Positions 1-64,000 of a stretch of 64,000 nt of DNA are shown in pieces; the stretch's first letter is position 1; every line of letters begins with the position of its first letter. The notes under the pieces are model-generated. The model searched no databases and was not told the origin of the DNA. It was given only the letters and a program-made list of their open reading frames with translations. Origin of the DNA: Arthrobacter sp. U41 (GTDB lineage: Bacteria; Actinomycetota; Actinomycetes; Actinomycetales; Micrococcaceae); the NCBI RefSeq assembly GCF_001750145.1, contig NZ_CP015732.1:1674001-1738000 (forward strand), in the 5' to 3' direction. The position numbers and the translations under genes are program-made.

Positions 1-1035
1 CGTGCCGCCGGACGGGAACCGATGTCCATGACGCACGGAGACTTCGACTACCAATACCTGCTCGATGTTGCGCTGGAGCCGACCGGCAAACCGAGGTTCC
101 GGAAAATATCGTTCGCCGCCCATTTTGATTCCCTCATGCGTGGCCGCAGGGGAGCGCCCCGTCCCTGGACCGAGGCTGAACTGGACCCGTTCCGCGAACG
201 GTTCGCCGCGATGTTCACGGATCTCAAGAGGGACCACGGGATCAGCTCCTACATCGCCCACAACATGACTGTCACCCCGGCCAACATTGACCAGGTGGCC
301 GGGGTCACCACCGCCGTGCTCGACATGCCTTTCGACATGCTGTCCTTCCAGCCGGCCGCGTACATCGGCGATGACAGGAGATGGGGGAAGGGCTTCACCG
401 ACGTCACCATCGACGCCGTCTGGGACCGGATCGAGGAGGGCGCCGGGCAGCGGATTCCCTGGCAGGGAACCCAGTTCGGCGATGTGCGCTGCAACCGGAC
501 CGCCGTGGTTTTACGGGCAGGGGAAAGGCAGGCCGCGCTGCTGGACCCGGCCGACCAAAAGGACCTCGACGCACGGGACCGGCTGCTGGCCCACTTCGGC
601 GGGATGTATTTCGGCGGGACACCACACTGGATTGTCGCCGTAAAAGCCATCAGGGCATTGCTGGCCCACCCACGCGACGTCCCCGTAATCCTCCGCTTCG
701 CTCAGCGTCTGGCCAGCCGCGCCGGCGGCCTGTTCGGGATCATTTCCGCGGCCTGTTCGGGACGGCTGGCCTTCAAGACGTTCGTGGTCCATAACTTCAT
801 GGATGCCGCCGACGTCGCGCCCGCGTGGGACCTGATGGGGAAGGGCGTGGCCAGTGAGGACCCGAAAACCCGTGAGGTCCAGGAACGGCTGGGCGCCTGC
901 ATGTACACCATGAGCCATCCCGAAACCGGCCAGCTGGTCCCCGCCTGCGTCCAGCATTCGGTGCTGGACCCGGCCGAAAACGCAGGCCTGCGCAAATTGC
1001 TCCCCCTCACCCCCAAAGTCAGGACCGAACCTTGA
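1..1035 (+). CDS. Probable radical SAM enzyme, C-terminal part (5' end outside window)
   Basis: The reading frame is open from base 1, so the gene starts upstream of the window; the first ATG in it (22) need not be the start. What is visible is about 344 residues without a Cys-x3-Cys-x2-Cys cluster, which would lie in the missing N-terminus. The C-terminal stretch with CMYTMSHPETG and LVPACVQHSVLDP resembles the tail of radical SAM enzymes in which Cys residues follow the core barrel; this is a resemblance only. Its stop overlaps the TTG start of the ABC transporter genes, so the four genes are probably one operon. The substrate is unknown. A redox or cofactor-linked enzyme paired with an importer is plausible but not shown. 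Confidence 0.45.
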   Translation, partial: RAAGREPMSMTHGDFDYQYLLDVALEPTGKPRFRKISFAAHFDSLMRGRRGAPRPWTEAELDPFRERFAAMFTDLKRDHGISSYIAHNMTVTPANIDQVAGVTTAVLDMPFDMLSFQPAAYIGDDRRWGKGFTDVTIDAVWDRIEEGAGQRIPWQGTQFGDVRCNRTAVVLRAGERQAALLDPADQKDLDARDRLLAHFGGMYFGGTPHWIVAVKAIRALLAHPRDVPVILRFAQRLASRAGGLFGIISAACSGRLAFKTFVVHNFMDAADVAPAWDLMGKGVASEDPKTREVQERLGACMYTMSHPETGQLVPACVQHSVLDPAENAGLRKLLPLTPKVRTEP

Positions 1036-2273
1036 AGCCAGCCCTCCCCATGCGCCACCGGACCATGCCCGCGGCGGCTGCAGCCGGTTTGTTGTTCCTC
1101 AGCAGCTGCGCGGCGGTACCGGCCGGACAACCTGAAGCAGGCAGCTGGGAGGAAGTCATCTCCGAAGCGCAGGGACAAACGGTCAAGCTGTGGATGTACG
1201 GCGGGGACGAACAGGGTAACGCCTACGTGGACGAACACCTCATCCCTGCTGCAGCGGCTGAAGGCGTCAACCTGGAACGCGTGCCGGTGGCTGACACCAA
1301 GGACTCCTTGAACCGTGTCCTGACCGAGATCCAGTCCGGTACCGCCGACGGCGAAGTGGACCTCGTCTGGGTCAACGGCAACAATTTCGGCACGGGCAAA
1401 GAGGCTGGGGCGTGGTCCTGCGGCTGGACCTCGCTGCTGCCCAACATGGCTCTCACGGACCCGGCGGATCCGATGCTCTCGCAGGATTTCGGAACCCCGG
1501 TTGACGGCTGCGAAGCGCCATGGAGCAAAGCTCAGTTCACCATCGCCTACAACTCTGCAGCCGTCCCTGAGCCTCCGACAACGCTCGCCGGCCTGCTCGA
1601 ATGGGTACGGTCCCATCCGGGCCGCTTCACATATCCGGCACCGCCGGACTTCACCGGTTCCGTCTTTACCCGCGAAGTGCTCTACAGCGTATCCGGGGGC
1701 TACGCCAACGTGCCGCTGGCCTTCGACGAAGTCGCCTTTGACAGACTCACCCCCGCCCTCCTGAAGGAACTGGAAGACCTGAAACCCTCGCTGTGGCGGA
1801 ACGGATCAACCTACCCGAAATCCTCCAGCGAACTGGATGCCTTCTACGCCGGCGGGCAGGTCGATTTCACCATGACCTACGGGCCGGCCGCCCTGACCAA
1901 GCTGGTCGCGGACGGAATATACCCCGCCGGCACCAAAGTCCTCAGCCTGGAGGAGGGGACCGTGGGCAACGCCAGCTTCCTGGCTATCCCCTCAACTTCC
2001 GGTCAGCGCTCCGGTGCCATGGTGGTGGCCAACCTGGCATTGTCAGCCGGGCAGCAGGCCAAAAAGGCCGACCCCCGGATCTGGGGCCAGTTCCCTGTCC
2101 TGAACCCCGGCGCGCTCAGTTCCGAGGAGCGCGCCCTGTTCGAGCAGCTCCCGTCCTCCCCGGTTGTCCCGGGCTATGAGGTGCTGTCACGGAACGCGAA
2201 CCCGGAGCTTGCCGCCGGATGGGTCACCGCCCTGGATGAGGCCTGGCGGAGGCAGATCCTTGCCGGAAGCTGA
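1032..2273 (+). CDS. ABC transporter substrate-binding lipoprotein, YnjB-like
   Basis: Solute-binding protein of an ABC importer. A signal peptide ends in a lipobox (LSSC, Cys about residue 26 from the TTG), so it should be lipid-anchored outside the membrane. The mature part of about 385 residues has the extracellular solute-binding fold, with stretches such as VKLWMYGGDEQGN and DLVWVNGNNF typical of the YnjB group (E. coli ynjBCD), whose ligand is not established. I chose TTG at 1032, which overlaps the preceding stop and follows AGGA at 1021-1024 by 7 nt; ATGs at 1050 and 1065 are possible. The two permeases and the ATPase follow without gaps. Confidence 0.8.
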   Translation: MKPALPMRHRTMPAAAAAGLLFLSSCAAVPAGQPEAGSWEEVISEAQGQTVKLWMYGGDEQGNAYVDEHLIPAAAAEGVNLERVPVADTKDSLNRVLTEIQSGTADGEVDLVWVNGNNFGTGKEAGAWSCGWTSLLPNMALTDPADPMLSQDFGTPVDGCEAPWSKAQFTIAYNSAAVPEPPTTLAGLLEWVRSHPGRFTYPAPPDFTGSVFTREVLYSVSGGYANVPLAFDEVAFDRLTPALLKELEDLKPSLWRNGSTYPKSSSELDAFYAGGQVDFTMTYGPAALTKLVADGIYPAGTKVLSLEEGTVGNASFLAIPSTSGQRSGAMVVANLALSAGQQAKKADPRIWGQFPVLNPGALSSEERALFEQLPSSPVVPGYEVLSRNANPELAAGWVTALDEAWRRQILAGS

Positions 2274-3156
2274 GGCTGTAAGAGCCCAACCCCCACCCCG
2301 GACACGGGCCCGCGCGGGGAGCCGATTCCGTATCGCGGGGGTGCTTCTGGCTGCCCCGGCGGTCCTGGTAGTAGCCTTCGTCGTTGTCGGTGGCTCGGCG
2401 ATGGTGGGGGCCCAGAGTCTGGGACTGATGCCGCTGGTGGGCCCGCCTCACCTGTCGACCGTGGCCTACACCGCCCATGCCGGGGACGTCGTGGGCGGCG
2501 CCGGCCTCTCCCTGGTCATTGCTGGAACGTCCACCGTCCTGGCGTGCCTGATCGGCTTCACGGCCGCCTTGGTCATGATGCAGGGGAGGTGGTGTGGGAA
2601 GCTCGTTGCAGCCATGAGCACGCTGTCCATCCCGGTTCCCCACATTGTGGGGGCAGCCTCGGTAGGTTTGTTGCTCGCCGATTCCGGCCTGCTGGCGAGG
2701 ATTTTCGGAGCAGCAGGCAGCTGGCCTGAGCTGGTGGGAGGGCCGTGGTGGCTGGCCGTCATCTTTGAGTACGCGTGGAAGGAATCAGCCTTCGTGGGAC
2801 TCGTGGTGGCCGGCACTCTGGCAACCCGGTCAGTGAGCTACGAGGAAACCGCCGCTCTCCTGGGCGCCGGGCGGCTCCGCCGCCTGCGGCACGTGCTGTT
2901 GCCCCTGAGCCTGCCCTCCCTGATCATCGCCGGGACCATCGCCTTCATTTACAGCTTCGGTTCCTACGAAGTTGCCTGGCTTCTGGGCCGGCCGTATCCC
3001 GAGCCGCTGCCCGTCATGGCACTGCGTCTGTACAACTCGGTGACGCTCACCTCCCGGCCTGAGGCGGCCGCCGTCGCCGTCGTCACGGCAGTGGTGTCAC
3101 TGGCCGCCGCTGCGACTGCCCTCGCCTTACTTCGAAAGATCCCGCTATGGCGATAA
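2260..3156 (+). CDS. ABC transporter permease (YnjC-like, first permease)
   Basis: Inner-membrane permease of the same importer, 298 aa. The open frame runs further upstream (to 2164), but TTG at 2260 sits 7 nt after a GGAGG at 2248-2252 and gives a 14-nt overlap with the binding-protein gene, so I prefer it. About six hydrophobic segments are visible. The cytoplasmic EAA-type loop that contacts the ATPase reads EETAALLGAGRLRRLRHVLLP. The stop overlaps the start of the second permease by 10 nt, indicating translational coupling. Confidence 0.8.
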   Translation: MPEAEAVRAQPPPRTRARAGSRFRIAGVLLAAPAVLVVAFVVVGGSAMVGAQSLGLMPLVGPPHLSTVAYTAHAGDVVGGAGLSLVIAGTSTVLACLIGFTAALVMMQGRWCGKLVAAMSTLSIPVPHIVGAASVGLLLADSGLLARIFGAAGSWPELVGGPWWLAVIFEYAWKESAFVGLVVAGTLATRSVSYEETAALLGAGRLRRLRHVLLPLSLPSLIIAGTIAFIYSFGSYEVAWLLGRPYPEPLPVMALRLYNSVTLTSRPEAAAVAVVTAVVSLAAAATALALLRKIPLWR

Positions 3157-4025
3157 CCCTGCCCCCCGGGCTCACCCCGTCCACACCGCCGGACACCACA
3201 GCACAAGACGGGACAGCACAGAACGGGCTGACGGTTTCGCGCGGCGCCGGGCGGATCATGAGGACGGCAGTTGCCGCCGCCCTTGCAGTGTGGTTTGTGC
3301 TCCCGCTGGTACCCCTTGGCCTGTGGGTCTTCGCGGACCGCTGGTCCTATCCCGTTGCCATGCCCCAGGAATGGGGATTCCAGAACGTGGGAACGGCGCT
3401 GGCCCAGGGTGCCGTTCCGGCGTTCTCCCGTTCGCTGGGGCTGGGCCTCCTCGTCAGCGCGATAGCCACGCCGCTGGGCGTACTGGCTGCCCGGAGCCTG
3501 GCGTTCCACCCTTCCCGGTGGTCCACCCTGGTCAGTGCCCTGTTGTTCGCTCCGCTGGCGCTCCCGGCCTTCGTCGCCGTTTTTGGGCTGAACGTCCTGC
3601 TGGTCCGGCTGCAGATTCCCGCCTACGCCGGGGTCGTCCTGGTCCTGACGGCCTACGCCCTTCCCTACACGGTGTACGTGATGCGGCTGGCGTACGCAGC
3701 CCATGACATCGGTTTCGAGGAAGAGGCCTGCACCCTGGGGGCAACCCCGGGGCAGGTGTTCTTTCGGGTGCAGCTGCCCCTGATCGCACCGGCCCTGGCC
3801 CGGGCGGCTTTCCTGGCCTTCCTGGTGGGATGGAGCGACTACCTGGTCACCCTCCTCATCGGCGGCGGTTCCGTGGTGACCACGCCGCTGCTGGTCGCGG
3901 CCGCTGCCTCGGGAACCGGCAACGACGGGATCGTGGCGGTGCTGTCGGTGGCAGCGCTGGCACCCCCGCTGGGACTGTTACTGGCTCTGGGACTGACAGG
4001 ACGACGGCGGGGAGGCCGGTCATGA
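3147..4025 (+). CDS. ABC transporter permease (second permease)
   Basis: Second membrane subunit of the YnjBCD-like importer, 292 aa. It has a hydrophilic N-terminus of about 38 residues, then about six membrane segments and an EAA loop (FEEEACTLGATPGQVFFRVQ followed by LPL). ATG at 3147 overlaps the preceding gene; the stop overlaps the ATPase ATG (sequence ATGA at 4022-4025). Having two separate permeases rather than one fused subunit is a small departure from E. coli YnjC, which is a single long protein. Confidence 0.8.
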   Translation: MAITLPPGLTPSTPPDTTAQDGTAQNGLTVSRGAGRIMRTAVAAALAVWFVLPLVPLGLWVFADRWSYPVAMPQEWGFQNVGTALAQGAVPAFSRSLGLGLLVSAIATPLGVLAARSLAFHPSRWSTLVSALLFAPLALPAFVAVFGLNVLLVRLQIPAYAGVVLVLTAYALPYTVYVMRLAYAAHDIGFEEEACTLGATPGQVFFRVQLPLIAPALARAAFLAFLVGWSDYLVTLLIGGGSVVTTPLLVAAAASGTGNDGIVAVLSVAALAPPLGLLLALGLTGRRRGGRS

Positions 4026-5140
4026 CACAGGCATTGGTCCTGAGACATCTGTCCAAGTCGTTCAGGAAATCCCCCGTCCCGGCACTGGATGACGTCAGTT
4101 TTACCCTGGACGCCGGTTCCTGCACCGCAGTAGTGGGCCCCTCCGCCTCCGGTAAAAGTACGCTCCTGCGGACGGTCGCAGGCCTGGAAGTCCCGGACGA
4201 AGGCAACGTTCTGCTCGACAGCCACGATCTGGCCGCTGTCCGCCCCGAACACCGCCGGATGGCGATGGTCTTTCAGCGACCGCTGATTTTCCCGCACCTG
4301 AATGTCCTCGACAACGTAGCCTTCGCCTCCACGATCCGCGGTGTTCGGCAAAAGCGGGCCCGTGAGGACGCGGAGGCCTTCCTGGAAATGGTCCAGATGG
4401 GAGGAACCGGGAGGCGCGCGGTGACAGAGCTCTCCGGCGGGCAACAGCAGCGGGTGGCCATCGCCCGCGGACTGGCCGCCCGGCCGGCGGTACTGCTGCT
4501 GGATGAACCGTTCAGCGCCCTGGACCCCGAACTCCGCTCAGCCATGCACGAACTGCTGGCAGACGTTCGGGAGAAGCTGAACCCGACCATCCTGATGGTC
4601 ACGCACGACCATGACGAAGCCGCGGCCGTGGCCGATAACCTGGCCCTGCTCAGCGGCGGCAGGCTGCTCCAGCACAGTTCTGTTGAAGCGATGTACACCC
4701 GGCCCGCATCACTTCAGGTCAGCCGCCTGATGGGAGGAACCAACGAAATCCCCGGGACGGTACGCGAGGGCGTGCATTACTCCGCCCTGGGCGCCCACCC
4801 ACTGCCCGGGAGCCACCAATGGCCCGAAGGACCCGCCACGCTGCTCATCCGGCAGGAACGCATCGTCCTCCTTGAGGAACACAGCCCGGGCATGCCAGCG
4901 GTGGTAACCGGGATCCGCACCCGCGGGCCCCGGCGGCTGGTCACCCTGGAGGCCGCCGGCGTGAACCTGTACGCGGAAGCCACCGCCGGCCCTGCCCTCG
5001 CCACCGGGGATACCGTCCGTATCCAGCTCCCGACTCCCGCATTGGCGGCAGTCGGAGGCGCTGCAGAACACCCAAGCGCGGGCCTTGACTTCCCCCGACT
5101 GGAAGGTTTTAGCGTGACAGTATCAGCAACCAAAAACTGA
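4022..5140 (+). CDS. ABC transporter ATP-binding protein
   Basis: ATPase subunit of the importer, 372 aa. All nucleotide-binding motifs are visible: Walker A GPSASGKST (residues 39-47), Q-loop FQRPLIFPH, signature LSGGQQQR, Walker B LLLDEP and switch VTHDHDE. The C-terminal 130 residues look like the OB-type (TOBE) regulatory domain of the PotA/FbpC/CysA group, with RTRGPRRLVTLEAAGVNLYA. The open frame extends upstream to 3830, but homology begins at ATG 4022, which overlaps the permease stop. Cytoplasmic. Confidence 0.88.
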   Translation: MTQALVLRHLSKSFRKSPVPALDDVSFTLDAGSCTAVVGPSASGKSTLLRTVAGLEVPDEGNVLLDSHDLAAVRPEHRRMAMVFQRPLIFPHLNVLDNVAFASTIRGVRQKRAREDAEAFLEMVQMGGTGRRAVTELSGGQQQRVAIARGLAARPAVLLLDEPFSALDPELRSAMHELLADVREKLNPTILMVTHDHDEAAAVADNLALLSGGRLLQHSSVEAMYTRPASLQVSRLMGGTNEIPGTVREGVHYSALGAHPLPGSHQWPEGPATLLIRQERIVLLEEHSPGMPAVVTGIRTRGPRRLVTLEAAGVNLYAEATAGPALATGDTVRIQLPTPALAAVGGAAEHPSAGLDFPRLEGFSVTVSATKN

Positions 5141-5156
5141 AGGAAAGGAGCTGGCC

Positions 5157-5303
5157 ATGGCGCTGCAACAAGGAGAGGTCTACCGCTGCCCGGATCAGGC
5201 ATGCGGGTGCGAAATCACTGTCACCAAGGGCGCAGCCCCCGGTCACGGCGGAGACAGCGACCCTAAGTGCTGCTGCGGGCACAGTATGGAAAAAGTGAAC
5301 TGA
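5157..5303 (+). CDS. 48-aa Cys-rich protein, putative metal-binding
   Basis: A short gene preceded by AAGGAAAGGAG (spacing 5 nt to ATG). The product has a CPDQACGC cluster near the N-terminus and a CCCGHSM cluster near the C-terminus: six Cys and two His in 48 residues, separated by a Gly/Lys-rich linker. This spacing suggests one zinc-ribbon or rubredoxin-like metal site. It lies 16 nt after the ATPase gene and just before a strong stem-loop, so it probably ends that operon. The role is unknown: metallochaperone or small metal sensor are guesses. The coding prediction rests on the ribosome-binding site, position and Cys pattern. Confidence 0.6.
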   Translation: MALQQGEVYRCPDQACGCEITVTKGAAPGHGGDSDPKCCCGHSMEKVN

Positions 5304-5306
5304 CCC

Positions 5307-5347
5307 GGCGTCTGCCGCAACCGGGCGCCCCGGTTGCGGCAGACGCC
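5307..5347 (+). terminator. Strong stem-loop terminator after the ABC operon
   Basis: Perfect 18-bp inverted repeat (arms 5307-5324 and 5330-5347) with a 5-nt loop. The left arm begins 4 nt after the stop of the 48-aa gene. There is no T-tract, as is common for actinobacterial terminators. Confidence 0.8.
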
Positions 5348-5463
5348 ATCGGACGCTGTTCCAAGCCGGGGCCCTTATGTGTCCGGGTTCACAGAGCGGG
5401 GAGGGACCACGGGCCTATCTTTCGAAGGTAAGCAGTTCCGTTTCAACGAAAGGCAGCAAAACG

Positions 5464-5925
5464 ATGTCCGCTACATCTCCGGTGGCACACCAGCCACACG
5501 CCTTCACTCGTCACCTTGCCCGGCGCATCACCGCCGGGGTCACCGGCGGTATTGCCGGCGGCCTCGTTTTCGGCGTCCTGATGGCCATGATGGGCATGCT
5601 GCCCATGATCGCCTCGATGGTCGGATCGGATTCGGCCCTGGTGGGCTTCGGGATCCACCTCGTAATCTCCATCCTGATCGGCTGGGGCCTGACCGTTCCC
5701 TTCTCCGGACTCCTGACCTCCTACGGCCGGGCCGCGCTGATCGGCCTGGCCTACGGGGCACTCTGGTGGGTACTCGGTCCCCTGCTCATCATGCCCACGA
5801 TGCTCGGCATGCCCCTGTTCATGGTCGACGCGACGGCAGGATTTTCCCTGATGGGCCACCTGATCTATGGGGTCATCCTGGCTCCCGTGGCCTTCCGCAT
5901 CCTGAAGTCCGCACATGGACGATAA
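5464..5925 (+). CDS. Integral membrane protein of unknown function
   Basis: 153 aa with about four hydrophobic segments, the first rich in Gly and Met (GVTGGIAGGLVFGVLMAMMG). ATG 5464 follows GAAAGG by 9 nt; the longer open frame to 5377 lacks a ribosome-binding site. No family recognised. It overlaps the following Crp/Fnr regulator gene by 11 nt, so the two are probably co-transcribed and perhaps functionally linked. Confidence 0.65.
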   Translation: MSATSPVAHQPHAFTRHLARRITAGVTGGIAGGLVFGVLMAMMGMLPMIASMVGSDSALVGFGIHLVISILIGWGLTVPFSGLLTSYGRAALIGLAYGALWWVLGPLLIMPTMLGMPLFMVDATAGFSLMGHLIYGVILAPVAFRILKSAHGR

Positions 5926-6703
5926 CTGGGAAAAAGGGCTGGAAGCCGCCGTCGGCGGCCTCCAGCCCTGGTCTCCGGGCCAACGCGAACCGTATCCGCT
6001 CACGGCAGGCCCGGAGGACCCCTTCACCTGCCTGAATGAGGTGGACCTCTTCGCTGATCTGTCCGCTGAAGAGATGCACGCGATGGACATGATGGCCCCG
6101 GCGCGGATGTTCCGCCGCGGAGAGCTCGTCTTTAGCCAGTCCCAGCCCGTCACCGCGCTCTTTATCCTCAAGTCGGGCCGTATACGGGTCTTCCGCGTCG
6201 CCGAGGACGGTAAAGCCCTCACGATGGCCATCCTGGAACCGGGAGCCGTCTTCGGGGAAATGATGCTGGTCGGCCAGCGCATGTACGACAACTATGCCGA
6301 AGCTATCGAGGACTCCGCCATTTGCCGGCTGGGCGTCGAGGACGTTGAAAGGTACCTGATCTCTGACCCCCGCATCGCGATCCGGATCTCCCGGCTCCTG
6401 GGGGAGCAGGTGGCCCGACTGGAGGAACGCCTCACGGACCTGGCCTTGCGTCCGCTGGCTGCCCGGGCCGCGTCCATTCTGATCAGCCTCGATGCCGCGG
6501 CGCCCAGTGGCCGGTTCGGGCAGAGCCGGGCCATCCGGCTCACCCACGAACAGATCGCCGGACTTCTCGGCGCAACCCGGGAAGCCACCAGCAAGGCACT
6601 GGCAGACTTTGCAGCCCAGGGAATCATCCGCCAGGGCCGCGGCCGCATCACCATCCAGAACCCGGCAGCCCTGCGTTCGGCGGCAGTAAGCAGCAGCCCG
6701 TGA
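5915..6703 (+). CDS. Crp/Fnr-family transcriptional regulator
   Basis: 262 aa. An N-terminal extension of about 40 residues precedes a cyclic-nucleotide-binding-type beta barrel (about 45-160, with FRRGELVFSQSQ and GAVFGEMMLVGQ), a dimerisation helix (ARLEERLTDLALRPLAARA) and a C-terminal winged helix-turn-helix (LTHEQIAGLLGATREATSKA). There is no N-terminal Cys cluster of the FNR iron-sulfur type, so it is not obviously an oxygen sensor of that class. It begins inside the preceding membrane-protein gene. Target genes are unknown; the neighbouring redox genes are candidates. Confidence 0.85.
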   Translation: MDDNWEKGLEAAVGGLQPWSPGQREPYPLTAGPEDPFTCLNEVDLFADLSAEEMHAMDMMAPARMFRRGELVFSQSQPVTALFILKSGRIRVFRVAEDGKALTMAILEPGAVFGEMMLVGQRMYDNYAEAIEDSAICRLGVEDVERYLISDPRIAIRISRLLGEQVARLEERLTDLALRPLAARAASILISLDAAAPSGRFGQSRAIRLTHEQIAGLLGATREATSKALADFAAQGIIRQGRGRITIQNPAALRSAAVSSSP

Positions 6704-6807
6704 CCGGGGATCAAGGCACGTGCCCGGCAAGTTGCACCATCCGAGGCCCCCCGCACACGGAAAGCCTTCACTGATCCGACACACGAACCGAAAAACAAGG
6801 AGCCACC

Positions 6808-7356
6808 ATGCCCCGCATTCCTGCCCACACCCTCGACAGCGCCCCCCACGGATCCAAGGAAATCGCCGGCCACCTGAAACGGCGCATGGGAAAGTTCCTG
6901 AACATCCATGCCGGCATGGCCCACTCCCCGGCTGTGATCGGCGCCTACGACGGCATCTCGCAGGCCATCGCAGCCCATGGGTCCTTCGACGCCCGGACCA
7001 AGGAAGCCATCGCCTTGGCCGTGGGCAACCAGAACGGCTGCGAATACTGCCAGGCCGCCCACACGCTCTCGGCACAGAAATCAGGGCTCACGGACGAACA
7101 GATCCTCGCAGTGCGCGCAGGCGAGGTGGACTTTGACCTGAAACTGGCCGCCATCACCGAGGTGGCACGCGAAGCCGCGGCAAGGACCGGAAATGTCTCC
7201 GACGCCGTCTGGCAGGCAGCCCTCGACGCCGGCTGGACCGACGAGGAACTCGCCGAAGCCTTCGCGCACATCGCCGCGAACCTCTTCACGAACTACTTCA
7301 ACCACTACGCCAAGACAGAACTTGACGTCCCGGCTGCACCGGCCCTGAGCGCTTAG
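6808..7356 (+). CDS. Carboxymuconolactone decarboxylase / AhpD-family protein
   Basis: 182 aa. The AhpD-type redox motif NQNGCEYCQAAH is present (C78, C81, H85), so this should be a peroxidase-like or disulfide-reducing protein rather than a decarboxylase, which lacks the CxxC. AAGGAG lies 5 nt before ATG 6808. It stands between the Crp/Fnr regulator and thioredoxin genes, which fits oxidant defence. A relic of a disulfide reductase begins 19 nt after its stop on the other strand. Confidence 0.82.
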   Translation: MPRIPAHTLDSAPHGSKEIAGHLKRRMGKFLNIHAGMAHSPAVIGAYDGISQAIAAHGSFDARTKEAIALAVGNQNGCEYCQAAHTLSAQKSGLTDEQILAVRAGEVDFDLKLAAITEVAREAAARTGNVSDAVWQAALDAGWTDEELAEAFAHIAANLFTNYFNHYAKTELDVPAAPALSA

Positions 7357-7374
7357 CCCGGGGCGGGGCGCCCT

Positions 7375-7690
7375 GATGATGTGATCGGCGTGGAGCGTCG
7401 TGTCTCAGGCCTGCACCCTTCCCGGCCCGGTGATCCTGGCTTCGGCCTTGATAACCGTGGCGCCCTGCCCGGGTAGCCGGCGACCTGTGCCTTGTCATCC
7501 AAGTGCCGGATCATGTAATCCCGGTAGTCACTGACGGCGCCCCAATCCAGTCCGGCTCCCGTGACGCCGGCCGCCCGAGTCGCTGCCGTCCTCGCTTCCG
7601 GCGACGCAACAGGGTTTTGGACGGTATGCAGGCCCAGCGACGCGCATTCTCCGACGATCAGTTCACGTTCGATCACACGGCGACCTTTTC
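7375..7690 (-). pseudogene. Relic of a flavin disulfide oxidoreductase (paralogue of 14676-16040)
   Basis: The minus strand encodes a shifted, truncated copy of the first third of the reductase at 14676-16040. Shared words include VIERELI-GEC, RSAGVTGA-LDW versus RAAGVTGAGLDW, and SDYRDYMIRHLDDKAQ. DNA similarity runs from 7375, which matches 15650 (GATGATGTGATCGGCGTGGA), to about 7690. The first redox Cys survives but the second is lost (GECASLGLHT instead of GECAYWAC), and the frame breaks after about 70 residues. Both ends of the gene are missing, so this is a decayed duplicate. Confidence 0.85.
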
Positions 7691-7948
7691 CCTGCCTTCA
7701 GAAGCCGGTCCGCTGCCACTCAACTGTCGCCGGCTTATTTTGGGTATGTCCGGCAGAAGGCGCCGCCGGCACCGTTGGCCTTCCGGCCCGGATAAGGGTC
7801 CAAGAATTTCGGGCGGGCGACATCCTGCCAGGGCATCTTTTTAAAGCGGGCGTTCAGTGTTCCTGAACACAGACTCCGCTGCCTTAGGTTGTTACGTTGG
7901 GCAGAGGAAGTGATTGAGCAACTCACCGTTGCCGGAGAAGGTGTAGCC

Positions 7949-8392
7949 ATGAAGATGCCCGCAGCGGCCTTAGTCTTCGCCGGAGTCGTGGTGGCGGGGG
8001 CAGTATTCGTTGCCCAGTCCCTGAGCGACCCCTTGGGAAGAACCGATGGAGCCGGGCAGAGTTCCTCGTCCCTCGCCGCAACCTCAGCTTACGGCGGCTA
8101 TTCCCCTGAGGCTGTTTCGTCAGCGTCGGACGGCGACAGGGTCGTGCTCTTCTTCCACGCCCAGTGGTGCGCAACCTGCAAGCTGCTGTCCGATGACATC
8201 TCCGCCAACATCGACCGGATACCGCACGATGTTCGAATCCTTGTGGTCGACTTCGATAGCCAGACTGCGCTGAAAAAGCGGTACGGTGTCACGCTGCAGC
8301 ACACCCTGGTGCAGGTCACCCGTGACGGTGGCCTGGTAGCGAAATGGAACTTGAGCCGCACGCTCGACGATGTGATCAGCAGAATCTCCTGA
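7949..8392 (+). CDS. Membrane-anchored thioredoxin-like protein
   Basis: 147 aa. One N-terminal hydrophobic segment (residues 4-22) is followed by a Ser/Ala-rich linker and a thioredoxin fold with FFHAQWCATCKLL (C74, C77), so the redox domain should face outside the membrane. The cis-Pro expected near residue 125 is not obvious (GVTLQHTLVQ), which is unusual. ATG 7949 follows GGAGAAGG; the longer frame from 7889 is not preferred. It lies 17 nt upstream of the CcdA-DUF3179 gene, which is likely its electron donor. Confidence 0.8.
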   Translation: MKMPAAALVFAGVVVAGAVFVAQSLSDPLGRTDGAGQSSSSLAATSAYGGYSPEAVSSASDGDRVVLFFHAQWCATCKLLSDDISANIDRIPHDVRILVVDFDSQTALKKRYGVTLQHTLVQVTRDGGLVAKWNLSRTLDDVISRIS

Positions 8393-8409
8393 GCAGAGGC
8401 GGGTGAATC

Positions 8410-10044
8410 ATGGAACTCTTGCCGATCGCGTTTCTCGCGGGAGTCCTGACCGTTCTTTCTCCCTGTGTGCTGCCGCTTCTGCCGGTCGTGTTGGCCGGTT
8501 CAGCGGTTGAACCGAGCCGGCGCGCATCGTTTCTCATTATTGGCAGTCTTGCCGTTTCGGTGGTTCTCTTCACGCTCCTGATCAAGGCCACCACCGTACT
8601 GCTAGCTGTTCCAAGCGGTGTCTGGCTGGCTATTTCCGGTGTTCTCGTCGCCTTCGTTGGGGCGACATTGACCTTCCCCGCTGGATGGGAGTGGCTGTCC
8701 GGGCGGCTGCGCTTCCAGTCGGCGGCCGCCAGCTTGGCCCATCGTTCCGGTAAGCAATCCGGGACGGCGCGGAGCATCCTGCTGGGCTTTTCCCTCGGGC
8801 CGGTTTTCACGAGTTGCAGTCCTACCTACGGCCTGATTCTCGCCGTCGTCCTGCCCGCCAGCCTGGTCGTGGGCGTTGCGGATATCATCGCCTACACGCT
8901 CGGCCTGAGCGTGGTCATGCTCCTGGCAGCAATGGGCGGGCGGAAAATCACCAGGCACCTCGGATGGGCCGCCGATCCGGACGGGAAATTCCGACGGGGA
9001 CTGGGCGTGGCCCTGCTCATCATTGGACTGCTGATTGCTTCCGGCCAGGTGAGGAAAATCGAAGCATGGCTGATCGACCGCGGCCTACTGGGAAGCGTCG
9101 TGCTGGAGCAAGGGATCCTCGATTCCATCAACGAACCGACGTCAGAGTCAGGTGTTGATATTCCGAACTTTTTGCGTCAGTCGTTTCCCCGCACGGACTG
9201 GTCCCGGGCCGATCCGGCAGTCGCAAATGCACTAAGTGGCGGACCATCCAAGGACGGCATCCCCGCGATCGACGAACCACACTTCATTCCGATCTCCAGC
9301 TTCACGCATCCCGACAGCGTGCAGGCGCTCGTCATCGAGGGCCGCACCGGGGTGAAGGCCTATCCTTACAACATCCTGATCTGGCATGAAATCGTCAATG
9401 ACACTGTTGATGGAACCCCCGTTGCCGTGACGTTCTGCCCGCTCTGCGGGAGCGCCGTTGTTTTCGAACGGGTTCTTCCCGACGGCGGGACCACCACGTT
9501 CGGCGTGAGCGGTGGACTGCTGGAGAGCAACATGATCATGTTCGATCGCGCGAGCGAAACGCTGTGGCAGCAGAGCACCGGCCAGTCCCTCGCCGGCAAG
9601 CATTTCGGTCATCAGTTGCCACTGCACAAATTCCAGCTATTGACCGTCGGCGAAACCAAGGCGCAGTTTCCCGATGCGCTGGTCCTGAGCGACAGCACAG
9701 GCTACGGACGCGACTACTCACGCAATCCCTACGCCGGCTATGAGGAGAGCGAGGGCTTCTACTTTTCCCCCAGCGTGACCGACAAGCGGTATCCCGCCAA
9801 AGATATCTTCGTCGCCTTCACCCTCAACGGCACACCCGTAGCTGCACCGTGGCTTGCCCTCGAGAACGGCCGGACCTATTCACATTCTGTCGACGGGCAC
9901 AGCGTCACCCTCAGCAAAGCGGACAACAAACTGGCGGTTACCGGCCCGGACGGATCAGATATTCCCTTTTACTTTGAGATGTGGTTCAGCTGGGCAGTCC
10001 AGCACAAGGACGCGGGGGTGGTGCTTGACCCGCGTGGACAATAA
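8410..10044 (+). CDS. CcdA-like membrane electron transporter fused to DUF3179
   Basis: 544 aa in two parts. Residues 1-220 are a CcdA/DsbD-beta type membrane domain of about six helices with its two redox Cys (LSPCVLP, C19; TSCSPTY, C136), which passes thiol electrons across the membrane. Residues about 260-540 match DUF3179, including the hallmark TFCPLCGSAVVFER (C343, C346). I know DUF3179 as a separate protein, so this fusion is unusual. With the upstream extracytoplasmic thioredoxin it could form a relay: cytoplasmic thioredoxin to CcdA domain to outer thioredoxin or the CPLC motif. That relay is inference. Which side of the membrane the DUF3179 part lies on depends on the helix count. 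Confidence 0.85.
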   Translation: MELLPIAFLAGVLTVLSPCVLPLLPVVLAGSAVEPSRRASFLIIGSLAVSVVLFTLLIKATTVLLAVPSGVWLAISGVLVAFVGATLTFPAGWEWLSGRLRFQSAAASLAHRSGKQSGTARSILLGFSLGPVFTSCSPTYGLILAVVLPASLVVGVADIIAYTLGLSVVMLLAAMGGRKITRHLGWAADPDGKFRRGLGVALLIIGLLIASGQVRKIEAWLIDRGLLGSVVLEQGILDSINEPTSESGVDIPNFLRQSFPRTDWSRADPAVANALSGGPSKDGIPAIDEPHFIPISSFTHPDSVQALVIEGRTGVKAYPYNILIWHEIVNDTVDGTPVAVTFCPLCGSAVVFERVLPDGGTTTFGVSGGLLESNMIMFDRASETLWQQSTGQSLAGKHFGHQLPLHKFQLLTVGETKAQFPDALVLSDSTGYGRDYSRNPYAGYEESEGFYFSPSVTDKRYPAKDIFVAFTLNGTPVAAPWLALENGRTYSHSVDGHSVTLSKADNKLAVTGPDGSDIPFYFEMWFSWAVQHKDAGVVLDPRGQ

Positions 10045-10104
10045 TAGCCGGCTGCTTCACGGGGATTCCTGGTCCCCGGCCCGCTGCCCAACTACAGGCT
10101 GCTC

Positions 10105-11064
10105 CTACTTCGCGAGGCCTTTGTCTTTGAGCCAGGCAGCAGCAGCATCCTTCGGATTTTGCTTCTGGTCTCCGCTCACGGCGCGGTTGAGGTTAAGCAG
10201 GTCCTCTGTAGTAAGGGTTCTGGACACTGCGTTCAGCGCGTCCTTGGCCTTATCCGTCATCTTGGCTTTGTTGTAGAGCGGCAGGACCTGCTGGGCGATG
10301 AAATTGTTTTTGGGATCTTCAAGAACCACAAGATCGTTGTCAAAGATCGCCGGTGTTGTGGTGTAGATGTCAGCGACCTGGACCTGGTCATCCAGCAGTG
10401 CCCTGACGGTAAGCGGGCCCCCGCCGTCACTGAAGGGCTCCAGTTTCAGAACGCAGTTGTAGTTCTTCTTCAGCCCCGGAAGCCCGTAGGCGCGCTCGGC
10501 GAAAGTGGCAGGAGCCCCCATCACGAGCTGGTCGCACACCTTCGCAAGATCCTCAATGGACTCTAACTGGTACTTTTCCGCAGTCGCCTTGGTGACTACC
10601 ATGGCGTCTTTGTTCTCAGCTTTGGACGCTTCCAGAACGGCCAAGCCATCTGGCAGCTTCGCTGGCAGCGCTTTTGCTATCTCGTCGGCGGAAACCTGGG
10701 TTGCTTCCTTGTCCAGGTGCAGGAGCAGATTGCCGCTGTAATCCGGCACCAGATCAACGGAGCCGTCCTGGACGGCCCTGAGGTACACCTCGCGGGATCC
10801 GATGTTGGCTTTTGTGCTGGCGGTAACGCCAGCGGCATTCAGGGCCCCCGCATAGACTTCGGCCAATATCTGGCTTTCGGGGAAATCGGCGGAGCCTACG
10901 ACCAATGTGGATCCCGGGCCGGAGGCGCGGGAGGAGTCCGTGGCGGGTGCGCTGCCGATGGGATCCGATCCGGCGCAGGCGCTCAGTGCAAGCGCCAGGC
11001 CAAGCCCGGTGACCAGGCCACCGAACGCCCGTCGGGCAAGCCTCTTCTGACTGATTTCATGCAT
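10105..11064 (-). CDS. Glycine betaine/choline-type ABC substrate-binding lipoprotein (OpuC/ProX-like)
   Basis: 319 aa with a signal peptide ending in lipobox LSAC (Cys 30). The mature protein has the OpuAC/OsmF-type substrate-binding fold: STLVVGSADFPESQILAEVY at its start, DLVPDYSGNLLLHL in the middle and DLLNLNRAVSGDQK at the end. The usual partners, permease and ATPase, are not adjacent, so it is an orphan or works with a transporter elsewhere. Quaternary amines are the usual ligands of the family; the ligand here is unknown. GGAGG lies just upstream of the ATG. A decayed paralogue lies at 11700-11872. Confidence 0.85.
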   Translation of the reverse strand: MHEISQKRLARRAFGGLVTGLGLALALSACAGSDPIGSAPATDSSRASGPGSTLVVGSADFPESQILAEVYAGALNAAGVTASTKANIGSREVYLRAVQDGSVDLVPDYSGNLLLHLDKEATQVSADEIAKALPAKLPDGLAVLEASKAENKDAMVVTKATAEKYQLESIEDLAKVCDQLVMGAPATFAERAYGLPGLKKNYNCVLKLEPFSDGGGPLTVRALLDDQVQVADIYTTTPAIFDNDLVVLEDPKNNFIAQQVLPLYNKAKMTDKAKDALNAVSRTLTTEDLLNLNRAVSGDQKQNPKDAAAAWLKDKGLAK

Positions 11065-11160
11065 AACATGCCTCCTTGCAACGACGCCCCCATGGATGGA
11101 GAGCCTGTGAGCCCAACCGTGCCTGCTGGCCGCGGTCAGGCATGATGAGATAAGTGGCTT

Positions 11161-11487
11161 CTACTGGAGGTATTCGGCGAATTCCTTCTCGAAGAAAGGT
11201 TTCGGCCTGGCCCCAACCACAGAAATTTTCTGCTGCCCATCCTTGAACAAATAGACCGCCGGAATGGAGGTGATGCCGAATTCAGAGGCTGTTTCCGGAT
11301 TTTCGTCGACGTTCACCTTGACGACGTCGACCTTGTCGGCGCAGTCCTCCGCGAGTTGCTCGAGTACCGGCGAGAGCCTGATACAGGGCGCGCACCAGGA
11401 GGCCCAGAAATCCACGATTACCGGCTTTACCGATTTGAGTACCTCAGTCTCGAACGAAGCGTCGGTGACGTCCCTGGTTTTTCCCAT
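11161..11487 (-). CDS. trxA: Thioredoxin
   Basis: 108 aa, normal thioredoxin length, with VDFWASWCAPC (C32, C35) and the cis-Pro loop ITSIPAVYLF. Ala replaces the usual Gly in the active site (CAPC instead of CGPC), which can shift the redox potential. It is closely similar to the second thioredoxin at 14353-14679: VTD-SFE-EVL, KPVIVDFWA-WC-PC and a VVGARPK tail are shared. The two arose by duplication. Ribosome-binding site GGGAGAG precedes the ATG. Cytoplasmic disulfide reductant. Confidence 0.9.
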   Translation of the reverse strand: MGKTRDVTDASFETEVLKSVKPVIVDFWASWCAPCIRLSPVLEQLAEDCADKVDVVKVNVDENPETASEFGITSIPAVYLFKDGQQKISVVGARPKPFFEKEFAEYLQ

Positions 11488-11699
11488 GATTCTCTCCCTT
11501 CATTGTGTGGCGCCTAGCCGCAATGTAGCCCCGTCAACGGCCCTACGTATGTAAACCAGGACACACAAACGGAAGGGGGCTATTGGCTCGCCGGACATGA
11601 GTGTGACTTCTGCGGCCTCGATGGCGATTATGTGACCCTCGGTAGTGCCAACCTTTTTGCATCGCTGCTGGTCAGTGGCGTGAGGTTGCCGGGAATTGT

Positions 11700-11872
11700 C
11701 GGCATACTAACAGGCCCTGATCCATCCCAGGCCAGGGACATACTTAACAAAGTTTCCTGGGTGCTCACCACCGCAGTCCTCATGCAGCTCAACGGGAAAG
11801 TTTCCGGCAGACGCGAAGCAAAACCCCTGGGACGCTGCAGCCGTCTGGCTCAAGGACAAAGGCTTCGCCTGA
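11700..11872 (+). pseudogene. Relic of an OpuC/ProX-like binding protein, C-terminal end
   Basis: Plus-strand remnant matching the C-terminus of the protein at 10105-11064. One frame reads SQARDILNKVSWVLTTAVLM (compare DKAKDALNAVSRTLTTEDLL). After a frameshift near 11806 a second frame reads DAKQNPWDAAAVWLKDKGFA and stops at 11870-11872 (compare NPKDAAAAWLKDKGLAK). The upstream 260 or so codons are not recognisable. It is a paralogue of the intact gene but on the opposite strand. Confidence 0.8.
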
Positions 11873-11929
11873 CCGGATACCCCGGCACGCCAGAGCGGAG
11901 GGTGCGTAGCTTCCAAACGGCGGGCCCGG

Positions 11930-12751
11930 TCACGCTGCCAGGTGGTCGAGGATGGCTTCCGCCACCTGCTCCGGACTGTCTTCGGTCGGAATGTGTTTAC
12001 CTGGCACCTCGACCAAATCGGATGCCGGGATTTCGGCCGAGTAGCGGCGGGCAAAGGTGATTTTCTGGAATTCATCCTCACGGCCCCAGACGAGGCGGGT
12101 GGGGACGGCAGCTTCTCTCAGGGCCGGGACAAGGTCCATGGTGTAGCGGGCGTCCGCCGCGGCGGCCATCGCCATCCACGACCTGACCCTGGTCGGGTCT
12201 TTCCACGGTGAGACGTAGTCGGCTACCTCATCGTCACTGAGTGGCCTGGCCACGGCTTTGCGGGTAGTTTCAGCGCGGGCGGTCAGCATTTCGTTGACCC
12301 CCATCGAGGCGCGGACCTGCGGGTCGCGGAACCGTTCGACGGCGGGAACCGGCCAGGAGTCGAACATCACCGAGTTCATCAGGACGAGACGGTCCACGCG
12401 TCCGGACGTCGCGGCCAGATGCTGGGCGATCCCTCCGCCAATGTCATGGCCGGCCAAGTTAAATCGGTCCATGCCCAGTGCGTCCGCTGCAGCCAGCACC
12501 GTCCGGGCGAGCTCCGGTACCGTGGCGCTGTGTACGTCCAGCTCTCCGTCGCTGGCACCGAAGCCGGGCAGGTCAAGTGCCACACACCTGGAATGTGTAC
12601 CCAGCGCGGGAAGCACCGGGAGCCAGACACGGCTCCAGAAGGTGCCGTGCAGCAGAAGCAACGGCGCGGCACTGCGGCCGCCTGCTTCCAGGTACGACAA
12701 TCCTGTCCCATTGACCTGTACTTGCTTGCGCTGCACCTGCTGTTCAGACAT
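11930..12751 (-). CDS. Alpha/beta hydrolase (Asp-nucleophile type)
   Basis: 273 aa. Oxyanion region LLLLHGTFWSRVW, nucleophile elbow NLAGHDIGGG with Asp rather than Ser as nucleophile, and a late His near VPGKHIPTEDSPEQ. An Asp nucleophile is known from haloalkane dehalogenases and epoxide hydrolases. ATG 12751 is preceded by GGAAG at 8 nt; the frame is open upstream to 12841. It is the last gene of the minus-strand run that begins with merA, 87 nt after the DUF427 gene. It resembles the broken hydrolase at 18743 (NSVMFDSWPVPAV versus NTVSYDSWPIPSV). Confidence 0.82.
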   Translation of the reverse strand: MSEQQVQRKQVQVNGTGLSYLEAGGRSAAPLLLLHGTFWSRVWLPVLPALGTHSRCVALDLPGFGASDGELDVHSATVPELARTVLAAADALGMDRFNLAGHDIGGGIAQHLAATSGRVDRLVLMNSVMFDSWPVPAVERFRDPQVRASMGVNEMLTARAETTRKAVARPLSDDEVADYVSPWKDPTRVRSWMAMAAAADARYTMDLVPALREAAVPTRLVWGREDEFQKITFARRYSAEIPASDLVEVPGKHIPTEDSPEQVAEAILDHLAA

Positions 12752-12837
12752 TGCTGTCACTTCCATTCTTCGTTGCAGATCCCCGCAGGGGCCCGTGGCC
12801 GGTCTCCTGTCAGGCTTCGGCTTCAGGCACCCGGCCG

Positions 12838-13617
12838 TCACCGGGGAGCTACGGCGGGTTTGCCTTCGACGTTGATGGTGGTCCGTTCGTCATAGAAAGC
12901 GATGAGGCCCGTGAGCTGGGTCGCGTCCTGAAGGGGCTGTTCGTAGCTCCACGCAATGTTCTCACCCCGGGTACCGGCCCCTTTGACGGACCAGTACGAC
13001 GCTGTGCCTTTGTAGGGGCAGATCGTGCTGTGTGACGTGCGTTCCAGCAGCCCGAAGTCCACATCGCCGCGTGGCAGGTACGTCCGCACGGGCAGCATCG
13101 TTTCATAAACGAATACCGGCTGCGCGCTTTCGGCCAGGACCATCGATTCGTAACCAACACTCACACGCCGTGATGAGGCCCGCGCATCCACCCGGTGGAA
13201 CGGGTCCCGGGGATGGCCTTCTATCACCTGGTCCTCCTCGCGCCACTGGTCAAAGGCCCCGAAGTCCAGCAGCACATGGCCGGCCAGATCCGGGTCAGCA
13301 ACCCGGAAGGCGGCCGCCGGCAGTTCCAGCCCGCCGCTCCTCACGGTCAGTTCCTGGCCCTCGGCTGTGTGATTGGCGAAGTGCGAACGGGTGCCCCCGC
13401 CCGCCCTGCCCGGGGAGGAGGGGAGGAGATCTGCGGCGATGTCCGCTTCCGGTACCGCGAACACCGGGGTCAGCTTCCGTGGCTCGAAAACAAGGAGCGC
13501 GTCCTGTGAATCGACAACCGTCCTCCCCCCGGCGTCCGCTCTGATCCTGCGCGGCGTTGGCTCGTAGCGCAGGCCGTGCGCCAGCGCCCGCATTTCAGAG
13601 CGCAATCGAACAGCCAT
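12838..13617 (-). CDS. Two-domain DUF427 protein
   Basis: 259 aa with two DUF427-like beta domains: a weaker N-terminal one (about 30-110, with LLVFEPRKLTPVFAVPEADI) and a clear C-terminal one (about 160-250) bearing the signature CPYKGTASYWSV and the ending YEQPLQDATQLTGLIAFYDE. The biochemical role of DUF427 is not established. AAGGAACTGGC precedes the ATG; the gap from the HAD gene is 9 nt, so they are co-transcribed. A single-domain DUF427 protein lies at 18196-18480. Confidence 0.85.
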   Translation of the reverse strand: MAVRLRSEMRALAHGLRYEPTPRRIRADAGGRTVVDSQDALLVFEPRKLTPVFAVPEADIAADLLPSSPGRAGGGTRSHFANHTAEGQELTVRSGGLELPAAAFRVADPDLAGHVLLDFGAFDQWREEDQVIEGHPRDPFHRVDARASSRRVSVGYESMVLAESAQPVFVYETMLPVRTYLPRGDVDFGLLERTSHSTICPYKGTASYWSVKGAGTRGENIAWSYEQPLQDATQLTGLIAFYDERTTINVEGKPAVAPR

Positions 13618-13626
13618 GCCAGTTCC

Positions 13627-14301
13627 TTAGCTTTCTCCGGCAAGGGCCGGGACCAGTTCAGGCAGGGCGGAGACAGCATGATCCGGCGCCTGGAAATAGT
13701 TTTGATACGGGCCCCCGGCGCGGTTGATCCAGGCGGTGGCAAGGCCGGCGCGGGATGCGCCGTGGATATCCCAGGGGTGAACGGCGACCAGGAGCATTTG
13801 CTCGGGCCTAGTCCCGCAGGCGGATGCTGCGTACTCGTAGGAGGCTTTGCCGGGCTTCCAGGCCGGGGCGTCCTCCACAGAGAGCAGCAGGTCGAAGCTG
13901 TCGCGGATGCCTGCATCGGTGAACAGCTTCTCGGCCACCTGGCTGGAGCCGTTCGTCAAAGTAACGAGCCGGTATCCGGCAGCGTGCAGGGCCTTGACGC
14001 CGGTGACGACATCCGGGTGCAGCCCAAGGCCGGACATGCCGGCCATGACGTGCTGCACGGCCGGCTCGACGTCCCGGTTCAGTTCCATGCCGGTGAACAG
14101 GCCGCGCAAAGCTTCGGCGCCGATCCCGGCGAAGGTGCCGTTATCTCCCGCTGCGGTGAGGGCAAAGCCATCCCGCAGCAGGGTCGCGAACCAGAGCTTT
14201 GCCAGGTGTGCCGGCGCCCCCACCTCGACGAACCGTTGTCCCATCGGGGACATGTCCGACAGGGTCTCGTTGACGTCAAAAATAATGGTTGAGGGTTTCA
14301 T
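13627..14301 (-). CDS. HAD-superfamily hydrolase, haloacid dehalogenase type II-like
   Basis: 224 aa. Motif I IIFDVNETLSD with nucleophile Asp, motif II LVTLTNGSS, motif III Lys in APAWKPGKASYEY, and a late VAVHPWDIHGASRAGL. The cap follows motif I as in type II L-2-haloacid dehalogenases; the true substrate may be a phosphate or halo-acid. ATG 14301 has GGAGAA 7 nt upstream. It sits between thioredoxin and DUF427 genes in the merA run. A dehalogenase-type HAD together with an Asp-nucleophile hydrolase in one operon hints at halo-organic detoxification (inference). Confidence 0.83.
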   Translation of the reverse strand: MKPSTIIFDVNETLSDMSPMGQRFVEVGAPAHLAKLWFATLLRDGFALTAAGDNGTFAGIGAEALRGLFTGMELNRDVEPAVQHVMAGMSGLGLHPDVVTGVKALHAAGYRLVTLTNGSSQVAEKLFTDAGIRDSFDLLLSVEDAPAWKPGKASYEYAASACGTRPEQMLLVAVHPWDIHGASRAGLATAWINRAGGPYQNYFQAPDHAVSALPELVPALAGES

Positions 14302-14352
14302 ACACGCTTCTCCTTGATTCGAGGATTGACGGTGCCACGACAAACTCGGAAG

Positions 14353-14679
14353 TCAGTGCAGGTACTCCACGAATTCCTTCTCGAGGTATTGCTTGGGCCG
14401 GGCACCGACCACGGCGGATTTCAGGGCGCCGTCTTTGAACAGGTAGATGGCGGGGATGGAGGTGATGCCAAATTCCGCCGCTACCCGGGGGTTTTCATCG
14501 ATATTGAGCTTGACGACGTCCACTTTTCCGGCGTGCTCGGCCGCGAGCTGGTCCAGGACGGGGGAGACCATCCTGCACGGCCCGCACCATTCCGCCCAAA
14601 AATCGACGATGACGGGCTTGTCTGATCGCAGGACTTCCTGTTCAAACGTGCTGTCGGTGACATCCCTTGCGCTGCTCAT
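14353..14679 (-). CDS. trxA: Thioredoxin
   Basis: 108 aa with the classical active site VDFWAEWCGPC (C32, C35) and cis-Pro loop ITSIPAIYLF. Its ATG overlaps the stop of the disulfide reductase gene (ATGA at 14676-14679), and AAGGAA lies inside the end of that gene, so translation is coupled. The partner is probably the upstream flavin reductase. It is a close paralogue of the thioredoxin at 11161-11487. Confidence 0.9.
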   Translation of the reverse strand: MSSARDVTDSTFEQEVLRSDKPVIVDFWAEWCGPCRMVSPVLDQLAAEHAGKVDVVKLNIDENPRVAAEFGITSIPAIYLFKDGALKSAVVGARPKQYLEKEFVEYLH

Positions 14680-16040
14680 AACAGTTCCTTTCGGTATTTG
14701 AGGTTATCGAGGGCCATGTGGAAGGCCTCGCTGTAGCTGGGGAACTGGGCGACCTGGTCGTGCAGGACCGCCAAGGGGATCCGGGCCCGGATCGCGAGGG
14801 AGGCCTGATGGATCCATTCCCCGGCCAGGGGGGATACGGCCCATGCTCCGATGAGGGTGCCCGTGTTGGTGTCGGTGAGCAGCCCGAGGTGTCCCCGGGG
14901 TTCCTGCTCGTAGGTCCAGGGGCGGGTGAGCGATTCGGCCAGGTCCAGCTCGGCGAAAGCGGTGGAGAGCCCCTGCTCATCGGCCTGGGCCTGGGTGATC
15001 CCCGCGGCCGCGATCTCCGGATCCCCGAAGACCACCCTCGGGATACCGTCATAGGTGGCCGGCCGTGCGTGGCCCAGGATGGCGTCTGCCACGATACGGC
15101 CCTGGTACTTGGCCACATGGGTGAACGGCATGACCGCGGTGACGTCGCCGCCGGCCCATACGCCTTCGCCGGCCCGGCACTGCTCGTCGATCACCACCGC
15201 GCCCTTGGGGTCAAGCTTCACCCCTGCTGCCTCAAAGCCCAGATCCTTGCTCCGGGGCCTGCGTCCCGTTGCGAAAATGACGACGTCGGTGCCCACTGAT
15301 GTGCCGTCGTCGAGCTCCAGCGAACTGCTGTCCCCCTCACGCCTGGCACGCACGGCATGGGACGCCAGCCGCACGTTCACGCCGGCCTCTTCGAGATAGA
15401 GCCGCGTCAGTTCTCCGACGCGGGGCTCCTCGCGTTCCATCAGGGCCTTGCCGCGGTGCACCAGGGTGACATCCACGCCGAAACGGGCCAGGAACGTGGC
15501 CGTTTCGGTGCCCACTGCGCTGCCTCCGATCACAACGGCCCGCCGCGGCAAAGTCGTGGTCGTAAATGTTTCCCTGTTGGTCCAAATGGTGACGTTTTCT
15601 GCCCCTTCCAGCTCGGGCATAACGGCCTCGGAGCCGGTCGCGATGATGATGTGATCGGCGTGGATGGTCCTGCCGCCGGCCTGCAGCGTGCCCGGCCCGG
15701 TGATTCTGGCTTCGGCTTTGATCACGGTGGCGCCCTGGCCTTTATAGCCATCGATCTGCGCTTTATCGTCGAGGTGCCGGATCATGTAGTCCCGGTAGTC
15801 ACTGGCCGCGGCCCAGTCCAGTTCGGCTCCGGTGACCCCGGCCGACCGGGCAGCTGCTGTCTTCGCTTCCGGCGGCCGCAGGAGTGTTTTGGAGGGCACG
15901 CACGCCCAGTACGCGCATTCGCCGCCGATCAGTTCGCGTTCGATCACGGCGACTTTTTTGTGGGCTTTCAGGAGACGGCTCGCCGCCACCTCACCTCCCG
16001 GTCCCATGCCCAGGACTGCCACATCAAAGTGTTCCTCCAT
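14676..16040 (-). CDS. FAD-dependent pyridine nucleotide-disulfide oxidoreductase
   Basis: 454 aa, class I flavin disulfide reductase (family of lipoamide dehydrogenase and mercuric reductase). FAD-binding VAVLGMGPGGEVAA (residues 7-20), redox disulfide GGECAYWACVPSKTLL (C42, C47), NAD(P)-binding VVIGGSAVGTETATF and late FAD motif GVWAGGDVT. The usual C-terminal His-Glu pair of the dimer interface is not evident. ATG 16040 follows GGGGAGGAACTG. It lies 44 nt after merA and is coupled to thioredoxin, so it may reduce that thioredoxin or another small disulfide. A decayed copy is at 7375-7690. Confidence 0.87.
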   Translation of the reverse strand: MEEHFDVAVLGMGPGGEVAASRLLKAHKKVAVIERELIGGECAYWACVPSKTLLRPPEAKTAAARSAGVTGAELDWAAASDYRDYMIRHLDDKAQIDGYKGQGATVIKAEARITGPGTLQAGGRTIHADHIIIATGSEAVMPELEGAENVTIWTNRETFTTTTLPRRAVVIGGSAVGTETATFLARFGVDVTLVHRGKALMEREEPRVGELTRLYLEEAGVNVRLASHAVRARREGDSSSLELDDGTSVGTDVVIFATGRRPRSKDLGFEAAGVKLDPKGAVVIDEQCRAGEGVWAGGDVTAVMPFTHVAKYQGRIVADAILGHARPATYDGIPRVVFGDPEIAAAGITQAQADEQGLSTAFAELDLAESLTRPWTYEQEPRGHLGLLTDTNTGTLIGAWAVSPLAGEWIHQASLAIRARIPLAVLHDQVAQFPSYSEAFHMALDNLKYRKELL

Positions 16041-16084
16041 CAGTTCCTCCCCTTCGTGGTTAATAGGTATCGCTCGAGGCGTGG

Positions 16085-17530
16085 TCAGGTTGCGCAGCAG
16101 GAGAGCCTGGAGATGTCCGTGGTGTAGGACTGGGCGGCGATTTTGATGCCCTCGGCCATCGTCAGGTAGGGGCTCCACAGGTTCGCGACCTGCTCGACGG
16201 TCATGCCCGCCTCCAGGATGTAGACCCCTGCGGCGGCAATGTCACCGGCTTCCTTGCCGACGGCCGTAAGTCCGAGAATCCTGCCCGTACCGTTCTCGGC
16301 CACGAGCTTGATGAAGCCCCGCGTATCCCGGTTGACCAGGGCACGCGGAACGTATTCCAGCGGTAGAACACGGCAATCGCAGCTGATGCCCTCGCCGTTT
16401 GCTTCCTTGTCGGTCATCCCGACGGCGGCCATCGCAGGGCTGGTGAACGCCACCCGTGGCAGGTGCCGGTAGTCAATTTCGCGGCCGGCGTTGTTGAAGG
16501 CGTTTTCGACGGCGAGGGCACCGTGGGCGGATGCGACGTAAACGAATTCCCGGTGCCCGGTCACATCGCCCGCGGCCCAGATCCTGGGGTTGGTGCTGGC
16601 CATCGTGTTCTGTACCAGGACCTCGCCCCGGTCCCCGGTCTTTACCCCGACGGTGTCCAGGTTCAGTCCTTCGGTAACGGCGCGCCGCCCGGTAGCTACC
16701 AAGAGCCGCGCGGCCCGGAAGTTCTCCTGGCCGCCGGCGATGTCCGCGACAGCCTTGACACCGCCGGTGTCCTCATCTTTCCCGACGGAGGCCAGCGTGG
16801 CCCGGCGGATGACGCGGATGCCTTCATCGGTAAAAACGCTCATCAGTGCCAGTGAGACTTCGGGTTCTTCCGTCGAGGCGAGGCGGGACCGGACCAGCAT
16901 GGTCACGTTGGATCCCAGGCGCGCGAACAGCTGGGCCTGCTCCAGGGCTACGTAGCCGCCGCCGACCACCAGCAGGGATTCCGGGACCTCTTCCAGTTCC
17001 ATCGCGGTGGTGGAGGTCAGATAATCTGTTTCCCGAAGTCCCGGGACCGGGGGAGTCCACGGCGCCGAGCCGGTGGCCACCAGGTAGTGGGCCGCAGTCA
17101 CTGACTCCCGCACGCCGTCGGAGGTGGTGATTTCCAGCACCGGTTCCTCCGGTGTCCCGGCGAACGCCGCAGTGCCGTGTCTGAAGTCCCATCCGTAGTC
17201 GGCGATCAGGTCGACGTATTTCTCCGAGCGCATCCCCTCCACCAGGGCGCGCTTCCCGCCGATCAGGCCGGGCATGTCCACCGCGCCGGCAGAAGTACTG
17301 ATGCCGGGGAACCTGCCGCCGGCATCCAAGGCCACGTGGCGGGCCTCAGCTGCTGCGAGCAACGCTTTGGAGGGCACGCATCCGGTGTTCACGCACGTCC
17401 CGCCAACTGTTGACCGCTCGACCATCAGGACACTTTTGCCCAGGTTGGTTGCCCGGATGGCCGCAGCGAAGGCGCCCCCGCCTGAGCCGATGATCGCCAG
17501 ATCAAAGTCAAACTCTTGTATTGCAGCCAC
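16085..17530 (-). CDS. merA: Mercuric reductase, without N-terminal HMA domain
   Basis: 481 aa. The FAD domain begins at LAIIGSGGGAFAAAI; the redox pair is GGTCVNTGCVPSKALL (C46, C51). The protein ends SCCAT, the C-terminal Cys pair (478-479) that hands Hg(II) to the active site, which separates MerA from other family members. The heavy-metal-associated N-terminal domain of many MerA is absent. It would reduce Hg(II) to Hg(0) with NADPH in the cytoplasm. I chose GTG 17530 (GGAGG 6 nt upstream); ATG 17596 in the same frame is possible. It heads the minus-strand operon and is divergent from a MerR gene. No merT, merP or merB is seen. Confidence 0.88.
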   Translation of the reverse strand: MAAIQEFDFDLAIIGSGGGAFAAAIRATNLGKSVLMVERSTVGGTCVNTGCVPSKALLAAAEARHVALDAGGRFPGISTSAGAVDMPGLIGGKRALVEGMRSEKYVDLIADYGWDFRHGTAAFAGTPEEPVLEITTSDGVRESVTAAHYLVATGSAPWTPPVPGLRETDYLTSTTAMELEEVPESLLVVGGGYVALEQAQLFARLGSNVTMLVRSRLASTEEPEVSLALMSVFTDEGIRVIRRATLASVGKDEDTGGVKAVADIAGGQENFRAARLLVATGRRAVTEGLNLDTVGVKTGDRGEVLVQNTMASTNPRIWAAGDVTGHREFVYVASAHGALAVENAFNNAGREIDYRHLPRVAFTSPAMAAVGMTDKEANGEGISCDCRVLPLEYVPRALVNRDTRGFIKLVAENGTGRILGLTAVGKEAGDIAAAGVYILEAGMTVEQVANLWSPYLTMAEGIKIAAQSYTTDISRLSCCAT

Positions 17531-17612
17531 GAAACCTCCGCCAGTAGCAGGGAACCTGTCCCTGGGTCGAACGGCGGCTCCCCGATGGACCCGCATGACG
17601 TTCTTCCTCTCC

Positions 17613-17644
17613 AGCCTGCACCTTCCCCCGTAGGGGAAGGTCAA
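17613..17644 (-). promoter_or_regulatory. MerR-type operator and promoter of merA
   Basis: Perfect 9-bp dyad (arms ACCTTCCCC and GGGGAAGGT, 17620-17641, 4-nt centre) placed between a minus-strand -35 TTGACC (17639-17644) and a weak -10 (CAGGCT, 17613-17618). The spacer is 19-20 nt, the overlong spacing that MerR-family activators correct by distorting DNA. It resembles CueR/HmrR-type operators. Confidence 0.8.
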
Positions 17645-17686
17645 GGGAATGCAATTCCCCCGCATTCATTGGTGTGTCAGGACTCC

Positions 17687-17715
17687 TTGGGGCCGTAGCA
17701 ACCTTTACCTATACT
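17687..17715 (+). promoter_or_regulatory. Candidate promoter of the merR-like gene
   Basis: TTGGGG (17687-17692), exactly 17 nt, then TATACT (17710-17715), 68 nt upstream of the regulator's ATG and divergent from the merA promoter. Confidence 0.55.
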
Positions 17716-17783
17716 GGAACCCCTAGGTCACCGGGGACCGCCGGAAACTCCCGCGGCATAAGGTGCTGGAAGTGAGGTCAGTG

Positions 17784-18173
17784 ATGCTTATCGGTGAAAT
17801 TGCCAAAGCCGCGGGGATGACGCCGAAGACCCTTCGGTTCTATGAAGAGCAAGGACTGCTTCCACCTGCCCAGCGAGGCCCCAACGGTTATCGGCAATAC
17901 AACGATGACAGCGTGGCCCGGCTCGACTTCATTGCCCGGGGCAGGGCCGCGGGACTGTCCGTGAGCCAGATCCGGAACATCCTCGCCGTCAGGGAGCCCG
18001 GCAACGCTCTCTGTGCACATGTGCAGGACATCCTGGCGGGCCAACTGGCCGAGCTCGACCTGAAAATCGCTGAACTGACTGCCCTGCGGGCAGGTGTGGC
18101 CGCCTCGTATGAGGCCGTTGCGGCCGGCAATCCGGCAGCGTGTGATCAGTCCAGGGTCTGCAGCTACCTCTGA
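17784..18173 (+). CDS. MerR-family metal-responsive regulator
   Basis: 129 aa. N-terminal MerR winged helix (LIGEIAKAAGMTPKTLRFYE), coiled-coil dimer helix (LAGQLAELDLKIAELTALRA) and Cys at 77, 120 and 126. In mercury MerR the ligands are C82, C117 and C126 (Tn501 numbering). C77 fits the first position, but the C-terminal pair here is spaced CxxxxxC, so the metal (Hg, Zn, Cu or other) cannot be fixed from sequence. ATG 17784 is favoured over the frame start at 17763 because the family starts here. It faces merA across a MerR-type operator, so it most likely activates that operon. Confidence 0.88.
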   Translation: MLIGEIAKAAGMTPKTLRFYEEQGLLPPAQRGPNGYRQYNDDSVARLDFIARGRAAGLSVSQIRNILAVREPGNALCAHVQDILAGQLAELDLKIAELTALRAGVAASYEAVAAGNPAACDQSRVCSYL

Positions 18174-18195
18174 TCATCCCTACGCACCCCACGCT

Positions 18196-18480
18196 TCATG
18201 CTTCGATCGTCACTCCCCGCCAGAAGGCAATGCGGTCCTTAATCGGTGCGGCCCGCTTTTTGGGTTCGCTGTAGAACCAGGCTGCGTCCACGTTGACCTG
18301 GCCGTCCACTTCAAGGGTGTGATAGCCGGCTTGCCCCTTCCACGGGCAGGCGGAATACATGTCACTCTCTCTGAGATACAGCGGATTCACCGCCTCACGG
18401 GGAAAATAATGGTTGCCCTCGACCATCACCGTGTCCTCGGACTCGGCAATGACTTTCCCGTTCCAGATAGCCCTGACCAT
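18196..18480 (-). CDS. DUF427 protein, single domain
   Basis: 94 aa covering one DUF427 domain: start VRAIWNGKVIAESEDTVMVE, signature CPWKGQAGYHTLEVDG, end AAWFYSEPKKRAAPIKDRIAF. ATG 18480 follows GGAAGG by 8 nt; the frame is open to 18627 but without homology there. Function is unknown. It is convergent with the MerR gene, 22 nt away. Confidence 0.85.
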   Translation of the reverse strand: MVRAIWNGKVIAESEDTVMVEGNHYFPREAVNPLYLRESDMYSACPWKGQAGYHTLEVDGQVNVDAAWFYSEPKKRAAPIKDRIAFWRGVTIEA

Positions 18481-18628
18481 ATTCTTTACCTTCCACCGTT
18501 TCTCATTGATCCGGACGCGGCGAGGACAACGTCCATGGGGAGTGGAATCCCGTTGCACCCAGATGATGCGTGTTCTGTAGCAATCACGATAGGGCGACGC
18601 TGGCCGGGCTTCTGCGATCTCGAACACA

Positions 18629-18694
18629 CACCGCCTGCCCCGGTTGTTGAACTTACTGCAGCCCGGGTACTGTCCAGGCGGTGACGGGGCAGGC
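18629..18694. repeat. Two overlapping inverted repeats upstream of the broken hydrolase
   Basis: CACCGCCTG (18629-18637) pairs with CAGGCGGTG (18675-18683); GCCTGCCCCG (18633-18642) pairs with CGGGGCAGGC (18685-18694). The two pairings share bases and exclude each other, so alternative structures are possible. They lie 49 nt before the hydrolase ATG. Confidence 0.55.
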
Positions 18695-18742
18695 TAACGT
18701 GGTCCCTCAAACAATCCTGTGCGCCGGCTCAAGGAGATGGTC

Positions 18743-19263
18743 ATGACCGAATGGCAGCCCATGCGCGAGGATGCCCATGGCAGGTGGGCTGAACGCGGGA
18801 CCCGCGCCCCTGTCATCCTCATTCATGGCATCCCCACTTCACCACGCCTGTGGCGCCACGTCATGCCTCTGGTTGAGGGCCGCTGCCTGGCGTGGGAGAT
18901 GCCAGGCTACGGCTCAAGCATCCCCAGGGGAGCGCACCAGGATCTGAGCCTTTCGGCCCAGGCCGATTACCTTCTTGAATGGCTCGGCTCCCTGGACATT
19001 GGGGAAAAGCCGGTGTTGGTTGGCCACGATTTGGGCGGGGAGTGGCGCAAATCGCGGCCGTGCGGCAGCCGGATGCTTTCGCCGGCCTGTTGCTGACGAA
19101 CACTGTTTCCTACGACTCCTGGCCGATCCCAAGCGTGAAGATGATGCAGCGGCTTGCACTTTTTCTGGCCCGGCTTGCCGCAACCCTGATCTACCCCACG
19201 CTTGTTCAGCTGCTTCACCGTGGTCATGACAACCGGCAACGGGCCCTTGAATCGGGGCAATAA
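18743..19263 (+). pseudogene. Alpha/beta hydrolase, frameshifted and 3'-truncated
   Basis: ATG 18743 (AAGGAGATGG upstream) starts a typical hydrolase: VILIHGIPTSPRLWRHVMP, then VLVGHDLGG with Asp nucleophile. At about 19037 a G appears to be missing from the run GGCGGGG, and the expected continuation (GVAQIAAVRQPDAFAGLLL, NTVSYDSWPIPSV) is in the next frame, ending at 19263. A full protein would be near 280 residues; only about 170 are represented, since the remnant runs into a umuC fragment. It resembles the intact hydrolase at 11930-12751. Confidence 0.85.
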
Positions 19264-19287
19264 GCCACTCCGAAATACTCGTCGATA

Positions 19288-19745
19288 CCGGTAGTCGGTG
19301 CGATCCCCACGCAGACCGGAACCCCGACGTTCCGCCGCACCGTCGCCTTCATGCTCCGGCCGAGAGCGAGGAGTTCCTCCGGGGTGCCTTTGACGCCGAG
19401 GAACGCCTCGTCGATGCTGTAGACCTCCAGCCAGGCCGAGTACCGGCCGAGGACTTCCATCACGCGGGCGCTGATGTCGCCGTAGAGCTCGTAGTTGCTC
19501 GAGAGGGCAACGAGTCCCCATTGTTTGGCCCGCGGGGCGAGTTTGAACCACGGCTCACCCATGGCGATGCCGAGGGCTTTAGCTTCGGGGGAGCGGGTGA
19601 CGGCACAGCCGTCGTTGTTCGAGAGCACGATGACGGGCCGGCCCTCCAGGGACGGGTTGAAGGCCCGCTCTGCCGAGGCGTAGAAGCAGTTCACATCCAC
19701 GTGCGCGATCTGCGGCATATGACGCATGGCAGCGGGCTTAGACAT
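19288..19745 (-). pseudogene. umuC: umuC-like Y-family DNA polymerase, N-terminal fragment
   Basis: ATG 19745 starts a clear UmuC N-terminus: IAHVDVNCFYASAERAFNPS with the metal-binding Asp, VVLSNNDGC-type VIVLSNNDGCAVTRS, and YSIDEAFLGV with the catalytic Asp-Glu. The match stops after VGIAPT, where family members continue KTLAKLANH; the frame then runs 24 unrelated codons to 19224. About 150 of some 420 residues remain, so the polymerase is inactive. The break abuts the truncated hydrolase, marking a deletion or recombination junction at about 19264-19296. Confidence 0.9.
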
Positions 19746-19792
19746 TGCTTGCCCCGTGCCGGCAAAGCTCCCGTTTAACGCAATAGCTCCTC

Positions 19793-20224
19793 TTACACAT
19801 GGTGAAGGCACCGGGTCGCGACGCCCCAGATGACGAGATCGGATAAGGACGGGACCCGGATGTCCGGGTAGGCCGGGTTCTCTGCCTACAGTACGACCCC
19901 GGTTCCGGTGATCCGCAGCCGTTTGATGGTCAGTTCGCCGTCCAGGACCGCGACGACCACGGACCCGTCCACCGGTTCCAGGGCCGGGTTGACGATCAGC
20001 TCATCGCCGTCGCTGATGCCGGCGCCTTCCATCGATTCCCCGGACACCCGCACGACATAGGTACTGGTGATGTCTTTGATCAGGTGCTCGTTCAGGTCGA
20101 TTCGGCCATCGAAGTAGTCCTGCGCCGGCGAGGGATATCCGGCCGCAACAGCGACCGGAGAGATCAGCACCGACAACAACGATGCGCCCGCATCTATCAC
20201 ACGGGGACCAACAACAACGCCCAC
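19793..20224 (-). pseudogene. umuD: umuD-like S24 peptidase with an internal amber codon
   Basis: GTG 20224 starts a UmuD-like protein with the autocleavage Ser (RVSGESMEGAGI) and Lys (LDGELTIKRLRI). A TAG at 19886-19888 stops it after 112 residues. Reading through gives AENPAYPDIRVPSLSDLVIW and then GVATRCLHHV, the normal UmuD C-terminus, ending at TAA 19793-19795 (143 residues). The TAG sits where relatives often have Gln (LQAENPAYP), so CAG to TAG is the likely mutation. A suppressor could still yield protein. umuC starts 47 nt downstream. Confidence 0.9.
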
Positions 20225-20237
20225 AACACGCCCCTAT

Positions 20238-20253
20238 TCGAATATATGTTCGA
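20238..20253 (-). promoter_or_regulatory. SOS box (LexA site) of the umuDC relic
   Basis: TCGAATATATGTTCGA is a dyad with one mismatch and fits the Gram-positive LexA pattern CGAAC-N4-GTTCG except for one base. It lies 14 nt upstream of the umuD start codon, so it would overlap the promoter. Confidence 0.75.
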
Positions 20254-20666
20254 TTTAAACTATAGCTGTAGGGGGCGACAAAAGAACCATCACCGGCGCC
20301 TGGCGCCCGCCGTATCCCGCCACACTCTTCGAGCGGCTCAAACCCAGGTGTCTACGTTCCCAGCGTGCACGAAACTCGACCCTCCGCGCCCTCGCCCACG
20401 AGATCGCCGCCGCCCGCTCATGGACATGGTCGGCTAGAGCAAGCTCGTAAGCGCCCGCCACACTGTGCGCGCAGACGGGCTAATGCCGGACTACTACGTC
20501 GAATTGAAGGGGCCATCCACGCCGTAAGGGCGGGCACCGCATGCCGCCGTCCGCATCGACGGCCTAAGCCCAGCGCAGCTTCGAAGCCGAGCCGCCCGTG
20601 CTCAAGCGCTCAGGGCCAATCACGTGTCGGAGTCCTTCACACGTGATCGTGGGGCACAATGGCGGC
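20254..20666. other. Region without a supported gene, probable eroded DNA
   Basis: No frame over this stretch shows a ribosome-binding site with a convincing protein. One plus frame (about 20290-20450) is open and ordinary in composition (PPYPATLFERLKPRCLRSQR) but lacks a start and is unrecognised; it may be a relic. Confidence 0.4.
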
Positions 20667-21788
20667 ATGACTGAACCCTCGGCCTATGAGCTCGATGCAT
20701 GGCGCAACGTCCAACGGTTCCAGGGCCGCCCCCTCTCTCGAGTGATGAGGGACGCCGGCGAGCAAGTGGCCAGCGGCGCTGCGGAACTCGGCAAACGTGC
20801 GACGAAGTACCTGGAAGAACGCCCAGGAGCCCACGCTGCCGTTTCGCGTGGGCAGGAAATGGTCGCCAAGGGCGCTCAGACAATGGGCACCGGGGCCCGC
20901 AAGGCCGCCGATGCCATACCCGACGGCATGGCCAACTGGAGCGGCGCTGCTTTTGCGTCGATGCGGCAGACGGTGGCACGGGCCTCACGGGCGGGACTCT
21001 CACCCAAACAGGTCGTGAAAAAGCACAGGAAACGCGGACACGACGTTGCATCACTTCCCGACCTGCGACGCCTCGACCTCGAGCAGATCGACGCTGTCCG
21101 TGGACGAGGGGCGAGCTGGGGTTACCCGATAGCCGCGGCAGCCTCGGGAGCAGTTGCAGGGCTCGCGATCTCCGGAGGAGAACTCGCCATCCCCCTCACC
21201 GGCGGAGCCGCGGCAGCGCCTACGGGCGCTGTCATCGCCGGCGCTTTCGTTGGCGACGCCGCAATCGTTCTGGCACTCGGGTCCCGCTGCGTCGGCGAGG
21301 TGTCGCTGCTCTACGGCTACGATCCGGAAGAACCTGCCGAGAAGCTCTTCATAATGTCGGTCGTCAATGCCGGAACGGCTGTGTCAGCCGGCGCGAAGTC
21401 CGCCGCGATGGCCGACATTTCGCGGCTCACCCAAGCACTCGTCCGCAAAAAAACCTGGGAGATTCTGGACCAGTCAATCGTCGCTCAGGTCTCGAAACAG
21501 TTCGCCAGCGCATTCGGCGTTCGCCTTACCAAGCAGGGGCTCGGCAAAGTCGTACCCGTAGCCGGGATCCTCGTTGGCGGCACCTTCAACTGGACCACCT
21601 TGGAGGGGATCGTTGACGCCGCCAACATGGCGTACCGGCGGCGGTTCCTCCTGGAGAAGTACCCACACCTTGGCGCGGAAGCGCCCGGATTGCTTCCTGA
21701 TGACGACCAGGACAGCCCAACCGAAGTCGACGAGGCTATCAGCGTTATCAGCGAGCTCGCCGTGGCGGGTGGCCCCGACCTCCACTGA
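20667..21788 (+). CDS. EcsC-family protein
   Basis: 373 aa. The central and C-terminal region matches the EcsC family: Ala/Gly-rich hydrophobic segment (YPIAAAASGAVAGLAISGGE), then ALGSRCVGEVSLLYGYDPEE and LFIMSVVNAGTAVSAGAKSA. The N-terminal 120 residues are charged and helical. EcsC is named after a Bacillus operon, but the molecular role of the family is not known. ATG 20667 is chosen where similarity begins; the frame is open from 20598. No operon partner; two hairpins follow. Confidence 0.8.
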   Translation: MTEPSAYELDAWRNVQRFQGRPLSRVMRDAGEQVASGAAELGKRATKYLEERPGAHAAVSRGQEMVAKGAQTMGTGARKAADAIPDGMANWSGAAFASMRQTVARASRAGLSPKQVVKKHRKRGHDVASLPDLRRLDLEQIDAVRGRGASWGYPIAAAASGAVAGLAISGGELAIPLTGGAAAAPTGAVIAGAFVGDAAIVLALGSRCVGEVSLLYGYDPEEPAEKLFIMSVVNAGTAVSAGAKSAAMADISRLTQALVRKKTWEILDQSIVAQVSKQFASAFGVRLTKQGLGKVVPVAGILVGGTFNWTTLEGIVDAANMAYRRRFLLEKYPHLGAEAPGLLPDDDQDSPTEVDEAISVISELAVAGGPDLH

Positions 21789-21944
21789 CCTGAGGCAAGT
21801 TCACACCGACAAAGCACTCACCGAGTCGCGACTGCCGGCCGCCAGATGTGTCCGCGGCCCGGTAACTGACAGTGTCCCTCAAGGACGCGAATCCATACGG
21901 AGTGCCCGCGTGAGCAGGGTGGTCCTTATCAGGCCTATGAGGAA

Positions 21945-22013
21945 AGCCTCCGCGCGAGTCCAGGACTCAAGCGCGGAGGCTCCGGTTCTCCAAGCTGGGG
22001 GGACTGGAGAACC
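21945..22013. terminator. Two tandem hairpins between convergent genes
   Basis: Hairpin 1: 11-bp stem (21945-21955 with 21971-21981) continued by a 5-bp inner stem GAGTC/GACTC. Hairpin 2: 9-bp stem (GGTTCTCCA 21984-21992 with TGGAGAACC 22005-22013). They lie between the EcsC gene and the convergent gene at 22080, so they probably terminate both strands. Confidence 0.7.
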
Positions 22014-22079
22014 ACTCTCAGGCTATTCGCAGGCATGGCGTCCCGGCCGCAGGACAGGCCGGGAGGCGCGGCCTTCCGG

Positions 22080-22736
22080 TCACTGGCGGCGGGGGCGGCC
22101 GCGGGTTCTCCCGGTTTGCCATCCGGGAAGTGCGGCGTTCAGGAGCTTGACCTTGGCGCGGTCGAGTTCGCGGCGGCGGTGTTTGTACCGCTGAGTGTGG
22201 ATCCACACGCCGAGGGTGTGTTCGCGCTCGGAGTCATAGTCGTGGTGGCGTGGCCAGTCGTGGCCTTCCTGCCGGAACTCCACGAGCTGGGCGAGGCGGT
22301 CACGCCAGCGGGATTCGTCCGCTACGTTCCGATGGTTTTCGGCCCAGCCGGGCACCCGGGCGAGTCCCTCGCTGTAGGCGGGGTCCAGTTTTCCTTCGCC
22401 GGCTTCGCGCCTGCGCCCGGACAGCCACCGCGCCATAGACCTTTCGCCCCGGTCGCCGGAACGGTCCTCCGGGAGCCGGCCTTCGGCCGACACCCAGGCG
22501 ATGACCTCGTCCATGCGGGAAAGGTCCCTGGTGGAGGGGTGAGGAACGGGTACGGCGCCGGCGGCGGCCTGGTGTGCGGCCTCAAGTTCCGGGTCCTGGC
22601 GGCGGGCGATGACCAGATGGTATCCGACGGCGGCGGGCGGAACGCGCACGAGGTCAGCGATGCGTTTCCGGCTCAGCCCGAGCCGGTACATCAGCACCCA
22701 TTCCGCGTCGGGAGCGCGTCGCAACCGCCTGTCCAT
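22080..22736 (-). CDS. Helicase-associated-domain protein with N-terminal HTH
   Basis: 218 aa. The N-terminus looks like a helix-turn-helix (MYRLGLSRKRIADLVRVPPA). The C-terminal 70 residues match the helicase-associated domain, a small helical nucleic-acid-binding unit: LAQLVEFRQEGHDWPRHH, HTLGVWIHTQRYKHRRREL and KVKLLNAALPGW. A second, weaker copy may lie at about 105-150. No helicase motor is present. Such proteins are frequent in Arthrobacter genomes; their role is unknown. ATG 22736 is chosen; the frame extends to 22781. Confidence 0.75.
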   Translation of the reverse strand: MDRRLRRAPDAEWVLMYRLGLSRKRIADLVRVPPAAVGYHLVIARRQDPELEAAHQAAAGAVPVPHPSTRDLSRMDEVIAWVSAEGRLPEDRSGDRGERSMARWLSGRRREAGEGKLDPAYSEGLARVPGWAENHRNVADESRWRDRLAQLVEFRQEGHDWPRHHDYDSEREHTLGVWIHTQRYKHRRRELDRAKVKLLNAALPGWQTGRTRGRPRRQ

Positions 22737-22781
22737 AATGGACCCATCCTGCCACGGCCGACGGTTCGCACGAAGGAACAT

Positions 22782-23161
22782 GGCGCCGCAAAGCCGACAT
22801 TGTCTCCGGGCAGGTTAACGGGCGGACGTACCAGACCAACGCCGCGGCAAGCATGACCCCGCCGATGATGAAGATCAGCGGGGCAGGGTTGAACCCCTCG
22901 GTGCTGGAGGCCTGCTGAGCCGACACCGTGACGGCTTCAGGAGTGGCCGACGCCGACGGGTGCGCCGGCAGTCTCCCCCAACGGTCGTTCCGCCGCTATC
23001 GTACGGACGTTGGGCGCTGTCCAGGGCTCTAGGAGAGAGAGCGCCCTGGGCCGGCCTCCATTCCGGCCAGGGCACGCCCCACAAACTCCATGTTTACGGA
23101 CGGCGCGCTGCCACGCTCACCGGTCGGCGGATTCGGTATGCCGGGTTGCTAGAGTCATCGC
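22782..23161. other. Noncoding stretch with a possible membrane-tail relic
   Basis: The minus strand between about 22980 and 22800 encodes a Thr/Ser/Ala stretch, one hydrophobic segment (PLIFIIGGVMLAAALVWYV) and the basic end RPLT. This resembles the C-terminal anchor of an exported protein, but no N-terminal part is found. A hairpin CCAGGGC/GCCCTGG lies at 23021-23049. No complete gene seen. Confidence 0.35.
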
Positions 23162-23998
23162 GTGGCTACCCAACATAAGAGCATCCAGTGGACAATCCAG
23201 ACCGACCCTGCGACGGCGGTCGGCCATGTCCTGGCTGCCGCCAAGGCCCTGAAATTCAAGGCCAACCAGACGGGTGACGGACAGATCCTGGTGGAGACGC
23301 CTTTCTCAGTGAGGACCAACACATTTGCCGGGAAATATACCGGTACGATCACCGCCACCGGCGATGCAGCCGTCGTCATCTGGGCCATTGAGGGGCAAGG
23401 CAGCAATCAGCCCAGGAACCTCCAGAAGATGGCCGAGCAGCTGCCGGCCGGGGTCCTGGCAGAGGTCGAAGCCGTTGCGGAATCTGACGCTGCCTACCGG
23501 ACGAAGCATGGCATCCCAGAGAATGCGATCGTGGCTGTGGGCGTGGGCGGATATTGCGCGTTTGACGGGCAGTTCCTCACCCTCCAGCACGTCGGAGCCC
23601 TTGGCCGCATGTCCGTGGGAAAAGGTGTCAAGCGTGTTCCGCTGGGGTCAGTTTCTGCGGTTCAGATCAAGCCGGCCGGCTCACTTATCAGCGGTTTCAT
23701 CCAGTTCACGATGCCGGGCGGCAACGAACGGCGCAGCGAGTTCGGCAAGCAGACCTTTGATGCAGCCGGGGACGAGAACTCGATTGTCTTCATCCCAAAA
23801 CAAGAGCCCGCGTTCCTGGCTTTCCGCGACGCGCTCGAGGCTGCCATTACTGCAAGGCACAACCCGGTTGCCGCAGCTGCTCCGGCCGCCCCTTCGGTAC
23901 TGGACCAGATCTCCCAGCTTGCCGGCCTCCGGGACGCCGGAGTGCTGACAGCTGAGGAGTTCGACGCCAAGAAAGCCGAGCTTCTCAGCCGCCTCTGA
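23162..23998 (+). CDS. DUF4429-like protein with C-terminal SHOCT domain
   Basis: 278 aa from GTG 23162. The last 35 residues are a SHOCT domain (ISQLAGLRDAGVLTAEEFDA), a short helical unit found at the ends of many bacterial proteins. Residues about 115-225 resemble DUF4429, with GYCAFDGQFLTLQHVG, GKGVKRVPLGSVSAVQIKPA and a PH-like beta pattern. The N-terminal 100 residues form a separate unit. No membrane segment. Function unknown, likely a cytoplasmic binding module. Confidence 0.7.
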   Translation: MATQHKSIQWTIQTDPATAVGHVLAAAKALKFKANQTGDGQILVETPFSVRTNTFAGKYTGTITATGDAAVVIWAIEGQGSNQPRNLQKMAEQLPAGVLAEVEAVAESDAAYRTKHGIPENAIVAVGVGGYCAFDGQFLTLQHVGALGRMSVGKGVKRVPLGSVSAVQIKPAGSLISGFIQFTMPGGNERRSEFGKQTFDAAGDENSIVFIPKQEPAFLAFRDALEAAITARHNPVAAAAPAAPSVLDQISQLAGLRDAGVLTAEEFDAKKAELLSRL

Positions 23999-24062
23999 GC
24001 CACTAAGCGTATCCGTCCCGTTCCTCGAGTTCGCCGGCGCGTGAACTTGTCCAAAGTTGATT

Positions 24063-24221
24063 TCATGCTGACATCCCGAGGTCGTTGAACTGCACGATCG
24101 TGGGCACGGCGAAGAACTCGTCGTCAGTGACCCAGAGGTCGACGTTGTGGCCGATCAAGCCGCGGAGGGCTGCGGCCATTCCGAAGGACCTTTGCCGGTT
24201 CAGGGTCTCGCTAGGAGCCAC
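24063..24221 (-). CDS. Small hypothetical protein (52 aa)
   Basis: Open frame from GTG 24221 (or ATG 24179) to TGA 24063. The product has protein-like composition with a hydrophobic/acidic core (GHNVDLWVTDDEFFAVPTIV) and no low-complexity bias. No ribosome-binding site is convincing and no family is recognised. It lies in an otherwise gene-poor 530-bp interval, so it could also be the tail of an eroded gene. Confidence 0.3.
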   Translation of the reverse strand: MAPSETLNRQRSFGMAAALRGLIGHNVDLWVTDDEFFAVPTIVQFNDLGMSA

Positions 24222-24527
24222 GCTTTCTTTGCGGTGATCTCATCTAAAGTGACTATTCCGCCGGCGCGGAGGGACCAAGCGTTGACGGCTACCTCAGATT
24301 GGTGACACATTCTTGCTTGGCGGGGCCGCGGGCAGGAATGGGCCTACCGTTGTCAGCGAATTCCTCTGAGGGCCCGTTGAGGCGGTGCTGGCGAGTGAGG
24401 CAGAGGGGAACATGCATCAGGACCCGGCGCGTGGCGGCGGAGTCACACGGCCCTCCTCTCTGAAGCCGCTAGCAACGCCGCACACAGCCCTGAAGCTTTC
24501 GGTACGCGAATCGGGAAGGATGACTAT
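24222..24527. other. Noncoding interval before the zinc-ribbon nuclease gene
   Basis: No gene supported. It contains the first copy of a 51-nt repeat (24345-24395) whose second copy is at 28583-28633. Confidence 0.5.
24345..24395 (+). repeat. 51-nt imperfect repeat, copy 1
   Basis: 42 of 51 positions match 28583-28633 without gaps, including TACCGTTGTCAGC at the start and GGTGCTGGCGAG at the end. Confidence 0.7.
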
Positions 24528-25946
24528 ATGCCCGTGGAAGAACAAGTACTGCCGCCGCGTCCGCTGCGGCTTCATCCGGTACACGACGAAGGCGCGAAGT
24601 CGTTGGCGCGCCTATATCCGGCCATAGCCGCCCAGTGGGATCCGGACAGGAACTCCATTACGCCGTCCCAGCTCACGTCGGGAAGCAACCGCCCGATCTG
24701 GTGGCTGTGCAACAACCAACACTCCTGGCATGCGACCCCTTACGCGCGAACCAAAGGCCACGGTTGCCCGGCGTGCGCTGGCCTGAGAGCCACCCCAGAA
24801 AACAATCTGGCCGTGGCGAGGCCGGACCTGCTCTCCACGTGGCATCCGGAGCGCAACCGGGCCGAGCTCGGATTGTTGCCCACCGATGTGCTGCCCCAGT
24901 CCAACAAGAAGTTTTGGTGGACGTGCCCCCAAGATCCCACCCACGACTATCAAGCCTCCCCGGCGGCCCGTTTCCGCGGCCGGGGGTGCCCGTACTGCGC
25001 GGGTAAAAAGGTCAATGCTTCAAACAGCCTCGCAGGTGCGAGCCTGATCTTGGCCGCCGAATGGGATCCGGCCAACGACAAGCGCGCCGAAGAAGTCGCC
25101 AGAGGAAGTGATTACCGGGCCGGCTGGATATGCCGGAATGATCCGGACCATCAGTGGGAATCCTTCGTCAGTTCACGGCCAGCAGACGGGGCGGGATGCC
25201 CCTACTGCGACGGGAAGCGGCCCACTGACCGCAATCGTCTGTCCCTGAACAGGCCGGACCTTGCTGACCAATGGCACCCGGCCAAGAACAGTCCCCTGAC
25301 TCCGGCCGACGTGACGACCGGAAGCAACCGTCGGGTCTGGTGGAACTGCCCCCAGGATCCTGCGCACGTGTGGCGTACAGCAGTTCGGGCGCGCGCCCTC
25401 GACGACGACGGTTGCAAACAGTGCGCCCCCGCCATCAGGTCCAGGATCGACATCGCATTGGCGTGTGAGTTCGCGGCCGTGTTTCCCGACGACGTGGACC
25501 CCAAGAGTCAGAAGCGCCTCGAGCTCGGTCATAACCGGCCCCACACCGTCGACATCCTCATCGAGTCCCTACGTATTGTTATCGAGTTCGATGGTTCACA
25601 TACACACAAGGGCGACGACCACGAACAGCGCGACCGACAAAAGACAAAACGGCTCCGCGATGCCGGTTACAGGGTTGTGCGGATCAGGGAAGAACCTTTG
25701 CCCTTGTTGGATCTAAAATTCGACGTGAGCATTGAGCGCACGCGCAGGCCCGACGTCAAGGCGATCACGGACAAGGTCCTGCGGCACGTCACCGAGTTGG
25801 GCTGGGTCAGTCAGGAAGTCACCCGGGATTACCTCGCCTCCGCCGAACCGAAGGCAACGGTGCTGGCCGCTGAAATATACGATTCCCTTCCGCCATCCGA
25901 GCGATTTGTTCCATACAGCGCCCGGAAAGTCCGGAATCGAACATGA
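24528..25946 (+). CDS. Four-zinc-ribbon protein fused to a Vsr/DUF559-like nuclease domain
   Basis: 472 aa. Residues 30-300 hold four related units, each with Trp-rich start, Cys near the middle, His four to eight residues on, and a closing Cys-x2-Cys (CPAC 80-83, CPYC 154-157, CPYC 224-227, CKQC 296-299). Each unit is preceded by a W-x-P-x-x-N type element, as in the DUF4379 zinc-ribbon family. Residues about 303-400 look like a PD-(D/E)xK nuclease of the Vsr/DUF559 sort: HTVDILIESLRIVIEFDGSH (D342, E353) then a helix and YRVVRIRE. ATG 24528 has GAAGGA upstream. It may cleave DNA recognised by the ribbons. Defence or mobile-element functions are inference. Confidence 0.8.
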   Translation: MPVEEQVLPPRPLRLHPVHDEGAKSLARLYPAIAAQWDPDRNSITPSQLTSGSNRPIWWLCNNQHSWHATPYARTKGHGCPACAGLRATPENNLAVARPDLLSTWHPERNRAELGLLPTDVLPQSNKKFWWTCPQDPTHDYQASPAARFRGRGCPYCAGKKVNASNSLAGASLILAAEWDPANDKRAEEVARGSDYRAGWICRNDPDHQWESFVSSRPADGAGCPYCDGKRPTDRNRLSLNRPDLADQWHPAKNSPLTPADVTTGSNRRVWWNCPQDPAHVWRTAVRARALDDDGCKQCAPAIRSRIDIALACEFAAVFPDDVDPKSQKRLELGHNRPHTVDILIESLRIVIEFDGSHTHKGDDHEQRDRQKTKRLRDAGYRVVRIREEPLPLLDLKFDVSIERTRRPDVKAITDKVLRHVTELGWVSQEVTRDYLASAEPKATVLAAEIYDSLPPSERFVPYSARKVRNRT

Positions 25947-25978
25947 CACGGTGACATGGTCAGGTTGCGCCCGCGGAG

Positions 25979-26707
25979 TCAGTCGCCCGGCTGTGAAGCT
26001 CCCGACCAATACACCGTGTGTGAGGTTGGATAGGGCCGTCGCCTCGTCCGTGGATTGAAGTCAGCATCCGTGGCGTAGACAGCCTCTAGCTGGCCGCCCT
26101 CATCAACCATCTTCGCAAGGTCGGACTCCCTCAACTGCTCGATCAACCTTTGCCGGACGGGCTCTATCATCTCGAAGAGAAGATCGTCCATTACTTCGAT
26201 GAGTTCCCGGAAACGCTCAACTAGCGGAGGAGGCAGTGTCTGCGACGCGGTCGCTGCCGTAACGTCCCGCAAGCGAAGTGTTGCGGCATCGAGGAAACCC
26301 ACCGGGAAGGTCGTCGCGAGGTTCGACTGGGAGTGCGCAACTGTGGTGTTCCTGAATGCCCCAACCAGCCCGTGTATGTCTGAATACTCGGCGGGGATGG
26401 CTATGTGCTCGGTCAGTGGCTTTCGAACGTTCGAATGGAAATATGTACGGCAGTATGCAACTACTGCGAAGGCGATTAGGTATGCCCCCGCGTCCTCCTG
26501 CTCCGATCCATCGCCTCGGGACCCAGTCGCGAGATCCAGGGCATGGCGGGCCTCGGCGAGATCCGCCCCGTAGCTCGACAACTCGACGAAGAGCCGGGCG
26601 TCTGCGGAGTCCGGTACGGTTACTACGTTGAAAACTGGTCGCTCAGTGCTGTTCACAGAACCATCATCGCCGACGTCGACCATCCCGGCGTCCGCTGCGG
26701 CTGTCAC
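25979..26707 (-). CDS. Hypothetical protein with HEPN-like RX5H motif
   Basis: 242 aa, mostly helical. The sequence GAFRNTTVAHSQSN contains R119-x5-H125, within the R-x4-6-H pattern that marks HEPN RNases of toxin and abortive-infection systems, preceded by a helix AYLIAFAVVAYCRTYFHSN. No family name is recognised, and the motif is short enough to occur by chance. The gene is convergent with the zinc-ribbon nuclease, 32 nt away. No antitoxin-like gene is adjacent. Confidence 0.6.
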   Translation of the reverse strand: MTAAADAGMVDVGDDGSVNSTERPVFNVVTVPDSADARLFVELSSYGADLAEARHALDLATGSRGDGSEQEDAGAYLIAFAVVAYCRTYFHSNVRKPLTEHIAIPAEYSDIHGLVGAFRNTTVAHSQSNLATTFPVGFLDAATLRLRDVTAATASQTLPPPLVERFRELIEVMDDLLFEMIEPVRQRLIEQLRESDLAKMVDEGGQLEAVYATDADFNPRTRRRPYPTSHTVYWSGASQPGD

Positions 26708-26995
26708 GCATTGTGAGGCGGTCAGTCAGGTTGAGGTGTGTGCCGGCCGCCGATGCATCATTTGAAGACATGTGGGAACATCGCGGCCGGACCCGCGCTG
26801 CACGCCCAGCCGCGTCACCAGAATCCGAGGGAACGACTCGTGGCCGGTGCCTCCCCGCATCGGCGTCGGCCATGTGGTGGCGGGGCTAGCCCCCGCGGAT
26901 GGCAACGGTTCAGGTAACTCAGGAGCTACCGGCCCGTAGGTCGCCGGCGGCCTCGGTATGGCGTGTTCTTTGCTGAATCCGAGAACACTGGATCC

Positions 26996-27736
26996 TCAGT
27001 CGCAGCCAGCCCCGTTCGAGAAGTTCGCGGGATCCTTGAGCGCTTGGGTAAGGGCCGCCACCGGCACGGCGACATACTGGCCGCCGCCACCGGCGTAGGC
27101 CACGCCCACAAGCTTCCCTGATGAATCGACCAGTGGGCTGCCCGAACTGCCATGCTCAATAGGCGCGCTGTTATACATCATCTGCAACGGTGACGAGCCC
27201 AGTGGGTCGCGGTCGTACCGCAACACCCTTCCGCTCGTGGTTGTGAGTTCGCCGCCCAACGGGTACCCGACGGCTGTCACCTCAGCGCCGAGTGGCGGGT
27301 TCGACAGCGCGAGCTGGAGCGTGGCCGGTAGTGGTTCCTTCGTCCACACCAGGGCCAGGTCGGCGATAATGACCGCGCCCACGGCGTTGACCGTTATGTC
27401 CCTGCCGTCGTAGGTGCTTACCTGCAGGAGCGCCGCCCCGCCGACTACGTGGCGGTTCGTGACGAAAACATGATCTGCAATGGCGAAGCCAGACCCGCGC
27501 GAGACACCGCCGCAGCCGATGTTGCGAACACGCAGCGCAGCCCGCTCGTAGGCGCTGAACCCGGACGGGGTGATGATCGGGGCCGGAGCAGTCGGGGACA
27601 CTATCGGCGATGCCGGGGCCAGGGTCCGCGCCGCGCTGGTTACGGGGGGCGGTGGCACAGGTGTGAGTCCGCAGCCTGATAGCGCCAGCAGGCAGAGGAC
27701 GCCTGCGCACGCGACGCGCAGACCCCCGAACGTCAC
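26996..27736 (-). CDS. Trypsin-like serine protease lipoprotein
   Basis: 246 aa. Signal peptide with lipobox LSGC (C22), a Pro/Ala/Thr linker to about 58, then a chymotrypsin-fold protease with the full triad: TNRHVVGG (H96), ADLALV (D126), GSSGSPLV (S200). No PDZ domain, unlike HtrA/DegP. It should be anchored outside the membrane. Its start overlaps the upstream gene by 4 nt (27733-27736), so it is the second gene of a two-gene operon with a coiled-coil membrane protein. Confidence 0.87.
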   Translation of the reverse strand: MTFGGLRVACAGVLCLLALSGCGLTPVPPPPVTSAARTLAPASPIVSPTAPAPIITPSGFSAYERAALRVRNIGCGGVSRGSGFAIADHVFVTNRHVVGGAALLQVSTYDGRDITVNAVGAVIIADLALVWTKEPLPATLQLALSNPPLGAEVTAVGYPLGGELTTTSGRVLRYDRDPLGSSPLQMMYNSAPIEHGSSGSPLVDSSGKLVGVAYAGGGGQYVAVPVAALTQALKDPANFSNGAGCD

Positions 27737-28326
27737 TTCAGTCCCTGGATCTTCTGCGTGAGGCTATCGCTGTCTGCCCGTGCGGTGTTGCACGCCGAGT
27801 TGACGTTCTGCACGAAACTGATCAGGGCGGCCTGATCATAGGCGGCGTAATTCACCAGATAGGTCTGCAGTTTCTGAAGGTCACGTATGCAGGTAGACAA
27901 TTGCGTGCTGACATTCTGGGATGAGGCGACCAGCTCCGCCAGAAGCGCGGTGTCATCCCCGAGCTGGGCCTTCTCGTTGGCGAGGGAGCGGATCCGAGCG
28001 CTGGCGTCGTTGAGCTTGCTCGTCGTGTCATTCAGCTTGCTGTTCGTGTCGCTCAACTGCGAAGTCAGGGACGTGTTCTTCTCCGAGAGCCCATCCCGCT
28101 CGGCCGTCATCGCGGCGAGGTTACGCGAAGTCTTGTCCGCGGTCGCACGCCACTGGCCTGCGGAGTTCGTGCTGAAGGCGTAGGCGGCACCGAGGCCGAG
28201 GAGGCCGACGGCCAAGACGACGATGGTCACAACATATGGCCATTTCCGCGGCCTGCGGTCCCACGGTTGGTGAATCGCTGCCCCGTCCACTTGTGGAAGG
28301 TCTCCTGGACCAGGCTCGTGAGTCAT
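27733..28326 (-). CDS. Membrane-anchored coiled-coil protein
   Basis: 197 aa. A short cytoplasmic N-terminus, one membrane segment (VVTIVVLAVGLLGLGAAYAF), then a long heptad-like coiled coil (about 70-140) with repeated SKLNDTTSKLND, and a C-terminal helical part with two Cys. By positive-inside it should be type II with the coiled coil outside. ATG 28326 follows a G-rich site; TTG 28338 in the same frame is possible. It is coupled to the protease and may present or regulate it. Confidence 0.78.
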   Translation of the reverse strand: MTHEPGPGDLPQVDGAAIHQPWDRRPRKWPYVVTIVVLAVGLLGLGAAYAFSTNSAGQWRATADKTSRNLAAMTAERDGLSEKNTSLTSQLSDTNSKLNDTTSKLNDASARIRSLANEKAQLGDDTALLAELVASSQNVSTQLSTCIRDLQKLQTYLVNYAAYDQAALISFVQNVNSACNTARADSDSLTQKIQGLK

Positions 28327-28338
28327 GTCATCCCCCAA

Positions 28339-28679
28339 TCAAAGTGTGCGCAAACAGCTAAGCAAGATTATGCGGCCCGAACGGCCCTAACAGCTAACGG
28401 CAGCAGGCGGATTTTCTGGCCGTCGGCGTCCGAGGCTATGACCTCTACGCTGATCACGGTGTGTCTGGTGCGCGAGCTTCACGACCCCAGTCCGATACAG
28501 GTGTGTATTGACCGCCCGGTGGGTGCGAGAGGTATCTGATGACGCTCTCGGACCTCGGGCGGGGTGTGGGCACGAGTCGATATACCGTTGTCAGCAAATT
28601 CATCCCAACGCCCATTGGGGAGGTGCTGGCGAGCGCGGATGTGGGGCCTACCGTGGCCGCCCTGAAGTTGCCGCCGAGA
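28339..28679. other. Intergenic region with no supported gene
   Basis: A plus-strand frame from 28539 is open but has no ribosome-binding site and runs into the convergent XRE gene. The region holds the second 51-nt repeat copy. Confidence 0.5.
28583..28633 (+). repeat. 51-nt imperfect repeat, copy 2
   Basis: Second copy of the element at 24345-24395, same strand, 42 of 51 bases identical and no gaps. Confidence 0.7.
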
Positions 28680-28991
28680 CTAATTGCCCATGGGTCGCCG
28701 ACGGCCCCGGTAAGGGGAAGTCTTGGCAGCCGAATCCGGCGGGAGAAGAAGTTGGCTGATCGGTACGTCCAGAACGTCAGCGATATCCCAAAGACGCTCG
28801 TAGGCTACGCTCTTCCGGCCCCACTCGATGCCGATCACCATATTTCTGCTCAGCCCCGACTCCAGAGCCAGTGCTTCCTGCGAGAGGCCCTGCCCGAGTC
28901 GTAGCTCACGGATTCGCGCCCCGACCATTGCCCTGCGTTCAGCCCACCGGCGTGTCTGCTCCTCGGAGGACTGGTGCGGGCGGGTGGGCAT
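28680..28991 (-). CDS. XRE-family transcriptional regulator
   Basis: 103 aa with a Cro/CI-type helix-turn-helix at about 25-80: IRELRLGQGLSQEALALESG then SRNMVIGIEWGRKSVAYERL and a closing helix. No sensor domain. It is divergent from the intein-like gene, whose ATG is 88 nt away, and may repress it. Its function as regulator of a mobile element gene is inference. Confidence 0.83.
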   Translation of the reverse strand: MPTRPHQSSEEQTRRWAERRAMVGARIRELRLGQGLSQEALALESGLSRNMVIGIEWGRKSVAYERLWDIADVLDVPISQLLLPPDSAAKTSPYRGRRRPMGN

Positions 28992-29079
28992 TCATCCATG
29001 TCAACCGAGATTGTCAGTCTTGTCTGCTCCACTAGCTGTACATGAAAAAGTGGGGCAGGCGAGAGGAGACGTGAAGTCG

Positions 29080-30252
29080 ATGTATTTGGAAGCTAGCGGT
29101 ACTTCGGATTTATCGGAGAATGGCGGCTCGGACGGGCAAGCGTCAACCACGGTGGACATCGCGAAAACGACAACGGTGGGTGTTCCCGGCCGCGGCCTTT
29201 GCGTCCCGGTCTCGGCAGTTCCCGAATGGCCCGCAGTGGCGCTGACACATCGAGTTGCCACGCCTTCCGGCTGGAAATCGGTCGCCGATCTGATAGTAGG
29301 CGACACTGTCTTCGACGGAGACGGCAACTGGCAAAGGGTGGACAGGGACACTTCAGTATTCCGGAATCTCGACTGCTACTCGGTGACTTTCGATGACGGT
29401 CAGCAGATCACGGCCGCAGCCTCGCACACGTGGACTGTCGAGACCCGCAATGGTCACGACAGTGGCTTTGTCGAACTAACGGTTTCCACCACAGAGCTGG
29501 CACGCATGAAGCTATTCCGCAGGTCCGCAATTAGCGTTCCGGTCGCCGAACGGCTGAGTCCCGATCTTGATCTCCCGGTCGATCCATACCTTTTTGGCTA
29601 CTGGCTCGGCGATGGCTACTCCGCAAACGGCGCCATCTCTGTGGGGCGGAATGACGTAGAAGAAGTGACCACCCTACTTCAGGACGTTCTGCTTTCCTAC
29701 GAGATGTTGTCCTCGACCTACTACGACTACAACCTGGCCCACTGCCTCAACGTCCGGAACGTGACGAAGCCGTCTCGCGGCGCGGTGAACCAGTCGCTCT
29801 TTCAGCGGCTGCGGACCTTGGGGGTGCTGCGCAACAAGCATGTTCCGGATGTGTACCTCTTTGCTGGGACTGAGCAACGCCGCGCACTCTTGCAGGGCTT
29901 GGTCGACTCAGACGGCAATGTGACAAACAGGAAGGGGCAGGTCCAGTTCGTTAACACGAACCGGCGGATTCTCGACGGTTTCGTGGAAATAGCCCGATCG
30001 TTGGGCTATAAGCCCAGTGTGCGCGCCCATCCGACGGCGGGCTGGCTGGCAGTGTTCCAGGTTGCTGACGACTATCCGGTCGCCCGGATCCAGCGCAAAG
30101 CGTCACGCCTTGTCCCCGGCGGCCGCATGGCCTCACGCCGCTACATCCGGTCTGTGCTGCCAGTAAGGTCGGTTCACCTTAAGGGCATCGGCATCGATAC
30201 CGATGCCCACCAGTTCCAGGTTGAGGGTGGAATTCTCGCACACTGCCTGTAG
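29080..30252 (+). CDS. Orphan intein-like protein with LAGLIDADG-type endonuclease domain
   Basis: 390 aa. Intein block A/N2-like TPSGWKSVADLIVGDTVFDG (61-80), block B-like DGQQITAAASHTWTV (with H116), endonuclease blocks YLFGYWLGDGYSA (170-182) and ALLQGLVDSDGNV (269-281) with their acidic residues, and a block F/G-like C-terminus (IGIDTDAHQFQVEGGILAH). The splice ends are degenerate. There is no obvious block A nucleophile: it begins ALTHRVATP, as in Ala-type inteins. The C-terminus reads HCL-stop instead of His-Asn plus extein. No host-protein exteins are recognisable, so it may be a free-standing homing endonuclease or a fossil. AGGAG lies 11 nt before ATG 29080; GTG 29071 is possible. 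Confidence 0.8.
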   Translation: MYLEASGTSDLSENGGSDGQASTTVDIAKTTTVGVPGRGLCVPVSAVPEWPAVALTHRVATPSGWKSVADLIVGDTVFDGDGNWQRVDRDTSVFRNLDCYSVTFDDGQQITAAASHTWTVETRNGHDSGFVELTVSTTELARMKLFRRSAISVPVAERLSPDLDLPVDPYLFGYWLGDGYSANGAISVGRNDVEEVTTLLQDVLLSYEMLSSTYYDYNLAHCLNVRNVTKPSRGAVNQSLFQRLRTLGVLRNKHVPDVYLFAGTEQRRALLQGLVDSDGNVTNRKGQVQFVNTNRRILDGFVEIARSLGYKPSVRAHPTAGWLAVFQVADDYPVARIQRKASRLVPGGRMASRRYIRSVLPVRSVHLKGIGIDTDAHQFQVEGGILAHCL

Positions 30253-30808
30253 AACACCCGCGACTTCGACCCGCGCCCGTGGCTCCGCCAGCCTTGGGGC
30301 CGGCAGCTTCTGGGCAAGAAAGTACGGTCACCACTGTCCTATCGACTGCCCGGACACCTGCGTCTCTCGCGATGATGTGGCGGGCGCCACGGCCTCGGCG
30401 TCTCTCCAAGGTCCTAGCGCCGCGCGGCGCCCGTGGGCGCACCTGCGTCTCTTGCCACGATGGACCCGCCAGGTCAAGGTGGTCTTTGTCCAAAGGGGCC
30501 TGGCCTCCAAGAGGCGGCATTCGGCCGGCGTACCCCTGGCAGTAGTGGTCGGACTGACAGCCTTGCAATCGACCGCGCCCCTAGTGCTGAGCGATACCGC
30601 CTACCCCGTGCCGGAATGTCGAGCAAGGTCCTGACTTGTTGGTGTCGACCTGATGCAGACGGCGCCGCTTCATCCGACTTTTTCCTCCGCCGTTCGCGGG
30701 GCAAGACATGCCGATAACGTCCAATCGCGCGACGCCGGTCCCTACTCGGGAGGCCACTGTTACGCGGTTCTCCTCCGCCTAGTCCATTAGGTCTTTGCGC
30801 CTCAACAA
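30253..30808. other. Intergenic region with no supported gene
   Basis: Directly after the TAG of the intein-like gene the same frame stays open for about 40 codons (NTRDFDPRPWLRQPWG) and may be extein relic. The longer minus-strand frame over this stretch is Arg-rich and unconvincing. Confidence 0.4.
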
Positions 30809-31042
30809 TTAGGACCGCCCACTGGGGGCGGCCCTGGTCATCTGTTGGGACTGGTGAGCACAATGACGAAGCGCCCACTCTGCGATCATCACCCCGAGCA
30901 CGACGACCCCATAAAGGGTCGTCGCGAACCCACCGATCTGACCGGTCACGATTAGTACACCGAGGACCACCATCAACCAGCCAAAGTACCCGCGGGGCGA
31001 CCACCCCGCGGCGCTTTGCTGTCGTGCGCTCCATCTGAACAC
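30809..31042 (-). CDS. Small two-helix membrane protein
   Basis: 77 aa from GTG 31042. Two hydrophobic segments (YFGWLMVVLGVLIVTGQI and TLYGVVVLGVMIAEWAL) flanked by basic ends. No family recognised. The ribosome-binding site is weak (GGGAC), but the membrane pattern is unlikely in a shadow frame. Confidence 0.5.
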   Translation of the reverse strand: MFRWSARQQSAAGWSPRGYFGWLMVVLGVLIVTGQIGGFATTLYGVVVLGVMIAEWALRHCAHQSQQMTRAAPSGRS

Positions 31043-31655
31043 CGTCCCGTTGACTTTGGAATGCCCGAAGAGTACGCCCGCGAAGGGCGGCGCGTACAGC
31101 CAAATCAGGCCGCGCGGCCAGCCGCCGCACAGCTGCCTGGACAGGCACGCCCAACCTACGCTGCCATAGGTGCTGACGACGGCAATGTCGTAGGTAATGA
31201 CAGCGTCATCAATACCTACGTTGACGTAGGCAATGACGACGTTGACTTGGTCGATGGCGAGCCTGGAAGTCGTCGGTGTCGGGGACGCTTGCGCTCAGGC
31301 TGGAGGCCTGCCCGGTGGTGGACTCATTGACAGCAGCGGTTGGCAGGCCCTGCCGCCGGACCGTAGGGCAACGTCGTTGGACGGGTGGGGGTGACCCCCC
31401 ACGGCTTTCCCCCACCGCCCGCGCGTGATAGCGCCTAAGGTGCCGTACGAGTTCCAAAGTTCCGCATCGTGGAAGTTTCGGTCCAAAATTAACGGAGGAA
31501 GCCGCTCGGCCCGAAGCCCGGCCTCCAGCGTGGTCCGGACTGATGAGCTGGAGGCCGCTGGGGACGGTAGCGTCTGAGCCTTGGGAGCGGAACGCCATGC
31601 TCGTCGGATACCGGCGCGGCCGTGCTCCTCCCATGTGGACCCCCGGCCCGGCGGG
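31043..31655. other. Gene-poor region with repeated CGTAGG motifs
   Basis: No frame here gives a convincing product. It contains the hairpin/repeat cluster at 31155-31230. Confidence 0.45.
31155..31230. repeat. Cluster of CGTAGG/CCTACG motifs with a composite hairpin
   Basis: CCTACG occurs at 31155-31160 and 31215-31220; CGTAGG at 31189-31194 and 31225-31230. Between 31189 and 31220 the arms CGTAGGTA and TACCTACG (8 bp) enclose an inner ATGAC/GTCAT stem with an AGC loop and a 3-nt bulge. Confidence 0.65.
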
Positions 31656-32177
31656 CTACTCCAGGTCATGCAGCTGGGACCTAAGCCTGGCGAACAACTC
31701 CTCATCCGTCGGCCGTGCCGGGGCGGGTGCAGGCCGTGCCGGGACACGGTCCGGGACAGGTGGGGGTTCGGGTTCGCGTGCGGGTGCAGGCGGAGCCGGA
31801 ACGCCGGCCGGCCCTGCCTGACGAAGCGGCTCAGCCTGCCCGGCGGTGTCCCGGAAGGCTCGATCCCATCCGGCCAGCTCCTCTCTGGCGACCCACTTGC
31901 GGGTCCCATCCCAACGGGGGATGTAGGCGGGCGCAGGAGGCGCCACGGGCTTGGCCTTGGGCAGCTTGGCAACCTTGGGTGGCCTTGGCCCCGCCTTCGC
32001 CTGGGCGCGGCGGACTGCGATGCAGCAGGCCGTGAGCGACGCTAGGCCGATGATGATCAGGAAGATCCACCACAGGTAATAGACAATGAACGCCGCAAAG
32101 AGAAGCCCCCAGAGCCCCGTCCCGGCCGCCCCAAGCCCGACCAGCCCTGCGGCGGAACCGCCTTTCCTCCGAGCCAT
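31656..32177 (-). CDS. Membrane protein with proline-rich cytoplasmic tail
   Basis: 173 aa. One or two hydrophobic segments (LLFAAFIVYYLWWIFLIIIG and LASLTACCIAV) near the N-terminus, then a long Pro/Ala/Arg tail ending in a short acidic helix (TDEELFARLRSQLHDLE). ATG 32177 follows AAGGG by 7 nt; TTG 32195 is in the same frame. No family recognised. Confidence 0.6.
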   Translation of the reverse strand: MARRKGGSAAGLVGLGAAGTGLWGLLFAAFIVYYLWWIFLIIIGLASLTACCIAVRRAQAKAGPRPPKVAKLPKAKPVAPPAPAYIPRWDGTRKWVAREELAGWDRAFRDTAGQAEPLRQAGPAGVPAPPAPAREPEPPPVPDRVPARPAPAPARPTDEELFARLRSQLHDLE

Positions 32178-32195
32178 CTCCCCACCCTTCAGCAA

Positions 32196-32810
32196 GTTTG
32201 ACGAATGGGCTCATAGTCTCACCCCGGGCCCATGAAAAACAGATCCGCTGGACCTGTATCCGGCTCCGCAGTCATGCTCACGCCGTAGCCGGAAGGTAGC
32301 CCTTGACGACCGTCCGCTAGCTGTCGCTGTTCTGGGGGATGGGAGGGCGAAATTAGGCCATCAGGGCTTCAGCTGTTGTGCCGGCGATGGGCGCATCCGA
32401 CAAGCAGATCTCCGTTAATTTGGGGGCGGCGATGTGCTCAGCGCCGCACATGGGCCGTACTCGGGCAGGAAGGTGGCATACGCCGTCGGGGCGCGGAGTA
32501 AACGGTAGTGGTAACACTGCCGCCGGCCGGTTGCAGAATCATCGGCGCTCGGGGCCTTAGCCTCCTGGCCCAGCGGTGGGCCCGCGAAGGTCCCTGGCGA
32601 TGGACACTGCACGCCGTGTTCCAGTCCTCTCATCCCAGCAGGGGCAGGAACAACGCCTCCCACGTCATGCGTACGACCGGCTTCACGCACTCCTGCGCCG
32701 CCGGTCAACAGCGCGCCGGTGGCCCGTTTGGTGACGCTATCAGGCGGGACCGTGATCCCAGTGCCGCGCGCCGGTAGCGTCGTCAGAAATTCCACACACA
32801 GGGGCCGCTG
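32196..32810. other. Intergenic region with no supported gene
   Basis: Open frames exist on both strands but none has a ribosome-binding site plus recognisable product. Nothing else is seen. Confidence 0.5.
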
Positions 32811-33098
32811 CTACCGCACATCGGGAACGACCGAAGAGGAGAACTTGGCTCCCCTGCGCAGAGAGTTGGAGCGCCACTGATGTGGCTTGGCGACGGGGAA
32901 AGTGTCGACGAGCGGCTGGCACTCGCCGCAGGGCGGGTCGCTCCGCGAAAACCCGAGCTGGTGGCCCCAGGCAGCCTTGGCTGCGCAGGGACCGCAGAGG
33001 CCAAGACGCTGGTAATGGCGTTTGGTGGTGTCAAAGATCCTGGCCTGACGAAGCGATTCGGGAGAATCGTTCGCAGGCTGGGAGCGAATTTCGGTCAC
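32811..33098 (-). CDS. Small Cys-rich protein, putative zinc finger
   Basis: 95 aa from GTG 33098, with AAGGGG 5 nt upstream. The centre has two Cys pairs, LGLCGPCAAKAAWGHQ and DPPCGECQPL, spaced 21 residues, which could bind one zinc. The C-terminus is basic. The evidence for coding is the start signal and the paired Cys; no family recognised. It lies on the outer edge of the integration module. Confidence 0.55.
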   Translation of the reverse strand: MTEIRSQPANDSPESLRQARIFDTTKRHYQRLGLCGPCAAKAAWGHQLGFSRSDPPCGECQPLVDTFPVAKPHQWRSNSLRRGAKFSSSVVPDVR

Positions 33099-33736
33099 AG
33101 GTTCCCCTTAGGAGGTTGGGTTGGCGGTGGCGAATAACGACACGCGCCATAGGCGTGCGCTTTAGCGAGATTGTTGCGTTACGCGGAGCTTGCTCCGCCC
33201 TCCGGGCTGCGCGGCGCTCCGCTATGCCTTGACAGCCGGATCGCTAATCCGGTTGCAGGGCGGTGTCACAGCCCGTCGATGACCTTGCCGTGGGGCAACG
33301 CCATCGCCTTCCTTGACGCAGCAATAGTTGACCGAGGGCGGTGTGGCTTGCTTGGCCTTTGCCTAAAGGCAAAGGTCGCCGGTCTCCGCTGCTGGTGGGG
33401 TGTCGAAAATGTGCCCGCGACGGGTGCGGGCCTACCGACGTGGAAGACCCTAGGGGGTCCTCAGACCCCTACCTTGTCGGTAAGGGACTTCGCCGCCCGT
33501 CAGGGGCGTCGAAACCGTGACATAGATCAATTTAGGTAGTTCCAATGGGTAGAACTTCTTAGGTAGTTCTACCCAAGGTAGAGAGGTGAGGTAGTTAGGC
33601 AGTGGTATTTCCTGGGTCCCGGGGATGAAACCCCGGGGTAGGGGTAGGGCGGCAGTTCAGGGGTACCCCGAGGGGCTTTTGCTGCCCCCCCCCGGGGCGG
33701 ACTTTCGGGTGCCCCTCCCGTGCTGCGACAGCGGCG
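33099..33736. other. Structured noncoding region, possible replication or transfer origin
   Basis: 640 bp without a supported gene but rich in dyads: CCTTTGCC/GGCAAAGG (33356-33375), a GC-rich hairpin near 33618-33640, and the repeat cluster at 33533-33600. It lies downstream of two small helix-turn-helix genes. An origin function is inference. Confidence 0.45.
33533..33600. repeat. Iteron-like repeats and a 9-bp inverted repeat
   Basis: TAGGTAGTTC occurs at 33533-33542 and 33560-33569 (27-nt period); a third, partial copy (GAGGTAGTTAG) is near 33588-33598. GGGTAGAAC (33547-33555) and GTTCTACCC (33566-33574) form a perfect inverted repeat. Such arrays bind replication initiators or autoregulators. 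Confidence 0.65.
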
Positions 33737-34129
33737 TTAATGCCAGACGTCAGGACGGCCAGCCTCGTTCATGCGTTGGAGCTCCTGCAGCCGGGGCGGA
33801 ATGGCCGCTCCGGTATCGGCGATCTGCACGCTCGGTGATTCTTCGACGACGGGGATCGTGATGGTGTATCTGATGGAACTGTTGTACTGACGGTCCTTCC
33901 GCAGGTACCCCCTGGCTTCGGCGACCCGTGTGTGCTTTGAAACGATGGGCTCGGAGAGCCCCGTGGCTTTGGCAAGTGTTGCGACGGTGGCATAGGCAAC
34001 ACCCGTGTTGTTGTTGGCGTAGGTGGCCATCGCCCAGCAGACGGCCCTAACCCCCGTCGGCAGGTCGGACTCCCGGATCGCTTTCGAATACTGCAAGGGG
34101 CGTGACGGCTCGCCAGGGACAAAGCTCAC
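33737..34129 (-). CDS. Winged-helix DNA-binding protein, Rep-like
   Basis: 130 aa. Residues 20-95 form a winged helix-turn-helix (AVCWAMATYANNNTGVAYAT, LAKATGLSEPIVSKHTRVA, then a basic wing ARGYLRKDRQYNSSIRYTI), the kind found in small plasmid or integrative-element replication and regulatory proteins. The C-terminal 30 residues are acidic. It overlaps the upstream gene by 4 nt (ATGA), so the two are translated together. It lies next to iteron-like repeats. Confidence 0.68.
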   Translation of the reverse strand: MSFVPGEPSRPLQYSKAIRESDLPTGVRAVCWAMATYANNNTGVAYATVATLAKATGLSEPIVSKHTRVAEARGYLRKDRQYNSSIRYTITIPVVEESPSVQIADTGAAIPPRLQELQRMNEAGRPDVWH

Positions 34130-34521
34130 AGTTCTCCCTCCGGAATCGTCAGGGACCAGCCGCGGGACTTGTTGTAGCGGTTGCCCTGGAAGCGGCCCAC
34201 GTACCCGGCCACCTGCAGTTCCCGGATGGTGTCGAACACTGCGGGGTCAGTCCTGTGGCGGCCAAGGGAATCGTTCACGCGCTGCCAGTTAGTAAAAGTG
34301 ACGCGGCCGAGTCCGACGGTCCGGGCCAATACGACAGCCGCCGCGAGGGCTTCCGATGACAGTTCGTTGTCCCCGCCGACAACTTCGAGCCAGCGGTCCA
34401 AGTGCGGGTTTGTTGCGACGAACGCGGTGTTGTTGCGTCCGCACTGTTCAGCGCACCGCGGCTCGTCTGCCCGCGACGCGTGAGCATCCTCAGAGGACGA
34501 CGGATCGGTCAAAGGGAACAT
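34126..34521 (-). CDS. Winged-helix-like protein of the integrative element
   Basis: 131 aa. Hydrophilic N-terminus (about 35 residues), then ATNPHLDRWLEVVGGDNELS and a helical region resembling a winged helix (GRVTFTNWQRVNDSLGRHRT, IRELQVAGYVGRFQGNRYNK). ATG 34521 has a perfect GGAGG site. Second gene after the excisionase on this strand and coupled to the Rep-like gene at 33737. No family name recognised; replication or regulation of the element is inferred from position. Confidence 0.62.
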   Translation of the reverse strand: MFPLTDPSSSEDAHASRADEPRCAEQCGRNNTAFVATNPHLDRWLEVVGGDNELSSEALAAAVVLARTVGLGRVTFTNWQRVNDSLGRHRTDPAVFDTIRELQVAGYVGRFQGNRYNKSRGWSLTIPEGEL

Positions 34522-34663
34522 AAATACCTCCGTTGGTGAGGACGAAGCCAGGGGCTGGCCCGGCCAGGGATGAAGTGCTCAAATGATGTGGAACCGCTGT
34601 GCTGGCCCACTTGCGGTTGGCGGTGAATTCTGTTGGCCGCGAACGACCGAAGTGAGAGTTCCG

Positions 34664-34889
34664 CTAGTGCCGGCCTTCATGAGCGGACATGAAAGCGGCC
34701 AAGGCTTCGACTGAGTAGCGCACGAGGCCCCCCGCCTTTGATGTACCGGGGGCCACTCTTGGTGTTGTTTGCGAGCCAGCGCGGGGGCACATTCAGGTAG
34801 GCCGCCGCTTCGGTGCGGGTGAGGTAGATCGAGCGCGTATCTTCTAGCCCTTTAGTCCCGGGCGGAGGCCCTGATTGCGCATTTGCCAT
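34664..34889 (-). pseudogene. xis: Excisionase/AlpA-type HTH protein, frameshifted
   Basis: ATG 34889 (AAGGG upstream) starts a typical excisionase: IYLTRTEAAAYLNVPPRWLA and NNTKSGPRYIKGGG. Here a run of six C on the plus strand (34728-34733) shifts the frame: as written it continues PRALLSRSLGRF and stops at 34677. With one base less, the frame continues GLVRYSVEALAAFMSAHEGR, the normal end of this family, stopping at 34664. Either the gene is inactivated or the base count is wrong. It would direct excision together with the integrase. Confidence 0.82.
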
Positions 34890-34924
34890 GACATCCCTTC
34901 ATAGTTCGACTCTTGTGTTCAGAC

Positions 34925-34953
34925 TTGACTACTTTGAACAACGAAACTAAAGT
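34925..34953 (+). promoter_or_regulatory. Candidate promoter for the rightward genes of the element
   Basis: TTGACT (34925-34930), exactly 17 nt, TAAAGT (34948-34953). The leader is short and several AAAGTT motifs lie nearby, possible operator elements. Confidence 0.6.
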
Positions 34954-34960
34954 TAGCGGC

Positions 34961-35851
34961 ATGGATTCAAAGTTGTCAACCATGAACCAGAGGACTTCGA
35001 CTGTGAACGATTACAGTGAAGATATGAAGTCCGAAGATGCCAGCCCCATCCTCAGAAAGCTCACTGAAGAAGTTGCTCTCGAGTATCAGCACCCGCAGGC
35101 CGCGCCGCGAGAGCGCTTATATGAAGACTTCGCCCTTCTTATCCGCCGCCCTAGAGACGGATGGGCCGTAGGGCTTAGGGTCGACTTCACAACCGAGTCG
35201 TGGTCGATCGCCGAAGTCGTAGCATTCCCGGCCGGACAGGTGCAGTCCCTTCCGCAGGTAGACACCGAGGACGTGCATTCCTACGTTGAAGAATCGGTGA
35301 ACCGGGCGCGAGGAAGACGGCGGGTAGCTGAGAAACAGCTTGCTAAACTCGCCACCAACACTGCCTTCATCGAGCAGCGGTTTGAAACATGGCGGGACAA
35401 GGCAGCTCCGCGAACCAATGTCGAGTACGCAGCCCTTGCGGCAAAGTACGCCGAGCAAATTCGGCTGGGAAACAGCCGCGCGACGGCAACGCTCGCGGAA
35501 TTAGTGGACATGTCGCCCTCGGTTATGGCTCAGCGAATCAAAGAAGCAAGACGCCGGGCCCTTCTGACGCCTGGTGAACAGGGTCGCGCCTCTGGTGCAC
35601 TCACGCCGCTTGGAGTTCTGTACACGGATCCCCAATTCCCGGGGATGCGCAGCCTGCGGTTGGCCGGTATGACCCAGCGCGGAATCGCAGATAAGTACGG
35701 GATTGAAGAGCGCTTGGTGTGGGCCGCTTTAATGGGTGAGGGCTATTCCGATGGAGAGGGTCTAATACTTTCGGCCGATGTCTTGCCGTCTAAGCAAGGG
35801 ATTCCACTGACCGCAGAAGACATAATGCGCAATATCCACCGGACACGATGA
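34961..35851 (+). CDS. Hypothetical protein of the integrative element
   Basis: 296 aa, hydrophilic. A helix-turn-helix-like stretch lies in the second half (ATATLAELVDMSPSVMAQRI and KEARRRALLT), and another repeated helical part follows (RGIADKYGIEERLVWAALMG). It could be a regulator. No family recognised. It is 4 nt upstream of the integrase gene and likely co-transcribed. I chose ATG 34961 just after the candidate promoter; ATGs at 34982 and 35024 are possible. Confidence 0.6.
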   Translation: MDSKLSTMNQRTSTVNDYSEDMKSEDASPILRKLTEEVALEYQHPQAAPRERLYEDFALLIRRPRDGWAVGLRVDFTTESWSIAEVVAFPAGQVQSLPQVDTEDVHSYVEESVNRARGRRRVAEKQLAKLATNTAFIEQRFETWRDKAAPRTNVEYAALAAKYAEQIRLGNSRATATLAELVDMSPSVMAQRIKEARRRALLTPGEQGRASGALTPLGVLYTDPQFPGMRSLRLAGMTQRGIADKYGIEERLVWAALMGEGYSDGEGLILSADVLPSKQGIPLTAEDIMRNIHRTR

Positions 35852-35854
35852 GCT

Positions 35855-37352
35855 ATGGGCATCCGGAAATTGGACTGGGCTGTTTCGTACTCGTCGGCCT
35901 CTGGGAAACGGCTCCGGAACGAATACGACACTGAATCCAGGGCTAGGGCATTCGCGACACGCCAAACAGTTCGGGCATCTGAACTCGGTCTAGAGCGTCC
36001 AAGCGTCTCGCGGCTGAAACCTCGACGGTGGGAGGCTGGGTATCAGGACCCTGAGGGAAAATGGAAGACGCGGCGGTTCGAAAGCAAAGCCGAAGCCACT
36101 GAATTCGCCATGGGCCAGACCAAGTCGGTAAGGGCCGGTACGTATATCGACCCCAAATCAGCGGCCGGGATGACCGTAGCGGCCTTGTACGAACTGTGGA
36201 TCGATCGAATCAAGTCAGTGGGTGCATCTGGCAGGCGCGCTGCCACGCCCAAGACAATACAGGGCTATGAGTGGTTATATGCCCGATTGATAAAGCCCTA
36301 CTGGCAGGACTACCCCCTGAGCACTGTGACTTACGCCGGCGTCGCCCGGTGGACACAGAACATGAAAGGCGTGGCCGGCTCTACCGCGAGCAGCGACACG
36401 AGAGCCAGGGCCTCCAAGCAATTGTCGAGAATGCTTGATCATGCCGTCGGTCTAAAAGTCCTAGGTGTGAATCCGGCCAAGGATTCTGCGGGGGGGACGT
36501 GACTACGTCCCGCACATGACCGCCGGCCGTGAATCCGTCTATCTCACCCGTCCCCAGCTTGAGCGGCTCGCTGCATGTTCCGATCGATATGAACTCCTTG
36601 TAAGGTTCACCGGACTCACTGGGCTTAGATGGGGGGAAGTTACGGCTCTGGTTGTCGGAGATCTCGATCTCGGTCCCCGGCCGTACGTGTCCGTGTCCAA
36701 GGCCTATTCCGAGGTGAACGGTCGGCTGCTCTTGGGCGAAACCAAGGGCCACGCGGCCCGTGACGTGCCCCTGCCAGCTTCCCTTGTCGAGGATCTTTTA
36801 CTGCTGGTGCGGGGGAAGACTGCCGAGGCTTTGCTATTCCCGTCCTCTCAAGGCCTGCCGATGCGCAACTCCAACTTCACAAGGCGGTACTACGAACCAG
36901 CCAGACAGTTGGCGTCGACTAGCGTCGGCCGCGTGCAGGCCGCCCTGGGTATAACTGAGACGCGGCGAGGGCTGGCAGTATTCGGCGACGTTACTTTGGC
37001 CGCGCTGACCGGCTTCCAATATGACCTGGAAATGCCAAACGCCGGTGCCATTGGCGAGGAAACCTGGCGGGCGCTTGCCTCCGAAGCCAGCGTTTCAGAT
37101 GAGCAGCGTGCTTGGCTGCTTCGGTCGGGCGGCATCACGCTGGTATACGGGGACATGGATTTCCGGCCGCCGGTGTTCCATGATCTGAGGCACACCGCCG
37201 TCAGCCTGTACCTGTCCGTGACCAAGAACGTCAAGCATGTGCAGCGCATCGCCGGCCACAAGGACGGTACGACGACCATCAATACCTACGGCGCTCTATT
37301 CGATGACGACTTTTTCAAGGCTGCGGCGGGACTCGATTCGCTAGCCAAATGA
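35855..37352 (+). pseudogene. int: Tyrosine recombinase (integrase), frameshifted, with a peptidoglycan-binding-like insertion
   Basis: Two open frames (35855-36502 and from before 36516 to 37352) join into one integrase if one base is removed or added in the G7 run at 36490-36496. The first part is the arm and core-binding SAM-like region (TPKTIQGYEWLYARLIKPYW). The second holds the catalytic residues: Arg (TGLRWGE), beta-hairpin Lys (GETKGHAARDVPL), HxxR (FHDLRHTAV), His (AGHKDG) and Tyr (INTYGAL). Between the Arg and HxxR boxes about 75 extra residues are inserted, of which 36921-37088 resemble a PG_binding_1 domain. As written no full integrase is made. The tRNA-derived attachment site lies 80 nt downstream. 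Confidence 0.88.
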
Positions 37353-37369
37353 CGACGCACGGGAGACCT

Positions 37370-37389
37370 CCTCTGGTAAACCTCTGGTA
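37370..37389 (+). repeat. Direct repeat in the attachment region (candidate arm-type sites)
   Basis: CCTCTGGTA at 37370-37378 and 37381-37389, 11-nt period, between the integrase stop and the tRNA fragment. Confidence 0.5.
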
Positions 37390-37432
37390 TGCGGGAAGAA
37401 GTTCTTGCTCCCATTGGGATGTAGGTCCATTC

Positions 37433-37486
37433 AGCGTTCGACTGAAAATCGAAAGGTCACCGGATCGACGCCGGTCGGAGCCACCA
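37433..37486 (+). other. Attachment site: 3' fragment of tRNA-Phe(GAA)
   Basis: 54 nt fold as the 3' part of a tRNA: anticodon arm TTCGA-CTGAAAA-TCGAA with anticodon GAA at 37444-37446, variable loop AGGTC, T arm ACCGG-ATCGACG-CCGGT, acceptor strand CGGAGCC, discriminator A and encoded CCA. The 5' part (acceptor GGCTCCG, D arm) is absent upstream. Such fragments are left when an element integrates into a tRNA 3' end, so this is the outer att site on the integrase side. T-loop position 54 is A rather than T. Confidence 0.85.
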
Positions 37487-37489
37487 GCT

Positions 37490-37536
37490 AAAACCCCGCA
37501 GTTCCTCGTGTTTACACGGGAACGGCGGGGTTTTTT
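37490..37536 (+). terminator. Intrinsic terminator after the tRNA fragment
   Basis: 10-bp outer stem AAAACCCCGC (37490-37499) with GCGGGGTTTT (37525-37534), a further inner stem GTTCC/GGAAC and CGTG/CACG, followed by TT. Probably the original terminator of the tRNA-Phe gene. Confidence 0.85.
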
Positions 37537-37711
37537 CGTTGGTTCGTCCGGACGCATGCCCCTCGCCCGCGGACGCCACGGCGAGCCAGCAGCGGCCCCG
37601 CCTGCTCCGCGGCCGGGGCCCAACGACCCTTACCTTGACCGGGCGACGCTGGTGGACTTGATATCCAGGCTGTGACCAATCCGAGTGATTGAACCCCGAG
37701 GGGGCAACGCG

Positions 37712-38386
37712 ATGACACACCGCACACCCGGCCGGGTGGTGCTTGCCGCAGGTGCTGCCGCCGGTATCACCGCCGGATACCTGACAGCACTCCGCCCGCG
37801 CCTGCTTCGCGCAGGTGCCACCGACAGCGAAGTACAGGGACCCTACCCCGGTGCAGGGCTGATTCCGGACAGCACCCGAAGCGCGACCATGGCCGTGACC
37901 ATCAATGCGCCGCCCTCCCGCGTGTGGCCCTGGCTGGTACAGATGGGGACCGACCGGGGCGGATGGTACAGCTGGGACCGACTCGATAACTTCGGGCGCC
38001 GCAGCGCTGAGAAGATCCATCCTGAATGGCAGGAAATCGCCCTGGGCGACCACCTGGCGGCAAAGCCGGACGGCAGCCAGTGGTGGGAGGTCGCGGCACT
38101 GGAACCCGAGCGGTTTTTGGGTCTCCGCATGTCCCTCGATCTGCGGGGGCGTCCGTTTGACCCGCGTCGAGAACGGCCGCGTTATTACACCGACTCGATC
38201 TGGGGATTCGAGCTGAAGGAGTCTGCAGGTGGACGCACCCGGCTGGCCGTCAGCGGGTACTGGGCGCTGAGACCGAAATGGCTTCAACCCTTCATCAGCG
38301 TTGTCTTGCTGGAGCCCTCCCACTGGGTCATGCAGACCCGCCAGTTCTCGAACCTCAAGCGCCTCGCCGAATCCTCAACGGCCTGA
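37712..38386 (+). CDS. SRPBCC (START-like) family protein with N-terminal membrane segment
   Basis: 224 aa. A short hydrophobic N-terminus (VVLAAGAAAGITAGYLTAL) precedes a SRPBCC/polyketide-cyclase-like domain: AVTINAPPSRVWPWLVQMGT, GGWYSWDRLDN, and a late FELKESAGGRTRLAVSGYW. The family binds hydrophobic ligands; the ligand here is unknown. ATG 37712 follows GAGGGGG by 7 nt. It is the first gene to the right of the integrated element and convergent with the tandem hydrolase. Confidence 0.8.
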   Translation: MTHRTPGRVVLAAGAAAGITAGYLTALRPRLLRAGATDSEVQGPYPGAGLIPDSTRSATMAVTINAPPSRVWPWLVQMGTDRGGWYSWDRLDNFGRRSAEKIHPEWQEIALGDHLAAKPDGSQWWEVAALEPERFLGLRMSLDLRGRPFDPRRERPRYYTDSIWGFELKESAGGRTRLAVSGYWALRPKWLQPFISVVLLEPSHWVMQTRQFSNLKRLAESSTA

Positions 38387-38395
38387 CGCTCCCGG

Positions 38396-40282
38396 TCAGG
38401 GTCGGCGCAGGAACTCCCGCACGGCATCAATGTACTCCGCGGTGTGTGTTGCCATCACCCCGTGGCCTGCGTCCGCGAAAAGACGGATTTCTGCCGCGGG
38501 ATAGAGGGCGCGGAGGGCCGCACGTGCCTGGGGCGGGAACGCCTGGTCGTGCTCCGACTCGATCAGCAGCACCGGTGCCGGCGGCGCCGGGGGCGTGCCT
38601 ACACCCGGCGCTTCGGCACCGGGCAGACGGGAAAATTCCTGCATCTCCCGCAGGGCGGACAGCAGATCCTCCTTGCCCAGCTGGCTGAGGATGTCCGACA
38701 GCAGCATGTTCCAGAAAGCCGCGTCCTCCTGCGTGCCGGTTGCAAACCAGCGGCGCCAGTTCCAGCCGGTCAGATAACGCACAGCGCCTTCCGGAAGAAC
38801 GGCGAGGAAGCTGATCAGGAACGGGAGCAAGGGGAGCGGGGCTGCGGCAGGGCTTCCGGTGTTCGCGAGCACGAGGCGCCGCACACGTTCGGGATGGCGC
38901 CGGGCGAAGGTCTGGGCCACAAATCCGCCGAAGGAGGAACCCAGCATGTCAGCCTGCTTGACTCCCTCGGCGTCGAGGATCGCCGCCAGGCCGTCCGCGA
39001 GCCCGGCGATGCCGGCGCCGGCCGGGTAGGCCGGCGCCAGGACGCGGAAGTCCCGTTCCAGCGCTTCGATCAGCAGCAGGTACAGGTCCGGCATCCTGGT
39101 CCCCCCGGAGGGCAGCAGCACCGTCTGCTCACCCGAGCCGCCGGCAAGGTAGCGCCAGCGCACGCCGGCGACGTCGAGCGTCCTGTACGGGTGGCCGGCA
39201 CGGAACCCGGCAAGCCTGGCGTCCAGCGCCGCGGGCGGCACGGTCTCCGGTTCAGCCCGGCGGAGTTCGGATGCCGGACGGTGCGGCGCGGCGGCGGGGC
39301 TTCCGCTGCGTCCCGCGGAAAGGGAACGGCCTTCGAGGAAGCGTCCGACGACGTCGGCGTATTCGGCCGGGTGGGTGACGGCCGCCCAGTGGCCGCCCTG
39401 GCCAAACACGTGCGCGCGGGCGCCGGGATACGTGGCCAGCAGGGCCTCGCGTTCGCGCGACGTAAAGCCGCGGTCGTCGGAAGCGGCGATCACCAGCACC
39501 TCCTCCGGGCGTTCGAAGGTCAACGCCGCGGCGTAACGGTCCGGATATGCCGCCAGATCCAGCAGCACCGCCAGGCGCGCCAGGGCCGATTCCTTGGTGT
39601 GTGCTGCGAAAAGGTCCTCCGCGTAGGCGGTGAGGAAAGCACGCTCGGCGGCTTCTGCCCCCGAGGCAAGGCGCGCGAGCCTCGGACGGTAGAAAGCGGC
39701 AAGGGCGGTCTTGGGCAGCATCGAGAAAACACGGACGAAGGCGCCCACCAGGCGCGTATGGCCCGGGGTGTAGAGACCGAAACCGGAGAGGATGAGCTTG
39801 TCCACCCGCTGCGGATAACGGCGTGCAAAGGCGTGCGCGACGCCGGCGCCGAGGGAATGCCCGAAAACACTCGCCGACTCGATGCCCTCGGCGTCGAGGA
39901 CAGCCGCGACCCCTGCCAGGATTTCGGCCATGGTCCGCACCGGGGGATAAGAGGGGGAGACAACGCGGAAACGGGGTTCGAAAGCGGTGATCGTGCGGAA
40001 TGCGGAATCGCCGAAGGAGAAGCCGCCGCCCAGGACGAGAAGCGCCGGTCTGGCTTCCCCGGGCCCCGGGGGTACCTCCGCAGCAGGGTGCGCGGCGCTT
40101 TCCGCATCTGCCGGGGCGCGGGGCGCGGCGGGCCCCGCGATGTACCTCCATTCGACGCCGCCGACCGTCAGTGAACGGTACGGGTGGGTGGCGCGGAACG
40201 CCCTGAGCTCGGCATAGCCGTCTATGGATCCTCCCGCCGGATGGCCTGACACTGGGGAGACTACGCCGTTCCTTCCGGCCAT
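38396..40282 (-). CDS. Tandem-duplicated alpha/beta hydrolase
   Basis: About 628 aa made of two alpha/beta hydrolase domains (about 25-320 and 355-627). Each begins with the same element, FRATHPYRSLTVGGVEWRYI and FRAGHPYRTLDVAGVRWRYL, so the gene arose by internal duplication and fusion. Nucleophiles are Ser in GHSLGAG (S143) and GSSFGGF (S450); late His in GGHWAAVTHP and GHGVMATH. Both copies keep their catalytic residues. Substrate unknown. ATG 40282 is chosen; no clear ribosome-binding site, and the frame is open to 40462. Confidence 0.82.
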   Translation of the reverse strand: MAGRNGVVSPVSGHPAGGSIDGYAELRAFRATHPYRSLTVGGVEWRYIAGPAAPRAPADAESAAHPAAEVPPGPGEARPALLVLGGGFSFGDSAFRTITAFEPRFRVVSPSYPPVRTMAEILAGVAAVLDAEGIESASVFGHSLGAGVAHAFARRYPQRVDKLILSGFGLYTPGHTRLVGAFVRVFSMLPKTALAAFYRPRLARLASGAEAAERAFLTAYAEDLFAAHTKESALARLAVLLDLAAYPDRYAAALTFERPEEVLVIAASDDRGFTSREREALLATYPGARAHVFGQGGHWAAVTHPAEYADVVGRFLEGRSLSAGRSGSPAAAPHRPASELRRAEPETVPPAALDARLAGFRAGHPYRTLDVAGVRWRYLAGGSGEQTVLLPSGGTRMPDLYLLLIEALERDFRVLAPAYPAGAGIAGLADGLAAILDAEGVKQADMLGSSFGGFVAQTFARRHPERVRRLVLANTGSPAAAPLPLLPFLISFLAVLPEGAVRYLTGWNWRRWFATGTQEDAAFWNMLLSDILSQLGKEDLLSALREMQEFSRLPGAEAPGVGTPPAPPAPVLLIESEHDQAFPPQARAALRALYPAAEIRLFADAGHGVMATHTAEYIDAVREFLRRP

Positions 40283-40401
40283 GGCAATCGGTTCATTTGA
40301 GCAGGTCCGGCTAGACTCGCACGCTGGGGAAAGAACGCCAAGGCCGCCGGCAGCCTGATCGGGCCGGCGGTGCAATCTCAACCGAAAAGTGATTCCTAAA
40401 C

Positions 40402-40860
40402 GTGATCTTGAAGAATGTTGCACGCCCGCTGACCATTTGCACCCTCCTGGCCACCCTTGCACTCACCGCCTGCTCGGCGCCGGACGCCGGCAGTGCGCCG
40501 TCGTCCAGTCCCGCAACGTCTGCCGCAACGTCTGCCGCGGCGGCGAGCCCCAGCAAGTCCTCCGGGCTCTGGGGTGACTTCCCCACGGCGGCGGAAGCCT
40601 GCGCCGAGATCTCCGAGCAGGCCACGGGCTCCACGCTTCTGCCGCTCACGGCCGCACAAAGCACGGCGGCCGAACTGGAGCAGGCCAAGGCGGAGCTGAA
40701 CCGCGCCGCGGAACGCGCCCCCGAGAGCATCAAGGCCGACTTCACTGCCCTGAGCCAGACGGCCATCGCCGGCATCAAAGACCAGACCGTCTTCTCCAGC
40801 GGGAAACTCCAGGACGCGATGACCCCGGTGCAGGGCTGGCTCGCCGCCAACTGCACGTAG
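40402..40860 (+). CDS. Small lipoprotein
   Basis: 152 aa from GTG 40402. Lipobox LTAC (C24), a Ser/Ala/Thr linker to about 55, then a helical domain (AAELEQAKAELNRAAERAPE, FTALSQTAIAGIKDQ). No family recognised. Lipid-anchored outside the membrane. Confidence 0.75.
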   Translation: MILKNVARPLTICTLLATLALTACSAPDAGSAPSSSPATSAATSAAAASPSKSSGLWGDFPTAAEACAEISEQATGSTLLPLTAAQSTAAELEQAKAELNRAAERAPESIKADFTALSQTAIAGIKDQTVFSSGKLQDAMTPVQGWLAANCT

Positions 40861-40930
40861 CAGGACCCCAGGCGGCCATCTTGTCGATGGCAGGTACTAG
40901 GGTGGTCACAAAGAGAAGGGGGAGTGCCTT

Positions 40931-41395
40931 ATGGAATACCAGAATTCTCAACCCGTTGCTGCTGCGGTGCCCGAGTTGCCCAGCACCGCGCCCATGACCG
41001 GCGGTGGCCGCACCGTCATTTCCGAAGCCGCCGTCGCGAAGGTCGCCGGCATCGCCGCCCGCGCCGTCCCCGGCGTCTACTCCCTGGGGACAGGCCCCTC
41101 CCGCGCGCTCGGCGCCTTCCGTGACGCCGTCGGCAGCTCGGACCACGCCGCCGGTGTCCGCGCCGAGGTCGGCGAAACCCAGGTGGCCGTCGACATTGAC
41201 CTGGTGGCGCTGTACGGCACTCCGCTTCACGCCCTGGCCGACCAGATTCGCGCCGCCGTGTATTCGGCGGTCGAAGAGCTTGTCGGGCTCCAGGTCATCG
41301 AAGTCAACATCGAGATCACCGACGTCCATGTGCCCGGCCCGCCCAAGACCGGCGGCCCGGCCGAGACCCGGCCTTCAAGGGAGGCAATCCAGTGA
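40931..41395 (+). CDS. Asp23/Gls24 family envelope stress protein
   Basis: 154 aa. Core Asp23 domain about 25-135: GGRTVISEAAVAKVAGIAAR, VDIDLVALYGTPLHALADQI, and VIEVNIEITDVHV. In Staphylococcus Asp23 is bound to the membrane by AmaP. The GGGGAG site is 6 nt upstream. First gene of a five-gene operon in which every junction overlaps by 4 nt. Confidence 0.9.
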   Translation: MEYQNSQPVAAAVPELPSTAPMTGGGRTVISEAAVAKVAGIAARAVPGVYSLGTGPSRALGAFRDAVGSSDHAAGVRAEVGETQVAVDIDLVALYGTPLHALADQIRAAVYSAVEELVGLQVIEVNIEITDVHVPGPPKTGGPAETRPSREAIQ

Positions 41396-41583
41396 ATCTG
41401 ACGGTTGTGGGGATCGCAGTGGGCGCCTTCGTGGCGTTCATGTCCTTCCAGTTCGGCGTCTGGGGTTTCCTGGGCGCCCTGCTCTTCATGGGGATCGGAG
41501 CCCTGCTGGGCCGTGCCGCGGAAGGGAAACTGGACCTGCGCAGCGTGCTTGACGCCCTCACGGGCCGGCGTTCCTCCTCATGA
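41392..41583 (+). CDS. DUF2273 small membrane protein
   Basis: 63 aa, two membrane helices (LTVVGIAVGAFVAFMSFQFG and VWGFLGALLFMGIGALLG) and a basic tail. DUF2273 proteins accompany Asp23/AmaP genes. ATGA overlaps at both ends. Confidence 0.85.
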   Translation: MNLTVVGIAVGAFVAFMSFQFGVWGFLGALLFMGIGALLGRAAEGKLDLRSVLDALTGRRSSS

Positions 41584-41963
41584 GCGGCACCGCTGGCGCT
41601 GTCCACACTGCCGCGATGGCGGGGGGGCACACCAGGATCAGCACCCAGGCGCTCACCAGCGTGGCGCAGGCTGCCGCCGCAGAAGCCCTCGGCGTCACCC
41701 CCCAGGAGGTTCGGGCGGAGTGGTCCGACGACGACGGACTGCTGGCCCTGTCCCTTGTCACGCCCATCACCGTCCCGTCGCTGACCGCTGTGCTGCGGGA
41801 CGCCGGACGGGTCACGGCCTTCGGGGGCTCAGTCTGGGACCGGGCCGTGGCCGCCAAAGCCGAGATCCTGCACCGCGTGACCGAACTGAGCGGCGCCCTG
41901 CTGAGCCGGGTGGACATCCGGATCAGCGGCGCCAGCATGAGTGAAGGAGGGCGTGTCCATTGA
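41580..41963 (+). CDS. Asp23/Gls24-related protein
   Basis: 127 aa. A divergent Asp23-like domain, with RISTQALTSVAQAAAAEALG at the start and SRVDIRISGAS near the end, which mirrors the last strand of the family. It overlaps both neighbours, so it should act with them at the membrane. Family membership is less sure than for the first gene. Confidence 0.7.
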   Translation: MSGTAGAVHTAAMAGGHTRISTQALTSVAQAAAAEALGVTPQEVRAEWSDDDGLLALSLVTPITVPSLTAVLRDAGRVTAFGGSVWDRAVAAKAEILHRVTELSGALLSRVDIRISGASMSEGGRVH

Positions 41964-42634
41964 GTCACCGCTTTGACCACCCTTCCAGCCACCGGAGCCC
42001 CGTCCCGGCTGCTCCCAACGCCGCACCCGCAGCCGGCAGTGACGCCCCCGCGGGGAACGGCGCCGGAGGCATGGAGGAGATCCTCAAACGCGAGACCCAC
42101 TCCTCACGGGCCGTGGCCTCGATCATCGCCGCCGTCCTCGTGATCGCGCTGTGCGTCTACGCCCTCCTGGAAACCGCGGTCCGGGCCATCGGACAGCCGC
42201 CCTGGCTCGTGGATCCGGAGACTGCAGCGGAACAGGTGGTGGCCCTCCCGAACGGGGTCCCGCCGCTCCTGCTTGGCGTCATGGGCGCAGTGTTGGTGAT
42301 GGCCGGTCTGTTCTTCTTCCTGACCGCGGTACTGCCCGGCCGCCGGGCCCGGCACCTGCTGCGGGACCGCCGCGCCGCCGTCGTGGTGGACGACGAGGTG
42401 ATTGCCTCCGCGCTGGCACGCCGTGCCCGGGTGGCAGCCAATTTGAGCCAGGATCAGGTAATGGTGACCGTGTCCCGGCAGCAGGTGGAGGTCAATGTCC
42501 GACCGACCTCCGGCGTGCCGCTGAGCCCGGATGCCGTCCGCGCCGCCGTGCGCGATGAGCTCCGGGACATGGGACCTTCCCCCCTGCCGGAGGTTCGGGT
42601 CAATGTGGCTGCGGCAGGAGTGATTGGCGCATGA
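41960..42634 (+). CDS. DUF6286-type membrane protein
   Basis: 224 aa from TTG 41960, which overlaps the upstream stop and has GGAGG 9 nt upstream. A Pro/Ala-rich N-terminus, two membrane helices (SIIAAVLVIALCVYALLETA and LLLGVMGAVLVMAGLFFFLT) and a C-terminal Asp23-like alpha/beta part (ALARRARVAANLSQDQVMVT, VEVNVRPTSGV). Confidence 0.75.
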   Translation: MSHRFDHPSSHRSPVPAAPNAAPAAGSDAPAGNGAGGMEEILKRETHSSRAVASIIAAVLVIALCVYALLETAVRAIGQPPWLVDPETAAEQVVALPNGVPPLLLGVMGAVLVMAGLFFFLTAVLPGRRARHLLRDRRAAVVVDDEVIASALARRARVAANLSQDQVMVTVSRQQVEVNVRPTSGVPLSPDAVRAAVRDELRDMGPSPLPEVRVNVAAAGVIGA

Positions 42635-43242
42635 ACGGCACCCCACGGATCCTCAACCGGATCCTGATCGGCATCCTCGGCCTCAAGCTCCTCGCCATCG
42701 GAATCCTGCTCCTCCTGCTCGCGGCTGTCCCCGCCGTAGGGCGCTGGTGGCAGGGCTGGTCCGCCGGCGTGTGGCGCATTTGGCGTGATCTGTTCGAACG
42801 CACCCGTTTCCCGGGGCGTGCGGATAGCTGGCTTTGGATTGTCGTGGTGCTGGCACTGCTGCTGGTGATTGGCGTCATGGTGGCCTGGATCGCCCAGCAG
42901 GGCAAGGGCAGGGCCAACCTGCTCGTGTCCGAAGAGGATCCGGGCGAGGTGCCCGGGAACGTGAGGATCGGCAGCGGCGTGGCCGAGCAGGCGCTCCGGG
43001 CGGCCCTGGCAGACCGTCCGGACCTGGCAGGCGTCACCGTCGCCACCTACGAATTCCGCGGCGAGCCGGCCCTGAAGATCAGGGTCCAGCCGCGCCAGGG
43101 AGTGGCCCCGCAACGGCTCGCGTCCGAGGTGTCCGCCCTCGTGGAGGCGCTCGACGTCGCGATCGGCAAACGCACCCCGGTGCTCATCCATATCGCCGCC
43201 GGTGCACGGTCGAGGTTCGGGCGCGCGGAGCGGGTCCGCTGA
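42631..43242 (+). CDS. amaP: AmaP-like alkaline-shock membrane anchor
   Basis: 203 aa. Two N-terminal helices (LIGILGLKLLAIGILLLLLA and WLWIVVVLALLLVIGVMVAW) and a C-terminal cytoplasmic domain of the AmaP type (VRIGSGVAEQALRAALADRP, TYEFRGEPALKIRVQPR). It should anchor the Asp23 proteins to the membrane. Last gene of the operon. Confidence 0.82.
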   Translation: MNGTPRILNRILIGILGLKLLAIGILLLLLAAVPAVGRWWQGWSAGVWRIWRDLFERTRFPGRADSWLWIVVVLALLLVIGVMVAWIAQQGKGRANLLVSEEDPGEVPGNVRIGSGVAEQALRAALADRPDLAGVTVATYEFRGEPALKIRVQPRQGVAPQRLASEVSALVEALDVAIGKRTPVLIHIAAGARSRFGRAERVR

Positions 43243-43378
43243 CCCGTCGGGGTGAGCTTTCGGCTATATCTTTTGCCAGGCAGGCCGGGGCGCCCCATGC
43301 CCGGATTCCGTTGAATCGGAGCGGGCTGGCACACAAATCAGGCTCCGGCACAAGAGTCTCCTTTCTGTAAAGGTTCGA

Positions 43379-43392
43379 TGTAAACGCTTGCA
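43379..43392 (+). promoter_or_regulatory. LacI-family operator
   Basis: TGTAAACGCTTGCA matches the LacI-type palindrome with central CG. It lies 88 nt before the sugar-binding lipoprotein gene, a suitable place for repression by the LacI protein at 47121-48176. Confidence 0.75.
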
Positions 43393-43479
43393 TTCCTTAC
43401 CGGATGGTGGTTATTGTGATGGGCACCACATGAACGCACCGCCGTTTTTTGTCCGGAACTCAGCGAGGAGCCCCCCAGA

Positions 43480-44766
43480 ATGAAGACACCGAAGTTCCTA
43501 CTTCCCGTAGCTACAGCAGGCGTTCTAGCCCTCACCCTCTCCGCCTGTGGCGGCGGAGGAGGCGGCGGCACGACCGCTGGCGGCGGAGACGCCGAGCAGG
43601 GCTTGGATGGCCGCGGTCCCATCACCTACGTCCAGGGCAAGGACAACAGCAACGTGGTCCGTCCCGTGATTGAAAAGTGGAACGCAGCCCACCCGAACGA
43701 GACAGTCACGTTCAAGGAGCAGACCGACCAGGCCGACCAGCAGCACGATGACCTCGTGCAGAACTTCCAGGCCAAGAACGCCAACTACGACGTTGTCAGC
43801 GTCGACGTGGTTTGGACGGCCGAGTTCGCCGCCAAGGGCTGGCTCCAGCCGCTCAAGGACAAGATGGCGCTGGACACCTCGGCGATGTTGAAGCCGACGG
43901 TGGAAGCGGCATCCTACAAGGGCACGCTCTACGCCGTTCCGAAGGACTCCGACGGCGGCATCCTTTACTACCGCAAGGACCTCGTCCCCACGGCGCCCAA
44001 GACCTGGGACGAGATGATGGGCATGTGCTCCATTGCCACGGAAAACAACATCGGTTGCTTCGCGGGCCAGTACGCCAAGTATGAGGGCCTCACGGTGAAC
44101 ACTGCGGAGGCAATCAACTCCACCGGAGGTTCCGTCCTCGACAAGGATGGTAAGCCGAACCTGAACACCCCCGAGGCCAAGGCCGGCCTCGAAAACCTTG
44201 TCAAGGCATATGCCGACGGCAACATCCCGAAGGAAGGCATCACCTTCCAGGAGGAGCAGGGCCGCCAGGCCTTCCAGGACGGCAAGCTGCTGTTCCACCG
44301 CAACTGGCCGTACGTGTACAACCTGGCCGTGACGGAAGGTTCCTCCAAGGTCAAGGATGTCCTTGGCATGGCGGCTCTGCCGGGCACGGACGGCCCCGGG
44401 GCATCGACGCTCGGCGGACACAGTGCCGCGGTGAGTGTCTACTCGAAGAACAAGGCCACTGCCCTGGACTTCCTGAAGTTCATCACCACCGAAGAAACCC
44501 AGAAGTTCTACGCCACGCAGGGTTCACTCGCCCCGGTCCTCTCCGCCCTGTACGACGACCAGGAACTTGTCGCCAAGCTGCCGTACCTGCCGGTGCTGAA
44601 GACCTCGATCGAGAACGCCGTGCCGCGTCCTGTTACCCCGTTCTACCCGGCTGTCACCAAGGCGATCCAGGAAAATGCCTACGCGGCCATCAAGGGTGAA
44701 AAGACCGTGGACGCGGCCTTGTCCGATATGCAGAAGTCCATCGAGTCCGCTAGCGCGGGACAGTAG
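43480..44766 (+). CDS. Sugar ABC transporter substrate-binding lipoprotein
   Basis: 428 aa. Lipobox LSAC (C23) followed by a Gly-rich linker, then a family 1 (maltose-type) solute-binding fold: VQNFQAKNANYDVVSVDVVW, DSDGGILYYRKDLVP, and DGKLLFHRNWPYVYN. Resembles trehalose/maltose-binding proteins of actinobacteria (LpqY/ThuE type); the ligand is not proven. Two permease genes follow; no ATPase is adjacent, so a shared MsiK-type ATPase is likely. Confidence 0.85.
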   Translation: MKTPKFLLPVATAGVLALTLSACGGGGGGGTTAGGGDAEQGLDGRGPITYVQGKDNSNVVRPVIEKWNAAHPNETVTFKEQTDQADQQHDDLVQNFQAKNANYDVVSVDVVWTAEFAAKGWLQPLKDKMALDTSAMLKPTVEAASYKGTLYAVPKDSDGGILYYRKDLVPTAPKTWDEMMGMCSIATENNIGCFAGQYAKYEGLTVNTAEAINSTGGSVLDKDGKPNLNTPEAKAGLENLVKAYADGNIPKEGITFQEEQGRQAFQDGKLLFHRNWPYVYNLAVTEGSSKVKDVLGMAALPGTDGPGASTLGGHSAAVSVYSKNKATALDFLKFITTEETQKFYATQGSLAPVLSALYDDQELVAKLPYLPVLKTSIENAVPRPVTPFYPAVTKAIQENAYAAIKGEKTVDAALSDMQKSIESASAGQ

Positions 44767-44773
44767 CCTCGCC

Positions 44774-45811
44774 ATGGCAACCGAACTGGGCCCGACGTCG
44801 GTCAAGGAACCGGCGTCGGGCGGGACCCCGATCCACCACGCGCCCAAGGGCGTCGGGGAGGATAACCGGATAGCGAGCCAGGGCCGTTGGGCATCCTGGC
44901 TGCTCGCGCCGACCGTCATCGCACTGGCCATCGTGATCGTCTACCCGATCATCAGCGCCATCGTGATGTCATTCGAGAAGGACGCAGGCCTTGACCCCGT
45001 CACGGGGCTGTTCACCGCGGGCGGCCCGGCCGGTTTCTCGAACTACGTCAACTGGATCGCCCAGCAGTGCGCCGCTCCCGGCGGCGGAACGGTGGCCTGC
45101 CCTCCCGGCACGCTGGGCGCGCAGTTCTGGTCAGCGACCGCAACCACCTTCTTCTTCACCGTCGTCACCGTGACGCTGGAGACAATTCTCGGCTTCTGGA
45201 TGGCGCTCATCATGGCCCGGACCTTCAAGGGCCGCAGCCTGGTCCGTGCCGCTGTCCTGGTTCCGTGGGCCATCCCCACCGCCGTCACGGCCCAGCTCTG
45301 GCTGTTCATCTTCGCCTTCGAGGGCATCGCCAACAAACTGTTCAACACCACCATCCTGTGGACGGGCAGCGAGTGGCCGGCCAAGTGGGCGGTCATCATC
45401 GCCGACACCTGGAAGACGACGCCGTTCATGGCGCTGTTGATCCTTGCCGGTCTGCAGATGATTCCTGCCGAGGTTTACGAAGCGGCCAAGGTCGACGGTG
45501 CGTCCGCCTGGCAGCGCTTCCGGATGATCACCCTGCCGCTGGTCAAGCCGGCGCTCATGGTCGCCATCCTCTTCCGTACCCTGGATGCCCTGCGTATGTT
45601 CGACCTTCCGTACATTTTGACGGAAGGTTCCAACAACACCACCACGCTTTCCATCCTGGTGATTAACCAGATCAGGCAAGGCTTCAACGCAGCCGCAGCC
45701 CTGTCCACCATTACCTTCATCATCATCTTCATTGTTGCCTTCATCTTCGTCCGCTTCCTTGGAGCGAACGTGGTGGAGCAGCAGACCGGCGCAGGTAAGG
45801 GGAAGAAATGA
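44774..45811 (+). CDS. Sugar ABC transporter permease (MalF-like)
   Basis: 345 aa. Cytoplasmic N-terminus of about 40 residues, six membrane segments, EAA loop VYEAAKVDGASAWQRFRMIT followed by LPLVKP. An unusual extracytoplasmic loop between helices 1 and 2 contains two Cys (QQCAAPGGGTVACPPG) that may form a disulfide. The frame is open to 44675, but ATG 44774 lies 7 nt after the binding-protein stop. Confidence 0.87.
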   Translation: MATELGPTSVKEPASGGTPIHHAPKGVGEDNRIASQGRWASWLLAPTVIALAIVIVYPIISAIVMSFEKDAGLDPVTGLFTAGGPAGFSNYVNWIAQQCAAPGGGTVACPPGTLGAQFWSATATTFFFTVVTVTLETILGFWMALIMARTFKGRSLVRAAVLVPWAIPTAVTAQLWLFIFAFEGIANKLFNTTILWTGSEWPAKWAVIIADTWKTTPFMALLILAGLQMIPAEVYEAAKVDGASAWQRFRMITLPLVKPALMVAILFRTLDALRMFDLPYILTEGSNNTTTLSILVINQIRQGFNAAAALSTITFIIIFIVAFIFVRFLGANVVEQQTGAGKGKK

Positions 45812-46695
45812 CCGCCGCGACCGAACTCCGGGCCAAGCAGGACCGGGGCCGCAAAGTAGCCCAAAACCGCGAGAAGTGGGCCCAGGGACGCACCTACATC
45901 AGCGCGGCCGTCATCCTGATCTGGTGCCTCGCGCCGGCGTACTGGATGGTGGTCACCGCGTTCCGCAACGTGGGCTTCACCTACGACACCTCGCTCCTGC
46001 CCACCCATGTCACGCTGGACAACTTCATCACCGCCTTCGACACCTCGTTCGGCAACAGGTTCGGCCAGGCGCTGCTGAACAGCGTGTTCATCGGCGTGAC
46101 GGTGACCGTGATCTCACTGGTGATCGGCGTCTTCGCGGCCTATGCCCTGGCGCGGTTGAACTTCCGGTTCAAGTACTTGGTGCTGGGCTTCATCCTGGGG
46201 GCGTCCATGTTCCCCGGCGTCGCCCTCATCACCCCGCTGTTCCAGCTGTTCACCAATATCGGCTGGATCGGCACCTACCAGGCGCTGATCATTCCGAACA
46301 TCTCCTTCGTGCTCCCGCTGACGGTCTACACCATGACCTCGTTCTTCCGGGAAATGCCGTGGGAGCTTGAAGAAGCGGCCCGCGTGGACGGCTGCACCCA
46401 GGGCCAGGCCTTCCGCAAGGTGATCATGCCGCTGGCTGCACCGGCTATCTTCACGACCGCGATCCTGGCGTTCATCTCCTCGTGGAACGAGTTCCTGATT
46501 GCCAGCCAGCTCTCCAATGATGCGACCCAACCCGTGACGGTGGCCATTGCCAACTTCGCCGGGGCCCAGCCGCAGCAGATTCCCTACACGGCCATCATGG
46601 CAGCTGGCACGATCGTCACCATTCCGCTGGTGATCCTGGTGCTGATTTTCCAGCGCAAAATCGTGGCCGGCCTCACCGCCGGCGCGGTCAAGTGA
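45808..46695 (+). CDS. Sugar ABC transporter permease (MalG-like)
   Basis: 295 aa, six membrane segments, EAA loop LEEAARVDGCTQGQAFRKVI followed by MPL. Overlaps the first permease by 4 nt (ATGA), so the two are made together. Completes the membrane part of the importer. Confidence 0.88.
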   Translation: MTAATELRAKQDRGRKVAQNREKWAQGRTYISAAVILIWCLAPAYWMVVTAFRNVGFTYDTSLLPTHVTLDNFITAFDTSFGNRFGQALLNSVFIGVTVTVISLVIGVFAAYALARLNFRFKYLVLGFILGASMFPGVALITPLFQLFTNIGWIGTYQALIIPNISFVLPLTVYTMTSFFREMPWELEEAARVDGCTQGQAFRKVIMPLAAPAIFTTAILAFISSWNEFLIASQLSNDATQPVTVAIANFAGAQPQQIPYTAIMAAGTIVTIPLVILVLIFQRKIVAGLTAGAVK

Positions 46696-46705
46696 CGGCA
46701 CCGCG

Positions 46706-46960
46706 ATGAGCGGAAAGCCGAACCATGGCCTGGTGCGCAGCGAGCATCGTCGGGTGCGCTCGGGGGAGGACTTCGACATCATCATCGGGCTGCTCGGGTT
46801 CTGGGCGCTGGTGCTGCTGGTGGTCACCGTCTGGATGGAGGTGACGGCCCAGCCCGCCCTTGGCTGGGCGCTGGGCCTGTTGGCCATGCTGCTGGCCTTG
46901 TACGGCATGATCCGGCTGCGCCGGCGCCTGCCCCAGAGGACGGCAACCCGGCACAACTAA
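46706..46960 (+). CDS. Small membrane protein downstream of the sugar permeases
   Basis: 84 aa with two membrane helices (GLLGFWALVLLVVTVWMEV and ALGWALGLLAMLLALYGMI) and a basic C-terminus. 10 nt after the permease gene and before a strong stem-loop, so it ends the operon. Similar small proteins accompany actinobacterial sugar importers; role unknown. Confidence 0.7.
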   Translation: MSGKPNHGLVRSEHRRVRSGEDFDIIIGLLGFWALVLLVVTVWMEVTAQPALGWALGLLAMLLALYGMIRLRRRLPQRTATRHN

Positions 46961-46963
46961 AGA

Positions 46964-47022
46964 ACGCGGGGTCACTTGCGGCCCATGCGTATGGGATTTA
47001 TGGGCCGCAAGTGACCCCGCGT
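46964..47022. terminator. 23-bp perfect stem-loop after the sugar operon
   Basis: Arms 46964-46986 and 47000-47022 pair without mismatch around a 13-nt loop; the left arm begins 3 nt after the stop. No T-tract. Confidence 0.78.
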
Positions 47023-47120
47023 AGCCCGGATGGGCTTTTGCTGCCGTGGGGAGGCACAGCTGATGCATGGCTGCGGAGGGCCGCGAGGCGCCTCCGCAGC
47101 CGGTCGACAAAGGGGACACG

Positions 47121-48176
47121 GTGGCAAAGACAACAGACAGGGCGCAGCGCGGCGGCCATTCCGGCGTCAGCATTGAGGACGTGGCCGCCGCAGCCGGAGT
47201 GTCAACCGCCACCGTGTCCCGGGCGGTCCGCGGTCTGCCCAGGGTATCGCCGGCCACGCGGGAGAAAATCCTGGGTATCGCCGAAACCCTGGGCTATGTG
47301 GCCTCCTCCTCGGCGTCCGGGCTGGCCACCGGGCGCACCAGGACCATCGGCGTGCTGGCCCCGTTCGTGAGCCGCTGGTTCTTCTCCAAATCCATCGAGG
47401 GCGCGGACCGGGAACTGCACGCCCGGCAGTACAACCTCTCGCTGTTCAATCTGGGCGGCCACGGCAGCAACCGTGAACGGCTCTTCAGCAAAACCATGGT
47501 CTACAAGCAGATCGACGCGCTGCTCGTGCTCTGTATGGCACTGACGCATGAGGAGATCGAACACCTGCAAAAAATCGACATCCCCATGATCGTTGTCGGC
47601 GGGCATGTCGAGGAGTGCCCCTACATCGGGATCGACGACTACGCCGCCGCCGCAACCGCCGTGCGGCACCTCATCGACCTCGGCCACACCGAGATCGCCC
47701 TGCTGCACGGCGACGACGAAACCGACCTCAACTTCGACGTACCCAGGGTCCGGATCAAGGCCTTCCAGGACGTGATGTCGGAAGCCGGACTGAAGGTCCG
47801 GGACGAATGGGACGAGTGGGGTGACTTCACGGTCCGCAGCGGCCAGGACGCCTTCCACCGGCTCTGGGACAGGCCTGGGCCGAAGCCCACCGCGATCTTC
47901 TGCGCCTCCGATGAGATGGCCATGGGGATCATCTTTGAAGCCAACCGTGCCGGAGCTCGGGTTCCGGAGGATTTGTCCGTGATCGGGATCGACGACCACG
48001 ACTTTTCCGAAGCCATGGGTCTCACCACGGTCAGGCAGCGCCCTGACGAGCAGGCAGAACTGGGCACCAAGATGCTCCTGGACGAGCTCGACGGGATCGC
48101 CGGGGCGGTGCGCTCCACGATTGCCCCGCACGAGTTGATCGTCCGGAACACGACGGCGCCGCCGCGGCAGCTCTGA
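47121..48176 (+). CDS. LacI-family transcriptional repressor
   Basis: 351 aa. N-terminal HTH (SIEDVAAAAGVSTATVSRAV) with hinge helix, then a periplasmic-binding-type effector domain (TIGVLAPFVSRWFFSKSIEG, FCASDEMAMGIIFEA, SVIGIDDHDFSEAMGLTTVR). GTG 47121 with GGGGA upstream is chosen; the frame opens at 47067. Placed directly after the sugar importer operon, with a LacI-type site in front of that operon, it is the probable local repressor. Confidence 0.88.
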   Translation: MAKTTDRAQRGGHSGVSIEDVAAAAGVSTATVSRAVRGLPRVSPATREKILGIAETLGYVASSSASGLATGRTRTIGVLAPFVSRWFFSKSIEGADRELHARQYNLSLFNLGGHGSNRERLFSKTMVYKQIDALLVLCMALTHEEIEHLQKIDIPMIVVGGHVEECPYIGIDDYAAAATAVRHLIDLGHTEIALLHGDDETDLNFDVPRVRIKAFQDVMSEAGLKVRDEWDEWGDFTVRSGQDAFHRLWDRPGPKPTAIFCASDEMAMGIIFEANRAGARVPEDLSVIGIDDHDFSEAMGLTTVRQRPDEQAELGTKMLLDELDGIAGAVRSTIAPHELIVRNTTAPPRQL

Positions 48177-48202
48177 CAAGCCGCTGTTCGGAAGGCCGGC
48201 AG

Positions 48203-49135
48203 TCAGGAAGCGCGGGCCAGCTGCCGGATCGGGATCCAGCGGGACGCCAGCCGCCGGTAGGCGGCGGCCGCGCCGGTCATGTCCCCTTCGGCCAGGCACT
48301 CAATGCCGAGCCGCACATCCATGGGGGAGTCATCCGGGTAGACCTTGTCCGCGACTGCGCCATAATCCAGTTCCACCACCGACTCCGGGTGGAAGAGTTC
48401 CAGCCATTCGGTGAGCTGGGTCAGGTCCTCGAGCATGTCCAGATCCGGCGCGGCGAGGGCCAGGTGGGCCACCGCGTAGCGGACCCGCTCCAGGGCTTCG
48501 CCAATCGTCGCACGGATGCGCACGGTGACAATGTGCCCGTCGGATTCCACCACGTCCGTGGGGTCCGATTCCTGGAACAGGCAGAACCAGCTGAACGGGA
48601 TGCCCCAGGTGGACGCCCGGGTGTGCACGCGGCCCAGGCCTGCGTGGGCCCGCGCGTCGTTGATGCGTTCCTGGTGCTTGTCGCGCTGTTCCTCCGGAAT
48701 CAGCAGCTGGGCCAGCGGCCCGTGGATCCCCTCCATCAAGGCGTTGGCGGCCAGCCCGGCCCGGAGCACCAGCTGGCTGGGGCAATACAGCAGTTTCTCC
48801 GGTTCACCGGCTGCGGCCCGAGCCCGGGTGTCCCCGGCAGCCGGGGCTGCGGGGCCGCCGTCGGCTGTGGCCGGGGGAGCGGTTTTCGGGGGCGGGGCAA
48901 TGACCCGGACCAAGTCCGTCGCCCCGGTGGGGAATGGGTCCCCGCCCGGGCGGGTGATGCGGCCCAGAGAGGCCAGCAGCTCAGCGTTTTCGACGGCCGC
49001 GCGGGAAACGCTGCGGGCTCCCGCCGCGCGCAAGGCCTCCTGCTGTTCGGCCGGGAACGCCGCCAGGGGTTCGTAAATGCGCAGCGCGGAGGAGAAAGGC
49101 AGCCCGGCCTGTCCCCGGTAGAGGTTGCCCGTCAT
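48203..49135 (-). CDS. Conserved actinobacterial protein of unknown function
   Basis: 310 aa. Recognisable blocks are an N-terminal YRGQAGLPFSSALRIYEPLA, a variable Ala/Pro-rich linker (about 75-110), and a C-terminal helical domain (ERVRYAVAHLALAAPDLDML, TQLTEWLELFHPESVVELDY). No catalytic motif or membrane segment. Starts 31 nt after the exonuclease III stop on the same strand, so it may be co-transcribed. Confidence 0.65.
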   Translation of the reverse strand: MTGNLYRGQAGLPFSSALRIYEPLAAFPAEQQEALRAAGARSVSRAAVENAELLASLGRITRPGGDPFPTGATDLVRVIAPPPKTAPPATADGGPAAPAAGDTRARAAAGEPEKLLYCPSQLVLRAGLAANALMEGIHGPLAQLLIPEEQRDKHQERINDARAHAGLGRVHTRASTWGIPFSWFCLFQESDPTDVVESDGHIVTVRIRATIGEALERVRYAVAHLALAAPDLDMLEDLTQLTEWLELFHPESVVELDYGAVADKVYPDDSPMDVRLGIECLAEGDMTGAAAAYRRLASRWIPIRQLARAS

Positions 49136-49166
49136 TGGATCACACCGCTTCCGTGGTGGGCGTTCA

Positions 49167-49973
49167 TCAGTCGCTCAGCTCCACGATCACGGGGGCGTGG
49201 TCCGAGGCGCCCTTGCCCTTGCGTTCCTCGCGGTCGATCGCTGCGCCGGTGACCCGGGACGCCAGGGCGGGGGAGGCGAGGACAAAGTCGATCCGCATGC
49301 CCTCCTTCTTCGGGAAACGCAGCTGGGTGTAGTCCCAGTAGGTGTAGACGCCCGGCCCGGGGATGTGCGGCCGGACCACGTCCTGGAAGCCCGCCTCCTC
49401 GAAGGCGTGGAACGCCGCCCGTTCCGGCTCGCTGACGTGGGTGAGGCCCTCCGTGCGGAAGTAGTCGATGTCCCAGACGTCGTCGTCCTGCGGGGCGATG
49501 TTCCAGTCGCCCATCAGGGCGATCTGCGCTTCGGGATCTTCCCGGATCCAGCCCTCGGCGTGGGTCCGCAGCGTATCCAGCCAGCTGAGCTTGTACGGCA
49601 TGTGCTCGTCGTCCAGTGCCCGGCCGTTGGGGACGTAGAGGCTCCAGACCCTGATGCCGCCGCAGGTGGCGCCGATGGCACGGGCCTCCTGCACGGCATC
49701 CTTGCCGCTCTTGCCGAAGAGGGGCTGGTCCAGGAAGGTGCGCTCGACGTCGGCGAGCCCCACCCGGGAGGCGATCGCCACACCGTTCCACTGGCTCACG
49801 CCGAAGTGCGCGACTTCGTAACCCATGTTCTCAAACAGCTCCCAGGGGAAGTTGTCGTCCTTGCACTTGGTTTCCTGGATGGCCAGGACATCACAGTCGG
49901 TGCGCTGAAGCCAGGCTTCAACACGGTCAGCACGGGCGCGGAGCGAATTCACATTCCAGGTAGCAATCTTCAC
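49167..49973 (-). CDS. xthA: Exodeoxyribonuclease III (AP endonuclease)
   Basis: 268 aa, cytoplasmic base-excision repair nuclease of the ExoIII/EEP family. Motifs: ATWNVNSLRARADRV, LAIQETKCKDDNFP (metal-binding Glu), SLYVPNGR, MGDWNIAP, and the closing SDHAPVIVEL (Asp-His). GTG 49973 is chosen because family members begin VKIATWNVNS here and AGGGATT precedes it; the frame is open to 50024. Confidence 0.93.
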   Translation of the reverse strand: MKIATWNVNSLRARADRVEAWLQRTDCDVLAIQETKCKDDNFPWELFENMGYEVAHFGVSQWNGVAIASRVGLADVERTFLDQPLFGKSGKDAVQEARAIGATCGGIRVWSLYVPNGRALDDEHMPYKLSWLDTLRTHAEGWIREDPEAQIALMGDWNIAPQDDDVWDIDYFRTEGLTHVSEPERAAFHAFEEAGFQDVVRPHIPGPGVYTYWDYTQLRFPKKEGMRIDFVLASPALASRVTGAAIDREERKGKGASDHAPVIVELSD

Positions 49974-50138
49974 AATCCCTAACTTACCGAACTTGTCTGC
50001 CGGACGAAGCTGCCCGCCGGCCACGCCCTCTGGAATTTAGTAGGAAGTCCGAGTATATTCAGGACTGGAAGATGACGTGGGTCACAGGCGGCCCGGCCGT
50101 CACCACGGCAATCACACGGTGCAAAGGAGCATTCCATT

Positions 50139-51638
50139 ATGGTTCGCGAGCTATCCCACTACATTGACGGACAGCATGTTGAAGGCACCTCGGGGCGCTT
50201 CGGCGATGTCTACGATCCGTGCACCGGCGAGGTCCAGGCCAGGGTGCCGCTGGCAAGTACCGAGGAAGTCCGCAACGTGATCTCCAACGCGGAAAAGGGC
50301 CAGCTCGAATGGGCGGCCATGAACCCGCAGCGCCGCGGCCGTGTCCTGCTCAAGTTCGTCGATCTGGTCAACCAGAACCTGGACGAACTCGCCACCCTGC
50401 TGTCCTCGGAACACGGCAAGACCTTCCTCGACGCGAAGGGCGACATCCAGCGCGGCATCGAGGTCGTGGAATTCGCCGCCGGCGCCCCGCACCTGCTCAA
50501 GGGCGAATTCTCGGACAGCGCCGGAACCGGCGTCGACGTCCACTCGCTGCGCCAGCCCCTCGGCGTCGTCGCCGGCATCACGCCCTTCAACTTCCCGGCC
50601 ATGATCCCGCTCTGGAAGTCCGGTCCGGCCCTGGCCGCGGGCAACTCCTTCATCCTCAAGCCCTCCGAACGGGACCCCTCCGTGCCGCTGCGGCTTGCCG
50701 AGCTCTTCACCGAGGCCGGCCTGCCGGCTGGCGTCTTCAACGTCGTCAACGGCGACAAGGAAGCGGTGGATGCACTGCTGGAGGACCCGCGGGTCCAGGC
50801 CATCGGCTTCGTCGGCTCCACGCCGATCGCCCAGTACATCTACGCCACCGCCGCCGCGAACGGCAAGCGCGCACAGTGCTTCGGCGGGGCAAAGAACCAC
50901 ATGGTGATCATGCCGGACGCGGACCTGGACATGGCCGCGGATGCCCTGATGGGCGCCGGCTTCGGGTCCGCCGGAGAACGCTGCATGGCGATCTCGGTCG
51001 CCGTCCCCGTCGGCAAAGCCACGGCAGACGCGCTCGTCGCGAAACTGGAGGAGCGGATCGCGGACCTCAAGGTGGGCCACAGCCTCGCCAAGGATTCGGA
51101 CTTCGGCCCCGTGGTGGCGGCCTCCGCCAAGGAACGGATCGAAGGCTACATCCAGGCCGGCGTCGACGAGGGCGCCACCCTGCTGGCCGACGGCCGCGGC
51201 CTCAAAGTCGAAGGCTACGAAGGCGGCTTCTGGGTCGGCCCCACCCTCTTCGACAATGTCACCAAGGACATGACGATTTACAAGGAAGAGATTTTCGGCC
51301 CCGTGCTGAGTGTGCTCCGCGCGGAGGACTACGACGAGGCACTGCGGCTGTGCAGCGAGCACGAGTTCGGCAACGGCGTGGCCATCTTCACCCGCGACGG
51401 CGACTCCGCCCGCGACTTCGCCAGCCGGGTCCAGGTGGGCATGGTGGGCATCAACGTCCCCATCCCGGTGCCGATCGCCTACTACACCTTCGGCGGCTGG
51501 AAGGCCTCCGGTTTCGGTGACCTCAACCAGCACGGCGCTGACGCCTTCCGCTTCTACACCAAGACCAAGACGGTCACCACCCGCTGGCCCTCCGGCATCC
51601 GCACCGGTGCCAGCTTCGTGATGCCGGAAGGCAGCTGA
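50139..51638 (+). CDS. mmsA: Methylmalonate-semialdehyde dehydrogenase (acylating)
   Basis: 499 aa. Aldehyde dehydrogenase fold with catalytic Cys in AGERCMAIS (C282) and the MMSDH feature CFGGAKNHMV, where usual aldehyde dehydrogenases have a general-base Glu region. It turns methylmalonate semialdehyde or malonate semialdehyde with CoA and NAD into propionyl-CoA or acetyl-CoA, the end of valine breakdown. AAGGAG precedes ATG. First gene of a four-gene valine operon; overlaps the next ATG by 1 nt. Confidence 0.94.
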   Translation: MVRELSHYIDGQHVEGTSGRFGDVYDPCTGEVQARVPLASTEEVRNVISNAEKGQLEWAAMNPQRRGRVLLKFVDLVNQNLDELATLLSSEHGKTFLDAKGDIQRGIEVVEFAAGAPHLLKGEFSDSAGTGVDVHSLRQPLGVVAGITPFNFPAMIPLWKSGPALAAGNSFILKPSERDPSVPLRLAELFTEAGLPAGVFNVVNGDKEAVDALLEDPRVQAIGFVGSTPIAQYIYATAAANGKRAQCFGGAKNHMVIMPDADLDMAADALMGAGFGSAGERCMAISVAVPVGKATADALVAKLEERIADLKVGHSLAKDSDFGPVVAASAKERIEGYIQAGVDEGATLLADGRGLKVEGYEGGFWVGPTLFDNVTKDMTIYKEEIFGPVLSVLRAEDYDEALRLCSEHEFGNGVAIFTRDGDSARDFASRVQVGMVGINVPIPVPIAYYTFGGWKASGFGDLNQHGADAFRFYTKTKTVTTRWPSGIRTGASFVMPEGS

Positions 51639-52711
51639 TGGCGGGGAAGCACTCTGAGCCGTCCCACACGGCGGAGGTGCTGTTCGAACGGCGCGGCCGG
51701 CTGGGCGTGGTCACGCTCAACCGGCCCAAGGCAGTCAATGCGCTCACCGCGGGGATGGCATCGGCGATGCTGGAGCAGCTCACCCTCTGGGCGGACGACG
51801 ACGCCGTGGCAGCGGTGCTGGTCCGCGGCGCCGGTGACCGGGGGCTCTGCGCCGGCGGCGACATCGTGGCGATCTACCGGGACATGCTCGACGGCGGTGA
51901 CGCGACGGCCGCTTTCTGGGCCGAGGAATACAGGTTGAACTCCCTGATCTCGGGCTACCCCAAGCCGTATGTGGCGTTCATGGACGGACTGGTCCTGGGC
52001 GGCGGGGTAGGGATTTCCGCGCATGGCTCGGTCCGGATCGTCACCGAACGCACGCGGATGGGTATGCCGGAGACCACGATCGGGTTGGTGCCCGACGTCG
52101 GCGGAACCCTGCTGCTCTCCCGCTCACCGGGGGAGACCGGCACCCATGCCGCCCTCACCGGGGCGCACCTGAGCGGGGCCGACGCGCTCTTCCTCGGGTT
52201 CGCGGACTACTTTGTTCCGTCCGGGAAGCTGGCGGAACTGGCCGAGGCGCTGGAAGGCGAAGCGGCGGACGCCGCCGTCGCCCGCTTCGCCGAGGAGGCT
52301 CCGGCCTCCGTGCTTGCGGCGCAGCAGGAATGGATTGACGCCTGCTATTCCAGCGACGACGCCGAGGAGATCCTGCGCCGGCTGCGCACCGTGGGCGGGG
52401 AGGCCGCCGAGGTTGCCGGCACCATCGAGACGAAGTCGCCGACCGCCGTGAAGGTGGCGCTGGAATCCCTGCGCCGTGTCCGCGGACTGAGCCTCGAGGA
52501 AGCCCTGGAACAGGAGTACCGGGTGGGGATGCGGTTCCTCGCCGGCCCCGACTTCCGCGAAGGCATCCGCGCCCAGGTGGTGGACAAGGACCGCAACCCG
52601 CGCTGGCAGCCCGCCACGCTGGCGGAGGTCAGCCGCGACGCCGTCGAATCCTATTTTGCGCCGCTGGGCGACCGTGAACTGATGCTTTCGAAGGAGCGCG
52701 ACAATGTCTGA
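51638..52711 (+). CDS. 3-hydroxyisobutyryl-CoA hydrolase
   Basis: 357 aa. Crotonase fold with the longer C-terminal part (CoA hydrolase type): ITLNRP-type VVTLNRPKAVNALT, oxyanion LCAGGDIVAIY, DGLVLGGGVGISAHGSVRI, ETTIGLVPDVGG, and the late KSPTAVKVALESLRR typical of HIBCH. Hydrolyses 3-hydroxyisobutyryl-CoA in valine catabolism. ATG overlaps mmsA by 1 nt. Confidence 0.9.
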   Translation: MAGKHSEPSHTAEVLFERRGRLGVVTLNRPKAVNALTAGMASAMLEQLTLWADDDAVAAVLVRGAGDRGLCAGGDIVAIYRDMLDGGDATAAFWAEEYRLNSLISGYPKPYVAFMDGLVLGGGVGISAHGSVRIVTERTRMGMPETTIGLVPDVGGTLLLSRSPGETGTHAALTGAHLSGADALFLGFADYFVPSGKLAELAEALEGEAADAAVARFAEEAPASVLAAQQEWIDACYSSDDAEEILRRLRTVGGEAAEVAGTIETKSPTAVKVALESLRRVRGLSLEEALEQEYRVGMRFLAGPDFREGIRAQVVDKDRNPRWQPATLAEVSRDAVESYFAPLGDRELMLSKERDNV

Positions 52712-53654
52712 ACCATCGCCGTCTGAACTGAACCAGCCAGGGGCGCAGGCCGGCCCGGTGGCCTTCCTTGGCCTTGGGCATATGGGCGGGCCGATGGCCA
52801 TCAACCTGGTCAAAGCCGGTTACACCGTGACCGGCTTCGACGTGGTGCCGGCGGCGCTGGAAACTGCCCGCGCGCATGGCATCGCCACCGCGGACACCGC
52901 CGCCGAGGCCGTGGCAGGTGCCACTCTTGTGCTGACGATGCTTCCCAGCGGCAAACACCTGCTGGACGCCTACCGCGGCACGGACGGCCAGCCGGGGCTG
53001 CTCGCCACCGCAGCACCCGGCACGCTTTTCCTGGACTGCTCCACGATCAACGTGGACGAGGCCCGCGAGGCTGCCAACCTCGCCGTCGCGGCCGGCCACC
53101 GGGCCGTGGACGCGCCGGTTTCCGGCGGCGTCGTCGGAGCCGAAGCGGGCACCCTGACCTTTATGGTCGGGGCACTTCCGGAGGACTTCGAGGCGGTCAA
53201 GCCGATGCTCGAGGTGATGGGAAAGCGCGTGGTCCACTGCGGGGAGCACGGGGCAGGGCAGGCCGCGAAGATCTGCAACAACATGATCCTCGGCGTCTCG
53301 ATGATCGCGGTCAGCGAAGCCTTCGTCCTCGGTGAGAAGCTGGGCCTCACACACCAGGCGCTGTTCGACGTCGCCTCCGCAGCCTCGGGCCAGTGCTGGG
53401 CGCTGACCACCAACTGCCCCGTGCCGGGCCCGGTTCCCACCAGCCCCGCCAACCGCGACTATCAGCCCGGCTTCGCGGGTGCCCTGATGGCGAAGGACCT
53501 CAAGCTCGCGCTCAATGCACTGGAAAGCACCGGCGTCGCCGCCAGGCTGGGGCCGCTCGCTTCGGAGATCTACGATACCTTTGCCGCGGAAGGCGGGGCG
53601 GGCCGGGACTTCTCCGGCATCATCACCGACATCCGGGAAAAATCCGAACACTAG
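52704..53654 (+). CDS. mmsB: 3-hydroxyisobutyrate dehydrogenase
   Basis: 316 aa. Rossmann start FLGLGHMGGPMAINLVKAGY, substrate motif DAPVSGGVVGAEAGTLTFMV, catalytic Lys in GAGQAAKICNNMI, C-terminal KDLKLALNALE. Oxidises 3-hydroxyisobutyrate to methylmalonate semialdehyde, the MmsA substrate. Overlaps the hydrolase gene by 8 nt. Confidence 0.93.
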   Translation: MSEPSPSELNQPGAQAGPVAFLGLGHMGGPMAINLVKAGYTVTGFDVVPAALETARAHGIATADTAAEAVAGATLVLTMLPSGKHLLDAYRGTDGQPGLLATAAPGTLFLDCSTINVDEAREAANLAVAAGHRAVDAPVSGGVVGAEAGTLTFMVGALPEDFEAVKPMLEVMGKRVVHCGEHGAGQAAKICNNMILGVSMIAVSEAFVLGEKLGLTHQALFDVASAASGQCWALTTNCPVPGPVPTSPANRDYQPGFAGALMAKDLKLALNALESTGVAARLGPLASEIYDTFAAEGGAGRDFSGIITDIREKSEH

Positions 53655-53733
53655 CCGGTTCCGAACACTGGCCGGTTTGAAACACTGAGAAGCCGGACAC
53701 CAAACATTCTGACAAGCAGCTGAGGGGACAGGC

Positions 53734-54513
53734 ATGACGGAGCAGTACACAAACATTCTGGTGGAGCGCCGGGGCAGGGTGGGGCTCGTGACGCTCAACC
53801 GGCCCGAGGCGCTGAATGCCCTGAACAAGGCCACCATGGACGAACTCGTGGCCGCCGTGTCGGCCATGGATGTCGACCCGGAGGTGGGGGCGGTCGTGCT
53901 GACCGGCTCCGCCAAGGCCTTCGCGGCCGGGGCGGACATCAAGGAAATGCAGTCCAAGGGCTACATGGACATGTACGCGGCGGATTGGTTCCGCGGCTGG
54001 GAAGACTTCACCCGGCTGCGGATCCCGGTGGTCGCGGCCGTGTCCGGGTTCGCCCTGGGCGGCGGCTGTGAGCTCGCGATGATGTGCGATTTCATCATCG
54101 CCGGGGACAACGCCAAGTTCGGACAGCCGGAAATCAACCTCGGCGTGCTGCCCGGCATGGGTGGCTCGCAGCGCCTCACCCGCGCGGTGGGAAAATCCAA
54201 GGCGATGGACATGATCCTGACCGGGCGATTTATGGACGCAGTGGAAGCCGAACGCGCCGGCCTGGTGTCCCGTGTGGTGCCGGCCGCTGACGTTGTTGAC
54301 GAGGCACTTAAAGCGGCCGGGGTGATTGCTTCCAAATCCAAGCCGGTGGCGATGGTCGCCAAGGAAGCCGTCAACACCGCCTTCGAGACCGGACTGGCCC
54401 AGGGCGTGCTCTTCGAACGTCGCGTGTTCCACTCGCTGTTCGCCACCGAGGACCAGAAGGAAGGCATGGCCGCCTTCGCCGAGAAGCGCCAGCCGGACTT
54501 CACCCACCGCTAG
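53734..54513 (+). CDS. Enoyl-CoA hydratase
   Basis: 259 aa, crotonase family. Oxyanion [12 protein letters not shown], catalytic Glu positions in [10 protein letters not shown] and [15 protein letters not shown], and the end [16 protein letters not shown] common to short-chain hydratases. In this operon it would hydrate methacrylyl-CoA. GAGGGG precedes ATG; a terminator follows. Confidence 0.92.
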
Positions 54514-54564
54514 CCGGCACGCATCACGCGGCACGCAGGCCTTCGTGCGACGCGCCGGCTGTCT

Positions 54565-54627
54565 CGTGACGCGCAAAAGCCCTGTCGCCGCCGAATTCCG
54601 GTAGCGACAGGGCTTTTGCGCGTCACG
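54565..54627. terminator. 24-bp perfect stem-loop after the valine operon
   Basis: Arms 54565-54588 and 54604-54627 pair without mismatch around a 15-nt loop. The left arm has AAAAGC and the right arm a TTTT run, so it could end transcription on both strands; the convergent gene ends at 54696. Confidence 0.82.
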
Positions 54628-54695
54628 GGGCCGTTCCCGCGGCGTCACGCCGGCCAGGACCCGCCGCGTCTGGGCTGTCCGGGCCCGTCAGGGCA

Positions 54696-55166
54696 TCAGG
54701 CCGCGCTGATCCCGAAGAGCCCGATAATCAGGGCCATCACCGCGAGGGTGACGAGTTCGTGGGCACAGTTCAGGACCGTCAGTCCGGCCGGGCGTCCCTC
54801 GAAGGCGTCGTGGGTGATGAACCTGGCCGCGGTGAACCCCGCCCAGAGGATCAGGGCGGTGACCAGGGTGTTGACCAGGAAATTCCCGCCGTAGAAGTGC
54901 TGCGAGATGGCCGCGGACCCGGCCAGCACCCAGGCGCTGAAGAAGCTGACCACCAGTGTGATCAGGATCGGCGTCACGGCGTCCCTGGCCTCACCGCTCG
55001 GGTTGACCTTGGCGACGCGCATCCAGTAGTTGCCGAACACCTTCGGCATGTACCAGACGGACCCGACCACCATGCTGGACAGCGTGGCTAGCAGTACCGC
55101 CCAGATGTTGATTTCCGGTCCCCGGCGTTCCCGACTACCTCTTTTAGGAGGTAGTTGGATGTCCAT
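54696..55166 (-). CDS. DUF1761 membrane protein
   Basis: 156 aa. After a basic N-terminus, four membrane segments: ATLSSMVVGSVWYMP, ILITLVVSFFSAWVLAGS, LVTALILWAGFTAARF and ALIIGLFGIS. The first carries the DUF1761 hallmark GSVWYMPKVFGNYWM. Function unknown. No strong ribosome-binding site at ATG 55166. Confidence 0.8.
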   Translation of the reverse strand: MDIQLPPKRGSRERRGPEINIWAVLLATLSSMVVGSVWYMPKVFGNYWMRVAKVNPSGEARDAVTPILITLVVSFFSAWVLAGSAAISQHFYGGNFLVNTLVTALILWAGFTAARFITHDAFEGRPAGLTVLNCAHELVTLAVMALIIGLFGISAA

Positions 55167-55230
55167 GCTTTTCGTTACGGTGAGCTAAGTCACAAGCCGT
55201 GCATCGAGGCTGACATCAAAGGAGATTGCC

Positions 55231-56628
55231 ATGACTTCAGTTTCACCGACTTCGCCGGCCGGGCTGCAAGCGCCGCCCAGCCGCAAGACACTGCGCAAGG
55301 TTGCCTTCGCGAGCGCCGCCGGAACCACGATCGAGTTCTACGACTTCTTCATCTACGGCACCGCCGCCGCACTGGTGTTCCCCGTCGTCTTCTTCCCGGC
55401 TCTCGGCGCGGCGGCAGGCACCATCGCCTCCTTCGGCACCTTCGCCGTAGCCTTCTTCGCCCGTCCCGTCGGCGCCATCATCTTCGGCCACTTCGGCGAC
55501 CGGATCGGCCGGAAAAAGACGCTCATCACCACGCTGCTGATGATGGGCATCGCCACCGTGATGATCGGCCTCATCCCGGACGCCAGCACCATCGGCGTGG
55601 CCGCCCCCATCCTGCTGGTGGTGCTCCGCTTCGTGCAGGGCCTTGCCGTCGGCGGCGAATGGGCCGGCGCCACGCTCCTCGTGGCCGAATATGCTCCCGT
55701 GGGAAAGCGCGGGCTGTTCGGCTCCTTCCCGCAACTCGGTCCGTCGGTTGCCTTCGCCCTGGCCAGCGGCACGTTCCTCCTCACCAACCTGACGCTGGGG
55801 GACAAGTCCGAGGCCTTCATCACGATCGGCTGGCGGGTTCCGTTCATCCTCAGCGCAGTGCTCGTCCTCGTGGGCCTCTGGGTCCGGCTGAGCATCGAGG
55901 AAACCCCGGTCTTCAAGAACGCCGCCAAGGTTACCCGTACCAGCACCAAACTGCCCATCCTCGAATCCGTCAAGCGCCAGCCGCGCGAAATCCTCCTCGC
56001 CGGCGGCTCCCTGACGCTCCTGTTCGCTTTCTTCTACGTGGGCACCGCCTACCTCACCAGCTTTGCCACGAGCCCCACCGGCATGGGGCTGAGCCGCGTG
56101 GAAGTGCTGAGCACGGGCATGGTCTCCTCGCTGTTTGTCGCCGCCGCCACTCTGGCCTCCGGCGTCCTCTCGGACCGCTTCGGCCGCAAGAAGGTCATCG
56201 CCACCTCCTGCATTCTCGCCGTGCCGTGGTCGCTCATGCTGTTCCCGATCCTCAGCGCGAACACCGTTTTTGCCTTTGGTCTCGGCCTCACCGTCACCCT
56301 GGTGATCTTCGCCATCGCCTACGGCCCTGCCGGGGCACTGCTGCCGGAGCTCTTTGAGACCCGCTACCGCTACACCGGCGCCGGCATGGGCTACAACCTG
56401 GCCGGCGTCGTCGGCGGAGGCATTGTCCCGCTCGTGGCGGCGCAGCTCGCCGTTACGTCCGGTGCGTGGTCCATCGGGATCCTGCTCGCCGGCATCGGCG
56501 TGTTTAGTGTGCTCTGCACCCTGGCTCTGCCCAACCGCGAAAAGCAGGGGCTGGAAGACGGCGGTCCGCACACCTCCTCGAAGCATGTGGACGACGCAGC
56601 ATTTATCGAGCCCGTCGCCGGTCCCTAG
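55231..56628 (+). CDS. MFS transporter, metabolite:H+ symporter (MHS) family
   Basis: 465 aa, twelve membrane segments. MHS features: GTTIEFYDFFIYGTAAALVF in helix 1, GHFGDRIGRKKTLITTLLMM in loop 2-3, FVQGLAVGGEWAGATLLVAE in helix 4, and the second repeat DRFGRKKVI. Related transporters carry organic acids, shikimate or betaines. AAGGAG precedes ATG. The substrate is unknown; position next to acyl-CoA genes suggests a carboxylic acid (inference). Confidence 0.9.
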   Translation: MTSVSPTSPAGLQAPPSRKTLRKVAFASAAGTTIEFYDFFIYGTAAALVFPVVFFPALGAAAGTIASFGTFAVAFFARPVGAIIFGHFGDRIGRKKTLITTLLMMGIATVMIGLIPDASTIGVAAPILLVVLRFVQGLAVGGEWAGATLLVAEYAPVGKRGLFGSFPQLGPSVAFALASGTFLLTNLTLGDKSEAFITIGWRVPFILSAVLVLVGLWVRLSIEETPVFKNAAKVTRTSTKLPILESVKRQPREILLAGGSLTLLFAFFYVGTAYLTSFATSPTGMGLSRVEVLSTGMVSSLFVAAATLASGVLSDRFGRKKVIATSCILAVPWSLMLFPILSANTVFAFGLGLTVTLVIFAIAYGPAGALLPELFETRYRYTGAGMGYNLAGVVGGGIVPLVAAQLAVTSGAWSIGILLAGIGVFSVLCTLALPNREKQGLEDGGPHTSSKHVDDAAFIEPVAGP

Positions 56629-56720
56629 GGATCTGCCGAAGGCAATCCAGCCAGCGGATTCCGGGCTTTGGGGGATGCGCGGGTGGTGGCGGGGCTGCCG
56701 GTGAAACCGGCAGTCCCGCC

Positions 56721-57575
56721 CTATGGGATCAGGCCCAGACGGCGGGCCGCGGACACGGCCTCGAGCCGGTTGTGCGCGGACAACTTGGCCATCGCGTTTT
56801 GCAGGTAGCTCTTGACGGTCACCGATTTCAGGCCGAGACGCTCCGCGGTTTCCTGGTACGAGCAGCCCAGCGCCACCTGCGCCAGGACATCGAGTTCACG
56901 GCGGGCCAGCCGGGCCGTCGGATGGACGCCGTCGGCCGGCGGCGGCGCCAGGTGGCTGCCGATAAGGTCCACCTGCTGCGCCAGCTGGGGGTCGGAGACC
57001 GTTCCGGCAAGGGACCTCAGCTCGGCGTGGGCTTCCCGGACATGCTCCAGCCAACCCCGGTCCAGATTGGGGGAAGGCCCGGCCCTGGCGTTGTCGATGA
57101 TCGAGACCCGGCGGTCCACCTCGTCCCGGATGCGGAGCTCCGCAGCAATCTCGGCGGCAGCCTCCATCGCCTCGCAGACGGCGTTTTCCCCCAGCGGCGC
57201 ACTGTCCCGGCTGGCGATGTACAGCACCGCCCGCGACTGGCCCCGGACCACCACGGGGACGGCCGCCATCGAGGTCAGCCGCTCCCGCCTGACGGCGAGA
57301 TCGTATTCATGGGTGATTCCTTCGGAGGCGATGTAGTCCTCGACCAGGAACGGCCGCCGCTGCGTGAAAACCCGGCCGCCGAGCCCCGTGCCGGGTACCA
57401 CCAGCATCTGGTGCAGGCTGGACGTGGCGGTGCCAAGGAAATCCGTCAGCTGCAGCAGCTCGCCGCTGGCCAGCCCGGCGAAGAGCACGGCGGGCCGGAA
57501 CCTGCCGGAGAGCAGGCGCAGGGAAGCGCGGAGCAGCTCCCGGTCATCGGGGCGGGAATACGCGTTCGGCTGCAT
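56721..57575 (-). CDS. GAF-LuxR transcriptional regulator
   Basis: 284 aa. An N-terminal GAF-like sensor domain (about 30-165, with LVVPGTGLGGRVFTQRRPFL) and a C-terminal LuxR HTH (ARRELDVLAQVALGCSYQET, LGLKSVTVKSYLQNAMAKLS). No receiver domain. The family often regulates neighbouring catabolic genes; the MFS transporter gene is convergent and 92 nt away. Confidence 0.87.
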   Translation of the reverse strand: MQPNAYSRPDDRELLRASLRLLSGRFRPAVLFAGLASGELLQLTDFLGTATSSLHQMLVVPGTGLGGRVFTQRRPFLVEDYIASEGITHEYDLAVRRERLTSMAAVPVVVRGQSRAVLYIASRDSAPLGENAVCEAMEAAAEIAAELRIRDEVDRRVSIIDNARAGPSPNLDRGWLEHVREAHAELRSLAGTVSDPQLAQQVDLIGSHLAPPPADGVHPTARLARRELDVLAQVALGCSYQETAERLGLKSVTVKSYLQNAMAKLSAHNRLEAVSAARRLGLIP

Positions 57576-57654
57576 GAGTTTCTCCAGGTGCCGCGGAAAC
57601 CCGTCACCGCGTTGTGACGGGCTGTCAATCTTGGCCAGGCGGTTGCGCCGGGGG

Positions 57655-58161
57655 TCAGTCGCTGAAGTCGCCGGCGTTGCGGCGGAAGGTGCCCAGGATC
57701 CCGATCAGCTGGTCGACGTCCTGTTCCGCGAAGCCGGACCGGGCGAACACCTCGGCGTTCAGTGCCGCCGTCGCCCGCTTCGCCAGGGTCCGCCCCTCCT
57801 GGGTGAGTTCAATCAGGGTGGTGCGCCCGTCGGTCGGATGCGGCGACCGGATCACCAGCCCCGCCTGCTCCAGCCGGTCGACGGCGTTCGTCACCGACGT
57901 GGGATGGACCTGCAGCAGCGCGCTGGCCTTGTTCATGGGCAGGGCGCCGCTGCGGGCGAAGCTCAGCAGGGCGAGCAGTTCGTAGCGGGCAAAGGTAAGT
58001 CCGAACGGCTTCAGGACCCCCTCGATCCGGGCCAGCAGGATCTGCTGGGTCCGCATGATGGCGGTGATGGCAGCCATCGGGGCCGCGACGTCGGACCAGC
58101 CGTGACGCTCCCAGTTCAGCCGGGCGTCGGCGATCGGATCACGCGGCAGCGGCGTTGCCAC
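57655..58161 (-). CDS. MarR-family regulator
   Basis: 168 aa from GTG 58161 (GGGGG upstream). MarR winged helix: LTFARYELLALLSFARSGAL, SALLQVHPTSVTNAVDRLEQ, wing IRSPHPTDGRTTLIELT. It lies 35 nt downstream of the acyl-CoA synthetase gene on the same strand and may regulate it and the divergent dehydrogenase. Confidence 0.88.
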   Translation of the reverse strand: MATPLPRDPIADARLNWERHGWSDVAAPMAAITAIMRTQQILLARIEGVLKPFGLTFARYELLALLSFARSGALPMNKASALLQVHPTSVTNAVDRLEQAGLVIRSPHPTDGRTTLIELTQEGRTLAKRATAALNAEVFARSGFAEQDVDQLIGILGTFRRNAGDFSD

Positions 58162-58196
58162 GGCACCCCCAGCAACTCGACCTGAATCTCATGGGT

Positions 58197-59939
58197 TCAG
58201 CCTAGCTTTTCGGCCGGACTTTTCAGCCCGGGGAAGTCGGCTTCGGAGTACTCCGTGCCGAGCCCGGCCGGTACCGTTCCTCCGCCGTGGCGCAGTTCTT
58301 CGCTGTGCCGCAGCTCCACGCGCCGGATCTTGCCCGAGATGGTCTTGGGCAGCTCGGCAAATTCCAGCCGGCGGATCCGCTTGAACGGCGCCAGATGGTC
58401 GCGGCAGTAGCGCAGGATGTCTTCGGCGAGTTCCGGGCCGGGCTCGTGCCCGGCAGCCAGGACGACGAACGCCTTGGGCACGGAGAGCTTGAGCGGGTCC
58501 GGGGAGGGGACGACGGCGGCCTCCGCCACGGCCGGGTGCTCGATCAGCACGCTTTCCAGCTCGAACGGGGACAGCCGGTAGTCCGAGGATTTGAAGACGT
58601 CATCGCCGCGGCCCACGTAGGTGATGATGCCGCGCTCGTCCCGGCTTGCCATGTCGCCCGTGTGGTAATAACCGTCGCGGAACGCGTCCGCCGTCTTTTC
58701 GGGATCCCCGTAGTACGCCTTCATCAGCCCGACGGGACGGGGGTCGAGGCGCAGGCAGAGCTCGCCGTCGTCGCCCTCCGCCCCGGTGGCCGGGTCCACC
58801 AGGACGACGTCGTAGCCGGGCAGCGGTTTGCCCATGGCGCCGATCTTGATCGGCTGGCCGGGTGTGTTCGCGATCTGCACCGTGGATTCGGTCTGGCCGA
58901 ACCCGTCGCGGATGGTCTGGCCCCAGGCGCGCTGGACCTGGTCGATCACTTCGGCGTTGAGCGGCTCGCCGGCGGAAACCACCTTGGTGGGCGGATTTTT
59001 CAGCAGGGTCAGGTCGGCCTGGATGAGCATGCGCCAGACCGTGGGCGGGGCGCAGAAGCTCGTCACGGATTCGCGGTCCATCTGCTCCATGAGCGCCTTG
59101 GCGTCAAAGCGCTCGTAGTTGTAGATAAACACGCAGGCCTCGGCGATCCACGGCGTGAAGACGTTGGACCAGGCGTGTTTGGCCCAGCCGGGCGAGGCCA
59201 CGTTGAGGTGCACATCGCCGGGTTCCATCCCGATCCAGAACATGGTGGACAGGTGGCCCACCGGGTAGGAGGTGTGGGTGTGCTCCACGAGCTTGGCTTT
59301 GGAGGTGGTGCCCGAGGTGAAGTACAGCAGCAGGGTTTCGTCGGCCAGGGTCGGCGCGTCCGGGGTGAAGTCTTCCCCCGTTCCGGCGGACTCGGTGTAC
59401 TGCAGGGCGGCTGTGTTTAGCCCGGCGCCGCCGTCGCCGATTTCGATCAGGGTGTAGTCACCGGGGACTTCGTCGAACTTCCTGATATTGGCGCTTCCGA
59501 CGGCGGCCCAGTTCGCGCCGCCGCGCTCCACCCGGTCCTTGAGGTCCGCGGGTCCCATCAGGGTGGTCGTCGGGATCATCACGATGCCCAGTTTGATGCC
59601 GGCGAGCATCAGTTCCCAGAGTTCGACCTGATTGCCGAGCATGATGATCATGCGGTCCCCGCGCCGCACACCCTGGCTGCGCAGCCAGTTGGCCACCTGG
59701 GCGGAGCGCCGGGACAGGTCCGCGAAGCTGCGCCGGGTGGCTGAGCCGTCCTGTTCGACGATGACGAGGGCCGGGTTGTCCGCTTTGGCCGGGTCGGCCG
59801 CGATCTGGTCGAACCAGTCCAGGGCGAAGTTGAAGTGCTCAAAGCGCGGCCACTGGAATTCGCTGCGCGCCGCCTCGTAGTCCGTGCGGAGGTCAAGCAT
59901 GCGGTCGCGTGCTTCGCGGAATTCCTCAGTGACTGTCAT
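58197..59939 (-). CDS. Acyl-CoA synthetase (AMP-forming)
   Basis: 580 aa, adenylate-forming enzyme. P-loop LLYFTSGTTSKAKLVEHTH, A5 GFGQTESTVQI, A7 YYHTGDMASRDERG, A8 YVGRGDDVFKSSDYRLSPFE and the catalytic Lys in PKTISGKIRR. The N-terminus (FNFALDWFDQIA) places it with the medium-chain/benzoate-type synthetases. It would activate a carboxylic acid with ATP and CoA for the divergent acyl-CoA dehydrogenase. Confidence 0.9.
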   Translation of the reverse strand: MTVTEEFREARDRMLDLRTDYEAARSEFQWPRFEHFNFALDWFDQIAADPAKADNPALVIVEQDGSATRRSFADLSRRSAQVANWLRSQGVRRGDRMIIMLGNQVELWELMLAGIKLGIVMIPTTTLMGPADLKDRVERGGANWAAVGSANIRKFDEVPGDYTLIEIGDGGAGLNTAALQYTESAGTGEDFTPDAPTLADETLLLYFTSGTTSKAKLVEHTHTSYPVGHLSTMFWIGMEPGDVHLNVASPGWAKHAWSNVFTPWIAEACVFIYNYERFDAKALMEQMDRESVTSFCAPPTVWRMLIQADLTLLKNPPTKVVSAGEPLNAEVIDQVQRAWGQTIRDGFGQTESTVQIANTPGQPIKIGAMGKPLPGYDVVLVDPATGAEGDDGELCLRLDPRPVGLMKAYYGDPEKTADAFRDGYYHTGDMASRDERGIITYVGRGDDVFKSSDYRLSPFELESVLIEHPAVAEAAVVPSPDPLKLSVPKAFVVLAAGHEPGPELAEDILRYCRDHLAPFKRIRRLEFAELPKTISGKIRRVELRHSEELRHGGGTVPAGLGTEYSEADFPGLKSPAEKLG

Positions 59940-59996
59940 GGTGCACCTTTCGAAGTCTGGTGGCGCAGCCGTTCCAGGCCCGGCGCCGTTGCCCGG

Positions 59997-60043
59997 GGAT
60001 CACCAGTTGCCTAGTGATCCCCATCACTGTGCAATATACTAGG
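59997..60043. promoter_or_regulatory. Nested dyads and -10 element in the divergent acyl-CoA promoter region
   Basis: GGATCAC (59997-60003) with GTGATCC (60014-60020); GTGAT (60014-60018) with ATCAC (60023-60027); CCTAGT (60010-60015) with ACTAGG (60038-60043). TATACT (60035-60040) is a -10 candidate for the dehydrogenase. Likely site for the nearby MarR protein or another regulator. Confidence 0.55.
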
Positions 60044-60102
60044 ACATCCAAGGGTTTGGAAGAGCCGACCCGGTTCATGACCGGATCACTACGAAGGGAT
60101 AC

Positions 60103-61338
60103 ATGCCCGTGCAGCCACAGGGACGTGCCAGCGGACAGAGGGTCACTGCGGATGAGAAAGCGCCGGAAGGCGCGGCGGCACCGCCCTTCCCGGACGCCGA
60201 TCTGATGTACATCGTCGACCTGCTGCCGCCGGCGGAACAGTCCCGCTACCAGGAAATCCGTGACTTCCTCCAGTCCCGGATCCGGGCGGCCTCGATCGAT
60301 TACTGGAACCGTGAGGAGTTCCCCTTCGGGCTGCTCGCCGAGCTCGGCAAGTACGGCCTGGGCGGCCTGCAGACGGACGGCACCTCCAAGCTGTTCAAGG
60401 GCCTGATGTACGTCGAGGTGGCACGAGCCGATGTGTCCCTCTCGGCCCTGGTGGGGATCCACAACGAGCTGATCGTTGGCATGATCGACCAGCTCGGCTC
60501 CGAGGAACAGAAGGCGCGCTGGCTGCCCGGGCTCACCGCCCTGACCCAGATCGGCGCCTTCGCCCTGACCGAACCGGACCACGGTTCGGACATCGCAGGC
60601 GGGCTGGCCACCACGGCCCGGCGCGACGGCGGCGAGTGGGTGATCAGCGGCGCCAAGCGCTGGATCGGTGCGGGCACCATTGCGGACTTCGCCCTGGTCT
60701 GGGCGCGGGATGTCGCGGACCAGCAGATCAAGGGATTCATCGTAGAGACGGACCGCCCCGGCTACACCGCCACCAAGATCGCGAACAAAATCGGGCTGCG
60801 GATCATGCAGAACGCGGATATCGTGCTCGATGAGGTCCGCATTCCGGCGTCCAACCTGCTTCCCGGGGCCACGGACTTCTCCAAGGCCAACGAGCTGCTG
60901 CGGGATTCGCGCGCCTGGGTGGGCTGGCAGGCCGCCGGCATCCAGCTGGCCGCGTTCGACGTCGCGCGTTCCTATTCGCTGGAGCGCAAGCAGTTCGGCA
61001 AGGAACTGGCGCGTTTCCAGCTGATCCAGCAGCAGCTGGCCGAAATCCTGGGCAACGCCTCCGCCTCGCTGTCGCTGATGGCCCAGCTGGCCCGGATCCA
61101 GGAGGACGGCAAGCTCGAGATGGTCCAGGCCGCGATGGCCAAATCCACCACCACCCGGCTGGCCCGGGCATCGGTGGCGATGGGGCGCTCGCTGATGGGC
61201 GGTAACGGGATCAGCAGCGACTACGAGATGGGCAAGCTCTTTGGCGACGCCGAAATCCTCTATACCTACGAGGGCAGCTATGAGATCAACTCCCTGATCG
61301 TGGCCAGGGCTGTGACCGGAAAGTCCGCCTTCGTGTAG
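60103..61338 (+). CDS. Acyl-CoA dehydrogenase (glutaryl-CoA dehydrogenase-like)
   Basis: 411 aa, FAD enzyme. Substrate/FAD loop FALTEPDHGSDIAGGLATTA, KRWIGAGTIADFALVWAR, and the C-terminal YTYEGSYEINSLIVARAVTG with the catalytic Glu in the position used by glutaryl-CoA-type enzymes. With valine genes near, isobutyryl-CoA or another short acyl-CoA is possible. ATG 60103; divergent from the synthetase. Confidence 0.88.
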   Translation: MPVQPQGRASGQRVTADEKAPEGAAAPPFPDADLMYIVDLLPPAEQSRYQEIRDFLQSRIRAASIDYWNREEFPFGLLAELGKYGLGGLQTDGTSKLFKGLMYVEVARADVSLSALVGIHNELIVGMIDQLGSEEQKARWLPGLTALTQIGAFALTEPDHGSDIAGGLATTARRDGGEWVISGAKRWIGAGTIADFALVWARDVADQQIKGFIVETDRPGYTATKIANKIGLRIMQNADIVLDEVRIPASNLLPGATDFSKANELLRDSRAWVGWQAAGIQLAAFDVARSYSLERKQFGKELARFQLIQQQLAEILGNASASLSLMAQLARIQEDGKLEMVQAAMAKSTTTRLARASVAMGRSLMGGNGISSDYEMGKLFGDAEILYTYEGSYEINSLIVARAVTGKSAFV

Positions 61339-61345
61339 CCCAACG

Positions 61346-61387
61346 ACAAACGCCCCTCCCGAGGAAATCCTCGAGGGGGGCGTTTGT
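61346..61387. terminator. Stem-loop terminator after the acyl-CoA dehydrogenase
   Basis: About 20-bp stem (ACAAACGCCCCTC on the left with GAGGGGGGCGTTTGT on the right, CCGAGGA/TCCTCG inner), small loop. It may also serve the convergent cspA gene. Confidence 0.8.
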
Positions 61388-61439
61388 GGTCTTGGGGAAA
61401 GCATGGCGGCCGGATGGCCGGTGCTGCTATCCGGAGTAC

Positions 61440-61643
61440 TTAGAGCGGGCGGATGTTCTCAGCCTGCGGGCCCTTCGGGCCCTGGGTGACGTCGAACTCG
61501 ACCTTCTGGTTCTCGTCCAGCGAGCGGTAGCCGCTGCTGGAGATTGCCGAGTAGTGGGCGAAAACGTCGGCTGACCCGTCATCCGGGGCAATGAAGCCAA
61601 AACCCTTTTCGGCGTTGAACCATTTAACTGTGCCTGTAGCCAT
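61440..61643 (-). CDS. cspA: Cold-shock protein
   Basis: 67 aa, the standard CSP length. RNP1 [10 protein letters not shown] and RNP2-like VFAHYSAI nucleic-acid-binding motifs, start [19 protein letters not shown] precedes ATG 61643; the frame continues upstream but the family starts here. RNA chaperone of the cytoplasm. A leader of up to about 150 nt separates it from the divergent glycosyltransferase. Confidence 0.95.
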
Positions 61644-61800
61644 GCCATATCCTTCTGAAATGCTGCTGATCTCCGGCGGCCCGGAGGCCAACGGCTGCGG
61701 AGACATTCGTCCGCTGTTGCCCAACCTACGGGGCCGGGGGCCGCGGTGCAAGAGGCCGACGGGGGCATTTCGTTGTGTATCGGGCTAATATCGGGGCAAT

Positions 61801-62559
61801 ATGACAACGATCTCGGTGGTTATCCCTACCCGGAACGACGCCGAGATGCTCGCCGTCTGCCTTGCAGCACTGGCCCGGCAGACCCGTCCGGCCGACGAAA
61901 TCGTGGTGGTGGACAACGGCAGCACTGACAACACCGCAGAGGTCTGTGCCGCCGCGGGCGCACGGCGGATCGCCGTCGAACTCCCCGGCATCGCCGCCTC
62001 CACAGCACGCGGTTTCGACGAAGCCCGCTACGAAGTGATTGCCAGGCTGGACACGGACTCGGTCCCGCCCGCCGACTGGCTCGAACGGGTTGAAACCATC
62101 CTGGAAAAGGCGGGCCCGCTGTCCGCCGTCTCCGGTCCTGGCGACTTCTACGGCGAAACGCGGTTCGCCCGGTGGGTGGGCACGAGCGTCTACATTCCCG
62201 GGTATTTCTGGGCCATCGGCTGGCTGCTGGGTCATCCTCCGCTGTTTGGCTCAAATTTCGCCCTGCGGTCGAAGGTCTGGGACCGGATCCGGGGCTCCGT
62301 CCACCGGGGCCTTCCGCCGGTGCACGATGATCTGGACATCTCCTACCAGATCCCGCCCGAGGTGACGGTTATCGGTGACCCCACCCTGCGCGTGCAGGTC
62401 TCCGCGCGGCCGCTGGCGGACTGGCACTCCGTCGGCCGCCGGCTGGCGATGGCGTGGACCACGTTCGGTGTCGAGTTCAAGCAGGAGGGCCCGTTCCGGC
62501 GGCGCCGCCGCCGCCGGCAGTGGGAGCGCGAGCACGGGCGCAACGGCGTGTTGCCATGA
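61801..62559 (+). CDS. Family 2 glycosyltransferase
   Basis: 252 aa. GT-A fold: ISVVIPTRNDAEMLAVCLAA, DEIVVVDNGSTDNT and the metal-binding DxD as LDTDSVP. A short hydrophobic segment (VYIPGYFWAIGWLLG) may touch the membrane. The C-terminus is strongly basic (RRRRRRRQWEREHGR). Donor and acceptor are unknown. Its stop overlaps a short downstream ORF. Confidence 0.85.
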   Translation: MTTISVVIPTRNDAEMLAVCLAALARQTRPADEIVVVDNGSTDNTAEVCAAAGARRIAVELPGIAASTARGFDEARYEVIARLDTDSVPPADWLERVETILEKAGPLSAVSGPGDFYGETRFARWVGTSVYIPGYFWAIGWLLGHPPLFGSNFALRSKVWDRIRGSVHRGLPPVHDDLDISYQIPPEVTVIGDPTLRVQVSARPLADWHSVGRRLAMAWTTFGVEFKQEGPFRRRRRRRQWEREHGRNGVLP

Positions 62560-62732
62560 CTAACTATCGCGACCTGAGCAAAGCCGGGGCTGCCGACGCG
62601 CTCCAGGAGTTTCTCGACGAACGCGGCCCGGCACTGTCGCGGCTCCGGGAGCGGCTGGTGGCCGACGGCCAGGACCCTGCAGTACTCCTTGTGGAGCATC
62701 GACGCGCTCCAGGGTTCGCACTTCGCATCTGA
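62556..62732 (+). CDS. Short protein, possibly a truncated gene
   Basis: 58 aa. ATG overlaps the glycosyltransferase stop. The sequence (YRDLSKAGAADALQEFLDER) reads like the N-terminal helix of a longer actinobacterial protein and then ends after ADGQDPAVLL with an unrelated tail, so the rest may have been lost. Function unknown. Confidence 0.45.
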   Translation: MTNYRDLSKAGAADALQEFLDERGPALSRLRERLVADGQDPAVLLVEHRRAPGFALRI

Positions 62733-62744
62733 CGGTGACACGCG

Positions 62745-63683
62745 TTAGGCGGACCCGTACAACGCGATCAGGTCGCGGCTCATCTGATGCGGCGAGGTCT
62801 CACTGGGACTGTGCCCGCCCCGGTAGACCGCAATTCGGGCACCGATCGACTGCGCGAAGCGGCGGTGCAACACCAGCGGCCAGAGGTCATGCTCGCCGAC
62901 GGCGACGAATTTCGGCAGCGGCGCAGCGGCCAGCACCGCTCTCAGGTCGGGTGCATGCTGCATCAGCCCGAAGATGTCACTCACGGAGCTCCGGCGGGTG
63001 AACCGGAACCGGTATTTCACAAACCGAATCCGGTTTGGCGGGACGTGCACGACGTTGATGCGGATGCCCAGGATCATCAGTGCGGCGCCGACCCGCGGGC
63101 TGGCCAGGCCGCTGAACCGGCCGATGCGCTGGACTCCGCCGAACGCCTGGCCGGGCTCGGGCGGGCAGCTCAGCAGCGTGAGGCTCCGGAACTTTTCCGG
63201 GCGCCGGGAGTGCGCCAGCTGGGCCACGAACGCGGCGAAGGAATAGCCGACGACGTGCGCGGCGCCCTCTTCCGCGTCGAGCAAGGCGATCAGGTCGTTG
63301 GTGAACAAATCGTAGTCGTAGTGGGCGCGCGGAGGCACGAGGTTTTCAGGGCCCGCCGCGGCGGATTCGTACTGGCCGGCGATGTCGCAGCTCAGGACAA
63401 AGTACCCGGCAGCGGCGAGTTCGGGCAGCATCAGGACAAAGTCTTCCTTGGATCCGGTGGCCCCGGGAATCAGGAGCACCCGAGGGCTGCCCGGGGTGCC
63501 CATGGAGAGGGTGGCGAGTGTTCCGCTGGGGGCATCGAAGGTGCCCCGCACCGCGCCGTGGGGAAGTGCGGTCCAGTCCACGTCGCCGAGGGCGGCATCC
63601 CGGCGGGCGGCTTCGTCAACCAGCGCCGATCCGAACCCCTCGGGTTCCGGATTGCTCTGTGCGTTGCTGCCGGCAGACACCAT
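62745..63683 (-). CDS. Alpha/beta hydrolase
   Basis: 312 aa. Oxyanion region VLLIPGATGSKEDF, nucleophile elbow VVGYSFAAF (Ser), an Asp/His region near VAVGEHDLWPL and YRGGHSPSETSP. No signal peptide. Substrate unknown. Ends just before the short ORF at 62732 on the opposite strand. Confidence 0.82.
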   Translation of the reverse strand: MVSAGSNAQSNPEPEGFGSALVDEAARRDAALGDVDWTALPHGAVRGTFDAPSGTLATLSMGTPGSPRVLLIPGATGSKEDFVLMLPELAAAGYFVLSCDIAGQYESAAAGPENLVPPRAHYDYDLFTNDLIALLDAEEGAAHVVGYSFAAFVAQLAHSRRPEKFRSLTLLSCPPEPGQAFGGVQRIGRFSGLASPRVGAALMILGIRINVVHVPPNRIRFVKYRFRFTRRSSVSDIFGLMQHAPDLRAVLAAAPLPKFVAVGEHDLWPLVLHRRFAQSIGARIAVYRGGHSPSETSPHQMSRDLIALYGSA

Positions 63684-63742
63684 GGTCTAAACAATAACCC
63701 CGTGCCGCTGCGGCTGGGCGGATCCGGCACGAGTGGCAGCGC

Positions 63743-64000
63743 CTAACCTGCCGGTGCCGGGGCCACTTTGCGCACGAAAGCATGGAGCCGGCGGTACACT
63801 TCCTGCGATTCCGGGTAGCGGAAGTCCTGCTGCCAGGTGTGTTCGGTGTTGGAGTTGCCCCAGTCGTAGATGAGGCTGTCCACGGGGACGGAATGTTCGC
63901 GCAGCCGGGCAATGAAGTTCAGGTTTGCGGCGTAGAAGAAGTCCCGCTCCGAGGTGGTCACAAAAACCGGCGGGAAGCGGGAATCCAGCCACTCGATCGG
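63743..64000 (-). CDS. Esterase/alpha-beta hydrolase, C-terminal part (5' end outside window)
   Basis: The frame is open to the window edge. The visible 85 residues look like the end of a carbohydrate-esterase or peptidase-type hydrolase: FVTTSERDFFYAANLNFIAR and YDWGNSNTEHTWQQDFRYPE, with the likely catalytic His in EHTW. Exact family cannot be judged from this part. Confidence 0.6.
   Translation of the reverse strand, partial: PIEWLDSRFPPVFVTTSERDFFYAANLNFIARLREHSVPVDSLIYDWGNSNTEHTWQQDFRYPESQEVYRRLHAFVRKVAPAPAG

What the first reader, a model, noticed from the sequence alone, without database searches (positions are those of the whole stretch)
36921..37088. Peptidoglycan-binding-like domain inserted inside a tyrosine recombinase catalytic domain
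Between the Arg box (TGLRWGE) and the HxxR box (FHDLRHT) about 75 extra residues occur. They contain VGRVQAALGI, FGDVTLAALTGFQ and GAIGEETWRALA, the pattern of PG_binding_1 (PF01471). Those domains normally sit in secreted cell-wall enzymes, so the place is unexpected. It may be a captured domain that changes specificity or oligomer contacts, or a fold reused for DNA or protein binding.
Basis: partly seen in the sequence, partly recalled or inferred. Interest (0 to 1): 0.75.

Follow-up and report, generated by a model that had tools for sequence, protein, structure and literature searches.

The report
Cell-wall-type domain inside a DNA integrase
A DNA-integrating enzyme of an Arthrobacter-like bacterium carries, inside its catalytic part, a small domain of the kind normally found in cell-wall proteins; related integrases of other actinobacteria carry the same insert at the same place, so it is a real, kept and apparently repurposed part, though what it does is not yet known.

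Summary
The C-terminal integrase ORF (36516-37352 +) has the tyrosine-recombinase catalytic residues plus about 76 extra residues just before the HxxR box, holding a PG_binding_1-like domain (about 36918-37079). The window copy is below Pfam's cut-off (14.5 vs 23 bits); 7 of 8 diverse relatives pass it. A profile of the inserts matches 12 PDB sequences, all cell-wall or peptidoglycan proteins by name. AlphaFold2 models the insert with high confidence. Of 230 relatives listed by two searches, 85 have the insert by spacing, 133 lack it, 12 are unclear. The insert domains may have one source and co-diverged with the integrase, but presence is patchy on the integrase tree. They keep the fold's core residues but lack two aspartates typical of ordinary PG_binding_1 domains, and are not basic. 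Best reading: a captured cell-wall fold reused as an intracellular contact domain of tRNA-targeting integrases; the function is inferred, not shown. The window's own integrase is frame-broken; intact relatives exist. The paper searches made here showed no description of this architecture.

The parts
35855..36502 (+). N-terminal half of the integrase (arm/core-binding part), ends at a frame break
   Evidence: no Pfam hit; by eye collinear with the first 215 or so residues of the intact 498-aa relative P0006
36516..37352 (+). C-terminal half of the integrase: tyrosine-recombinase catalytic domain with the insert (278 aa from first ATG)
36618..36638 (+). Arg I box TGLRWGE
   Evidence: invariant R38
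36744..36746 (+). catalytic Lys of the beta-hairpin (K77)
   Evidence: invariant in the 29 rows of A2 and the 46 rows of A3
36918..37079 (+). inserted PG_binding_1-like domain (residues about 135-188); its first helix follows the recombinase helix 118-134 after one residue
   Evidence: family evidence
37080..37148 (+). post-domain helix and linker back to the catalytic domain (residues about 189-211)
   Evidence: helix 195-206 in the model; dN/dS 0.23 and 0.48
37176..37196 (+). HxxR box FHDLRHT
37257..37289 (+). second catalytic His (H248) to nucleophile Tyr (Y258)
   Evidence: invariant columns
37433..37505 (+). attachment-site copy: 3' part of tRNA-Phe plus flank; 73-bp exact copy of the block at the intact tRNA-Phe 64.6 kb away in the same contig
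34677..34889 (-). excisionase-like HTH ORF, divergent; C-terminus out of frame compared with relative in L055
   Evidence: relative: HTH_17 E 1.9e-5, 25.3 bits, below its cut-off of 27; phrog_66 excisionase E 0.0016; frames
34913..35851 (+). upstream gene ending 3 bases before the integrase start (same arrangement in L054, L055); DNA-binding-like, function unknown
   Evidence: weak PHROGs HTH match of the L055 copy, E 7.4e-5; no Pfam hit

Best explanation
This is the integrase at one end of a 64.6-kb island flanked by tRNA-Phe and a copy of its 3' part. It belongs to actinobacterial tyrosine recombinases with a PG_binding_1-type domain spliced between the helix that follows the beta-hairpin region and the HxxR helix. 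Supported by computation: the domain is real, sits at one site in the aligned members, is consistent with a single source, has co-diverged with the enzyme, leaves the catalytic residues in place, and is under purifying selection in the window's group (two gene pairs). Inferred: the domain came from a cell-wall protein and lost its cell-wall role; joined by a near-continuous helix, it now works in the cytoplasm as a protein-contact module, most likely between recombinase protomers or with an accessory factor, steering synapse assembly or direction rather than reading DNA.
For: 85 of 230 listed relatives have the long spacing; in the 40 thinned representatives aligned, the insert lies at the same site. 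7 of 8 diverse members pass Pfam's PG_binding_1 cut-off. The insert profile matches 12 PDB sequences, all cell-wall or peptidoglycan proteins by name, best 4.7e-6. Model: recombinase helix 118-134, domain helix 136-144. Insert domains as one clade: AU p 0.66, not rejected. The 27/13 split of insert-bearers on the integrase tree recurs in the insert tree at SH-aLRT 91. dN/dS of the domain 0.085 and 0.120 vs core 0.089 and 0.046. Net charge mean -1.9 vs +15.4 for the rest of the same 40 proteins. Two aspartates present in 36 of 40 ordinary PG_binding_1 domains are D in 1 and 0 of 40 inserts. Different tRNAs as neighbours, and insert-less siblings also at a tRNA.
Against: No partner, oligomer contact or activity was tested, and the fold of the insert was not searched alone. 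In the Isoptericola-like genomes the domain evolves faster than the core (median dN/dS 0.57 vs 0.25), which a tight interface would not predict. Patchy presence (at least 4-5 changes on the integrase tree) shows the domain is dispensable over evolution. The window copy itself is frame-broken, so it may not act at all.
Confidence: 0.53

Rival explanations
1. The domain is a DNA-contacting module that extends core-site or arm-site recognition near the helix preceding HxxR.
For: It follows the helix 118-134, whose counterpart in Cre-like enzymes lies near DNA (recalled, not computed); one insert group has a longer loop with Arg/Lys before the (F/Y)G turn (by eye).
Against: Inserts are neutral to acidic on average (mean -1.9, range -7 to +4, 40 members); they go with different tRNA neighbours, and insert-less siblings also sit at a tRNA.
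Confidence: 0.2
2. The domain is a tolerated passenger: a small self-folding unit inserted in a permissive loop, with no selected role.
For: Insert-less siblings exist and the presence is patchy; the linker and, in one genus, the domain evolve faster than the core.
Against: Low dN/dS of the domain in the window's group (0.085, 0.120; two pairs); presence in two deep integrase clades with co-divergence of insert and core.
Confidence: 0.19
3. The domain still binds peptidoglycan or a precursor and makes recombination respond to cell-wall state.
For: The profile and core signature are kept.
Against: The enzyme needs DNA, and its N-terminus shows no hydrophobic export stretch (by eye only); the two aspartates common in ordinary PG_binding_1 domains are lost, though their role in ligand binding was not tested.
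Confidence: 0.06
4. Artefact: chance resemblance, misassembly or misread frame.
For: The window copy scores below Pfam's cut-off and its gene is frame-broken.
Against: The same insert occurs in uninterrupted proteins and open frames from many records and genomes.
Confidence: 0.02

Closest known systems
Tyrosine recombinases / phage-type integrases (Pfam PF00589)
   Same: Catalytic fold and residues, tRNA 3'-end attachment site, excisionase-like neighbour
   Different: About 76 extra residues forming a second domain just before HxxR; absent by spacing from 133 of 218 classified relatives
PG_binding_1 (PF01471) domains of cell-wall proteins, e.g. in 5nm7, 1lbu, 6tci
   Same: Profile match of the insert family and shared core residues
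   Different: Inside a DNA enzyme; two aspartates of the DG motifs lost; peptidoglycan binding untested
Insertions listed for tyrosine recombinase subgroups (beta-stranded insertion in the catalytic domain of IntTn916 and IntBPP-1; helix insertion between core-binding and catalytic domain in the TnpA group; PMC8138268, passages read)
   Same: Extra element added to a recombinase and shared by a lineage; [quoted passage not shown]
   Different: Those are short elements at other places; here a whole domain of a known cell-wall family. 'peptidoglycan' occurs 0 times in that paper's main text
Insert-less Arthrobacter-type integrases of 381 aa (P0040, P0047)
   Same: 50-51% identity over 47-49% of the query; two genus relatives of P0047 (82% and 76% identity) lie next to a tRNA 3' part
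   Different: No insert: spacing 110 instead of 186

Membership tests
Tyrosine recombinase / Phage_integrase (PF00589) | Profile match over the curated cut-off | tested here: met
   43.9 bits vs 27.1
Tyrosine recombinase / Phage_integrase (PF00589) | Catalytic R-K-H-R-H and Tyr | tested here: met
   R38, K77, H222, R225, H248, Y258 are all invariant columns of A2; their roles are recalled from the family
Tyrosine recombinase / Phage_integrase (PF00589) | Catalytic fold | tested here: met
Tyrosine recombinase / Phage_integrase (PF00589) | One uninterrupted reading frame | tested here: not met
   The window copy is split in two frames; intact relatives exist. I file it as a broken copy of such a gene
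PG_binding_1 (PF01471) | Profile match over the curated cut-off, window copy | tested here: not met
   14.5 bits (ORF), 17.1 (segment) vs 23
PG_binding_1 (PF01471) | Profile match over the curated cut-off, insert family | tested here: met
   7 of 8 diverse members (P0175 with 21.9 bits misses); in the closer set A1, 30 of 44 match at E up to 0.05
PG_binding_1 (PF01471) | Three-helix PGBD fold | tested here: inconclusive
   Helices 136-144, 158-170, 181-188 at high pLDDT, but the insert was never searched against PDB folds alone
PG_binding_1 (PF01471) | Aspartates of the two DG motifs, common in ordinary members | tested here: not met
   D in 1 and 0 of 40 inserts vs 36 and 36 of 40 ordinary domains
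PG_binding_1 (PF01471) | Binds peptidoglycan | not testable with these tools
   needs a pull-down with sacculi
PG_binding_1 (PF01471) | Exported (signal peptide) | not tested
   no predictor was run; by eye the N-terminus is charged, without a hydrophobic stretch

The most novel reading that the evidence does not exclude
A site-specific recombinase lineage that uses a captured peptidoglycan-binding fold as a cytoplasmic sensor of cell-wall precursors or of a division-associated partner, so that integration or excision of mobile islands is tied to the state of the cell wall; in Isoptericola-like bacteria this enzyme has been domesticated beside a KfrA-type DNA-binding protein.
Probability: 0.06. 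Interest if true: 0.92.

Novelty: new variant of a known kind. Interest (0 to 1): 0.62.

Why it matters
Tyrosine recombinases are usually described as a core-binding plus a catalytic domain, with an optional arm-binding domain (as in PMC8138268, passages). Here a whole cell-wall-type domain sits inside the catalytic fold of related enzymes that neighbour different tRNA genes. That shows the fold tolerates domain insertion next to the HxxR helix and gives a natural system for asking what controls synapsis and direction. Matched insert-bearing and insert-less enzymes make the domain's role directly testable. It also explains database names such as 'putative peptidoglycan binding protein' for an integrase (P0181).

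Tried and rejected
Chance match or misassembly: rejected, many relatives. Insert sets the tRNA target: not favoured. Basic DNA-binding module: not favoured on charge. Repeated captures from unrelated cell-wall proteins: not favoured, because the insert domains can be one clade (AU p 0.66; only 56 columns, weak). Integrase cores of insert-bearers as one clade: rejected (p 3.6e-10), so gains, losses or swaps occurred; which of these I cannot say, because the insert-less relatives were only those that our queries found.

Phage integrases with the insert: none seen, judged from match spans in the rows shown (15, 8 and 8 of 479, 250 and 358 records); some rows end before the insert's place and cannot tell. 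Viral contigs gave nothing, but with patterns from the window's own sequence only. A partner gene next to every insert-bearer: by eye the upstream ORF is shared only by window, L054 and L055 among the 8 loci. The 50 VIA-align rows shown are recombinase- or topoisomerase-like folds, which does not exclude a PGBD match.

Papers: searches listed no account of this architecture (1, 0, 12, 0, 2, 25 of 165, 1 and 0 papers listed); passages only of PMC8138268, PMC3414803, PMC3218068 and PMC3581485 were read.

Rows dropped: of 30 further PG_binding_1 loci, five empty, short or wrong-strand rows were left out; one more (L090, wrong strand) was left out of the counts but was still in the tree and AU test. 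12 of 230 proteins could not be classified. The ordinary PG_binding_1 domains were taken to come from cell-wall proteins and not checked one by one. Scripts 39, 82 and 95 ended with an error, and script 63 read loci of the minus strand the wrong way (redone); only printed, valid results are used.

Full report

The insert. Between 'NSNFTRRYYEPARQLA' and 'GDMDFRPPVFHDLRHT' lie about 76 residues that insert-less relatives lack. The spacing from Arg box to HxxR is 164-197 in 81 proteins and 101-122 in 133; the final classification, by spacing of at least 150, was 85, 133 and 12 unclassified of the 230 proteins listed. These two calls listed 120 each of 354 and 2405 hits. The window copy matches Pfam PG_binding_1 only weakly (14.5 bits, cut-off 23). 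Diverse members match well: 7 of 8 are above the cut-off, best 43.8 bits, and PHROGs endolysin families match the insert of the Actinomyces oris member P0135. A profile of 20 inserts with flanks (A4) finds 12 PDB sequences at E up to 0.01, all cell-wall or peptidoglycan proteins by name, best 4.7e-6. In the model the recombinase helix 118-134 is followed after one residue by the domain's first helix 136-144; helices 158-170, 181-188 and an extra one at 195-206 follow. The ten-residue blocks from 131 to 220 average pLDDT 90-97.

Where it occurs. A4 found full-length inserts in 3 of 198 genomes of the genus (a fourth hit, G140, covers only the HxxR end), a match in 14 of 396 genomes of the order, the window's own included (6 of 109 genera; that of G473 covers only part of the profile), and in 1 of 396 of the phylum, the window's own. 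Only 12 or 24 first-look candidates per genome were scored, so counts may be low. Named carriers among the proteins include Arthrobacter, Pseudarthrobacter, Paenarthrobacter, Glutamicibacter, Actinomyces oris and Isoptericola. The window's genome has no PG_binding_1 match at E 1e-4 or better, its own insert included.

Attachment sites. Members abut the 3' part of tRNA-Phe (window, L054, L055, and a remnant in L005), a tRNA with anticodon CAT read by eye (L047, L052), tRNA-Ser (L050) and tRNA-Arg (L062). Two insert-less siblings also abut a tRNA 3' part, read by eye as Thr (ARAGORN, which wants whole genes, finds none). So the insert neither fixes the tRNA nor is needed for a place beside a tRNA.

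A domesticated branch. Six genomes of one genus (g21; probably Isoptericola, inferred from the near-identity of one insert to that of P0150) matched A4, and all six were fetched. In 6 of 6 the recombinase sits beside a KfrA_N protein (E 1.6e-9 for the L048 copy) and homologues of the L048 ald and lrp genes; galE was within the stretch in 5 of 6, and no tRNA was found. The six were chosen because they carry the insert, so this says nothing about how many g21 genomes lack it. The names ald, lrp and galE are mine from sequence, not tested by profile. The shared place suggests vertical inheritance.

History. On a tree of 88 integrases with the insert columns removed (40 with, 48 without; thinned from the classified proteins of at least 360 aa), the trait needs 5 changes, at least 4 forced by starred branches (quick method). 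One clade of insert-bearers is rejected (AU p 3.6e-10). The 40 insert domains separate from 16 ordinary PG_binding_1 domains of eight carrier genomes at SH-aLRT 87. With 25 more ordinary domains (one of them misread, see Tried and rejected) the free tree needs 3 changes, 2 forced, which speaks against one clade; but the tree holding the inserts together has the higher likelihood (AU p 0.66). The insert tree recovers the 27/13 split of insert-bearers seen on the integrase tree and 4 of 6 subgroups (supports 61-91; distance correlation 0.33, 0 of 2000 permutations as high). Simplest reading: one old capture, co-divergence, then losses; an early swap between lineages is not excluded.

Selection and chemistry. 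dN/dS (Nei-Gojobori, my script) of window vs L055: core 0.089, domain 0.085, linker 0.478; vs L054: 0.046, 0.120, 0.230, with dS over 1 there. In the g21 genes the medians over 15 pairs are 0.248, 0.570 and 0.469, so constraint on the domain is weaker there. Net charge of the insert averages -1.9 (range -7 to +4) against +15.4 for the rest of the same 40 proteins. Core positions are shared with ordinary domains. But the aspartate before the FG turn is D in 1 of 40 inserts vs 36 of 40 ordinary domains, and the aspartate of the second DG in 0 of 40 (T in 26) vs 36 of 40 (3 T, 1 S). The ordinary set was taken mostly from the best Pfam hits, so it is biased towards consensus.

Mechanism. The facts point to a fold kept for structure, with some typical cell-wall residues changed, placed beside the catalytic helices, and not attractive to DNA by charge. 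I take a protein-contact role (neighbouring protomer or accessory factor) as most likely, about one chance in two. The DNA-contact, passenger and cell-wall-sensor readings follow. None was tested directly. On checking the draft I lowered this reading from 0.55 to 0.53 and raised 'passenger' from 0.17 to 0.19, because the six g21 copies had been counted as retention although they were picked for having the insert.

State of this copy. The integrase is frame-broken, and so is the excisionase-like ORF compared with its relative in L055; a plasmid copy in Arthrobacter sp. StoSoilB13 is also interrupted. Decay and sequencing error cannot be told apart here. Intact relatives of about 498 aa exist.

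Literature. Eight searches listed no paper on this architecture; one search listed 25 of 165. I read passages only of PMC8138268, PMC3414803, PMC3218068 and PMC3581485. The library holds open-licence papers only.

Noticed in passing
L048, L057-L061 (six genomes of genus g21): Insert-bearing tyrosine recombinase at one chromosomal locus beside a KfrA_N protein: a possible domesticated recombinase with a DNA-binding neighbour.
   Followed up: partly
34677-34889 (-): Excisionase-like ORF whose C-terminus is out of frame compared with its relative in L055; with the broken integrase this suggests an immobile island or sequence errors.
   Followed up: partly
34913-35851 (+): Gene of about 298 aa in relatives, function unknown, directly upstream of the integrase in three Arthrobacter islands (window, L054, L055).
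   Followed up: partly
genome C1 1662149-1662736 (+), outside the window but inside the island: A second Phage_integrase match (369-aa open frame) lies between the tRNA-Phe and the window, so the island may be composite.
   Followed up: no
28828-30252 (+): Protein with a LAGLIDADG homing-endonuclease domain inside the island.
   Followed up: no
24528-25946 (+): Protein with four DUF4379 treble-clef stretches and a DUF559-like end.
   Followed up: no
L051 (genus g97), recombinase open frame 5132-6685 (-): Insert domain enlarged by a further internal extension (518-aa open frame); the Pfam match covers only the second half.
   Followed up: no
38396-40462 (-): One long ORF that reads by eye like two alpha/beta-hydrolase copies in tandem, just outside the island.
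   Followed up: no
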